From NCBI GenBank assembly GCA_946184675.1, contig CAMHFW010000003.1, forward strand, positions 1 through 42,980: a DNA stretch of 42,980 bases. The letters run 5' to 3'. The translations under genes and the position numbers were made by a program. The stretch is from an uncultured Clostridia bacterium (GTDB lineage: Bacteria > Bacillota > Clostridia > Lachnospirales > Lachnospiraceae). Within the stretch, counting starts at the first letter, position 1, and the number at the start of each line of letters is the position of its first letter. The notes under the pieces are model-generated. The model worked only from the letters and a program-made list of their open reading frames with translations. It was not told where the DNA came from and searched no databases. This document shows positions 1 to 42,980 of this stretch, piece after piece.

Positions 1-83
1 GGAGACAGGGGACGGTTCTCTGTCTCCCTCTCCGTTTTCCGCCCTCTGCAATCTTAGGAGACAGAGAACCGTCCCCTGTCTCC
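1..83. repeat. Dispersed inverted-repeat element, copy 1 (short-core variant)
   Basis: 27-bp arm GGAGACAGGGGACGGTTCTCTGTCTCC (1-27) and its exact reverse complement (57-83) flank a 29-nt core. The same arms recur at 17523 and 42806. Confidence 0.9.
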
Positions 84-201
84 CTCCAACCTTACCTGAA
101 AGTAAGGGATAGTAAAATGGCCGGCAGTGTGGTATAATATTACGACATGTCCGCCAAAAAGGCGGGGAAATGCCCGCAAATGGGCGGTCAGGAGGATGTG
201 T

Positions 202-963
202 ATGCCCAGATTTTTTGTATCCAGAGAGCAGATTGACGGGAATCAGGCCGTAATCACAGGCGGTGATGTGGCGCATATCGGTAAGGTGCTGCGGATGTCT
301 CCCGGCGAGGAGCTGAGCATCAGCGACGGGGAAGGGACAGATTATTACTGCAGGATTACCGGGATAGACCGGGAAGCCGTCCGGCTGGAAATCATCGGCA
401 GCTGGCCTTCCTTTTCAGAACTCCCGGCCAGAATCTATCTGTATCAGGGCCTGCCCAAGGCCGGTAAGATGGATACAATCATACAAAAGGCCGTCGAGCT
501 TGGCGTTTATAAGATCATTCCTGTGCAGATGGCCCGCTCGGTCGTCCGGCTGGATGAGAAAAAAGAGTCGAAAAAACTGGAGCGCTGGCAGGGGATCTCG
601 GAAAGCGCCGCCAAACAGGCGGGACGGGCCATTATTCCGGAAGTATCCGGATGCCTGACATTTGCGCAGGCCGTGCAGGCCTGTACCGGTCATGATGCAG
701 TTCTGCTGCCTTATGAAAAGGCAGAGGGGATGGAGGCGGCCAGAGACCTGGTCCGCTCTCTGCACGGCTGCCGGGAGATTGGTATTCTGATCGGGCCGGA
801 AGGCGGATTTGAAGAGTCCGAAGTACAGCTAGCAGTAGAAGCCGCCGACGCAAAGACCATGTCTCTGGGCCATCGGATTTTACGTACAGAGACAGCAGGA
901 ATGACCGTGATTTCGATTTTAATGTTTGAACTGGAAGAAGACCGGGCAGAGGAGAATGCCTGA
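202..963 (+). CDS. rsmE: 16S rRNA (uracil1498-N3)-methyltransferase RsmE
   Basis: MPRFFVSREQ...; GLPKAGKMDTIIQKAVELGV; IGPEGGFEESEV; SLGHRILRTETA motifs typical of RsmE. Start moved to 202 behind AGGAGG. Confidence 0.93.
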   Translation: MPRFFVSREQIDGNQAVITGGDVAHIGKVLRMSPGEELSISDGEGTDYYCRITGIDREAVRLEIIGSWPSFSELPARIYLYQGLPKAGKMDTIIQKAVELGVYKIIPVQMARSVVRLDEKKESKKLERWQGISESAAKQAGRAIIPEVSGCLTFAQAVQACTGHDAVLLPYEKAEGMEAARDLVRSLHGCREIGILIGPEGGFEESEVQLAVEAADAKTMSLGHRILRTETAGMTVISILMFELEEDRAEENA

Positions 964-980
964 CTAAAGGAGACTATCCC

Positions 981-2189
981 ATGGAAATTTATCTTGATAA
1001 TGCCGCAACGACCAGGGTATACGATGAAGTAATAGATACCGTTGCCCGGGCCATGCGGGCAGATTACGGCAATCCGGCATCCCTGCACACCAAAGGGGTG
1101 GAGGCGGAGCGCTATATCCGCGAGGCCAGAGAGATTCTGGCAAAGCAGCTGAAAGTCCCTGCCGCTGAACTGGTTTTCACATCCGGCGGCAGCGAGTCCA
1201 ACAACATGGCCCTTCTGGGAGGCGCGGCGGCAAATATGCGCGCCGGAAAGCATATCATTACTTCTCAGATCGAACATGCCTCTGTCTACGAGACGGTAAA
1301 GGTTCTGGAAAAGCAGGGCTTTGAGGTTACTTATCTGCCGACAGACAGCTACGGCGTTGTGGATCTGGAAGCTCTTCGCAAGGCAGTCCGGCCGGATACC
1401 ATTCTGGTCTCCGTTATGTGCGTCAATAATGAAATCGGCACCATCCAGCCTCTGGAGGATATTGTTAAAATCGTAAAGGAAATCAATCCGGAGACGCTGG
1501 TGCATACCGATGCCGTCCAGGGATTCGGCAAGATCCGCATCTATCCAAAGAAAATCGGCCTGGATATGATGTCGGTCAGCGGCCATAAGTTCCACGGCCC
1601 CAAAGGCACCGGCTTTTTGTGGATCCGTGACAAGGTCAAGGTGAAGCCGCTGGTCTACGGCGGCGGTCAGCAGAAGGGTATGCGGTCCGGCACAGAAAAT
1701 GTACCCGGCACAGCCGGTATGGCAGAAGCAGCCCGGATAGAGTTTGAACAGTTTGATGAAAAAACAGCCCGGCTCTATGAACTGCGTTCCTATTTTATAG
1801 AAGAAATCGGGAAAATCCCCGGTACCCATATCAACGGAGGGCTCCTGCCCGGAAGTCTTTCTGCCAGAGACAGGCAGGAGGCTTGCGCGTGCGCAGCGCC
1901 TCATATCGTGAGTATCAGCTTTGAGGATGTGCGGGCGGAAGTGCTTCTGCACGCACTGGAGGATAAAGGCATCTACGTTTCCAGCGGGTCCGCCTGCTCC
2001 TCCAATCATCCGGCGGTCAGCAGGACACTCAAAAGTATAGGCCTGGAAAAGAAATACCTGGACGCAACCCTGCGCTTCAGCTTTTCACAGGACACAAAAA
2101 AAGAAGAACTGGAAGAATGCATCCGCGCACTGGATCAGCTCCTGCCGATGCTCAGAAGATTTACCCCGGGAGGGAAAAGACATGTTTAA
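981..2189 (+). CDS. Cysteine desulfurase (NifS/IscS-like, class V aminotransferase)
   Basis: MEIYLDNAATTRVYDEV; SVSGHKFHGPKGTGFLWIR; SSGSACSSNHP active-site loop. Overlaps the start of thiI. Confidence 0.93.
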   Translation: MEIYLDNAATTRVYDEVIDTVARAMRADYGNPASLHTKGVEAERYIREAREILAKQLKVPAAELVFTSGGSESNNMALLGGAAANMRAGKHIITSQIEHASVYETVKVLEKQGFEVTYLPTDSYGVVDLEALRKAVRPDTILVSVMCVNNEIGTIQPLEDIVKIVKEINPETLVHTDAVQGFGKIRIYPKKIGLDMMSVSGHKFHGPKGTGFLWIRDKVKVKPLVYGGGQQKGMRSGTENVPGTAGMAEAARIEFEQFDEKTARLYELRSYFIEEIGKIPGTHINGGLLPGSLSARDRQEACACAAPHIVSISFEDVRAEVLLHALEDKGIYVSSGSACSSNHPAVSRTLKSIGLEKKYLDATLRFSFSQDTKKEELEECIRALDQLLPMLRRFTPGGKRHV

Positions 2190-3360
2190 AGCATTTTTAG
2201 TAAAATACGGCGAGATTGGCATCAAGGGAAAGAATCGTCACCTGTTTGAAGACTGCCTGATGGATCAGATCCGCTTCGCCATGCGCCGCATCGAGTGCCC
2301 TTTCGAAGTGACCAAGGAGCAGGGCAGAATCTATGTGGAGATGATGGACAGCTTTGATTATGATGAAGTCGTGGAGACTCTGCAGCATGTGTTCGGCATC
2401 GTGGCCATCTGCCCGGTGACTGTGGCGCAGAAAGGCGACTGGGACCAGCTCTGCAAGGCAGCAGGCGATTATGTGGATGAGGTCTATCCGGATAAAAACT
2501 TCAGCTTCAAGGTATTTGGGCGCAGAGGCGACAAGCGCTTCCCCAAGACCTCTATGGAGCTGGCAGCAGATCTGGGCGAATACCTGCTGGACCGCTTCCC
2601 GGAAATGCATGTCGACGTGCACCATCCGGAAGTTTCCCTGACGGTTGAGATCCGTGACCGTGTTTTCATTTACTCCATCTCAGTTCCGGGCCCCGGAGGC
2701 ATGCCGGTCGGATCCAATGGCCGCGCGACCCTTCTCTTGTCCGGAGGAATCGACAGCCCGGTTGCAGGATACATGATCGCTAAGCGCGGCGTCAAAATCG
2801 ACGCGGTTTATTTCCATGCGCCGCCCTATACCAGTGAGCGCGCCAAACAGAAGGTCAAGGACCTGGCCTCTCTGGTTGCCGTTTACGCCGGCCCGATCAA
2901 GCTCCATATCGTGAATTTCACAGATATCCAGCTGGCCATTTATGAAAAGTGCCCGCACGATGAGCTGACCATTATCATGCGCAGATACATGATGCGGATC
3001 GCCGAAAAAATCGCCCTGTCCGAGGATTCCATCGGCCTGATCACCGGCGAAAGCATCGGACAGGTAGCCAGCCAGACCCTGCAGAGCCTGCGGGCAACCA
3101 ATGCAGTCTGCACCCTGCCGGTTTACAGACCCCTGATCGGTTTTGATAAGAATGATATTGTTGAAGTTTCTGAAAAAATAGGAACATTTGAAACATCTAT
3201 CCAGCCTTTCGAAGACTGCTGCACCATTTTCGTGGCCAAACATCCGGTAACCAAGCCCAGCGTACGTGCCATGGAGCGGTCCGAGCATCATCTGAAGGAC
3301 GTGATCGATGAACTTGTCCAGACAGCGATCGAAACACGGGAAATCGTAGTTTGCGAGTAA
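2182..3360 (+). CDS. thiI: tRNA 4-thiouridine synthetase ThiI (no rhodanese domain)
   Basis: MFKAFLVKYGEIGIKGKNR...; LLLSGGIDSPVAGYMIAKRG PP-loop. Coupled to the cysteine desulfurase. Confidence 0.95.
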   Translation: MFKAFLVKYGEIGIKGKNRHLFEDCLMDQIRFAMRRIECPFEVTKEQGRIYVEMMDSFDYDEVVETLQHVFGIVAICPVTVAQKGDWDQLCKAAGDYVDEVYPDKNFSFKVFGRRGDKRFPKTSMELAADLGEYLLDRFPEMHVDVHHPEVSLTVEIRDRVFIYSISVPGPGGMPVGSNGRATLLLSGGIDSPVAGYMIAKRGVKIDAVYFHAPPYTSERAKQKVKDLASLVAVYAGPIKLHIVNFTDIQLAIYEKCPHDELTIIMRRYMMRIAEKIALSEDSIGLITGESIGQVASQTLQSLRATNAVCTLPVYRPLIGFDKNDIVEVSEKIGTFETSIQPFEDCCTIFVAKHPVTKPSVRAMERSEHHLKDVIDELVQTAIETREIVVCE

Positions 3361-3389
3361 TCTTAAAAAATTCCGGAGGAGGTGGTCGA

Positions 3390-4787
3390 ATGAAATCAGT
3401 GGCATTCTGCACCCTGGGGTGCAAGGTCAACCAGTATGAGACGGATGCAATGACAGAGCAGTTTGCCCGCGCAGGCTACCAGATCCGCGAGTTTTCAGAA
3501 AAGGCTGACATCTACGTAGTCAACACTTGCACAGTCACCAACATCGCTGACCGCAAGTCCCGGCAGATGCTCCGCCGTGCCAGAAAAAAGAATCCGGAGG
3601 CGGTTGTAGTCGCAGCCGGCTGCTATGTGCAGGCGGAGAATCTTGACGCATCTGCGCAGGACGCGAAAGCCAAGCAGAGACGGGATCTGGCGGACTCCCT
3701 GGACGAGATCGTGGATATCATGATCGGCAATGACCGCAAGGGCCAGATTGTGGAAGCGGTGGAGGAATACCTGGCAGGACGTGAAAACCATTACGTTCTG
3801 GACATCGGCGGAAGCCGGTCTTTTGAAGCTCTGGAAATCTCAGAGATTTCCGGACATACCAGGGCTTATATCAAGGTACAGGACGGATGCAACCAGTTTT
3901 GCTCCTACTGCCTGATTCCCTATGTCCGCGGCAGGATCCGCAGCCGGGATCCGGAGGAAGTGGTCCGGGAGGTCAGCGGCCTGGCCGCCGGCGGAATCCG
4001 GGAGATTGTCCTGACCGGCATTCATATCAGTTCCTACGGACTTGACTGGACACATGAAAACAGCGGCGGGGAGGAAGACTACGGCAAATTCGGCCGCAGC
4101 AGGCTGATCGATCTGATTGAGAAGCTTTCCGGAATCCCCGGCCTTGACCGGATCCGGCTCAGTTCACTCGAACCCCGGATCATCACGGAGGAATTTGTAC
4201 GCAGGCTTTCAGCCATCCCCCAGATCTGCCCGCATTTTCACCTGTCCCTGCAGAGTGGCTGCGATGAGACGCTTGCCCGGATGAACCGGCACTATACCAC
4301 GCAGCAGTATCTGGAAAGCTGTGACATCATACGCAAGTATTTCCCCTATGCAGCCATCACGACGGATGTGATCGCAGGCTTCCCGGGGGAGACAGAAGAA
4401 GAATTCCAAAAGACCTGCGAGTTTGTGCAGCAGGTGCAGTTTGCGGACATGCATATCTTCAAGTATTCCAGGAGAAAAGGAACCCGCGCAGCGTCGATGC
4501 CTGCGCAGGTGAACCCGCAGAAGCAGGAAATGCGCAGTGACAGGCTTCTGGAGCTGGCGGCGGCCATGCAGGAGAAGTTTCTGGAGAAATGCTGCAGCTT
4601 GGAAGAGGAAGTTCTGGCAGAGGAGCCTGCTCTGATTGACGGCAAAAGCTATATGACCGGCTACAGCAAGAATTATATCCGCTGTGCCATTCCGCAGGGG
4701 GAGATCAAGCCCGGACAGATAGTCCGGGTAAAGATGATGCAGGCCAAAGAAGGTGGCCTGATGCTGTGCCAGAAGGTGGACGTATAA
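3390..4787 (+). CDS. mtaB: tRNA (t6A37)-methylthiotransferase MtaB (radical SAM)
   Basis: VAFCTLGCKVNQYETDAM; VQDGCNQFCSYCLIPYVRGRIRSR radical SAM CxxxCxxC; start at 3390 behind GGAGGAGG. Confidence 0.94.
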   Translation: MKSVAFCTLGCKVNQYETDAMTEQFARAGYQIREFSEKADIYVVNTCTVTNIADRKSRQMLRRARKKNPEAVVVAAGCYVQAENLDASAQDAKAKQRRDLADSLDEIVDIMIGNDRKGQIVEAVEEYLAGRENHYVLDIGGSRSFEALEISEISGHTRAYIKVQDGCNQFCSYCLIPYVRGRIRSRDPEEVVREVSGLAAGGIREIVLTGIHISSYGLDWTHENSGGEEDYGKFGRSRLIDLIEKLSGIPGLDRIRLSSLEPRIITEEFVRRLSAIPQICPHFHLSLQSGCDETLARMNRHYTTQQYLESCDIIRKYFPYAAITTDVIAGFPGETEEEFQKTCEFVQQVQFADMHIFKYSRRKGTRAASMPAQVNPQKQEMRSDRLLELAAAMQEKFLEKCCSLEEEVLAEEPALIDGKSYMTGYSKNYIRCAIPQGEIKPGQIVRVKMMQAKEGGLMLCQKVDV

Positions 4788-4809
4788 AAGGCTGCAAAAG
4801 AAGCAAGTT

Positions 4810-4849
4810 ACGGAGGAGACTTCGCGAGGCGAAGTCTCCTCCGTTTTTT
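4810..4849 (+). terminator. Rho-independent terminator downstream of mtaB
   Basis: ACGGAGGAGACTTCGC-GAG-GCGAAGTCTCCTCCGT followed by TTTTT. Confidence 0.92.
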
Positions 4850-4985
4850 CTGCCCCAAACTAGTGGGCGGGCGGGACTGTAGAATAAAATATACATGAGG
4901 GCTTTATTTTGTATTGCGCAGGTCTGATCTTATGATATGATAAAGAGAGTTTGCAGATCGGATGTGTTATAGAAGGAGAACCTGT

Positions 4986-5558
4986 ATGACGGTGGATGAA
5001 TGGAGACAGCTTTATCGCAGTGAGATCCGGCGGGGAGCCCGCCTGCGTCTTCTGGCAGACAGCCCGGAGCCGGCTGATGCGTCTGCCATGATTCTGCGCC
5101 GGCAGCTGGCAGACGGAAGATACCAGTCTCAGGGTGGACAGGAGCTGGACACCTTTATCCGCGGCTGGGTAAATCTTTCCATGCTGGACATGGGAAGAGG
5201 CACTGTCCGCAGGAACGCCCGCACAGAGCGAGAGGTCGATCGTATATTAGACGACTGGCAGCTGGAACTAGCGGAGGACTACGGCCCGGAGGGGCTTGCT
5301 GTTCTGGAAGATGAGTTCTACAACATGATTCTCTTGTACATAGCCCTCAGTAAAGACGACCAGAAGTATGCACGGACGCTATTTGGCTTTAAGGCGATGG
5401 AGCAGGATGCTCTGATTCGCAAACTGGCCGCAGACATCCGCCACCGTGCCATCGAGATCCCGGAAGAGCTGGAACTGGAAGAGAGGCTGGAACCTCTGCG
5501 CAAGGGAGCAGAAGCAGCGTTTTATGACGCATGCCGCCGGGAACTTTCTGAGATGTGA
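4986..5558 (+). CDS. Uncharacterised conserved-looking protein
   Basis: ORF MTVDEWRQLYRSEIRRGARLRLL... with RBS AGAAGGAGA. No family assigned with confidence. Confidence 0.75.
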   Translation: MTVDEWRQLYRSEIRRGARLRLLADSPEPADASAMILRRQLADGRYQSQGGQELDTFIRGWVNLSMLDMGRGTVRRNARTEREVDRILDDWQLELAEDYGPEGLAVLEDEFYNMILLYIALSKDDQKYARTLFGFKAMEQDALIRKLAADIRHRAIEIPEELELEERLEPLRKGAEAAFYDACRRELSEM

Positions 5559-5577
5559 GAGAAGGAAAGGCAGATAG

Positions 5578-6057
5578 ATGAGTGAGTATAGATATGAACT
5601 GCTGACACAGCAGCGCGATGCGGAACTTGCGGCCCTGATCCGGAGGAGTCTCAAGGCGCGCGGTCTGGACATTCCCGGAACGGTTTATTTTGATGAGGGA
5701 CTGGATCATCTGTCAGACTATTATGATCACCCGGACCGGGCTTATTTTATCCTGCTCAAAGAAGACAGGCTGGTCGGAGGCATCGGTCTGGATCCGATTT
5801 CTGTGTTCCCTGACTGCTGTGAACTGCAGAAGCTCTATCTGGAGGATGAGGAGCAGGGGCAGGGGACCGGATATGAGATGATTCGGCTGATCGAAGAGGA
5901 AGCAGTAAATAGAGGCTTTCGCCGGATCTATCTGGAGACCCATACCAATCTTGCTGCCGCGATTCACATCTATGAAAAAAGCGGATACCGGGAAATCGAC
6001 AGGCCCGCCAGTGTGGTCCACAGCACCATGAACAAATTTTACTTGAAAGAACTGTGA
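5578..6057 (+). CDS. GNAT family N-acetyltransferase
   Basis: LQKLYLEDEEQGQGTGYEMIRLIEEEAVNRGFRRIYLETHTNLAAAIHIYEKSGY. Confidence 0.9.
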   Translation: MSEYRYELLTQQRDAELAALIRRSLKARGLDIPGTVYFDEGLDHLSDYYDHPDRAYFILLKEDRLVGGIGLDPISVFPDCCELQKLYLEDEEQGQGTGYEMIRLIEEEAVNRGFRRIYLETHTNLAAAIHIYEKSGYREIDRPASVVHSTMNKFYLKEL

Positions 6058-6082
6058 AAGATACACAAGAAGGGTCATCAAT

Positions 6083-6613
6083 ATGAATATTACAGTATAC
6101 CTGGGCGCGAATGAAGGAAAAGACCCGCAGCTGAAGACCGCTGTGCGGGAGCTGGGCAGCTGGATCGGCAGGGAAGGACACCGGCTGATCTACGGGGGTT
6201 CCAAATGCGGCCTGATGGGAGATCTGGCGGAGAGCGTTCTTCTGGCCGGCGGAGAGGTCATCGGTGTGGAACCGCAGTTTTTTCTGGATGCAGGCATGGA
6301 CTATGAGGAAATCACAGAGCTGATCGCGACAAAGAATATCCCGGAGCGAAGGGCAAAGATGATTGAGCTTGGAGAGGCTTTCATTGCTTTTCCGGGCGGC
6401 ACCGGTACCCTGGAAGAAATCACGGAGATTATGGCCAAGGTCTGCCTGGGGCATTTGAGCGCTCCGTGTATTGTATACAATTTAAACGGTTATTACGACA
6501 GCCTGAAGGCTTTGCTTGCCAACATGGTCCGGATGGGACTTGCTTATGAAGACAAAATAAAGAGGATCTGTTTCGCGGAAAACCTGGAGGATATCAAAAA
6601 AATCTTAGAATAA
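6083..6613 (+). CDS. LOG family protein (TIGR00730-type Rossmann fold)
   Basis: VYLGANEGKDP...LIYGGSKCGLMG...AFPGGTGTLEEITEIM (PGGxGTxxE motif). Confidence 0.92.
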   Translation: MNITVYLGANEGKDPQLKTAVRELGSWIGREGHRLIYGGSKCGLMGDLAESVLLAGGEVIGVEPQFFLDAGMDYEEITELIATKNIPERRAKMIELGEAFIAFPGGTGTLEEITEIMAKVCLGHLSAPCIVYNLNGYYDSLKALLANMVRMGLAYEDKIKRICFAENLEDIKKILE

Positions 6614-6629
6614 GCAGGTTGATGAAGGA

Positions 6630-7343
6630 ATGAAAGAAGAAGCGTTTAAGATCTCAGGAAGGGAAGTAACAGCGGCGCTGCATACTTCCCTTCCTATTAT
6701 GGTCACCTTTGTGGTGCTGGGAAGCGGATACGGGATCCTGATGCAAAAGCATGGGTTCGGTCCGCTCTGGTCCCTCATAGCGGGAATCGTGATTTTCAGC
6801 GGAACCGTTCAGTTTGTCAGCATATCCATGCTCAGCAGCGGGTCGGTGATCATGGCTGCAGTCACGGCATTTATGGTGGCCGCCAGGCACATTTTTTTCA
6901 GCATCTCCATGATCGGCAGGTACCGAAGGGAGGGCAAACGGAAATGGTATCTTTTTTATGCCCTCTGTGACGAGACCTACGCTATGCTCAGCAGGGACGA
7001 TGCGCCGGAGGGCGTAAACGTAAGTGCCTACCGGCTGCTGGTGACACTGTTTGACCAGTGTTCCTGGATCGTCGGTTCTTTCCTGGGAGGCTGGATCGGA
7101 AGCCTTCTGTCCTTCGATTCGACAGGAATCGACTTTGCCATGACTGCGCTTTTCGCGACGGTATTCATCCAGCAGTGGATTGATTCCAAATGCCACATCC
7201 CGGCTGTGCTCGGTGTGGCGGCAACTCTGGCCTGCAGGCTGATCTTTGGAAGAGAATACTTCCTGATCCCGGCCATGATCATTATCATCGCCGTTTTGAT
7301 GATTATGAGAAAGAAGATAGAGGAGGCGGAAACAGATGGCTGA
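6630..7343 (+). CDS. azlC: AzlC family branched-chain amino acid exporter subunit
   Basis: Membrane protein with AzlC-like organisation (SGTVQFVSISML, AARHIFFSISM, DETYAML). Overlaps a small AzlD-like ORF. Confidence 0.88.
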   Translation: MKEEAFKISGREVTAALHTSLPIMVTFVVLGSGYGILMQKHGFGPLWSLIAGIVIFSGTVQFVSISMLSSGSVIMAAVTAFMVAARHIFFSISMIGRYRREGKRKWYLFYALCDETYAMLSRDDAPEGVNVSAYRLLVTLFDQCSWIVGSFLGGWIGSLLSFDSTGIDFAMTALFATVFIQQWIDSKCHIPAVLGVAATLACRLIFGREYFLIPAMIIIIAVLMIMRKKIEEAETDG

Positions 7344-7665
7344 TTACAGACATGCCATGATTATCATGATCGTGATGGGGCTTATGACGCTTGCGACAAG
7401 GATTCTGCCGGTGCTGATCTTCGGCCGCAGTGAAAAAGTCCCTGATTTTATCCTGTATCTGGGAAAAGTTGTTCCCTTCACAGCCATGGGACTGCTGATT
7501 GTCTACTGCCTGAGGGACGTTTCCGTTTTCAGCGGGTCACACGCCATCCCGGAGATCCTGGCCCTGGCGGTGGTTGCGGTCTCCTATCTATGGAAGAAAA
7601 ATTCCATTCTCAGTGTGGTCGTGGGGACGATCGTTTACATGTTTCTGGTGCAGAAAGTATTCTGA
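7336..7665 (+). CDS. azlD: AzlD family branched-chain amino acid transporter subunit
   Basis: About 109-aa hydrophobic protein (GLMTLATRILPVLIFG...FILYLGKVVPFTAMGLLIVYCL) overlapping azlC. Confidence 0.87.
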   Translation: MADYRHAMIIMIVMGLMTLATRILPVLIFGRSEKVPDFILYLGKVVPFTAMGLLIVYCLRDVSVFSGSHAIPEILALAVVAVSYLWKKNSILSVVVGTIVYMFLVQKVF

Positions 7666-7705
7666 GAACCAGAGAGATACGGAATTTCAAATGAAAAAGC
7701 AGGTT

Positions 7706-7752
7706 ACTGGCGAAGCCTCTATTTTATGGAGGCTCCGCCAGTATTATTTTTT
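7706..7752 (+). terminator. Terminator downstream of azlCD
   Basis: ACTGGCGAAGCCTC..GAGGCTCCGCCAGT stem followed by ATTATTTTTTT. Confidence 0.85.
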
Positions 7753-7775
7753 TACAATAATATTTTAAAAACTTG

Positions 7776-7812
7776 TTGACAGGCTTGTACTACTGTGCTA
7801 TTGTATTAATAG
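7776..7812 (+). promoter_or_regulatory. Promoter with overlapping palindrome upstream of the GntR regulator
   Basis: TTGACA (7776-7781), 17-bp spacer, TATTGT (7799-7804); CTATT-GTATT-AATAG palindrome (7798-7812) overlaps the -10. Confidence 0.65.
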
Positions 7813-7864
7813 TTTAAGACAACAAAACAACAACACAATGTTTTTTACAATAAGGAGGGCGAGT

Positions 7865-8233
7865 ATGGATTTTGAATTACAGAGCTCGCGGCCGATCTGG
7901 CAGCAGCTGACCGAGCAGCTCTCTCGCAGGATAGTGACAGGTGTCTACGAGCCGGGAAGTAAATTCCCGACGGTGCGCGAGCTGGCCGCGGAGGCCGGTG
8001 TCAATCCCAATACCATGCAGCGTGCACTGGCGCAGCTGGAGAGCATGGGCCTGGTCAATACAAACAGGACAGCAGGCCGTACGGTAACAGAAGATGTGGA
8101 GGTGCTTGACGCGATGCGTGAAGAGTTTGCGAAGGAATTGAGAGAACGATATTTTTCAGATATGAAGGAACTCGGATTTACAAGAGTTCAGGCCGCAGAG
8201 CTGATTGCGGCGGATAAGGAGGAGAGAGAATGA
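7865..8233 (+). CDS. GntR family transcriptional regulator (YtrA-like)
   Basis: [50 protein letters not shown] wHTH; short C-terminus; followed by ABC genes. Confidence 0.94.
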
Positions 8234-8964
8234 CACAGGAACTGATTACATGCACAGGCCTCTGCAGAGATTTCGGAGACGTGAAGGCTCTGGACCATGT
8301 TGATCTGAGCCTGACTTCCGGCAAGATCATCGGTCTTCTGGGCCCCAACGGATCCGGCAAGACAACACTGATTAAGATCCTGAACGGGCTGCTGCAGCCT
8401 TCGTCCGGTGAAGTCCGCATCGCAGGAGAATTCCCCGGCGTGGAGACGAAAAAGATCGTCAGCTATCTGCCCGACCGTCCCTATTTTGCGGACTGGATGC
8501 GGGTAGGCGATATGATTGAGCTTTTTGCAGACTTTTATGAAGACTTTGACCTTGAGAAATCATCGGATATGTGCAGGACGCTCGGACTGAAGCCGCAGAT
8601 GCGGATCAAGAGTCTTTCTAAGGGAACCAAGGAAAAAATGCAGCTCATGCTGGTTATGTCCAGAAATGCCAGACTCTACCTGCTGGATGAGCCGATTGCC
8701 GGAGTAGACCCGGCGGCCAGAGAGTTCATCATGAGAACGATTCTGACCAATTACAGCGAGGATGCCACGGTGCTGATCTCCACCCACCTGATTCTCGATA
8801 TCGAAAAAGTACTTGATGAAGCAGTCTTTCTGCGGGAAGGCAGCGTGGTTCTGCATGAGAGTGTAGACAGCATCAGAGACCGCACAAACGGCAGTGTGGA
8901 CCAGCTCTTCCGGGAGATGTTCCGTGCACAGCTCTGGAATGGAGGGAATGAATATGCTCAGTAA
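8230..8964 (+). CDS. ABC transporter ATP-binding protein
   Basis: [13 protein letters not shown] Walker [10 protein letters not shown] signature; [13 protein letters not shown] Walker B. Confidence 0.95.
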
Positions 8965-9805
8965 ATTGATGAAATATGATCTGCGTTCCTGCTTCAGACG
9001 CTTTGGAGTGCTCTGGATCGCAACAGCAGCCTTTGCAGTCCTGACCGGAATCATGATGCATGGGGTTTTTGAAAAAGCAATGGAAAGCGGCAGCTTTATC
9101 CTCCGCTTTCTGACCATTCTGGTGCCGGTTATCCTGATCGGACTGATCATTGTGACAGGAGTCCTGACTTTTGTCTTTATCTGCGAGAGATTTTACAAGG
9201 GACTGCTGGGTGACGAAGGCTATCTGATGTTTACGCTTCCGGCTTCTGTGTCCGAGCACATTGCGGCCAAGGCGCTGAGTGCTATGATTCTGACCATCAT
9301 TTCCAGCCTGGTTGCCTTGGTCAGCGGCCTGATTTTCCTCCTGATCTACCAGCCGGCCGAGCTGATGGAAGGTCTGCGCATGCTGCCTCAGATCCTGAAG
9401 GAGGCGGATCTGCCTGCGTCGGTACCTCTTTTCCTGCTGGAGATCCTTGTCCTCATTCTGTTTACAGTGGCAAAGGAGACTCTCAAGATTTACGCTTCCA
9501 TCGCGCTGGGTCATCTGGCCAAAAAGCATCGTGTCCTCTGGGCAATTCTGGCTTACTTCGGTATCACCACCCTGGAAAGTCTGGCAAGAGGACTTGTGAT
9601 CAGCAACGGCCTTTTCTCCAGATTAGAAGCATGGGCAGAAGAGGCAGACTGGGGTATTATATACACAAACGGCACCTGGTCCGTTACCGGTATCGGCATG
9701 TTAGCCGGTATCATCGGCCTGCTCATTCTGGTCTACCTGATCATGTCAGCCGTCTACTTTATCGTCACAAAAGTCATCCTGACCAGAAAACTGAACCTGG
9801 AATAG
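8954..9805 (+). CDS. ABC transporter permease (multi-TM)
   Basis: Hydrophobic protein translationally overlapping the ATPase; start at 8954 behind GGAGG. Confidence 0.85.
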
Positions 9806-9812
9806 GAGACAT

Positions 9813-9859
9813 CGGGGCTCCGCAAGTTCTTATAAATGGCTTGCGGGGCTCTTTTTTTT
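9813..9859 (+). terminator. Terminator downstream of the ABC exporter operon
   Basis: CGGGGCTCCGCAAG...CTTGCGGGGCTC followed by TTTTTTTT. Confidence 0.8.
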
Positions 9860-9911
9860 GTGCTAAAAATAGATGTTAGAAAATACTATCTGCAGGACAG
9901 AGGGAGAATAC

Positions 9912-10631
9912 ATGCCAGGATTAGGTACGATTATAAATGTTTGTTTTATCATAGCCGGCGGAGTGGCCGGCGTCTTGTCTGGCAACCGGCTCAGTGAGAG
10001 GAGCCGGGAGACTCTGATGCTGGCCAATGCCGTTGCGGTGCTTTTTATCGGTATCGCCGGCGCTCTGCAGTGTATGTACGTGATGGCGGAGAATGGCAGG
10101 CTGGAGACGACAGGCACCATGATGATGATTGCCTCTCTGGCCATCGGAGCCCTGGTCGGGGAACTGATCGACCTGGAAGGGAAGATTGAGAGATTCGGCG
10201 TATGGCTCCGTGACAAAACCGGTAACAGCTCAGACAAGGGCTTTGTGAATGCATTTGTGACCGCTTCTCTGACGGTCTGCATCGGCGCTATGGCTGTGGT
10301 CGGCTCGATTGAGGACGGAGCGGTCGGTGATCATTCCATACTTTTTGCCAAGGCGGTGCTCGACCTGATCATCATCATGGTCATGTCAGCGTCACTGGGA
10401 AAGGGATGTATGTTTTCGGCCATTCCTGTCGGACTCTTTCAGGGGAGCGTAACAGCACTTGCTGTACTGATTCGCCCCTATATCACAGACACAGCAATGA
10501 ATCACCTTTCCCTTGTCGGGTCAGTCCTGATTTTCTGTGTCGGTGTCAATTTGTTCTGGGGGAAAAAGATCCGCGTGGCCAATTTGCTTCCGTCACTTGT
10601 CGTGGCGGTCGTCTGGGCTGCATTTTTGTAA
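9912..10631 (+). CDS. DUF554 family membrane protein
   Basis: MPGLGTIINVCFIIAGGVAGVLSGNRLSER...; FVNAFVTASLTVCIGAMAVVGSIEDG. Confidence 0.88.
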   Translation: MPGLGTIINVCFIIAGGVAGVLSGNRLSERSRETLMLANAVAVLFIGIAGALQCMYVMAENGRLETTGTMMMIASLAIGALVGELIDLEGKIERFGVWLRDKTGNSSDKGFVNAFVTASLTVCIGAMAVVGSIEDGAVGDHSILFAKAVLDLIIIMVMSASLGKGCMFSAIPVGLFQGSVTALAVLIRPYITDTAMNHLSLVGSVLIFCVGVNLFWGKKIRVANLLPSLVVAVVWAAFL

Positions 10632-10782
10632 AAAATCCCCAGTTTCAGGCATTTGCAACCGGCAGTTGACAAATTGCAAAGCCCGCTTTATAGTCTGCAA
10701 CCCGGGAAATGTGTATGCTAAGGTCAGAAAACAAAAGGCCCGGCGCAGCAGCGCACTGGCAAGAGAAAGGAGAGTGCCTGTT

Positions 10783-11775
10783 ATGATGATGGCAGATAAG
10801 ATTATACTGGAGAGAAAGAAAAACGGGTGGTCACAGGAGGAACTTGCAGACCGGCTGCATGTCAGCCGCCAGTCGGTATCCAAATGGGAGGGAGCACAGT
10901 CCGTCCCCGATCTGAATAAAGTCATTGCGATGGCTGAACTGTTTGGCGTCAGTACCGATTACCTTTTAAAAGATGAGATAGAAGATCTGCCGGCACCTGT
11001 AGAAGATTCTGTAAGTGTAGATTCGGAAGGAGAGTTTGTCCGCAAGGTCAGCCTGGAGGAAGCCCATTCCTACCTTTCTGCAGTCGAACAGTCAGCCGGA
11101 CAGATTTCAGTGGGCGTGATGCTCTGCATCCTGTCCCCCATCTTTCTGATTATTGCAGCGGCAGCAGGAGAAGCCGGCAGGATTCCTCTGAATGAGGAAC
11201 AGGCCAGTATCCTGGGATGCATTGTTCTACTGCTGATCGTTGCGGCAGCTGTATTCCTTTTTGTTAAAAACGGGATGCAGCTTTCCAAATATGATTATCT
11301 GGAAAAAGAGATCATCGATACCGAATACGGCGTGATCAGCCTGGCAAAAGAGCGCAAACAGGAGTATGAGCATACTCATCTGATGGGAATGACGGTTGGT
11401 ATCATCCTCTGCGTTCTTAGTGCCGTGCCGGTCCTGGGAACCAGTCTGGCTGACGAGGAGAACGAACTGCTGATCTGTATCGGCGTTGGCATCACCCTGG
11501 CTCTGATTGCTGTCGGTGTATGGCAGATCGTCAGGGTCTCTGTGATCTGGGAGAGTTATCAGAAACTCCTGGAAGAGGGCGATTATACCCGCAGAAAGAA
11601 GAGGAGCAGAAAAGGAATTTTGTCCGGGATTTACTGGGCTATCGTGACAGCGATCTTTCTGGGCTACAGCTTCTGGACCATGGAGTGGCACCGCAGCTGG
11701 ATCATCTGGCCGGTGGCAGGCGTACTCTACGTAGTTGTGCAGCAGATAGAAGAAGTCATTCAGAACCGGAAATAA
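10783..11775 (+). CDS. XRE-type HTH regulator with C-terminal transmembrane segments
   Basis: IILERKKNGWSQEELADRLHVSRQSVSKWEGAQSVPDLNKV HTH; several later hydrophobic segments. Confidence 0.9.
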   Translation: MMMADKIILERKKNGWSQEELADRLHVSRQSVSKWEGAQSVPDLNKVIAMAELFGVSTDYLLKDEIEDLPAPVEDSVSVDSEGEFVRKVSLEEAHSYLSAVEQSAGQISVGVMLCILSPIFLIIAAAAGEAGRIPLNEEQASILGCIVLLLIVAAAVFLFVKNGMQLSKYDYLEKEIIDTEYGVISLAKERKQEYEHTHLMGMTVGIILCVLSAVPVLGTSLADEENELLICIGVGITLALIAVGVWQIVRVSVIWESYQKLLEEGDYTRRKKRSRKGILSGIYWAIVTAIFLGYSFWTMEWHRSWIIWPVAGVLYVVVQQIEEVIQNRK

Positions 11776-11818
11776 TAGTATTTCAGATGGGGAAATCTGA
11801 AAAAAACGGAAACATCCT

Positions 11819-11855
11819 GCAGGGGGTCTGAAAAGAGCCCCCTGCTTTTGTTTTC
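11819..11855 (+). terminator. Rho-independent terminator
   Basis: GCAGGGGG-TCTGAAAAGAG-CCCCCTGC followed by TTTTGTTTTC. Confidence 0.85.
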
Positions 11856-11921
11856 TTCTGGTATATGATAAAATACATTTATCAGAGAGGGTTCATGATT
11901 TGTACAAAGGAGGGAATGCTA

Positions 11922-12902
11922 GTGAAAAAGGCAATTGCAATATTATGTGCTCTGACTCTGTGTCTTGGCGCTTTGTCCGGCTGCGGCAATTCGCAGAAAA
12001 AGGAAAGCGCACAGCCCGCAGAGACGGAGAGCGCCGCAGAGAGTGAAAGTGCCGCAGATACGCAAACAGCGCCTCCGGCTGAGACGGAAACAGCAGCTGT
12101 AACGGAATCGGAAGCGGAACCTTCCCGGGAAGCAGATGAGGATTACCTTTTCGCAGATCTTGACCTGCGTGATCCGGCCGATCTTGAGGAAGCGGCAGAC
12201 CGGATCCTGGCCATTCCCGAGCTGCATACGGGGGAGGTCATCGATGGGAAGGCAGTGCCGGAAGGATACAATAATTTCGGCATCACGAAGACCGAAGCGC
12301 AGGCAGGCATAGTGCTCAGCGCCTGCATGTATTATACCGCCCTGGGAAAGAACCCTGATCAGACACTGGAAACAAAAGCACAGGAAATCAACAGCAAGCT
12401 GACTCCCTACAGTCTCACGCAGAAGCTCACGGCTGATTTGCAGCCAGACGGCGGCAGCCCTGAGAATGTAATCGTGGAAACGGTGTTTGTCGGGCTTGCA
12501 GGGATGAGCAAGGTTCCCCCGACCCTGATCTGTCTTTCCACAGACGGAGGAAAAAGCTGGGATTACCGGATGACCAGTTATCTGTACGGGGCGATCAAAT
12601 GCTCCGGCAATGATTTTGCCTTTGCCAGCAATTATCTTGGGAACACGGCTGCAGACCCGATGCCGACGCTGGTTGTCTTTGAAAATATGGGGGAAAGCAT
12701 CTGGGAGAAGGAAATCGGGATTGAACCGGCAGAGGGGATTGTGCTTTACGAGGCAGATGTTCTTGCGGTAGAAAAAGGCGGAGATGGTCAGACGCAGGTC
12801 AAAGTCGGATACAGAGAGCAGTCTGATCCGCAGGCAGAAGACAAGTATTTCCAGACCATGCTCTACAGCAGGGACGGCGAAGGAATGGTAATATCAGAGT
12901 AA
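11922..12902 (+). CDS. Putative lipoprotein
   Basis: Signal peptide with lipobox LSGC then a Glu/Ala/Thr-rich linker. GTG start at 11922 behind AAAGGAGGG (ATG at 11916 is the alternative). Confidence 0.8.
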   Translation: MKKAIAILCALTLCLGALSGCGNSQKKESAQPAETESAAESESAADTQTAPPAETETAAVTESEAEPSREADEDYLFADLDLRDPADLEEAADRILAIPELHTGEVIDGKAVPEGYNNFGITKTEAQAGIVLSACMYYTALGKNPDQTLETKAQEINSKLTPYSLTQKLTADLQPDGGSPENVIVETVFVGLAGMSKVPPTLICLSTDGGKSWDYRMTSYLYGAIKCSGNDFAFASNYLGNTAADPMPTLVVFENMGESIWEKEIGIEPAEGIVLYEADVLAVEKGGDGQTQVKVGYREQSDPQAEDKYFQTMLYSRDGEGMVISE

Positions 12903-12919
12903 GAGGAGGCACAAGCGGA

Positions 12920-13198
12920 ATGAGAAAAGTAACCTGTTTCTATCTGAAGACCTGTCCCTACTGTGTACAGGCAAAAAAAGCATTGGATGACCTGATCGCG
13001 GAGAATCCGGCCTACGGCCAGGTGTCAGTGGAGTGGATTGAGGAAAACGAGCATTCGGAAATCATCGACCAGTACGACTACTATGCGACTCCGAGTATGT
13101 TTATCGGTAAGGAAAAGCTTTACGAGGCGCATCTGTTTGAGAAATATGATGAGTGTAAAGGACATGTGAAGGCAGTTCTTGACGCTGCAATGGAGTGA
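12920..13198 (+). CDS. Thioredoxin/glutaredoxin-like protein
   Basis: VTCFYLKTCPYCVQAKKALDDL (CPYC active site), ATPSMFIGKEKLYE. Confidence 0.88.
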   Translation: MRKVTCFYLKTCPYCVQAKKALDDLIAENPAYGQVSVEWIEENEHSEIIDQYDYYATPSMFIGKEKLYEAHLFEKYDECKGHVKAVLDAAME

Positions 13199-13205
13199 GA
13201 AAAAC

Positions 13206-14918
13206 ATGAAAAAGATGATTGCAAAAAGTATATCCGGGTGTGTAACCGCAGCACTTGTATTTGGACTTGCCGCCTGCGGCGGCGGCAGCAAGACTCCTGT
13301 GACGGAGACCCCGGCTCAAAGCCAGACTGAGGCGGAGCAGACCGGGGAAACTGCGGCAGAAACACAGCCTGCACAGACAGAGACAGAGGCCCCGGCAGGG
13401 CCTTCGGAGGAGGAAATCGCAAATGCTTATCTGCAGATCCTGCGCAGGGACGAGAGCCGGATCCGGGCCTACAACTGGCAGACTGACTGGGGACAGGCGG
13501 GAAAGCCGGTTGCCATCACAGATGTGAACGGGGATGAGATTCCGGAGCTGATATATGCGGCAGTGTCGGAGGATCCAGACAGAGCCATGTTTGCTGCCGA
13601 CTTGCACATTTATACCTATGAAGCAGATGAGAAAGAGGCAGAGGAACTCTATGATCATGAGATGTGGGATGTTGCTGTGGCAGGCGGCAGCCGCTATCTC
13701 CTGTTCCGGGAAAAGGACGGTTCCTTCTGGGCTTACACCAGCGCAGGAGATGAACAGTGGACCAACTGCTTTGAACGTTTTGCGATGAAGGATGATGACG
13801 ATATGGTCCTCTCACAGCAGGCGAAAAAGTTCACCTATCCCGATGAAAATTATACAACAAGGATAGAGGAATATACCGGCCCGGAGGATAAGGAAATCAC
13901 TGCTGAGGAATATGAGAGCCAGAAGGCTGCTCTGATTGACGGCCTTGCTCTTGCAATCCTGCGGGGCAATCTGGATGACGAAGAGCTGGAAGCAGCTGCA
14001 GATCATGCGGATTCCGCCGAAATGACTTTTGACGAGGCCATTTCCTATCTGCAGGGAAAAGCAGGAGAGGCAGAGAGCAAGAGCATTGATGCCGGAACAC
14101 TTTTTGCGGCATTGGATGACAAGGATTTTTACTTCGCCAGCGGCGCTGGCGGCTGGGCTACCGAGCTGGAGATTGATGAGGACGGCAGCTTTTCCGGAGA
14201 GTACCATGACTCTGATATGGGAGACCGGGGAGATGATTATCCGGGAGGAACTGTCTATGTTTGTGAATTTGAAGGACGTTTCTCCAAACCGGAAAAAATA
14301 GACGACTATAGCTACCAGCTCAAACTGGAAGATATTTCCTATGAGAAAAAGCCGGGAACCACCTGGATTGATGACCAGGTCCGCAAGATTGCATCGGAGG
14401 CTTACGGGCTGACACCGGATCAGGGCGGTATGGAAGGCGCTGCCGGAAGTGAATTTATTCTTTATCTGCCCGGGGCGCCGACTGCGGATTTGCCTGACGG
14501 ATTCATAGACAGCATCCGCATGCCGAGAGCATGGTCTGAAGTTCCGGCAAAGCTTCCCTGCTACGGTTTGTACAATGTGCAGGCGGAGACAGCCTTCAGT
14601 GCGGATGCCGGAACGGCTTCCGGCGCAGCGGACGACAGCAGCAGCTCTGCCGGATCCTCTGATCAGGGCCTCCTGCCCGAGAGCAGTCAGAAACTGCTGA
14701 CAGAGGAGGATATCGCCGGGATGAGCGATGATGACATCCAGCTGGCAATCAACACCATCTACGCCAGACATGGCTACCGGTTCAAGGACAGCCAGCTTCT
14801 GGAATATTTTAAGGGCTTTGACTGGTATCAGCCTTCCGAATCCGACATGGAAGATGTGAAGGATACCTTCAGTGACATCGAAGAAAAGAATGTGGATTTT
14901 CTGGCGAAACACCAGTAA
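13206..14918 (+). CDS. Putative lipoprotein with C-terminal YARHG-like domain
   Basis: Lipobox LAAC; QTE-rich linker; NTIYARHGYRFKDSQLLEYFKGFDWYQP at the C-terminus. Confidence 0.87.
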   Translation: MKKMIAKSISGCVTAALVFGLAACGGGSKTPVTETPAQSQTEAEQTGETAAETQPAQTETEAPAGPSEEEIANAYLQILRRDESRIRAYNWQTDWGQAGKPVAITDVNGDEIPELIYAAVSEDPDRAMFAADLHIYTYEADEKEAEELYDHEMWDVAVAGGSRYLLFREKDGSFWAYTSAGDEQWTNCFERFAMKDDDDMVLSQQAKKFTYPDENYTTRIEEYTGPEDKEITAEEYESQKAALIDGLALAILRGNLDDEELEAAADHADSAEMTFDEAISYLQGKAGEAESKSIDAGTLFAALDDKDFYFASGAGGWATELEIDEDGSFSGEYHDSDMGDRGDDYPGGTVYVCEFEGRFSKPEKIDDYSYQLKLEDISYEKKPGTTWIDDQVRKIASEAYGLTPDQGGMEGAAGSEFILYLPGAPTADLPDGFIDSIRMPRAWSEVPAKLPCYGLYNVQAETAFSADAGTASGAADDSSSSAGSSDQGLLPESSQKLLTEEDIAGMSDDDIQLAINTIYARHGYRFKDSQLLEYFKGFDWYQPSESDMEDVKDTFSDIEEKNVDFLAKHQ

Positions 14919-14964
14919 ACAGACATTTTCGGTACTGACAGCCGATGGCTGACATATTGTAAAA

Positions 14965-14998
14965 ACAGGAGGCAAATCAGAAGCCTCCTGTTTTTTTC
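14965..14998 (+). terminator. Rho-independent terminator
   Basis: ACAGGAGGC-AAATCAGAA-GCCTCCTGT followed by TTTTTTTCT. Confidence 0.92.
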
Positions 14999-15067
14999 TT
15001 GGCCTCGTTATGATAATATGATCGCAGCAGAAGAAGGGGGATTCCAATCGGAAGAGGAGATTTGACG

Positions 15068-16153
15068 ATGGATAGATTTGCCGAAATTGCAAGAAAGCTC
15101 CGGGCGGACCTTCACACTTGCCCGGAGCCTGCCTTTGAGGAAAAAAGAACAAAGGAGAGAATACTGCGCTTTTTGCGGGAGGAGACCCTGCTGGAAGTGA
15201 CAGATTGCGGGTGCTGGATCTGGGCCAAATGGACCGGGGAAGACGACAGACCGGCAAGCAGACTGGCGCTTCGGGCTGATTTTGACGCAGTGACCGGCGC
15301 GGACGGACGGCCCGGTCACTACTGCGGGCATGACGGGCATGCGGCCCTGCTCTGCGGACTGGCAGGATATATCAGTGAAAGCAGGCCGAAAAGAAGTGTC
15401 TATCTGATTTTTCAGCCGGCGGAGGAGATTGGGGAAGGGGCCAGGCTCTGCCGGAAGCTTTTGAAAGAAGAGAAGATTCCGGAAATCTACGGACTGCATA
15501 ATATACCCGGTTTTCCCAAGGGGACAGTGCTGGTAAGACAAGGTACTTTTGCCTGCGCCTCAACAGGGCTGGAACTGAAATGGACAGGAGAGTCTTCTCA
15601 CGCAGCCTACCCGGAGAATGGCCGGAATCCTGCCGGGGCGGTGGCGGAGCTGGTTGTCTGGACCCGGGAGCGTCTGCAGCTGCCGCATAAGGGAATCCTG
15701 CTCTGTACCGTAATCGGGGCGGAAATGGGAAGCAGTGCCTATGGGGTATCCGCAGGCGACGCTGTTCTGAGGCTGACCGTAAGAGGAGAGAATCCGGAAG
15801 AATTCGAGCGGTTTCTGGCAGATATCCGGGAAAAAGCGGAAAAGCTGGCAGCCGGAGAGGGACTGCAGCTGGCAGTTCGGGAAATCGAGCGCTTCCCGGC
15901 AACGGTGAACGGCACTTATGGAAGTGAGCGGGTAGTCAGGGCGGCCGCATTGTCCGGCAGACAGGTGCAGGTCCTTTCAGAACCCATGCGATGGTCAGAG
16001 GATTTCGGATATTATCTGCAAGAGGCAGAAGGCGCCTTTTTCGGAATCGGCGACGGGGAAGATTATCCGCAGCTGCATACACAGCAGTACAGCTTCCCTG
16101 ATGAGATTATCCCGGATGCGCTGGCTCTTTTTGCTGCGATTGCAGAATCATAG
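15068..16153 (+). CDS. M20 family metallopeptidase/amidohydrolase
   Basis: DLHTCPEPAFEE; ALRADFDAV; HYCGHDGHAALLCG; FQPAEEIGEGA; RWSEDFGYY metal-binding motifs. Confidence 0.92.
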   Translation: MDRFAEIARKLRADLHTCPEPAFEEKRTKERILRFLREETLLEVTDCGCWIWAKWTGEDDRPASRLALRADFDAVTGADGRPGHYCGHDGHAALLCGLAGYISESRPKRSVYLIFQPAEEIGEGARLCRKLLKEEKIPEIYGLHNIPGFPKGTVLVRQGTFACASTGLELKWTGESSHAAYPENGRNPAGAVAELVVWTRERLQLPHKGILLCTVIGAEMGSSAYGVSAGDAVLRLTVRGENPEEFERFLADIREKAEKLAAGEGLQLAVREIERFPATVNGTYGSERVVRAAALSGRQVQVLSEPMRWSEDFGYYLQEAEGAFFGIGDGEDYPQLHTQQYSFPDEIIPDALALFAAIAES

Positions 16154-16224
16154 AAGAAGCTTGAACCTGAGCCTGAAATAGGATAAGATTTTACAGACAG
16201 AATAAAAACAGGAGGATATTTAAG

Positions 16225-17520
16225 ATGTACATAAAAGATAGCAGCAAACAGGAACAGACAGCAACTTTTACCGTTGTGATTCCGCCCGAAGAGTTCGGTG
16301 CGGCTGTAGAGAAGGCGTATGAGGATAATAAGGGAAAGCATCAGCTGGAAGGGTATGAAGCTGGGCAGGCTCCCCTGGAGGCATATCGGGAAAAGTACGG
16401 GGAGACGGCCTTTTTCCAGGAGACCCTCAGCAGTCTGGCCATGAGCGCCTACCAGGATGGCCTGGAGGAACTTGCAGTAAAACCGGCAGGACAGCCTTCG
16501 GTAGGGAATGTGACAGCTACTCTGGAAGACGGTGCCTCCATGACATTTACTGTAATGCTGTATCCGCAGGTGAAGCTGGGCCAGTATAAGGGCCTTCGGG
16601 CAGAAAAGCGGATCCTTCCCGTCACGGATGAGGAAATCGAGCTTGAGATAGAAGCAGCACGCAAAAAGATCGGCCAGACCCGCATGGCGGCCGTGACAGA
16701 CCGTCCGGCACAGAAGGGCGACACCACAGATATTGATTTCGATGGATTCCTGGACGGCGAGTGTTTTGAGGGCGGAAAAGCCGAGCATTATTCCCTGGTT
16801 CTGGGAACGGGTACCTTTGTCCCCGGTTTTGAAGAGCAGGTAGAAGGCATGCAGACCGGTGAGGACCGGGATATCCATATCACCTTCCCCGAGGATTACA
16901 CACCCGATCTGGCCGGGAAGCCGGTAGTATTTAAGGTTCACCTGCACGGAATCATGGCCCCGCAGGAGCCGGAGATTGACGACGCATTTGCAAAAGACGC
17001 ATCCGGCGGCAAATTTAAGTCACTGGAAGCCTACAAGGCAGACCTGCGCGTGACCCTGACCGGCCGTCATGCAGCAGAAGCAGAGGAACGTTTCGGCAAT
17101 GCCGTCCTGACACAGGCCATTGACAATATGCGCGTAGACATTCCGGAGAAAATGATCCAGGATCAGATCGGAAAGGTACTGCAGTCCTATGCAGACCGTT
17201 TCGGCATCGATCCGCAGACGCCCGCAGAAGAGCTGATCCGAATGCTGGGAATCACGGAGACGATCATGAAAGAAAATATCGAACCCCAGGCCATCTCACA
17301 GCTCCGCTCCTCCTTCCTGCTCAACGCAGTCGCAGAGGCAGAAGGCCTCACCGTCAGCGAGGAAGAAATCGGGGCATTCGCAGACCAGATTGCCAAGGCA
17401 AACTTCGGTGCCTCCAGAGAAGACGTAATCCGCTATTTCGGCAAGGCATTCATCGAAGAAGAAGTGCTCAAAGACAAGGCCGAAGGTCTGATTGTAAAAG
17501 CCGCCCAGGTCATCGGCTGA
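16225..17520 (+). CDS. Trigger factor-like peptidyl-prolyl isomerase/chaperone (divergent)
   Basis: N-domain/FKBP/C-domain layout; AQKGDTTDIDFDGFLDGECFEGG...FVPGFEEQVEGMQTGEDRDI. Ribosome-binding loop is degenerate (GYEAGQAP). Confidence 0.88.
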   Translation: MYIKDSSKQEQTATFTVVIPPEEFGAAVEKAYEDNKGKHQLEGYEAGQAPLEAYREKYGETAFFQETLSSLAMSAYQDGLEELAVKPAGQPSVGNVTATLEDGASMTFTVMLYPQVKLGQYKGLRAEKRILPVTDEEIELEIEAARKKIGQTRMAAVTDRPAQKGDTTDIDFDGFLDGECFEGGKAEHYSLVLGTGTFVPGFEEQVEGMQTGEDRDIHITFPEDYTPDLAGKPVVFKVHLHGIMAPQEPEIDDAFAKDASGGKFKSLEAYKADLRVTLTGRHAAEAEERFGNAVLTQAIDNMRVDIPEKMIQDQIGKVLQSYADRFGIDPQTPAEELIRMLGITETIMKENIEPQAISQLRSSFLLNAVAEAEGLTVSEEEIGAFADQIAKANFGASREDVIRYFGKAFIEEEVLKDKAEGLIVKAAQVIG

Positions 17521-17522
17521 GG

Positions 17523-17671
17523 GGAGACAGGGGACGGTTCTCTGTCTCCCTCCCCCTGTCGTCATACATCTTCAAAAAAAGCTCGAAAAGCCAGTTTTAT
17601 GCTGGTTTTCGAGCTTTTTTTGTCGAACGGAATGGAAGAAAGGGGGAGACAGAGAACCGTCCCCTGTCTCC
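17523..17671. repeat. Dispersed inverted-repeat element, copy 2, with bidirectional terminator core
   Basis: Perfect 27-bp arms (17523-17549, 17645-17671); central hairpin AAAAAAAGCTCGAAAAgCCAG..CTGGTTTTCGAGCTTTTTTT (17574-17621). Confidence 0.95.
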
Positions 17672-18616
17672 CTAAATCAAGCCCAGACTGCGGAGCAGGT
17701 AGATCCAGAAGGTGACTGTAAATGCGCTGCATATGGTGGTGATTACGACTGCGTTGGAGGTCAGGGTTCCTTCGTGGCCCATGTTCCTTGCCATTACAAA
17801 GCTGCTGACGGTTGTGGCGGAGCCCAGCATGATCAGGATGGCGACCAGTTTTTCATTCCGAAAGCCCAGCTCGACTGCGATGGGAAGGAAAATCGAGCAC
17901 AGGCCGATCAGCTTCATAAAGGCTGCGAGCACAGCGGGCTTTAGCTCGCCGCCGACTTTTTTGAAGTCGATGCTGGCGCCCATGGCCATCAAACCAAGCG
18001 GGGAAGCCAGGTTTCCGATATTGGTCAGGGTCTTATTCAGGATCGGGGGCATGGGAATACGCAGGAGAGACCAGACAAGTCCAAACAGTATGCTGAGGAT
18101 GATTGGATTGGTTGCAATCCCGTAAAGGGTCCGCTTGATGGTATTGCGGTCCAGCTTGCGGTCGGCATCTGTAAAAAGGATGAGGACGATAACGGCCATG
18201 ATATTGTAGAGAGGGACACTTCCCAGGATCATCATAGGCGCCATGCCGGCGTTGCCGTAGATGCTGGAGATGAAGGCGATGCCCAGAAGGGCGGCGCTAC
18301 TCCGGTAGGAGGCCTGTATAAACTCACCCCGGCGCGCCCCTTTTACAAAAATCAAAGAAAGGCCCCAGGCGATCAGAATGCTCACGAGCGTTGCAAAGAA
18401 ACAGAAAATGACGAACTTCGGATCCCAGGAGGAGGCGAAGTCTGTCTCCGCAAGCTCGCGGAAGACCATGACCGGCAGCGGAACCAGAAAGACAAACTGA
18501 TTCATCTTTGACGCAAAGATATCATCGATCCAGTTAATCTTGTGAAAAAAGACGCCAAGCACCATCAGCAAAAAAACAGGGACGGTTGCATTCAGACTGA
18601 AAACCAGATTTTCCAT
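17672..18616 (-). CDS. AEC family (auxin efflux carrier-type) transporter
   Basis: MENLVFSLNATVPVFLLMVLGVFFHKINWI...; NKTLTNIGNLASPLGLMAMGASID; RBS GGAAGGGA on the minus strand. Confidence 0.9.
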   Translation of the reverse strand: MENLVFSLNATVPVFLLMVLGVFFHKINWIDDIFASKMNQFVFLVPLPVMVFRELAETDFASSWDPKFVIFCFFATLVSILIAWGLSLIFVKGARRGEFIQASYRSSAALLGIAFISSIYGNAGMAPMMILGSVPLYNIMAVIVLILFTDADRKLDRNTIKRTLYGIATNPIILSILFGLVWSLLRIPMPPILNKTLTNIGNLASPLGLMAMGASIDFKKVGGELKPAVLAAFMKLIGLCSIFLPIAVELGFRNEKLVAILIMLGSATTVSSFVMARNMGHEGTLTSNAVVITTICSAFTVTFWIYLLRSLGLI

Positions 18617-18817
18617 AAAAATCCCTTCCATTATGCATAATTCATAAAAGCAGGACTATTATAACACAAGCGAATCAGCAGAAAAAGTGAGGAATCCGTC
18701 AGAAACGACTACTTTTTTGCACTTGCAGCAAATATTCTCTTGTCTTATACAGGGGAAAAGGATTATAATAAACTGGAATGATTTTGAAATCAAAATAAGC
18801 TTTCAGGAGGCATTTAT

Positions 18818-19759
18818 ATGAGTGAAGCATACGCTGAAGAGTTTAAATCTCTGGTAGAAAAGGCAAAAGCAGTCAGCAAGCCCATCAGAGTAGCCCTGGC
18901 AGGCGCTGATTCTGAGAATATGTTAAAGGCAATCTTTGACGCAGAGGCAGATGGTTTTGTAAAGCCCATTCTGATCGGCAACTACGAAAAGATCCATGCG
19001 ATTTTGAAGAGACTTGGTCTGGCAGACCGTGAATATGACCTGCAGCCGATCAATGATGATACCAATGCGGTACAGTACGCGATCGAGATGATCAACGCCG
19101 GCAAGGCAAACTGCCTGATGCGCGGCAATACGCAGACAAAGGACTTCCTTCTTCCCGTTCTGAACAAGATGAATCATCTGATCCGTGAGGGAGCTCTCGT
19201 GACACATGTTACTTTCCTGAAGGCTCCTGAGCAGGAGAAAATCTGCGCTTATTCCGATGTTACCCTGCTGGTTAAGCCCTCTGTAGAGCAGCGTAAGCAG
19301 GTAGTTAGAAATATGGTCCGCGCCCTTGGCGTATTCGATCTTCACAATCCCAAGATCGCTCTGCTTGACCTGGTTGAGACTCCCAGCTTCAATCTGAGAA
19401 ACTCCATCGAGAACCAGGGTATCGTAATCGAGCACAGAAAGCGCCCGATCGCAGAGTGCGAGCTGGTAGGCCCTATTCCCTATGACCTGATCGTCAGCAA
19501 GGAAGCAGCCCGCCTTAAGGGATATGAATGTGACGCATGCGGCGAGTTTGACGGCGTTGTTGTTCCGGATCTGATGTCCGGCAACCTGCTGATCAAGGTT
19601 CTCCAGCACAGCTGTCACGCAACCGGATACGGCATCCTGGTTGGTGCCAAGATTCCGATCGCCATCAGCTCCCGAAGCGACGCTCCCGAGCAGTCCTATC
19701 TGTCTCTGGCAGCCTGCGCTGTTATGAAGAACAGCAAGGATCCGGTTTACTTCGAGTAA
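18818..19759 (+). CDS. Phosphate acetyl/butyryl transferase family protein
   Basis: DAEADGFVKPILIGNYEKI; NCLMRGNTQTKDFLLPVLN; PYDLIVSKEAARLKG; VPDLMSGNLLIKVLQ. Substrate unresolved; no adjacent kinase. Confidence 0.88.
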   Translation: MSEAYAEEFKSLVEKAKAVSKPIRVALAGADSENMLKAIFDAEADGFVKPILIGNYEKIHAILKRLGLADREYDLQPINDDTNAVQYAIEMINAGKANCLMRGNTQTKDFLLPVLNKMNHLIREGALVTHVTFLKAPEQEKICAYSDVTLLVKPSVEQRKQVVRNMVRALGVFDLHNPKIALLDLVETPSFNLRNSIENQGIVIEHRKRPIAECELVGPIPYDLIVSKEAARLKGYECDACGEFDGVVVPDLMSGNLLIKVLQHSCHATGYGILVGAKIPIAISSRSDAPEQSYLSLAACAVMKNSKDPVYFE

Positions 19760-19797
19760 TCTCTATACAGTGAAGAATCTCATACTTATATAACAAG

Positions 19798-19842
19798 GGA
19801 AGCCTTCTCCTGTCATGGCGCGGGGAAGGCTTCTCTTCCTTT
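19798..19842 (+). terminator. Probable terminator
   Basis: GAAGCCTTCTCC ... GGGGAAGGCTTC stem followed by a weak T-rich run. Confidence 0.6.
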
Positions 19843-19974
19843 ATTCCGCTATGGCGGGCAGCTCAGCCATGGCGGGTGTTCCTTTTCCTCCCCTGGGGGT
19901 GGCAGAGCAGGGCCGGGGTATACTGATTAAAACAGGATTACATAATTGTCAGAAATTAAGAGGAGAAATGGAAT

Positions 19975-20664
19975 ATGAGAGCATCTATGATTGCGGAGGT
20001 TGCCAGCAGAAAGAGCGTGGGCGACATTTTTGAATTCGGAAGATATATGGTGCAGGCAGCAGTCAAGCCTTACAAATACCCGGCAAAGATTTATAAGAGT
20101 ATGGAATGGTATGTACTTGCCCGGGAAGGCAGCCGTATGCTTTTGCTGAGCAAAGACTGCGTGGACTGGGAGTTCATAGACGGAACAGGCCATCCGCAGA
20201 CCTGGGAGAATTGTTTTGCCCGCAAGGAACTGCTCCCGGCATTTTTCAAAGACACTTTCACAGAAGAGGAGAAAAGTCTGATCATACCGGTCTGGCTGGA
20301 GACAAAGGACAATGTGAAGTTCGGGACAAAGGGCGGGGAAGATACGACCGACCAGATCTTCTTCCTCAGCATAGAGGAATTCCAGAAATATGTATTTCCG
20401 GAAGCTGCCCGTTCATCCCTGTATATGGTAGACCGTCTCACGGAAGATTCGGAAGAACAGAAAGAAGAAAAATATGAACTCTGGCATGAGCCTGCGGACT
20501 GGTGGCTCCGGTCCCCGGGAGAAGAACAGTACTGCAATGCAGTGGTAAGCAGCAGGGGAGACCTGTGGGAAGAAGGCCTGGAAAACGGGGCTGACGAGGT
20601 CGGGATCCGGCCGGCCATCTGGATCGATCTGACAGCCGCTCAGGATGATGAGCTGCCATTTTAA
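19975..20664 (+). CDS. DUF6273-like protein
   Basis: ILF/LLSKDCVDWEF...TTWENC-like region and C-terminal WWLRSPGEEQYCNAVVSSRGDL...VGIRPAIWIDL. Confidence 0.78.
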   Translation: MRASMIAEVASRKSVGDIFEFGRYMVQAAVKPYKYPAKIYKSMEWYVLAREGSRMLLLSKDCVDWEFIDGTGHPQTWENCFARKELLPAFFKDTFTEEEKSLIIPVWLETKDNVKFGTKGGEDTTDQIFFLSIEEFQKYVFPEAARSSLYMVDRLTEDSEEQKEEKYELWHEPADWWLRSPGEEQYCNAVVSSRGDLWEEGLENGADEVGIRPAIWIDLTAAQDDELPF

Positions 20665-20717
20665 AAAGTGAGACGTGCCCGGAGTGTGAGAAATATAAGG
20701 GGGAAGGGGTGAAGGAT

Positions 20718-21410
20718 ATGGCAAGAATTTTTATAACAGGAGACACCCATGGAGACATCGATATCAGCAAGGTCAGCGTCCGCCGCTGGCCTTTGCAAAA
20801 GGAACTGACCAAAGAGGATTATCTGATCATACTTGGAGATGCCGGACTTGTCTGGTATAACAGTCCCAAGGACAATTATATCCAGAAATGGTGGCAGGAT
20901 AAGCCCTTTACGACCTTATTTGTGGACGGGAACCATGAAAATCATGAGGCTTTGGCGGCTTATCCTGTTGAAGTCTGGAACGGGGGAAAGATCCACCGGA
21001 TCCGGGACAGTGTTCTTCATCTCATGCGGGGGCAGGTATTTACGATAGGAGGACTGAAGTTTTTTGCCATGGGAGGTGCGGACTCCGTTGACAAGGCATT
21101 CCGTCACCCTTTTGTTTCCTGGTGGCCGCAGGAGCTGCCTTCGGTCAGCGAATACGAGGAGGCACTTGCCAATCTGGCTGCAGCCGGAATGCAGGTGGAT
21201 TACGTGCTGACCCACGACTGCGGCGCCCATCTCTGCCCCAGACTCTGCAGCGGGAAAGGAGTGCATGCCATAAACGGTTTCTTCGACCGCCTGGAATACG
21301 AAGAGAAACTCCGGTTCCGGCACTGGTATTTTGGACATCATCACAAGGATCTGCAGCTGGACGGGCGACATACCGTGGTCTACGACAAGATCATTGAGAT
21401 TCCAACCTGA
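20718..21410 (+). CDS. Metallophosphoesterase
   Basis: ITGDTHGDID; ILGDAGL; VDGNHENHEAL; LTHDCGAHLC; WYFGHHHKD. Confidence 0.9.
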   Translation: MARIFITGDTHGDIDISKVSVRRWPLQKELTKEDYLIILGDAGLVWYNSPKDNYIQKWWQDKPFTTLFVDGNHENHEALAAYPVEVWNGGKIHRIRDSVLHLMRGQVFTIGGLKFFAMGGADSVDKAFRHPFVSWWPQELPSVSEYEEALANLAAAGMQVDYVLTHDCGAHLCPRLCSGKGVHAINGFFDRLEYEEKLRFRHWYFGHHHKDLQLDGRHTVVYDKIIEIPT

Positions 21411-21549
21411 GAATTGCCAGGATTTACGGAGAGAAAGAAAAAGAAGATTTCAGAAAGTGGTTAACCACTTCTTGCATTCCGCGGGTCCTTTGTATATAAT
21501 ATATAGAAAGATATCGTTCGCAATGAATAGAACCCAGGAGGAATATGAG

Positions 21550-22500
21550 ATGAAAGTTGTAATTTTAGAGCCGCTGGCTGTTGAGAAGGACCGCCTGATG
21601 GCAATCGCACAGGAGATTTTAGGAGACAGTGTAGAGATTACCATGTATGACAACCGGACACTTGATCCCCAGGAACTGATCGAGCGCGGAAAAGATGCGG
21701 ACATCGTAATCGAGGCCAACCAGCCCCTCAGCGCTGAAGTAATCAAAGGGTTTAAGAACTGCAAACTGCTCAATGTCGGTTTCACCGGACTGGACCATGT
21801 AGCACTGGATGCCTGCAAAGAAATGGGCATGATGGTCTGCAATTGCTCCGGATATTCCACAGCCTGCGTAGCAGACCTTGTATTCGGATCCCTGATCTCC
21901 TTCTACAGAAATATTGCAGCCTGTGACACCGCAACCAGAAACGGCGGCACTATGGCAGGTCTGGTAGGATATGAGCTGGAAGGCAAGAAGTTCGGCGTAG
22001 TCGGAACCGGCGCCATCGGCCTCAGAGTCGCAAAGATCGCCGCAGCATTCGGCTGCGAAGTATACGCATACAGCAGAACCGTTAAGGATGTACCCGGCGT
22101 GACCTATGTATCTCTCGATGAGCTGATGAGCACCTGCGACATCATCTCCCTGCACATGCCTTCCAACGCATCCACAAAGGGAATGATCAGCGCAGAAAAG
22201 ATCGCTATGATGAAAGAGAACGCAGTCCTGATCAACATGGCAAGAGGTCCCGTAATCGACAGCCAGGCCCTGGCTGACGCACTCAACAATGACAAGATCC
22301 TCGGCGCCTGCATCGACGTATACGAGATGGAGCCTCCCATCCCCGGCGATCACCCGCTGCTCACCGCAAAACACACCGTAGTAACACCGCACGTAGCATT
22401 CGCCACCAAAGAAGCCTTCATCAAACGCGCCTACATACTCTTCGAGAATATAAAAGCCTACATGAACGGCACACCCCAGAACGTAAAAGTAGAAGCATAA
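21550..22500 (+). CDS. D-isomer specific 2-hydroxyacid dehydrogenase, NAD-binding
   Basis: GKKFGVVGTGAIGLRVAKIAAAFG; MKENAVLINMARGPVIDSQAL; VVTPHVAF. Start at 21550 behind CAGGAGG. Confidence 0.93.
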   Translation: MKVVILEPLAVEKDRLMAIAQEILGDSVEITMYDNRTLDPQELIERGKDADIVIEANQPLSAEVIKGFKNCKLLNVGFTGLDHVALDACKEMGMMVCNCSGYSTACVADLVFGSLISFYRNIAACDTATRNGGTMAGLVGYELEGKKFGVVGTGAIGLRVAKIAAAFGCEVYAYSRTVKDVPGVTYVSLDELMSTCDIISLHMPSNASTKGMISAEKIAMMKENAVLINMARGPVIDSQALADALNNDKILGACIDVYEMEPPIPGDHPLLTAKHTVVTPHVAFATKEAFIKRAYILFENIKAYMNGTPQNVKVEA

Positions 22501-22523
22501 AACAAAACAGCAATAACAGAAAA

Positions 22524-22554
22524 AGAGACCGGAAAACCAGCCGGTCTCTTTTTT
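22524..22554 (+). terminator. Rho-independent terminator
   Basis: AGAGACCGG-AAAACCAG-CCGGTCTCT followed by TTTTT. Confidence 0.92.
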
Positions 22555-22574
22555 AATACAGACAAACATTTAAC

Positions 22575-22602
22575 TAGACAAACCAAAAAATAGGGGTATA
22601 AT
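22575..22602 (+). promoter_or_regulatory. Putative sigma-A promoter upstream of the hairpin cluster and prsW
   Basis: TAGACA (22575-22580), 16-bp spacer, TATAAT (22597-22602). Confidence 0.6.
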
Positions 22603-22617
22603 GTGTTTAAAAACCGT

Positions 22618-22749
22618 CGCCCCACCAGAGAATACAGTACTGCCGTGGGAGCTTGCTCACAACGGCAGTACTGTATTCTCTGGTGGGGCGGACCAGACGC
22701 GGAGCGTCTCGGTCCGGCCGCAGTGCGGAGAGCAAAGCTCACCGCACAT
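22618..22749 (+). other. Cluster of three consecutive hairpins in the prsW leader region
   Basis: Hairpin 1: perfect 29-bp arms 22618-22646/22662-22690. Hairpin 2: GGACCAGACGC-GGA-GCGTCTCGGTCC. Hairpin 3: GTGCGGaGAGC-AAA-GCTCaCCGCAC. Confidence 0.85.
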
Positions 22750-22777
22750 GCGGGAGACAGATAGAGAAAGGGGAAAC

Positions 22778-23470
22778 ATGTCAATCATCATCATTGCAGG
22801 CATGCTGCCGGCATTCATCCTGCTGTATTTCATCTACAAACAGGACAAGATCGAAAAGGAACCGATGGGGCTGATCATAAAGCTCTTCATCCTCGGCGGA
22901 CTGATGACCATTCCGGCCGGAATCGCGGAATCTTTCTTCATTCCCATCGCGATGAATTTGCTGGCAGGCGGCAGCGGACTCCTTTTCCTGCTGGTGGAGA
23001 ATTTCCTGATTGTCGGACTTGCGGAGGAAGGATTCAAGCGGCTGGTTATGCGCGGGCTCACCTGGAACCATCCGGCATTCAACTACCGCTTTGACGGCGT
23101 CGTATACGGTGTGGCGGTCTCTCTTGGTTTCGCGGCTTTTGAAAATGTGATGTATGTTATGGGATACGGTCTTGGCATCGCTCCCATACGTGCGGTCACA
23201 GCGATTCCGCTTCACTGTATTGTCGGTGTTTTTATGGGTCATTATTACGGAATGTCGAGATTCTACGCGGTTAGGGGGAAGGAGATTCAGAGCAGAAGAA
23301 ATCAGAAGCTCAGCCTGTGGGTTCCGGTTCTGATTCACGGTTTATATGACTTTGCTGCTGTTGCCGGATCCCCTGCCATGGAGGCGGGATTCCTTGCATT
23401 CATCGTAATTCTTGATATTATCGCAATTTCCGCAGTACGGAGATTCGCAAGAAATGATCAGCCGGCCTGA
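22778..23470 (+). CDS. prsW: PrsW family glutamic-type intramembrane protease
   Basis: VGLAEEGFKRLVMRG (EExxK); FDGVVYGVAVSLGFAAFENV; HCIVGVFMGHYYG. Start at 22778 (GAAAGGGG RBS). Confidence 0.88.
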   Translation: MSIIIIAGMLPAFILLYFIYKQDKIEKEPMGLIIKLFILGGLMTIPAGIAESFFIPIAMNLLAGGSGLLFLLVENFLIVGLAEEGFKRLVMRGLTWNHPAFNYRFDGVVYGVAVSLGFAAFENVMYVMGYGLGIAPIRAVTAIPLHCIVGVFMGHYYGMSRFYAVRGKEIQSRRNQKLSLWVPVLIHGLYDFAAVAGSPAMEAGFLAFIVILDIIAISAVRRFARNDQPA

Positions 23471-23492
23471 TCAAATAAGGAGGAAATCTGAA

Positions 23493-24554
23493 ATGTCAGA
23501 TGTAAAAGGTTTCTTAAAGAAGAAGAACATTGAGATCTCTGCAAAGAGGTACGGTATCGATGCCCTCGGCGCCATGGCACAGGGTCTCTTTGCATCGCTG
23601 CTGATGGGTACGATCCTCAGCACACTGGGCAACCAGCTGGGTATTGAGATCCTGGCAACGATCGGCAGTTATGCATCGCAGGCAACAGGTCCTGCTATGG
23701 CAATCTCGATTGGTTACGCGCTCCAGTGCCCGCCTCTGGTACTGTTCTCACTGGCGGCAGTCGGTGTAGCAGGCAATTCGCTGGGCGGAGCAGGCGGTCC
23801 GTTGGCTGTTCTGGTTGTGACCATCTTCGCGGCAGAGTTCGGTAAACTCGTCTCCAAAGAGACTAAGATTGATATTCTGGTGACCCCCCTGGTGACCATC
23901 TGCGTGGGCGTAGGCCTCAGCCTCTGGTGGGCGCCCGCGATTGGAGCGGCTGCAAGTGCGGTCGGCGGAGCAATCATGTGGGCAACAGAGCTGCAGCCTT
24001 TCCTCATGGGAATCATCGTATCTGTCATTGTTGGTATCGCGCTGACCCTTCCGATCAGCAGCGCTGCCATCTGCGCGGCACTCGGACTGACCGGACTGGC
24101 AGGCGGCGCAGCAGTGGCCGGATGCTGTGCCCAGATGGTTGGATTTGCTATCATGTCCTTCCGTGAGAACCGCTGGGGCGGTCTGGTAGCGCAGGGCATA
24201 GGAACTTCCATGCTGCAGATGGGCAATATCGTACGCAATCCCAGAATCTGGATCCCGCCCATACTTGCTTCAGCTGTAACAGGCCCCATCGCGACCTGCG
24301 TGTTTAAAATGCAGATGAATGGCGCAGCCATTTCTTCTGGTATGGGAACCTGTGGTCTGGTAGGACAGATCGGCGTATATACCGGCTGGCTGGCAGATAT
24401 TGAAGCCGGCACAAAGGCTGCTGTCACAGCAGGCGACTGGATTGGTCTGATCATGATCTGCTTTATCCTTCCCGGCCTTCTGACATGGCTCTTCGGCCTT
24501 TTCTTCCGCAAGATCGGCTGGATCAGAGAGAACGATCTGAAGCTTGATCTGTAG
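23493..24554 (+). CDS. PTS sugar transporter subunit IIC-like protein (orphan)
   Basis: ISAKRYGIDALGAMAQGLFASLLMGTIL; PISSAAICAALGLTGLAGGAAVAGCCAQM. No IIA/IIB nearby. Confidence 0.8.
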   Translation: MSDVKGFLKKKNIEISAKRYGIDALGAMAQGLFASLLMGTILSTLGNQLGIEILATIGSYASQATGPAMAISIGYALQCPPLVLFSLAAVGVAGNSLGGAGGPLAVLVVTIFAAEFGKLVSKETKIDILVTPLVTICVGVGLSLWWAPAIGAAASAVGGAIMWATELQPFLMGIIVSVIVGIALTLPISSAAICAALGLTGLAGGAAVAGCCAQMVGFAIMSFRENRWGGLVAQGIGTSMLQMGNIVRNPRIWIPPILASAVTGPIATCVFKMQMNGAAISSGMGTCGLVGQIGVYTGWLADIEAGTKAAVTAGDWIGLIMICFILPGLLTWLFGLFFRKIGWIRENDLKLDL

Positions 24555-24574
24555 CAGATAATTAGGAACAATAA

Positions 24575-24625
24575 AAAACAGGGACAGCTGTACTAAGTAA
24601 TTAGTCAACTGTCCCTGTTTTATTT
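24575..24625. terminator. Bidirectional terminator between convergent PTS IIC and YitT genes
   Basis: AAAACAGGGACAG...CTGTCCCTGTTTT with A and T tracts on both sides. Confidence 0.85.
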
Positions 24626-24644
24626 TTGCCTGATCCGGGTGAAT

Positions 24645-25526
24645 CTAAAACTCTTCTTTGGAATACTGTAAAAAGCCCTCTCCGCGGATCTCCGCAGCGT
24701 CTGTCAGGATCATAAAAGCATCCGGGTCCTGCTCATAGACCAGCTCTTTGAGGAGAACTGCCTGCTTTCTGGAAACAGCGCAAAACAGAACCGGGCGGTC
24801 GGTGCCAGTATACATGCCGGTACCGGGAAGCATGGTAATCCCGCGCTCCAGATCATACATGATGGAATGCGCGATCTCCTCATGCTTATCGGAAATAATA
24901 TAAGCCAGATAGGCGTTGCGGAAGGAACCGATCAGAGAATCCGCAATTTTGCTGGCCAGGACCACAGAGACAACAGCATACATGGAAATATGAAATCCCA
25001 CAATCCAGATGGAGAGCAGGATGATCAGACCATCCAGAACCGGCAGAATCTTGGCAGCCGACAGGTGGGGCAGGGCATGCTGGATGAGAGCGGCCAGGGT
25101 GTCCGTGCCGCCGGTTGTAGCCTTGCCAAAAAAGACCATCCCGATTCCGACTCCCATCAGGCTGCCGCCCATGACAGCGGTCAGGAAGGGATCGATCTCC
25201 GGTATGCTGAATTCGGGAATGATATAGAGCCAGGCAGAGAAGAGCAGGGAAGCCATGAAGGTGCGTTTGATAAAGTACCAGCCGCGGATCTTGATGGACA
25301 AGAGGATCAGAGGAACATTCAGGATTACATTGCCGGCCCACAGAGGAAGACCGCCGGGGATAAAGGGCTCTGTGATCTTCTGGATCAGCATGGCAAGACC
25401 GGTAAAACCGCCGGGAACCATGCTGGCGGGTGAGAAGAGAAGATTGGCAGAAGCCGCCATCAGGGCGGTCCCGAAAATGATCCAGAGATAATCGGAGCGA
25501 TTGATGCGTGCATATAGTTTTTTCAT
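24645..25526 (-). CDS. YitT family (DUF161/DUF2179) membrane protein
   Basis: GTALMAASANLLFSPASMVPGGFTGLAMLI; FGKATTGGTDTLAALIQ; C-terminal RGITMLPGTGMYTGTDRPVLFCAVSRKQ. Confidence 0.93.
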   Translation of the reverse strand: MKKLYARINRSDYLWIIFGTALMAASANLLFSPASMVPGGFTGLAMLIQKITEPFIPGGLPLWAGNVILNVPLILLSIKIRGWYFIKRTFMASLLFSAWLYIIPEFSIPEIDPFLTAVMGGSLMGVGIGMVFFGKATTGGTDTLAALIQHALPHLSAAKILPVLDGLIILLSIWIVGFHISMYAVVSVVLASKIADSLIGSFRNAYLAYIISDKHEEIAHSIMYDLERGITMLPGTGMYTGTDRPVLFCAVSRKQAVLLKELVYEQDPDAFMILTDAAEIRGEGFLQYSKEEF

Positions 25527-25565
25527 ATAGGATTCCTTTCTGTATCAGATATAGTAACTGCGTGC

Positions 25566-25603
25566 GAAATGCCATCATTCCTTTTCGGGAATGATGGCAT
25601 TTC
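25566..25603. repeat. Perfect 16-bp inverted repeat (hairpin)
   Basis: GAAATGCCATCATTCC-TTTTCG-GGAATGATGGCATTTC between yitT and the PBP gene; possible PBP transcript end. Confidence 0.8.
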
Positions 25604-25672
25604 ATGCGCTTTGAGCTGTCAGGATCCTGTAGTCAGCTTCTGATCAGGCAGCTGTTTTGCTTTGTACCTTGA

Positions 25673-27967
25673 TCAGCCGGCCACATCGGCAGTGCCGGGG
25701 TCAGCAGGTGCGCTAGGCTCGGTAGGAGTGACCGGAGCTTCCGTAGCCGGAGCTTCCGTAGCCGGAGCTTCGGTTGCAGGGGCTTCGGTAGCCGGAGCTT
25801 CTGTAGCCGGAGCGCTTGTTTCAGGCGCTTTGGTCTCCGGAGCCTTGGTCTCAGGCGCTTTGGTCTCCTTTTTTGTTTCCGTTTCGGTTTCGGTTTCGGA
25901 TTCGGTTTCGGTTTCTTTTTCTTTCTTTTTGGTACCGGAAATATAAGTATTGTTTTCTTTGTTCTTGTATTCCGGGAAGTCTGCAGGAACCAGACCCTCG
26001 TGGAGTGAATTCATAAAGGACTGCCAGATAAAGCCGGGATAAGTAGCGCCCATCAGGTCTTCGGTAGCCTCAGGGGTATCATTGCCGACCCAGATGGCGG
26101 TTGTGTAATATCTGGTATAGCCTACAAACCATCCATCTCGTCCTTCGTCAGTGGTACCGGTCTTTCCGGCAGCGGGCATGCCGCCGTCAAGAGCCAGACC
26201 GTAGGCGGTTCCCATGGGATCTTCGATGACGCCTTTCATGATATCGGTCATCATACGGGCGCTTTCCTGTTTATAGATCTGTGTCTCTTCCGGCTTTTCG
26301 CCGTAGATGATATTGCCGGAATAGTCTGTGATTTGTAAAATGCAGGTGGCGCCGCGATAGACGCCGTCATTTTCCAGAGCAGCATAGGCACTGGCCATTT
26401 CCAGAGGGGAGACGCCGTGGGTCATGCCGCCGATGGATACGGCCGGGGCAACGTCATCGTCCACAATCTTGGAAAAATGCATGTTTTTGAGGAAAGAGAG
26501 ACAGTACTCCGGCCCCAGATCCTGGAACATCTGCCAGGCCACTGTATTCAGAGAGAGATAGACAGCCGAACGGATGGTGACACGGCCGAAAAACATCTTT
26601 TCCGCGTTCTGCGGTCCGTTCTTGATCTCTTTATCTTCCACGATGGAGGAGGGGGTAAAATCTTTGTCAAAGGCGGGCGTATAATCGATCAGCGGTTTGA
26701 TCGAGCTGCCCGGCTGGCGGAAACTCTGGAAAGCACGGTTGAGAGTGTAGCCGGAAAGAGCCGGATTGCTGCGGCCGCCGACGATAGCGGTTACATAACC
26801 AGTCTTGTTATCAATACAAACGCCGGCACTCTGCATCTCATAGTCACCGGTTGAGTCGGTTATGTCCGTGAAATCCTCCAGACCGTCATCAATCGATTGC
26901 TGCAGCAATCTCTGCATGCTCATGTCGATGGAGGTATAAAGATTGTATTTGCCGGAATAAAGCTCAGCCATGCACTGGGCATAGAGGTCGTTGTATTTCT
27001 CTTCATAGGCTGCGCGTTCGCTGTCAGAAGGGAAATCATACTGGAACTGGAAACCGGTGGTTTCCATCAGGGCCTCTGCCGCGCAGTGATAGGCGAAGGT
27101 GTCGACATAATTGTGGATGACGGCAGGTTTATTCCCGGACAGATCCAGAGCGATTTTCTCATGAATGGCCTGTTCATACTCAGGCCGGGAAATATAGCCC
27201 TCATTGAACATGTTTTCCAGCATCAGATCCCGGCGTTCATAGGTGTTGTCAATATTCTCTATCGGGTCGTAGTAGGAAGGACTGTTGGGGATCGCGCACA
27301 GGAAGGCAATCTGGGACAGGCTCAGATCCTTAAGATCACAGTTGAAGTAGCCGGTGCAGGCAGCCTTGACCCCGTAGTAGCCGTTGGCAAAATAGATGTT
27401 ATTGAGGTAGAATTCCATGATGTCGTCTTTGGTGTAGCGCTGCTCCAGATCCATGGCAATGAAGATTTCCTGGACCTTGCGCTCCCAGGTCTGGGCACCG
27501 GTCAGAAAGACATTTTTTGCCAGCTGCTGGGTGATGGTGCTGCCGCCCTGGGTGATGGTGCCGCTGTTTTTGATATAGGCCTGCAGAGCACGCATCATGG
27601 CCTTGGGATCGAAACCGTTATGTTCGTAGAACTTGCGGTCCTCCGTGCTGATCATTGCCTTGGAAAAGGCATCGGGAATGTCAGAGTAGGTAACGTATTC
27701 CCCGTTTTTCTCTGCAGTCATTTCGGTAATGACCCTGCCGTCCGACCCGTAGATGGAGCCGGCCTTATCTGGGACAAAGGTCGTCCGGTCTGAGGCTGCG
27801 ACAAGTTCATCCGCCTCTTCCTTAAGAGCCACGACCTGATCGGGAATGCCGGAGTACATCACATATCCGACGCCGCCGATCACGGCAACGACCAGGACCA
27901 GAAGAATCAGCAGAAAGAAATTACGTATGTAATGGTGTTTTTTATGTTTTCTACGCTTTTTAGCCAT
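25673..27967 (-). CDS. Class A penicillin-binding protein (transglycosylase/transpeptidase, PBP1a-like)
   Basis: ISTEDRKFYEHNGFD; QGGSTITQQLAKNVFL; RQPGSSIKPLIDY (SxxK); AAGKTGTTDEGRDGWFVGYT (KTGT). Start at 27967 behind AAAGGAGG. Confidence 0.95.
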   Translation of the reverse strand: MAKKRRKHKKHHYIRNFFLLILLVLVVAVIGGVGYVMYSGIPDQVVALKEEADELVAASDRTTFVPDKAGSIYGSDGRVITEMTAEKNGEYVTYSDIPDAFSKAMISTEDRKFYEHNGFDPKAMMRALQAYIKNSGTITQGGSTITQQLAKNVFLTGAQTWERKVQEIFIAMDLEQRYTKDDIMEFYLNNIYFANGYYGVKAACTGYFNCDLKDLSLSQIAFLCAIPNSPSYYDPIENIDNTYERRDLMLENMFNEGYISRPEYEQAIHEKIALDLSGNKPAVIHNYVDTFAYHCAAEALMETTGFQFQYDFPSDSERAAYEEKYNDLYAQCMAELYSGKYNLYTSIDMSMQRLLQQSIDDGLEDFTDITDSTGDYEMQSAGVCIDNKTGYVTAIVGGRSNPALSGYTLNRAFQSFRQPGSSIKPLIDYTPAFDKDFTPSSIVEDKEIKNGPQNAEKMFFGRVTIRSAVYLSLNTVAWQMFQDLGPEYCLSFLKNMHFSKIVDDDVAPAVSIGGMTHGVSPLEMASAYAALENDGVYRGATCILQITDYSGNIIYGEKPEETQIYKQESARMMTDIMKGVIEDPMGTAYGLALDGGMPAAGKTGTTDEGRDGWFVGYTRYYTTAIWVGNDTPEATEDLMGATYPGFIWQSFMNSLHEGLVPADFPEYKNKENNTYISGTKKKEKETETESETETETETKKETKAPETKAPETKAPETSAPATEAPATEAPATEAPATEAPATEAPVTPTEPSAPADPGTADVAG
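25735..25865. repeat. 15-bp-period degenerate minisatellite in the PBP C-terminal tail
   Basis: Repeated GGAGCTTC(C/G/T)GTAGCC-type units encode (ATEAP)n followed by (KAPET)n. Confidence 0.9.
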
Positions 27968-28127
27968 GAAGATCTCTCCTCCTTTAATAAAACGGGCAGT
28001 GAAAGCCCGGATAAAATCAGATAACCGGGATCTGTAAGACACAAATCTATCCTAGTATAGCAGATAATATAAGAAAAGTCCAAAAAAGCTTAAATAGAAG
28101 GATAGTCTGCCGGCAGTGACAAAACTA

Positions 28128-28207
28128 TTGTATTTTAGAGGTGTGGGTGGTATAATATCGACATGACACAGGACCCTGCAGCGGACCTGTTTCATACAGT
28201 GTATGAA
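28128..28207 (+). promoter_or_regulatory. Rubredoxin promoter and 5' palindrome
   Basis: TTGTAT-17-TATAAT (28128-28156); perfect palindrome TTCATAC-AGT-GTATGAA at 28191-28207. Confidence 0.6.
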
Positions 28208-28243
28208 GTCATTGTTTTGAAACAAACAAAGGAGGAAAAGACC

Positions 28244-28399
28244 ATGAAGTATGTTTGTTCCATGTGCGGTTATATCTATGATCCTGCAGTAGGAGATGCT
28301 GATGGCGGCATCGCAGCAGGCACCGAGTTCGCAGATCTTCCTGATAGCTGGGAGTGCCCTCTCTGCGGAGCAGCAAAGAGCGAGTTTGAGCCCGAATAA
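28244..28399 (+). CDS. Rubredoxin
   Basis: [18 protein letters not shown]...[23 protein letters not shown]: two CxxC(G) knuckles; RBS AAAGGAGG. Confidence 0.96.
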
Positions 28400-28422
28400 G
28401 AGATTCTGAATTGACAAGCGAC

Positions 28423-28453
28423 AACCCGCGGCGTAATAAGCCGCGGGTTTTTC
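28423..28453 (+). terminator. Rho-independent terminator after rubredoxin
   Basis: AACCCGCGGC-GTAATAA-GCCGCGGGTT followed by TTT. Confidence 0.92.
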
Positions 28454-28527
28454 CGTAGATAGTTTGCTCTATGCGCGCCAACTGTGATACAATGGTAAAA
28501 ATCTGGAATCAGGAGGTTTACGGACCT

Positions 28528-29097
28528 ATGAAAAACATGAAGCGTATCATCGTCTGGCTTCTTGCCATGGCACTTGCTGCATTGCTTCTGGCCGGCTGCG
28601 GCAAAGAGCCGTCCGCGCAGACATCAGCTCCTGCACAGACAGAGACGTCTGCGCAGACAGAGAGTCAGGCGCAGACGGATAGTGAGACTGCGGCGGTTAC
28701 GGAAACGGCACAGACCATGGCCGGGCCCGAATCAGAAAGCGCCGGTCTGTCTGTAGAAGAGGACGGGACATATACCTCCAAGGAGGAAGTAGCCCTTTAC
28801 ATCCATACCTACGGGAAGCTGCCGTCTAATTTCGTGACCAAGAAAGACGCGCAGGCTGCCGGCTGGGATAGCCAGAAGGGCAATCTGCAGGATGTCATTC
28901 CCGGCGCCAGCATCGGAGGAGACCGCTTTGGAAATTATGAGGGCCTTCTCCCGGAGAAGAAGGGACGCAAATACTACGAGTGTGACATTGATTATGAAGG
29001 AGGCCGCCGGGGAGCCAAACGTATTGTTTTCTCCAGCGATGGACTGATCTTTTATACCGAGGACCATTACGAGAGTTTTGAGACCCTTTATGAATAA
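28528..29097 (+). CDS. Barnase-like (N1/T1 family) ribonuclease with N-terminal lipoprotein signal
   Basis: Lipobox LLAGC, QTE-rich linker, then YIHTYGKLPSNFVTKKDAQAAGW...IGGDRFGNYEGLLP...YYECDIDY..GRRGAKRIVFSSDGLIFYTEDHYESF. Confidence 0.92.
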   Translation: MKNMKRIIVWLLAMALAALLLAGCGKEPSAQTSAPAQTETSAQTESQAQTDSETAAVTETAQTMAGPESESAGLSVEEDGTYTSKEEVALYIHTYGKLPSNFVTKKDAQAAGWDSQKGNLQDVIPGASIGGDRFGNYEGLLPEKKGRKYYECDIDYEGGRRGAKRIVFSSDGLIFYTEDHYESFETLYE

Positions 29098-29108
29098 GGA
29101 GGAGCAGG

Positions 29109-29474
29109 ATGAAGATCATACTAGACGTGCTGCGGCTGCAGGAACCGGAGCCGGCTCACGCATATCTGAAAGAGAGCCTGGGACTTCCGGACTATTACGG
29201 ACACAATCTTGACGCGCTGCATGACTGCCTGACAGAGATCAGCCAGGAAATGGAGATCTGTCTGCAGACCTGCAAAGACGCAGGGGAAGAGAGCGGTTTT
29301 TTCGACCGCCTGCTCCGGGTGTTTGAAGATGCAGCGGAGGAGAATCCTCTCCTCAGAATCACGGAAGAGACTGCGGCGGAGAGCGATTTCCCCTATGAGG
29401 AAGCCTACGAAGACAATGCAGAGGATGACAGTGTGACAGTCTCTGCAGAAGATGAGTCTGGTCCGCAGGAATAG
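29109..29474 (+). CDS. Barstar family ribonuclease inhibitor
   Basis: LKESLGLPDYYGHNLDALHDCLTEI matches barstar's ALPEYYGENLDALWDCLTG; adjacent to the barnase-like gene. Confidence 0.92.
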   Translation: MKIILDVLRLQEPEPAHAYLKESLGLPDYYGHNLDALHDCLTEISQEMEICLQTCKDAGEESGFFDRLLRVFEDAAEENPLLRITEETAAESDFPYEEAYEDNAEDDSVTVSAEDESGPQE

Positions 29475-29486
29475 GAGGAAAACATT

Positions 29487-30884
29487 TTGCTGTTTCATAC
29501 AGGAAGAAAAAATGCCAGAAAGGGTCTGAATATCGTGATCGTCGGCTGCGGCAAGATCGGTTCGATCCTGACGGAGAAACTCTACAAAGAAGGCCATGAT
29601 GTCACGGTTGTGGATACCAAGAGCGAACGGCTCCAGTCCATGGCGGAGCAATATGATATCATGGAAGTAGAGGGAAACGGGGCCAGTTTCCAGGTGCAGA
29701 AGGAAGCCGGCGTGGAAAATGCAGACCTCTTTATTGCCGTGACGGATAAGGACGAACTCAACCTGCTCTGCTGTACGGTTGCCCATTTTAATGGAAAGTG
29801 CGCGGCCATTGCCAGGGTGCGTACGCCGGAATACAGTGAAGAAGTAGGCTTTTTAAAGTCAAAGCTGGACTTGGCTATGGTGATCAATCCCGAGCAGCAG
29901 ACTGCGCACGAGATTGCCCGGATCCTGTCCCTGCCCGAAGCGCTGGGAGTCAACTCCTTTGCGCGGGGATCGGTAGAGATGGTCCGGTTCAAAATCCCGG
30001 AGGGCAGCATCCTGGACGGGAAGACCCTGATCCAGCTGGGATCTTATTCAGATAACGATGTGCTGATCTGCGCTGTAGAGCGGGACCAGGAAATCTTTAT
30101 TCCCGGGGGCAGATTTGTCCTGCGCAGCGGGGATGTCGTTTCCTTTATCGCTACTATGCCGGATGCCAGACGATTTTTCGGATGGATCGGCATCCGTACC
30201 TTTGCGGTCAGAAAGGCCATGATCGTTGGCGGAGGGAAGACCAGTTACTATCTGTCCAGACTCCTGATCGAGAATGGGATCGGCGTTAAGATCATAGAAA
30301 AGGAAATCAGCCGCTGCGATGAGCTGGGAGAGCTCCTGCCGCAGGCAGAGATCATCTGCGGGGACGGAACCAATGCTGAAGTGCTGGCAGAGGAAGAGAT
30401 CGGACAGGCGGATGCCTTTATCCCTCTTACCGGACTGGATGAGGAAAACATTATGCTGACCCTTTACGCGGCAGATGTCTCGGATGCCAAGGTCATCACC
30501 AAGATCCAGCGCAGGACCTTTCATAATGTAATCAGCCGTCTGCAGCTGGGCAGCATTATCTATCCCAGAGAGATTACCGCGGAGGCAATCGTGGCTTTTG
30601 TCCGGGGCATGACAGCTTCCCGCGACAATGATAATATCGAGACCCTCTACCACATGTTTGATAATCGCGTGGAGGCAGTAGAGTTTAGTGTGCGTGCCGA
30701 GTCCAAAGCAACCGGTGTTATGCTCAAGGACCTGGAGCTGCGTGACAATACCCTGGTGGCCTGCATCATCCGGGAAGGACAGAGCAGGATCCCCAGAGGC
30801 CAGGACGTAATCCGGACGGGGGACAATGTGGTCGTTGTCACTACCCATATGGGCCTGCATGTCCTGGACGACATATTAAAGTAG
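29487..30884 (+). CDS. trkA: Trk system potassium transporter TrkA
   Basis: Two NAD-binding repeats (NIVIVGCGKIGSILTEKL; KAMIVGGGKTSYYLSRLL); TTG start with AGGAGG RBS; followed by trkH. Confidence 0.92.
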   Translation: MLFHTGRKNARKGLNIVIVGCGKIGSILTEKLYKEGHDVTVVDTKSERLQSMAEQYDIMEVEGNGASFQVQKEAGVENADLFIAVTDKDELNLLCCTVAHFNGKCAAIARVRTPEYSEEVGFLKSKLDLAMVINPEQQTAHEIARILSLPEALGVNSFARGSVEMVRFKIPEGSILDGKTLIQLGSYSDNDVLICAVERDQEIFIPGGRFVLRSGDVVSFIATMPDARRFFGWIGIRTFAVRKAMIVGGGKTSYYLSRLLIENGIGVKIIEKEISRCDELGELLPQAEIICGDGTNAEVLAEEEIGQADAFIPLTGLDEENIMLTLYAADVSDAKVITKIQRRTFHNVISRLQLGSIIYPREITAEAIVAFVRGMTASRDNDNIETLYHMFDNRVEAVEFSVRAESKATGVMLKDLELRDNTLVACIIREGQSRIPRGQDVIRTGDNVVVVTTHMGLHVLDDILK

Positions 30885-30894
30885 GAGACAGCGT

Positions 30895-32376
30895 ATGAAT
30901 ATTGCGATTGTTCTCTATACGCTGGGCTCTGTGCTGGAGATCACGGGAGGGCTTCTGCTCCTGCCGGCTCTGATCGCGCTGATCTACGGGGAAAGCACCC
31001 TGCTGGTTTTTGTGCTGACGGCGGCGGGATCTTTTGCGGCCGGATGGCTGTTGCACCGCAGGCGGCCCAACAATATGACCTTTTATGTAAAAGAAGGCTT
31101 TGTGACCACAGCACTTTCCTGGCTGATGATCAGTCTGGTCGGCTGCCTGCCCTTTTACTTTTCCGGTGCAATCCCGTCCTTTACCAATGCCCTTTTTGAG
31201 ACGATTTCCGGATTTACGACGACGGGAGCCAGCATTTTAAACGAGGTAGAAGCCCTGCCGGTTAGCTGCCTTTTCTGGAGGAGTTTCAGCCACTGGATCG
31301 GCGGCATGGGTGTACTGGTCTTCCTGCTGGCGATCATTCCGATTTCCGGCGGTTCCCAGATGAATCTGATGAAGGCGGAGAGCCCGGGCCCCAGCGTGGG
31401 CAAGTTCGTGCCAAAAGTCATGGCAACAGCCCGGATCCTCTATCTCATCTATTTCGGGATGACCCTGACAGAGCTGTGCTTTCTGATCCTGGGAGGAATG
31501 CCCTTTCTGGAGGCCCTGATGATCACCTTCGGAACGGCGGGTACGGGCGGATTTGGTGTCCGCAGCAGCAGTATCGGGGGATACAGCCCTTATATTCAGT
31601 GGGTTGTTGCGGTCTTCATGCTGCTCTTTGGCGTGAATTTTAACTTTTATTATTTTATCCTGCTCAAGAGGGCGCGCGCGGCCTTCAAGATGGAGGAGGT
31701 GCGGGCTTACCTGGTCATGGTGGCGGCGGCCTGTCTGATGATTTTCCTCAATCTCCACCATCAGATGCAGGGAATGGAAGGGATCCTGCGGCACAGCTTC
31801 TTCCAGGTGGCATCTCTGGTTACATCAACCGGATATGCGACTGTGGATTTTGACCAGTGGCCGGGCTTTTCCAAAATGGTCCTGATCCTGCTGATGTTTG
31901 TGGGAGCCTGCGCCGGCAGTACCGGCGGCGGCCTCAAGGTGCAGAGAATCCTCCTGCTCTTCAAGAGCTACCTGCGGCAGATGCAGATGTTTCTGCATCC
32001 GCGGGCAGTCCGCAGGATCAAATATGACGGAAAGTCTGTTTCAGATGAGATGGCTGCATCCGTGCAGACCTATCTGACGGCTTTTCTGCTCTTTTTCGGC
32101 GTATCACTGGTTCTGGTTTCGCTGGAAGGGAAGGATCCGGTAACCAATTTTACCGCCGTTCTGACGACAATCAACAATATGGGCCCCGGCCTGAATCTGG
32201 TCGGCCCTGCAAAGAATTTTGACTGCATGTCTACGCTGTCGAAATATGTCCTCATGTTCGACATGCTGGCGGGCAGACTTGAGCTGTACCCGCTTCTGCT
32301 CCTGTTCCATCCTGCACTCTGGAAGGAAACGGCGCAGAAACAGGCCAGACTCCGCAGAAAGAATAATGACAGATAA
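30895..32376 (+). CDS. trkH: TrkH family potassium uptake protein
   Basis: ISGFTTTGASIL; FGTAGTGGFGV; VTSTGYATVDFDQWP; GACAGSTGGGLKVQR selectivity-filter repeats. Confidence 0.93.
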   Translation: MNIAIVLYTLGSVLEITGGLLLLPALIALIYGESTLLVFVLTAAGSFAAGWLLHRRRPNNMTFYVKEGFVTTALSWLMISLVGCLPFYFSGAIPSFTNALFETISGFTTTGASILNEVEALPVSCLFWRSFSHWIGGMGVLVFLLAIIPISGGSQMNLMKAESPGPSVGKFVPKVMATARILYLIYFGMTLTELCFLILGGMPFLEALMITFGTAGTGGFGVRSSSIGGYSPYIQWVVAVFMLLFGVNFNFYYFILLKRARAAFKMEEVRAYLVMVAAACLMIFLNLHHQMQGMEGILRHSFFQVASLVTSTGYATVDFDQWPGFSKMVLILLMFVGACAGSTGGGLKVQRILLLFKSYLRQMQMFLHPRAVRRIKYDGKSVSDEMAASVQTYLTAFLLFFGVSLVLVSLEGKDPVTNFTAVLTTINNMGPGLNLVGPAKNFDCMSTLSKYVLMFDMLAGRLELYPLLLLFHPALWKETAQKQARLRRKNNDR

Positions 32377-32392
32377 AAGGAGAAAAGAGACA

Positions 32393-33403
32393 ATGAAGAT
32401 TCTGGTTTCAGGAGGAACCGGCTATATCGGTTCTCATACCTGCGTGGAGCTGATCAAACAGGGGATGGAGGTTGTCATTTTTGATAATCTCTGTAATTCA
32501 AAAGAAGAAGTTGTCGACCGCATTGAGAAGATCACGGGCGTTCGTCCGGCCTTCTACAAGGCAGATATGCTGCACAAAGAAGAACTGCGTCAGGTCTTTG
32601 AAGACCACAGTTTTGATGCTGTGATTCATTTTGCAGGACTCAAGGCAGTGGGAGAGTCTGTGGCAAAGCCGCTTCTTTATTATAAGAATAATATTTCCGG
32701 CACAATCAATCTCTGCGAGCTGATGGCAGAGTACGGGTGCAAGCGGATCATTTTCAGCTCATCGGCAACCGTATATGGCTCCCCGAAGACCGTGCCCATC
32801 CGGGAAGATTTTCCTCTTTCCACGACCAACCCCTATGGCAGCACCAAGCTGATGCTGGAGAGAGTCCTCTCTGATCTGACTGTCGCTGACCCGGAGTGGA
32901 GCGTGATCCTGCTCCGCTACTTCAATCCGATCGGGGCCCATGAGAGCGGTCTGCTTGGCGAGAGTCCCAATGGCATTCCCAACAATCTGATGCCCTATAT
33001 CGCCCAGGTGGCAGCCGGCATCCTGCCGGAACTTGGTGTATTCGGCAATGATTATGACACTCCTGACGGCACAGGCGTGCGGGATTATATCCACGTAGTC
33101 GATCTGGCAAGAGGCCATGTCAATTCTGTCAGCAAGGTCATGAATACAAAAGGAGTCAATGTCTACAATCTGGGAACCGGAAAGGGTTACAGCGTACTTG
33201 ATATCGTAAAAGCGTTCGAGGAAGCCAACGGGATCCATATTCCATATGTGATTAAGGATCGCAGGCCCGGAGATATTGCCGTTTGCTATGCGGATCCCTC
33301 CAAAGCGCGGGAGGAACTGGGCTGGGAGGCAGAGTATGATCTGCCCCGCATGTGCAGAGATTCCTGGAATTTTACCAGATTGAATCTGGGCGGAAAAAAT
33401 TAG
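32393..33403 (+). CDS. galE: UDP-glucose 4-epimerase GalE
   Basis: MKILVSGGTGYIGSHTCVELIKQG; FSSSATVYGSPKTVPI; YGSTKLMLE; VRDYIHVVDLARGHV. Confidence 0.94.
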   Translation: MKILVSGGTGYIGSHTCVELIKQGMEVVIFDNLCNSKEEVVDRIEKITGVRPAFYKADMLHKEELRQVFEDHSFDAVIHFAGLKAVGESVAKPLLYYKNNISGTINLCELMAEYGCKRIIFSSSATVYGSPKTVPIREDFPLSTTNPYGSTKLMLERVLSDLTVADPEWSVILLRYFNPIGAHESGLLGESPNGIPNNLMPYIAQVAAGILPELGVFGNDYDTPDGTGVRDYIHVVDLARGHVNSVSKVMNTKGVNVYNLGTGKGYSVLDIVKAFEEANGIHIPYVIKDRRPGDIAVCYADPSKAREELGWEAEYDLPRMCRDSWNFTRLNLGGKN

Positions 33404-33498
33404 ATTGCAGGATTATTGACACTTGGAAAGCGGATTGCTATACTTATTTCATAAGCTAAAAACATGAATTTTCGCGTGAACGCGACAGGAGGAAATGT

Positions 33499-34761
33499 AT
33501 GAAAAAAATCATAGCTTTAGCACTCACTGTATTTATGGCTGCTTCTCTTGCGGCATGCGGTGGTTCTTCTTCCAAGGAGACACAGGCACCTGCAGAGTCT
33601 GCAGCAGCAGAGTCATCCGAGGCAGGCGCTGAGGGCGGCGATCTCTCAAACATGAAGGTTGGTTTCATCTTCCTTCACGATGAGAATTCCACTTATGACC
33701 TTAACTTCATCAACGGCGCTAAGCAGGCTTGCGCAGACCTTGGCCTTACTGAGGACCAGTACATGCTCAAGACCAATGTTCCTGAGGGCCAGGAGTGCTA
33801 CGACACCGCAGCAGATCTTGCTGACGCTGGATGCTCCATCATCTTCGCAGACAGCTTTGGTCATGAAGATTACATGATCGAAGCAGCTAAGGATTTCCCG
33901 AATGTGCAGTTCTGCCATTCCACAGGTACCAAGGCACATACCGAAGGACTTGACAACTATCACAATGCATTCGCTTCCATCTATGAGGGACGTTATCTTG
34001 CAGGCGTTGCTGCAGGCATGAAGCTCAATGAGATGATCGAGGCAGGCGAGTTCACCGCTGAAGAGGCTAAGATCGGATATGTAGGCGCATTCACATACGC
34101 TGAGGTTATTTCCGGTTATACTTCCTTCTTCCTTGGTGCACGCAGCATCTGCCCGACCGCTACTATGGAAGTTACCTTCACCGGTTCCTGGTATGATGAG
34201 ACTGCTGAGAAGGAAGGCGCTACCAAGCTCATCAATGACGGCTGCAAGCTGATCAGCCAGCATGCTGACTCCATGGGCGCTCCCACAGCTTGTGAGGATG
34301 CAGGCGTTCCTGACGTTTCCTACAACGGCAGCACTGTTGACGCATGCCCCAACACCTTCATCGTATCTTCCCGTATCGACTGGACTCCTTACTTCAAGTA
34401 TGCAATCTCTCAGGCAGCAGCAGGTCAGCCGATCGATGCTGACTGGACCGGTACCCTTGACACTGCTTCTGTTCTCCTGACCGAGGTCAATGAGCAGGCA
34501 GCTGCAGAAGGCACACAGGCTAAGATTGATGAGGTTAAGGCCGGCCTTGAGGATGGCAGCATCCATGTATTCGATACATCTGCATTCACTGTAAAGGGTG
34601 AGACCCTTACCAGCTATCAGGCAGATGTTGATACCGATGCAAACTACACTCCGGACACTGAAGTTATCTCCGATGGATACTTCCATGAGTCCGAGTACAG
34701 AAGCGCTCCTTACTTCGATCTGCAGATCGATGGCATCGAGCTTCTCGATACAGCATTCTAA
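33499..34761 (+). CDS. BMP family ABC transporter substrate-binding lipoprotein (nucleoside-type)
   Basis: Lipobox LAACGG; MKVGFIFLHDENSTYDLNFINGAKQA; AGVAAGMKLNEM; KIGYVGAF. Followed by a matching ABC system. Confidence 0.92.
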   Translation: MKKIIALALTVFMAASLAACGGSSSKETQAPAESAAAESSEAGAEGGDLSNMKVGFIFLHDENSTYDLNFINGAKQACADLGLTEDQYMLKTNVPEGQECYDTAADLADAGCSIIFADSFGHEDYMIEAAKDFPNVQFCHSTGTKAHTEGLDNYHNAFASIYEGRYLAGVAAGMKLNEMIEAGEFTAEEAKIGYVGAFTYAEVISGYTSFFLGARSICPTATMEVTFTGSWYDETAEKEGATKLINDGCKLISQHADSMGAPTACEDAGVPDVSYNGSTVDACPNTFIVSSRIDWTPYFKYAISQAAAGQPIDADWTGTLDTASVLLTEVNEQAAAEGTQAKIDEVKAGLEDGSIHVFDTSAFTVKGETLTSYQADVDTDANYTPDTEVISDGYFHESEYRSAPYFDLQIDGIELLDTAF

Positions 34762-34781
34762 TTCATTTATATGACACGCGA

Positions 34782-34820
34782 AACGGAGAGCTTCGGCACT
34801 TTGCCGGGGCTTTCTGTTTT
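34782..34820 (+). terminator. Intra-operon terminator/attenuator-like hairpin
   Basis: ACGGAGAGCTTCGGC-ACTTT-GCCGGGGCTTTCTGT (15 pairs including G-U wobbles) then TTTTC. Confidence 0.65.
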
Positions 34821-34871
34821 CGGCGCCTATGGAGCAGTCCGGCAGGGGTCATAAGGCGCGCAGAGAGGAGA

Positions 34872-34938
34872 CAGACGGCAGAGGCCGTCTGCATACGGAA
34901 GGGCAGCAGGCAGTATTTTCTGCCGCCTTTCCGTATGC
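34872..34938 (+). other. Two further hairpins in the SBP-ATPase spacer
   Basis: AGACGGC-AGAG-GCCGTCT (34873-34890) and GCATACGGAAGGGC...GCCTTTCCGTATGC (34891-34938) with inner GGCAG..CTGCC. Confidence 0.75.
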
Positions 34939-34996
34939 AATGAAGCATTTCCGGCGCATCACCGTGCGCTGCAATACTCGCAAGGGAGGGGATCGT

Positions 34997-36535
34997 TTGG
35001 ACACAAAAACTGCAGCAGTCAAAATGGTAAACGTTACAAAAGTTTTTGGCTCTATAGTCGCAAACGACAAGGTTTCGCTCGAAATCCGCAGAGGGGAGAT
35101 TCTGTCTCTGCTCGGTGAGAACGGCAGCGGAAAGACAACACTGATGAATATGCTGTCCGGTATTTATTTCCCGGACGGGGGCCAGATTTACATCGATGGC
35201 AGGGAGGTCGTGATCCGTTCTCCCAAGGATGCCTTTGATCTGGGCATCGGCATGATCCATCAGCATTTCAAACTGGTGGATGTTATGACAGCCACGGAGA
35301 ATATTGTCCTGGGTATCGAGGAGAAAGGAAAGCTGGATCTGAAGGCTGCCGCTGAAAGGATCAGCGCCATCTGCAAACAGTACGGATTTGAGCTGGATCC
35401 CAATCAGAAGGTCTATGACATGTCTGTATCGCAGAAGCAGACGACAGAGATCATCAAGGTCCTGTACCGGAATGCGGATATCCTGATTCTGGATGAGCCG
35501 ACCGCTGTACTGACGCCCCAGGAGACAGAGAAGCTTTTTGCGGTTCTGCGCAATATGCGCAACGATGGCAAGGCCATTATCATCATCACTCACAAGCTGC
35601 ATGAGGTGGAGGAGATCTCCGACCGGGTGGCTATTTTGCGCAAGGGCCAGTTTATCGGCATGCTGACAACGGCTGAGAGCAATGCCCAGGAGATGACCAA
35701 TATGATGGTGGGCCGCCAGGTCGAGCTCAATATTGAGCGGCCGGAACCGGTCGATCCCAAGCCTAAGATCGAGGTCAAGGGTCTTACCGTGCGCAGTGAG
35801 GACGGCATTCTCAAGCTGGATGATGTCAGCTTTACCGTTAACAGCGGTGAGATTTTCGGAATCGCCGGTATTTCCGGATGCGGACAGAAGGAGCTCTTAG
35901 AGGCGATCGCCGGCCTGCAGAAGGCGGAAAAAGGCAGCATCGCCTTTGTCAATGATGACGGCAGCCGGGAGGAGCTTCTGGGCATGGATCCGCTCAGCAT
36001 TGAAAAGAAGGGCGTGGCCCTTTCCTTCGTGCCGGAAGACCGTCTGGGCATGGGCCTTGTCGGCGGCATGGATCTGCCGGATAATATGATGCTCCGCTCA
36101 TTCCGCCGCGGCAAATCAGTGTTTACAGACCGCAAGTTCCCGCGGGGAGTAGCAGAGAACGTAGTGCAGGAACTGCAGGTCGTTACGCCTGGCCTTTCCA
36201 CGCCAGTACGCCGTCTTTCCGGCGGCAATGTACAGAAGGTTCTGGTCGGCAGAGAAATCGCTTCCGCACCGGCGGTTCTGCTTACAGCCTACGCTGTGCG
36301 GGGACTGGATATCAATTCGTCTTATATGATCTACAACCTGCTCAATGAGCAGAAAAAGAATGGCGTAGCCGTGGTCTATGTCGGTGAGGATCTGGATGTT
36401 CTTCTGGAGCTGTCTGACCGGATCATGGTGCTTTGCGGCGGCAAGGTTAATGGAATCGTGGACGGACGCACGGCAACGAAGAATGAAGTGGGTCTGATGA
36501 TGACGCAGCTGAGAGGAGAAGACGCCGATGAGTAA
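34997..36535 (+). CDS. ABC transporter ATP-binding protein, two NBDs (BMP/NupO-type)
   Basis: [49 protein letters not shown] start at 34997 behind GGGAGGGG. Confidence 0.9.
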   Translation: MDTKTAAVKMVNVTKVFGSIVANDKVSLEIRRGEILSLLGENGSGKTTLMNMLSGIYFPDGGQIYIDGREVVIRSPKDAFDLGIGMIHQHFKLVDVMTATENIVLGIEEKGKLDLKAAAERISAICKQYGFELDPNQKVYDMSVSQKQTTEIIKVLYRNADILILDEPTAVLTPQETEKLFAVLRNMRNDGKAIIIITHKLHEVEEISDRVAILRKGQFIGMLTTAESNAQEMTNMMVGRQVELNIERPEPVDPKPKIEVKGLTVRSEDGILKLDDVSFTVNSGEIFGIAGISGCGQKELLEAIAGLQKAEKGSIAFVNDDGSREELLGMDPLSIEKKGVALSFVPEDRLGMGLVGGMDLPDNMMLRSFRRGKSVFTDRKFPRGVAENVVQELQVVTPGLSTPVRRLSGGNVQKVLVGREIASAPAVLLTAYAVRGLDINSSYMIYNLLNEQKKNGVAVVYVGEDLDVLLELSDRIMVLCGGKVNGIVDGRTATKNEVGLMMTQLRGEDADE

Positions 36536-37628
36536 AGTTAAAACGCCCCGTTTTCATATTTCCAAGCGCGGGATCATTCCCAGACGGCAGACCTGGCTGA
36601 TCCGCGGCGCGGCGATCGTGCTGGCTCTGATTCTGTGCGCGATCATTACAACCATGATGACCGGCTTGAACCCGGTCAAGGTATACACGACCATATTTGA
36701 GGGCAATTTTTCAACCAGCAGAAGGATCTGGGTCCTGATGCAGAATATTGCCATCCTGCTGGCCATTTCCCTGGCTATGGCTCCCGCCTACAAGATGCGT
36801 TTCTGGAACATCGGCGGTGAGGGGCAGGTCCTGGTCGGCTGTCTGGCAACAGCGGCCTGCATGATTGTGATCGGAGATAAGGTTCCGAATGCGGTTCTGA
36901 TCATCATCATGCTGATTGCAGCGGTTGCGGCAGGTGCGGTATGGGCATTCATTCCCGCCTTTTTCAAGGCAAAGTTTAATACCAATGAGACACTCTTTAC
37001 CTTGATGATGAACTATGTCGGCCTGCAGCTGGTGGCCTATTATGTCATTGTCTGGGAGGTCCCCAAGGGATCCGGTAAGATCGGTATCATCAACCAGGCG
37101 ACTCAGGCAGGCTGGCTGCCCCAGATCGGCAGCTATAAATACCTGCTCAATATCCTGGTCGTTGCCGTGATCACTGTGCTCATGTACATCTATATGAATT
37201 ATACCAAACAGGGATATGAGATCGCGGTTGTCGGTGAGAGTGAGAATACAGCCCGCTATGTCGGCATCAATGTCGGCAAAGTTATCATGCGGACCCTGAT
37301 TCTGTCCGGTGCTATCTGCGGCCTGACCGGTTTCCTGCTGGTAGCCGGAACCAATCACACGGTAACGACGACATTGGCCGGAGGACGCGGATTTACCGCG
37401 GTTATGGTTGCCTGGATGGGTAAGTTCAATCCTGTTGCCATGATTTTTGCATCCTTCCTGATCGCTTTCCTGGAGCAGGGAGCCAGTGAGATTTCGACTA
37501 TGTACAGTCTGAATCAGTCCTTCTCGGATATTCTGACCGGTATTATCATTTTCTTCATCATTGGCAGTGAATTCTTTATCAACTATAAACTGAATTTCAA
37601 CAAGACCGGGGAAAAGGAGGCGCAGTAA
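36528..37628 (+). CDS. ABC transporter permease (BMP/nucleoside-type)
   Basis: APAYKMRFWNIGGEGQVLVG; FNTNETLFTLMMNYVGLQL; AVVGESENTARYVGIN. Confidence 0.92.
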   Translation: MSKVKTPRFHISKRGIIPRRQTWLIRGAAIVLALILCAIITTMMTGLNPVKVYTTIFEGNFSTSRRIWVLMQNIAILLAISLAMAPAYKMRFWNIGGEGQVLVGCLATAACMIVIGDKVPNAVLIIIMLIAAVAAGAVWAFIPAFFKAKFNTNETLFTLMMNYVGLQLVAYYVIVWEVPKGSGKIGIINQATQAGWLPQIGSYKYLLNILVVAVITVLMYIYMNYTKQGYEIAVVGESENTARYVGINVGKVIMRTLILSGAICGLTGFLLVAGTNHTVTTTLAGGRGFTAVMVAWMGKFNPVAMIFASFLIAFLEQGASEISTMYSLNQSFSDILTGIIIFFIIGSEFFINYKLNFNKTGEKEAQ

Positions 37629-37629
37629 G

Positions 37630-38628
37630 ATGTTTGATCTTGTATCCTTTATACCGCGTGCGGTCAGTCAGAGTATTCCGCTCCTGTTCGGCAGTACAGG
37701 TGAGACGATTACGGAGAAGTCCGGAAATCTGAACCTTGGTATTCCGGGTATCATGTATGTCGGTGCCATGAGCGGTGTTATCGGCGCTTTCTTCTATGAG
37801 CAGGCCTGCAAGAACAGCGGCAGCAGCTTAAATACCTTTATCGCGATCCTGATTCCTCTGGTTTGCTCTATCATCGGATCAGCCCTGATGGGACTGCTCT
37901 ACTGTTTCCTGACGGTAACCCTGCGTGCCAACCAGAACGTTACCGGTCTTGCCATGACCACCTTTGGCGTTGGTTTCGGTAATTTCTTCGGTGGTTCCCT
38001 GATCAAACTGACCGGCAGTGACGTGCCTTCCATCGCCCTTTCGGCGACCAGCGCCTGCTTCAGCCGGACCCTTCCGGGAGCAAAAAGCACGGGAGCCTTT
38101 GGGAAGCTTATCCTTTCCTACGGTTTCCTGGCTTACGCGGCGATTATTATCGCTTTCATCGCTGCTTATATTCTGAAGAGTACGCGTGTAGGTCTGCACC
38201 TGCGCGCAGTCGGAGAGAATCCGGCCACCGCGGATGCGGCTGGCATCAATGTTACCAAATACAAATACGTTTCCACGATCATCGGCAGCATGATTGCGGG
38301 ACTGGGCGGCCTCTACTATGTTATGGACTACACCTCCGGTGTATGGTCCAATGACGGATTCGGAGACAGAGGATGGCTTGCCATCGCTCTGGTTATCTTC
38401 ACCATCTGGCGCCCCAACATCAGCGTATTCGCATCCATCCTGTTCGGCGGACTGTATATCCTGTATCTGTATATCCCTACCGGCACCAATCTTGCCATCA
38501 AAGAGATTTACAAGATGCTTCCCTATATTGTTACGATCATCGTGCTGATCATTATCAGTATCCGCAACAAGAAGGAGAATCAGCCGCCGGCCTCGCTCGG
38601 CCTGCCATACTTCCGCGAAGACAGGTAA
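37630..38628 (+). CDS. ABC transporter permease (BMP/nucleoside-type)
   Basis: SIPLLFGSTGETITEKSGNLNLGIPGIM; LRAVGENPATADAAGINVTKYKY. Confidence 0.92.
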   Translation: MFDLVSFIPRAVSQSIPLLFGSTGETITEKSGNLNLGIPGIMYVGAMSGVIGAFFYEQACKNSGSSLNTFIAILIPLVCSIIGSALMGLLYCFLTVTLRANQNVTGLAMTTFGVGFGNFFGGSLIKLTGSDVPSIALSATSACFSRTLPGAKSTGAFGKLILSYGFLAYAAIIIAFIAAYILKSTRVGLHLRAVGENPATADAAGINVTKYKYVSTIIGSMIAGLGGLYYVMDYTSGVWSNDGFGDRGWLAIALVIFTIWRPNISVFASILFGGLYILYLYIPTGTNLAIKEIYKMLPYIVTIIVLIIISIRNKKENQPPASLGLPYFREDR

Positions 38629-38677
38629 TATGCACCGGCCGGTAAGGCTTGTATGACGGAATATGAAATGAAAAGAT

Positions 38678-38719
38678 CCCTGACACTTATATGCAAGCAT
38701 ATGGTGTCAGGGCTTTTTT
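38678..38719 (+). terminator. Terminator of the BMP ABC operon
   Basis: CCCTGACAC-TTATATGCAAGCATATG-GTGTCAGGG followed by CTTTTTT. Confidence 0.9.
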
Positions 38720-38793
38720 GTTTGGTGCCGGGCGCTGCGGGACAGGACTGTCGGGTTGCGGGCAAGATTGTCGGGGTGGGACTGCAGACTGCT

Positions 38794-39009
38794 GGGCGGA
38801 CAGTAAGAAAAGCAAGTCATGGGAACCTGTACTGTCCGCCCGGGGGCGGATGTCAGCCTGAGCCTGCAAACATGTCTGGGCGGACAGTAAGAAAAGCAAG
38901 TCATGGGAACCTGTACTGTCTGCCCGGGAGCGGATGTCAGCCTGAGCCTGCAAACATGTCTGGGCGGACAGTACGGAAAGCAAGTCATGGAAGGCTGTAC
39001 TGTCCGCCC
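38794..39009. repeat. Tandem array of an 84-bp hairpin repeat (2 full copies plus 48-bp partial)
   Basis: GGGCGGACAGTA...TACTGTCCGCCC starts at 38794, 38878 and 38962; loop core AAGCAAGTCATGG is conserved. Confidence 0.95.
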
Positions 39010-39049
39010 TCCTTTGCAGCCTGCTTGAAATGATAGTGAGCTAAGTTTG

Positions 39050-39859
39050 CTATATATGAGGGAAACGGGTCCGCAGCATATGCTCAAGATAGTCTGTGTC
39101 GAGCGGCTGATTCTCTGATTCCATGGTGAAAAGGAATCCCCGGCCTATATCATAGCCTTCCTGGGAATACGCGGAGATTTTCAGCACAGTTTCATCATGG
39201 TAATTTTCCTTAGACAGTAATCCGAAATGTTCCAGAATAACCTCTTCACGATTCCAGACATCGAGTAAAGTGAAGTCACAGAAAACCTGCCCGAGAAGGC
39301 GTGTCCGCAGGGGGTATTCATAGCGGTATGGGATGCCAAGGATCCGCAGCTTATCAGCTATGATTTTTTCGCTCTTTGAACGGACCCGTTCTCCGTTTTC
39401 AGTAAAGAGCCTAGGGGAATTGCCAGAGAAACTTTTACCCATATAGGAGACATTTTTCCATTTCTCCACAAACAGATCATCTGGAAGAACATAGGGTGAA
39501 ACAAGGCTTTTTCGAGAGTCAGAAAGGTTTTGATATACTTGTGCAAGGGCCTGGTATAAATCATGAATATCTCTGAGAAGACCGCGGTTTATCAACTCTT
39601 CAGTTTCTAAAGCAAGCTTTTTGGCGGTTTGAAGAAAACGTAAATCATAGTCCTTTTGAGCTAGGCTTGTGATTAGAGAGACATTTGTTTTCGGAATATA
39701 AATTCTCCGAGTATCCCGGGAGGCAGGCTTGTAGTAATACTGGTCATGTTTCCTGTTTTTGCAAATCAGGAGTTTTCCCTCTGGTTTAATGCTTAATGAA
39801 TTCCGAACTGTAGTGAGATACTGTTGTAGTAATATGTTTTGCTTTTCCATTGTATCCAT
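39050..39859 (-). CDS. Uncharacterised protein with candidate PD-(D/E)XK-like nuclease domain
   Basis: RVRSKSEKIIADKLRILGIPYRYEYPL...GQVFCDFTLLDVWNREEVILEHFGLLSKENY: SKSE...YEYPL...DFTLLD...LEHFG pattern. Confidence 0.72.
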   Translation of the reverse strand: MDTMEKQNILLQQYLTTVRNSLSIKPEGKLLICKNRKHDQYYYKPASRDTRRIYIPKTNVSLITSLAQKDYDLRFLQTAKKLALETEELINRGLLRDIHDLYQALAQVYQNLSDSRKSLVSPYVLPDDLFVEKWKNVSYMGKSFSGNSPRLFTENGERVRSKSEKIIADKLRILGIPYRYEYPLRTRLLGQVFCDFTLLDVWNREEVILEHFGLLSKENYHDETVLKISAYSQEGYDIGRGFLFTMESENQPLDTDYLEHMLRTRFPHI

Positions 39860-40159
39860 ATGCAATCCTTCATAACTTGATGATCATTGTGGTTAGCGTT
39901 GCTGCATGTTTAGACTATAAGACAGGGAGGCATTTTTCTCAATGACAATTGTTCGACCAGATTCGGCAGGAAGTTTCACTATTTGTCAAAATAAGATAAA
40001 CTCTGACAGAAAGCGGCAGGAAAAGACGGAGATTTGAAAGACCATGTCGACATTTTGTGAATATCGATGCTAGATAATAACCGCTAATTTTCATAAAAAA
40101 ATATCGCAATGATGCGGGATATAGTATAATATGTTTAAAGCGGAAAGGAGGATCTTTGC

Positions 40160-40687
40160 ATGAAACAGCTGTCTTTTACGGATATTGAGTATGCCGGCCG
40201 CCGGCGCGCTGCAAGGCGGGAAACTTTTCTGAATACGATGGAGAAGATGATTTCCTGGGATTACTGGGTCAGCCAGATCCGCCCTCATTATCCGACTGGT
40301 ACGAGAGGCCGCAGGCCCAGAGGCATTGAGACAATGCTGCGCATGTATCTTCTGCAGAAATGGTACGGGCTCTCGGATGAAGGGATCGAGGATGCCGTCA
40401 GCGACAGCTATGCCATGCGTTCTTTTATGCGGCTGGATTTTGCAATCGAGCAGGTGCCGTCCGCTACGACCCTTCGCCGTTTCCGCCATATTCTGAATAA
40501 AACGGGGATCGCGCAGCAACTGCAGGAGGAGATCGATGAGAAGGTGCGGGCAGCCGGCAAACAGCTGCGCTGCGGCAGTATTACGGACGCTTCCCTGCTG
40601 ACTGTTCAGTCACATCGCAGGAAAAAAGAGAAGGGAGCTGTCAAAGAGGCAGGACCAAAGCGTGATGAAAAGAAAAGTGAGGCATAG
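40160..40687 (+). pseudogene. Truncated IS5-type transposase (N-terminal half only)
   Basis: MKQLSFTDIEYAGRRRAARRETFLNTMEKMISWDYWVSQIRPHYP..GRRPRGIETMLRMYLLQKWYGLSDEGIEDAV resembles the IS5 InsH N-terminus; ends after the first DDE Asp (ITDAS). Confidence 0.82.
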
Positions 40688-40696
40688 CCGGGCTTC

Positions 40697-41353
40697 ATGA
40701 AGAAACAAATCTTTCTGGAATGGCTGCAGATTGCGGCGGGCCTGGCCGTGTTCTCACTGGGCGTTCACCTGACGATCTTTGCCAACATCGGTCTTGCGCC
40801 GTGGGACTGTCTGGGGATGGGAGTGGCAAAGCACACGCCGCTCAATTACGGGCTTTCTATGACAGTCATGTCGGTCTTTATCCTGATCCTGGATCTCCTG
40901 CTCAAGGAAAGGATTGGTTTTGGGACCATTATCGACGCCCTGCTGACTGGAAATATCATACAATTCTATAACGATATCAATCCCTTTCCCATGAACGAAA
41001 GTCTGCCTGCCGGGATCCTCTATATGCTGGCAGGCTTTGTTTTGATGGCGGTAGGGATGCGGATCTATATGGCAGCCGGTCAGTGCTGCGGACCGCGTGA
41101 TTCTCTCCTGGTCGGTTTGGGGAAAAGAATGCCGCATATTCCGATCGGAGCAGTGGAAATCATCATCTGGGCGGCAGTGCTTGCGGCCGGCTGGCTTTTG
41201 GGAGGACCAGTCGGGATCGGGACACTCATCAGTACCTTCGGTGCCGGTGCCGTCATGCAGATGGTCTACTCGGTCATCCGTTTTGAACCGAGGCAGATCA
41301 GGCACCGGAGTGTGTCCGAAGTCTTGAAAATACTGTTACGGACAGACAATTAA
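40697..41353 (+). CDS. YczE/YitT-like membrane protein
   Basis: GLAVFSLGVHLTIFANIGLAPWDCLGMGVAKHTPLNYG; AAGQCCGPRDSLLVGLGKR. Confidence 0.87.
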   Translation: MKKQIFLEWLQIAAGLAVFSLGVHLTIFANIGLAPWDCLGMGVAKHTPLNYGLSMTVMSVFILILDLLLKERIGFGTIIDALLTGNIIQFYNDINPFPMNESLPAGILYMLAGFVLMAVGMRIYMAAGQCCGPRDSLLVGLGKRMPHIPIGAVEIIIWAAVLAAGWLLGGPVGIGTLISTFGAGAVMQMVYSVIRFEPRQIRHRSVSEVLKILLRTDN

Positions 41354-41398
41354 ACGATAAGCAGGATCCGCCGGATCCCTGAAAGGAGATTTGACTTC

Positions 41399-42799
41399 AT
41401 GCAGCAGGTATCATTCAAAGACAGACTGTCTGCCCTGTTTGCGCCGGTAGATATGACAACCGGCGAACCTGTACACCAGATTCTCCGCTTCGCGGTGCCG
41501 ATGCTGATCGGCAATATCGCGCAGCAGATGTATAATACCGTAGATTCGATTGTGGTGGGAAGATATGTCGGGGATAATGCCCTGGCAGCAGTCGGCAGCG
41601 CCATGCCGATTCTGAACCTGATGTTTGTGCTCTTTATCGGAATCTCGACCGGTGCCAGCATCATGGTGGCCCAGTACTTTGGCGCCAGGCAGAGAGAGCA
41701 GCTGTCCAGATCGATCTGCAACTGCATTACGCTGACAGCAATCGCGTCCCTGATCATCATGATCATAGGCCCCCTGCTTGCCCGGCCGCTTTTGCAGCTG
41801 CTCAACACACCGGAGAGCATCATCGGATGGTGCACTTCCTATCTGACCATCTTTTTCCTGGGCTTTGCAGGAACAGGCTATTACAACATCCTGAGCGGTG
41901 TTCTGCGCGGACTGGGAGACGCCATGTCCGCCCTCCTGTATCTGATTGTAGCCACCATGCTCAATATCGTGCTGGATCTGCTTTTTGTGGCCTATGTCGG
42001 ACTTGGCGTGCCCGGGGTGGCACTTGCTACAATTATAGCTCAGTTCATCTCCGCCATTCTGGTCTTCCGGCGGCTGATGCAGAGAAAGGATATCTTTGAG
42101 ATCAGGCGTGATTATTTAATCCCGGACCGGTATTATGCAGGAAAACTGATTCGGCTGGGACTTCCGTCCGGAGCCACCCAGGCTATATTTTCCATGTCCA
42201 TGGTAGTGGTACAGTCCCTGACAAATAGTTTTGGCGAGATGTTCATTGCAGCCAATGTCATCGTCATGCGAATCGACGGCTTTGTAGTGCTGCCGGCCTT
42301 TACCTTCGGAGCGTCCATGACCACCTTTACAGGACAGAATATCGGGGCAGGCCGCCTGGACCGCGTCACAGAAGGGACGCGGAAAGGGGTGATCGCCGCC
42401 ATGGGTGTCAGCGCAGTTCTGTCATTTCTCATTTTCCTTTTTGGCAGACAGCTGATGGGAATCTTCACGACAACGCAGGATCTGGTGAACTTAAGTTACA
42501 GTGTCATGCGGATCCTTCTGGTCGGCTATGTGGTACTGGAAATCACCCAGTGCCTCAACGGCGTTATGACCGGCGCCGGCGACACTGTGACGCCTATGTG
42601 GCTTTCCATCATCAATACGGTCTGCATCCGCGTGCCGCTGGCCTATCTGCTGGTCTGGCTGACCAAAACGCCCGAGCAGCCGAAAGGAAACTTTTATATG
42701 CTGAGCACTTCTCTGCTGATCACATGGATCGTCGGGGCCTGTCTGGCAACCATTGCTTTCCGCAGAGGCAAGTGGAAAGAAAAAGCAATCATCGAATAG
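41399..42799 (+). CDS. MATE family efflux transporter
   Basis: GNIAQQMYNTVDSIVVGRYVGDNALAAVGSAMPI; GLGVPGVALATIIAQ; GQNIGAGRLDRV. Confidence 0.94.
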   Translation: MQQVSFKDRLSALFAPVDMTTGEPVHQILRFAVPMLIGNIAQQMYNTVDSIVVGRYVGDNALAAVGSAMPILNLMFVLFIGISTGASIMVAQYFGARQREQLSRSICNCITLTAIASLIIMIIGPLLARPLLQLLNTPESIIGWCTSYLTIFFLGFAGTGYYNILSGVLRGLGDAMSALLYLIVATMLNIVLDLLFVAYVGLGVPGVALATIIAQFISAILVFRRLMQRKDIFEIRRDYLIPDRYYAGKLIRLGLPSGATQAIFSMSMVVVQSLTNSFGEMFIAANVIVMRIDGFVVLPAFTFGASMTTFTGQNIGAGRLDRVTEGTRKGVIAAMGVSAVLSFLIFLFGRQLMGIFTTTQDLVNLSYSVMRILLVGYVVLEITQCLNGVMTGAGDTVTPMWLSIINTVCIRVPLAYLLVWLTKTPEQPKGNFYMLSTSLLITWIVGACLATIAFRRGKWKEKAIIE

Positions 42800-42805
42800 A
42801 AGCAG

Positions 42806-42952
42806 GGAGACAGGGGACGGTTCTCTGTCTCCCCCCTTTCTTTCATTCCGTTCGACAAAAAAGCTCGAAAACCAGCATAAAACTGGCTTTTCGAGCTTTT
42901 TTTGAAGCCATGTGGCGACAGGGGTAGGGAGACAGAGAACCGTCCCCTGTCT
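42806..42952. repeat. Dispersed inverted-repeat element, copy 3, core in the opposite orientation to copy 2
   Basis: Arms at 42806-42832 and 42928-42952; core hairpin AAAAAAGCTCGAAAACCAG..CTGGCTTTTCGAGCTTTTTTT (42857-42903) is the reverse complement of the copy 2 core. Confidence 0.95.
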
Positions 42953-42980
42953 ACTACAATGTATTTATGGTTGAGATACC

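Follow-up and report, generated by a model that had tools for sequence, protein, structure and literature searches.

The question raised by this locus is what kind of sequence fills the gap between the stop codons of two convergent genes, and whether it could end the transcripts of both. The DNA analysed (hereafter the window) is a stretch of 42,980 nucleotides, contig C3 of a host assembly of 1.9 Mb in 209 contigs that is 87% complete. In the window, a trigger factor gene on the plus strand (16225..17520; Pfam Trigger_N/FKBP_C/Trigger_C) faces an AEC-type transporter gene on the minus strand (17672..18631; Pfam Mem_trans, 8.2e-30). The trigger factor stop codon, TGA at 17518-17520, is separated by 2 nt (GG) from a 149-bp unit, and the AEC stop codon, TAG on the minus strand, lies at 17672-17674. 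The stop-to-stop gap, 17521-17671, is thus occupied by an inverted-repeat element, just as a preliminary description of this locus had stated. This trigger factor is an extra, divergent copy, and its best relatives are about 37% identical. Other trigger factor homologues in the host genome are found on contigs C5 and C60, and most of the nearest named trigger factors belong to Clostridia.

We consider it probable (roughly 0.7) that the unit is a REPIN-type element dispersed by a REP-associated tyrosine transposase (RAYT), that its spacer is a bidirectional intrinsic terminator, and that it is now the shared end of the convergent pair. A mobile-type repeat, in other words, seems to serve here as a shared gene ending.

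Anatomy of the 149-bp element

The left REP arm (17522-17550, plus strand) is an imperfect palindrome, GGGAGACAGGGGACGGTTCTCTGTCTCCC, and forms a perfect 29-nt inverted repeat with the right REP arm (17644-17672, minus strand). The arms had been described as perfect over 27 bp; the perfection was confirmed, while the length proved to be two nucleotides greater, so that the outermost base of the right arm is also the final base of the AEC stop codon. Each arm is itself palindromic over 14+14 nt at 86%, and a single arm is predicted to fold alone at -20.4 kcal/mol.

The spacer contains a predicted terminator hairpin at 17573-17622. Its perfect 17-nt arms (17573-17589 and 17606-17622) include A7 at 17574-17580 and T7 at 17615-17621, in agreement with the preliminary description. 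The predicted folding energies are -29.3 kcal/mol on the plus strand and -27.1 kcal/mol on the minus strand. On both strands, a stable predicted hairpin is therefore followed by T7, the arrangement of an intrinsic terminator. The A and T tracts pair with each other, and such pairing can weaken an intrinsic terminator. Alternatively, the whole element is predicted to fold as one long REP-to-REP stem at about -99 kcal/mol. An Rfam search of the window matched no family.

Copies in the host genome and the plan of the core

The 27-nt arm motif was found in 73 copies across the host assembly with up to 3 mismatches, against 0 for a reversed control pattern, and in the window it was matched 17 times, where shuffles gave an expectation of 0.78. 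Chance is therefore excluded. The multiple copies foreseen in the preliminary description were found, and a single-copy sequence, which that description had named as a refutation, is excluded. The window holds a second copy of the element (42806..42954, minus strand), which is 94% identical and lies in the opposite orientation, 6 nt past the stop of an unrelated, MATE-family gene. With up to 2 mismatches, the 27-nt motif occurs in only 4 of 392 genomes of the order, the host included.

REPs are dispersed and mostly extragenic, a minority overlapping called ORFs. Within 130 nt of each other, 19 pairs of REPs were found, one of them direct and 18 inverted, all in the same sense. Accordingly, 36 REPs form 18 inverted doublets; the remainder, apart from the direct pair, are single, some merely because of contig ends. 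Two kinds of spacer were distinguished. Eight doublets have spacers of 2-62 nt without the hairpin core, and ten have spacers of 74-95 nt with the hairpin, mostly flanked by A/T tracts. A doublet with a 29-nt spacer and no core lies at the start of the window (1..83), where it is cut by the contig end. In three further hairpin copies (C6b, C61 and C201) the second arm is degraded or cut off, which brings the A/T-flanked hairpin spacer to about 13 copies.

The core copies share a common plan: A tract, variable stem, AAAA, YCAG, loop, CTGR, TTTT, the complement of the stem, and T tract. The stem sequences vary between copies yet remain paired, the basal stem changing on both sides. In the basal stems, 55 of 60 positions pair, a value unmatched in 100,000 re-pairings of the arms among ten copies, although the resulting p-value is indicative only, as it rests on manually defined stem blocks and on copies that are related to one another. 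Hand-set blocks were used because a MAFFT alignment of the cores loses the register of the stem pairs. Compensatory change is known in terminators of Bacillus cereus (PMC5381666). With these compensatory changes, the earlier proposal of a bidirectional terminator is, as a prediction, strongly supported in sequence and structure. Weaker hairpins are found in two copies, C34a and C34b, which are located among consecutive genes that all point the same way.

It could be argued that the hairpins are native host terminators at each locus, beside which REPs were inserted later, and that the whole element never moved. The elements do lie at 3' ends, where native terminators are located, and the stem sequences differ between loci. 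In another genus (G009), moreover, a similar terminator-like hairpin follows a gene without REPs. The spacer sequence outside the hairpin, however, is common to unrelated loci with unrelated flanks: it is shared by w17523 (the present element), w42806 and C87, by C6a, C6b and C61, and by C151 and C201, while no similarity was found between the flanks of the copies. Hairpins with this tip occurred only in REP-bearing units in the 152 kb of host sequence examined, which was sampled around REPs only and is biased towards REP sites. In addition, REPs flank the hairpin on both sides at a near-constant spacing, 85-95 nt in eight copies. We therefore regard a native origin of the hairpin at each locus as unlikely. 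Spread by gene duplication was also considered for the two copies beside AEC genes (w17523 and C87) and was rejected, as the two proteins share only 26% identity where they align.

The origin of the core was approached through relatives. In G004, a REP-bearing genome of the same genus, none of the REPs examined carries such a core, and its clear doublet has a spacer of 10 nt; the core thus looks like a lineage-specific gain. The hairpin in G009 (L189:1265-1330, contig C60) is 86-88% like the core of the window element, and a hairpin of this type is a possible source of the core.

Placement at gene ends

Genes around the REPs were called by a codon-usage score. Among 41 facing gene 3' ends, 29 lie within 8 nt of a REP, with a median distance of 6 nt and five at exactly 0. 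Of random intergenic positions in the window, about 8% fall within 10 nt of a gene end, or about 14% by a hand count that excludes one 1.5-kb gap. Three core-bearing doublets (w17523, C6a and C110) lie between convergent genes. At the locus considered here, the terminator hairpin begins about 50 nt past either stop, with the T runs at about 95 nt from each. A REP of the present type was also seen just after the stop of what is apparently the same sensor-kinase gene in two species of another family (L195 in G170 and L200 in G110), so that some REP positions may be old.

The proximity to stop codons allows a different reading, in which the main effect falls on translation: REPs up to about 15 nt from a stop would stall ribosomes, hold them back or shield the 3' ends of mRNA, with the core only adding to this. 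In E. coli, many REPs are found 1-20 nt away from a gene end; at less than 16 nt from the stop, they can down-regulate translation (PMC12306157). The median distance of 6 nt found here and the predicted stability of the REP hairpin alone would agree with such a role. It leaves unexplained, however, the A/T tracts on both sides of the core and the pairing kept through stem changes, and as the primary explanation it appears quite improbable. An effect on translation is nevertheless compatible with termination, and the two readings are not exclusive. Terminators a few bases past a stop codon are repressed by the ribosome, whereas more distant ones work (PMC4824070); the spacing of about 50 nt at the present locus would therefore be favourable for termination.

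The preliminary description had proposed a comparison with orthologous junctions that lack the element. The closest AEC orthologue (L223 in G004, 73% identical in amino acid sequence) has no REP within 1.5 kb downstream, and an unrelated terminator-like hairpin lies shortly past its stop. This is consistent with acquisition of the element at the 3' end of the AEC gene by the host lineage. The comparison is one-sided, as the neighbour of this orthologue is not a trigger factor, and the divergence of the trigger factor in the window means that the relatives offer no two-sided orthologous trigger factor/AEC junction. For C110, the copy flanked by a synthetase gene, the homologues in the genus are distant (about 35%), and no empty site was obtained.

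Mobility and the link to RAYT

No Y1 transposase was detected in the 209 contigs of the 87% complete host genome by Pfam profile. Nor was a RAYT found in the genus, including by a search with the RAYT protein of G170, a genome of a different family in the same order. Y1 proteins of G004 and G001 were considered as candidates and were read as IS200-type transposases instead. In G170, which is one of the four genomes of the order with the 27-nt motif, an ORF of 290 aa encodes a RAYT-like protein (Y1_Tnp, 1.9e-16; NCBIfam REP_Tyr_transpos, 79 bits, just under the cut-off of 80) and is flanked by inverted copies of the present REP type. This fact links the REP type to a RAYT. In some other relatives (L187, L186 and L192), RAYT-like genes are flanked by different repeats with a common GGGGAC core, which suggests rapid change of the REPs around a fixed motif.

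That the copies owe their spread to exchange between REP arms (recombination or gene conversion) and not to a RAYT, with pairing kept by template switching in the palindrome (a known process in quasi-palindromes) and not by selection for termination, is very improbable: the arms are nearly identical across the 73 copies and the host genome yielded no RAYT, but such exchange needs a REP already at the target, leaves the first arrival at many sites and the REP-flanked RAYT-like gene of G170 unexplained, and template switching alone would not retain A/T tracts at both ends of the stem.

Several REPs are themselves interrupted. Two core-bearing REP units (L064:1548-1641 and L072:1-99, on contigs C4 and C34) are interrupted in the hairpin loop, and the contigs end there. 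The two interrupting sequences, TGATATGCTACCCCCAAGTAGGACA and GGTGTGCTACCCGTCAAGAGGACAG on the strands read, are different and resemble ends of IS3-type elements. Insertion elements that target the loops of REP/BIME palindromes are known in enterobacteria. Four other REPs (window 42951-42980 and the contig ends L068, L089 and L092) are cut at the same point and run into a common sequence, which reads GGTATCTCAACCATAAATACATTGTAGTAG up to the REP. This sequence resembles a stretch upstream of an IS200-type transposase in G004 (L097). The junctions probably represent an IS200/IS605-type element inserted in REPs.

Under RAYT dispersal of a terminator-bearing element, the course of events would be as follows. 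A REPIN-type unit would have been dispersed by a RAYT through single-stranded DNA hairpins. In the host lineage, the spacer would have acquired a bidirectional intrinsic-terminator hairpin, and this would have been carried along as the element spread. At the present locus, both transcripts would end at the T runs, with the terminator hairpin clear of the terminating ribosome. Movement of the unit by a RAYT in the past, the ending of transcripts there in the cell, and selection that keeps the terminator working are inferred. A further-reaching version can be offered only tentatively, and we hold it to be somewhat doubtful: the REPIN lineage may have taken up a two-way terminator as cargo and spread to gene ends, replacing native terminators, the stem pairing being kept by compensation because the host depends on the copies.

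REPINs are usually seen either as parasites that genomes tolerate outside their genes or as modulators of weak effect. If the terminator works, it would explain how REPINs can sit immediately between stop codons in a compact genome, and the copies would provide a natural series of terminators with a common plan and differing stem sequences. Whether a mobile repeat has been co-opted to end two transcripts becomes a testable question.

Comparison with known repeats

The preliminary description had spoken of a MITE/REP-like unit. The REP-like, multi-copy character was borne out. The reading as a classical MITE, derived from a DDE transposon, was not supported, as the flanks CTGAGG and CTAAAT show no target-site duplication and the termini are REPs of the sort found on both sides of the RAYT-like gene in G170. 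The element was compared with phages, plasmids and IMG/VR, and no match was found.

REPINs are REP doublets that form hairpins and are associated with RAYT transposases (PMC3116915). The element resembles them in its two inverted REPs with a less conserved spacer and in its many copies, mostly outside genes; the REPs are short imperfect palindromes, a doublet can fold into one hairpin, and in a relative, G170, a RAYT-like gene has this REP type on its flanks. It differs in that the spacer of about 13 copies is a hairpin of the intrinsic-terminator type with A/T tracts, that the REPs reach nearly to the stop codons, and that no RAYT was found in the 87% complete host genome. REP dimers have also been described with spacers of 20-100 bp, some with stem-loops or complementary ends (PMC3733652); a keyword look-up in that paper returned neither terminators nor Firmicutes/Clostridia. 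A limited search of the open literature did not yield any REPIN whose spacer is a terminator.

With regard to function, two other systems offer precedents. SPRITE, a pneumococcal repeat resembling a Rho-independent terminator (PMC3049150), is likewise multi-copy, lies near gene 3' ends and has been proposed to be co-opted as a terminator. SPRITE, however, ends simply in AAAA/TTTT, whereas the present element ends in REPs of 27-29 nt and has T runs on both strands; it is not a member of that family. In Neisseria, to judge from the account cited in the SPRITE paper (PMC3049150), inverted DNA uptake sequences are repeats present for another reason whose stem-loops are predicted terminators. In that system the stem is made of the inverted repeats themselves, whereas in the present element a separate hairpin, enclosed by the repeats, is the putative terminator. 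The element would work like SPRITE and the inverted uptake-sequence terminators, while being built differently from both.
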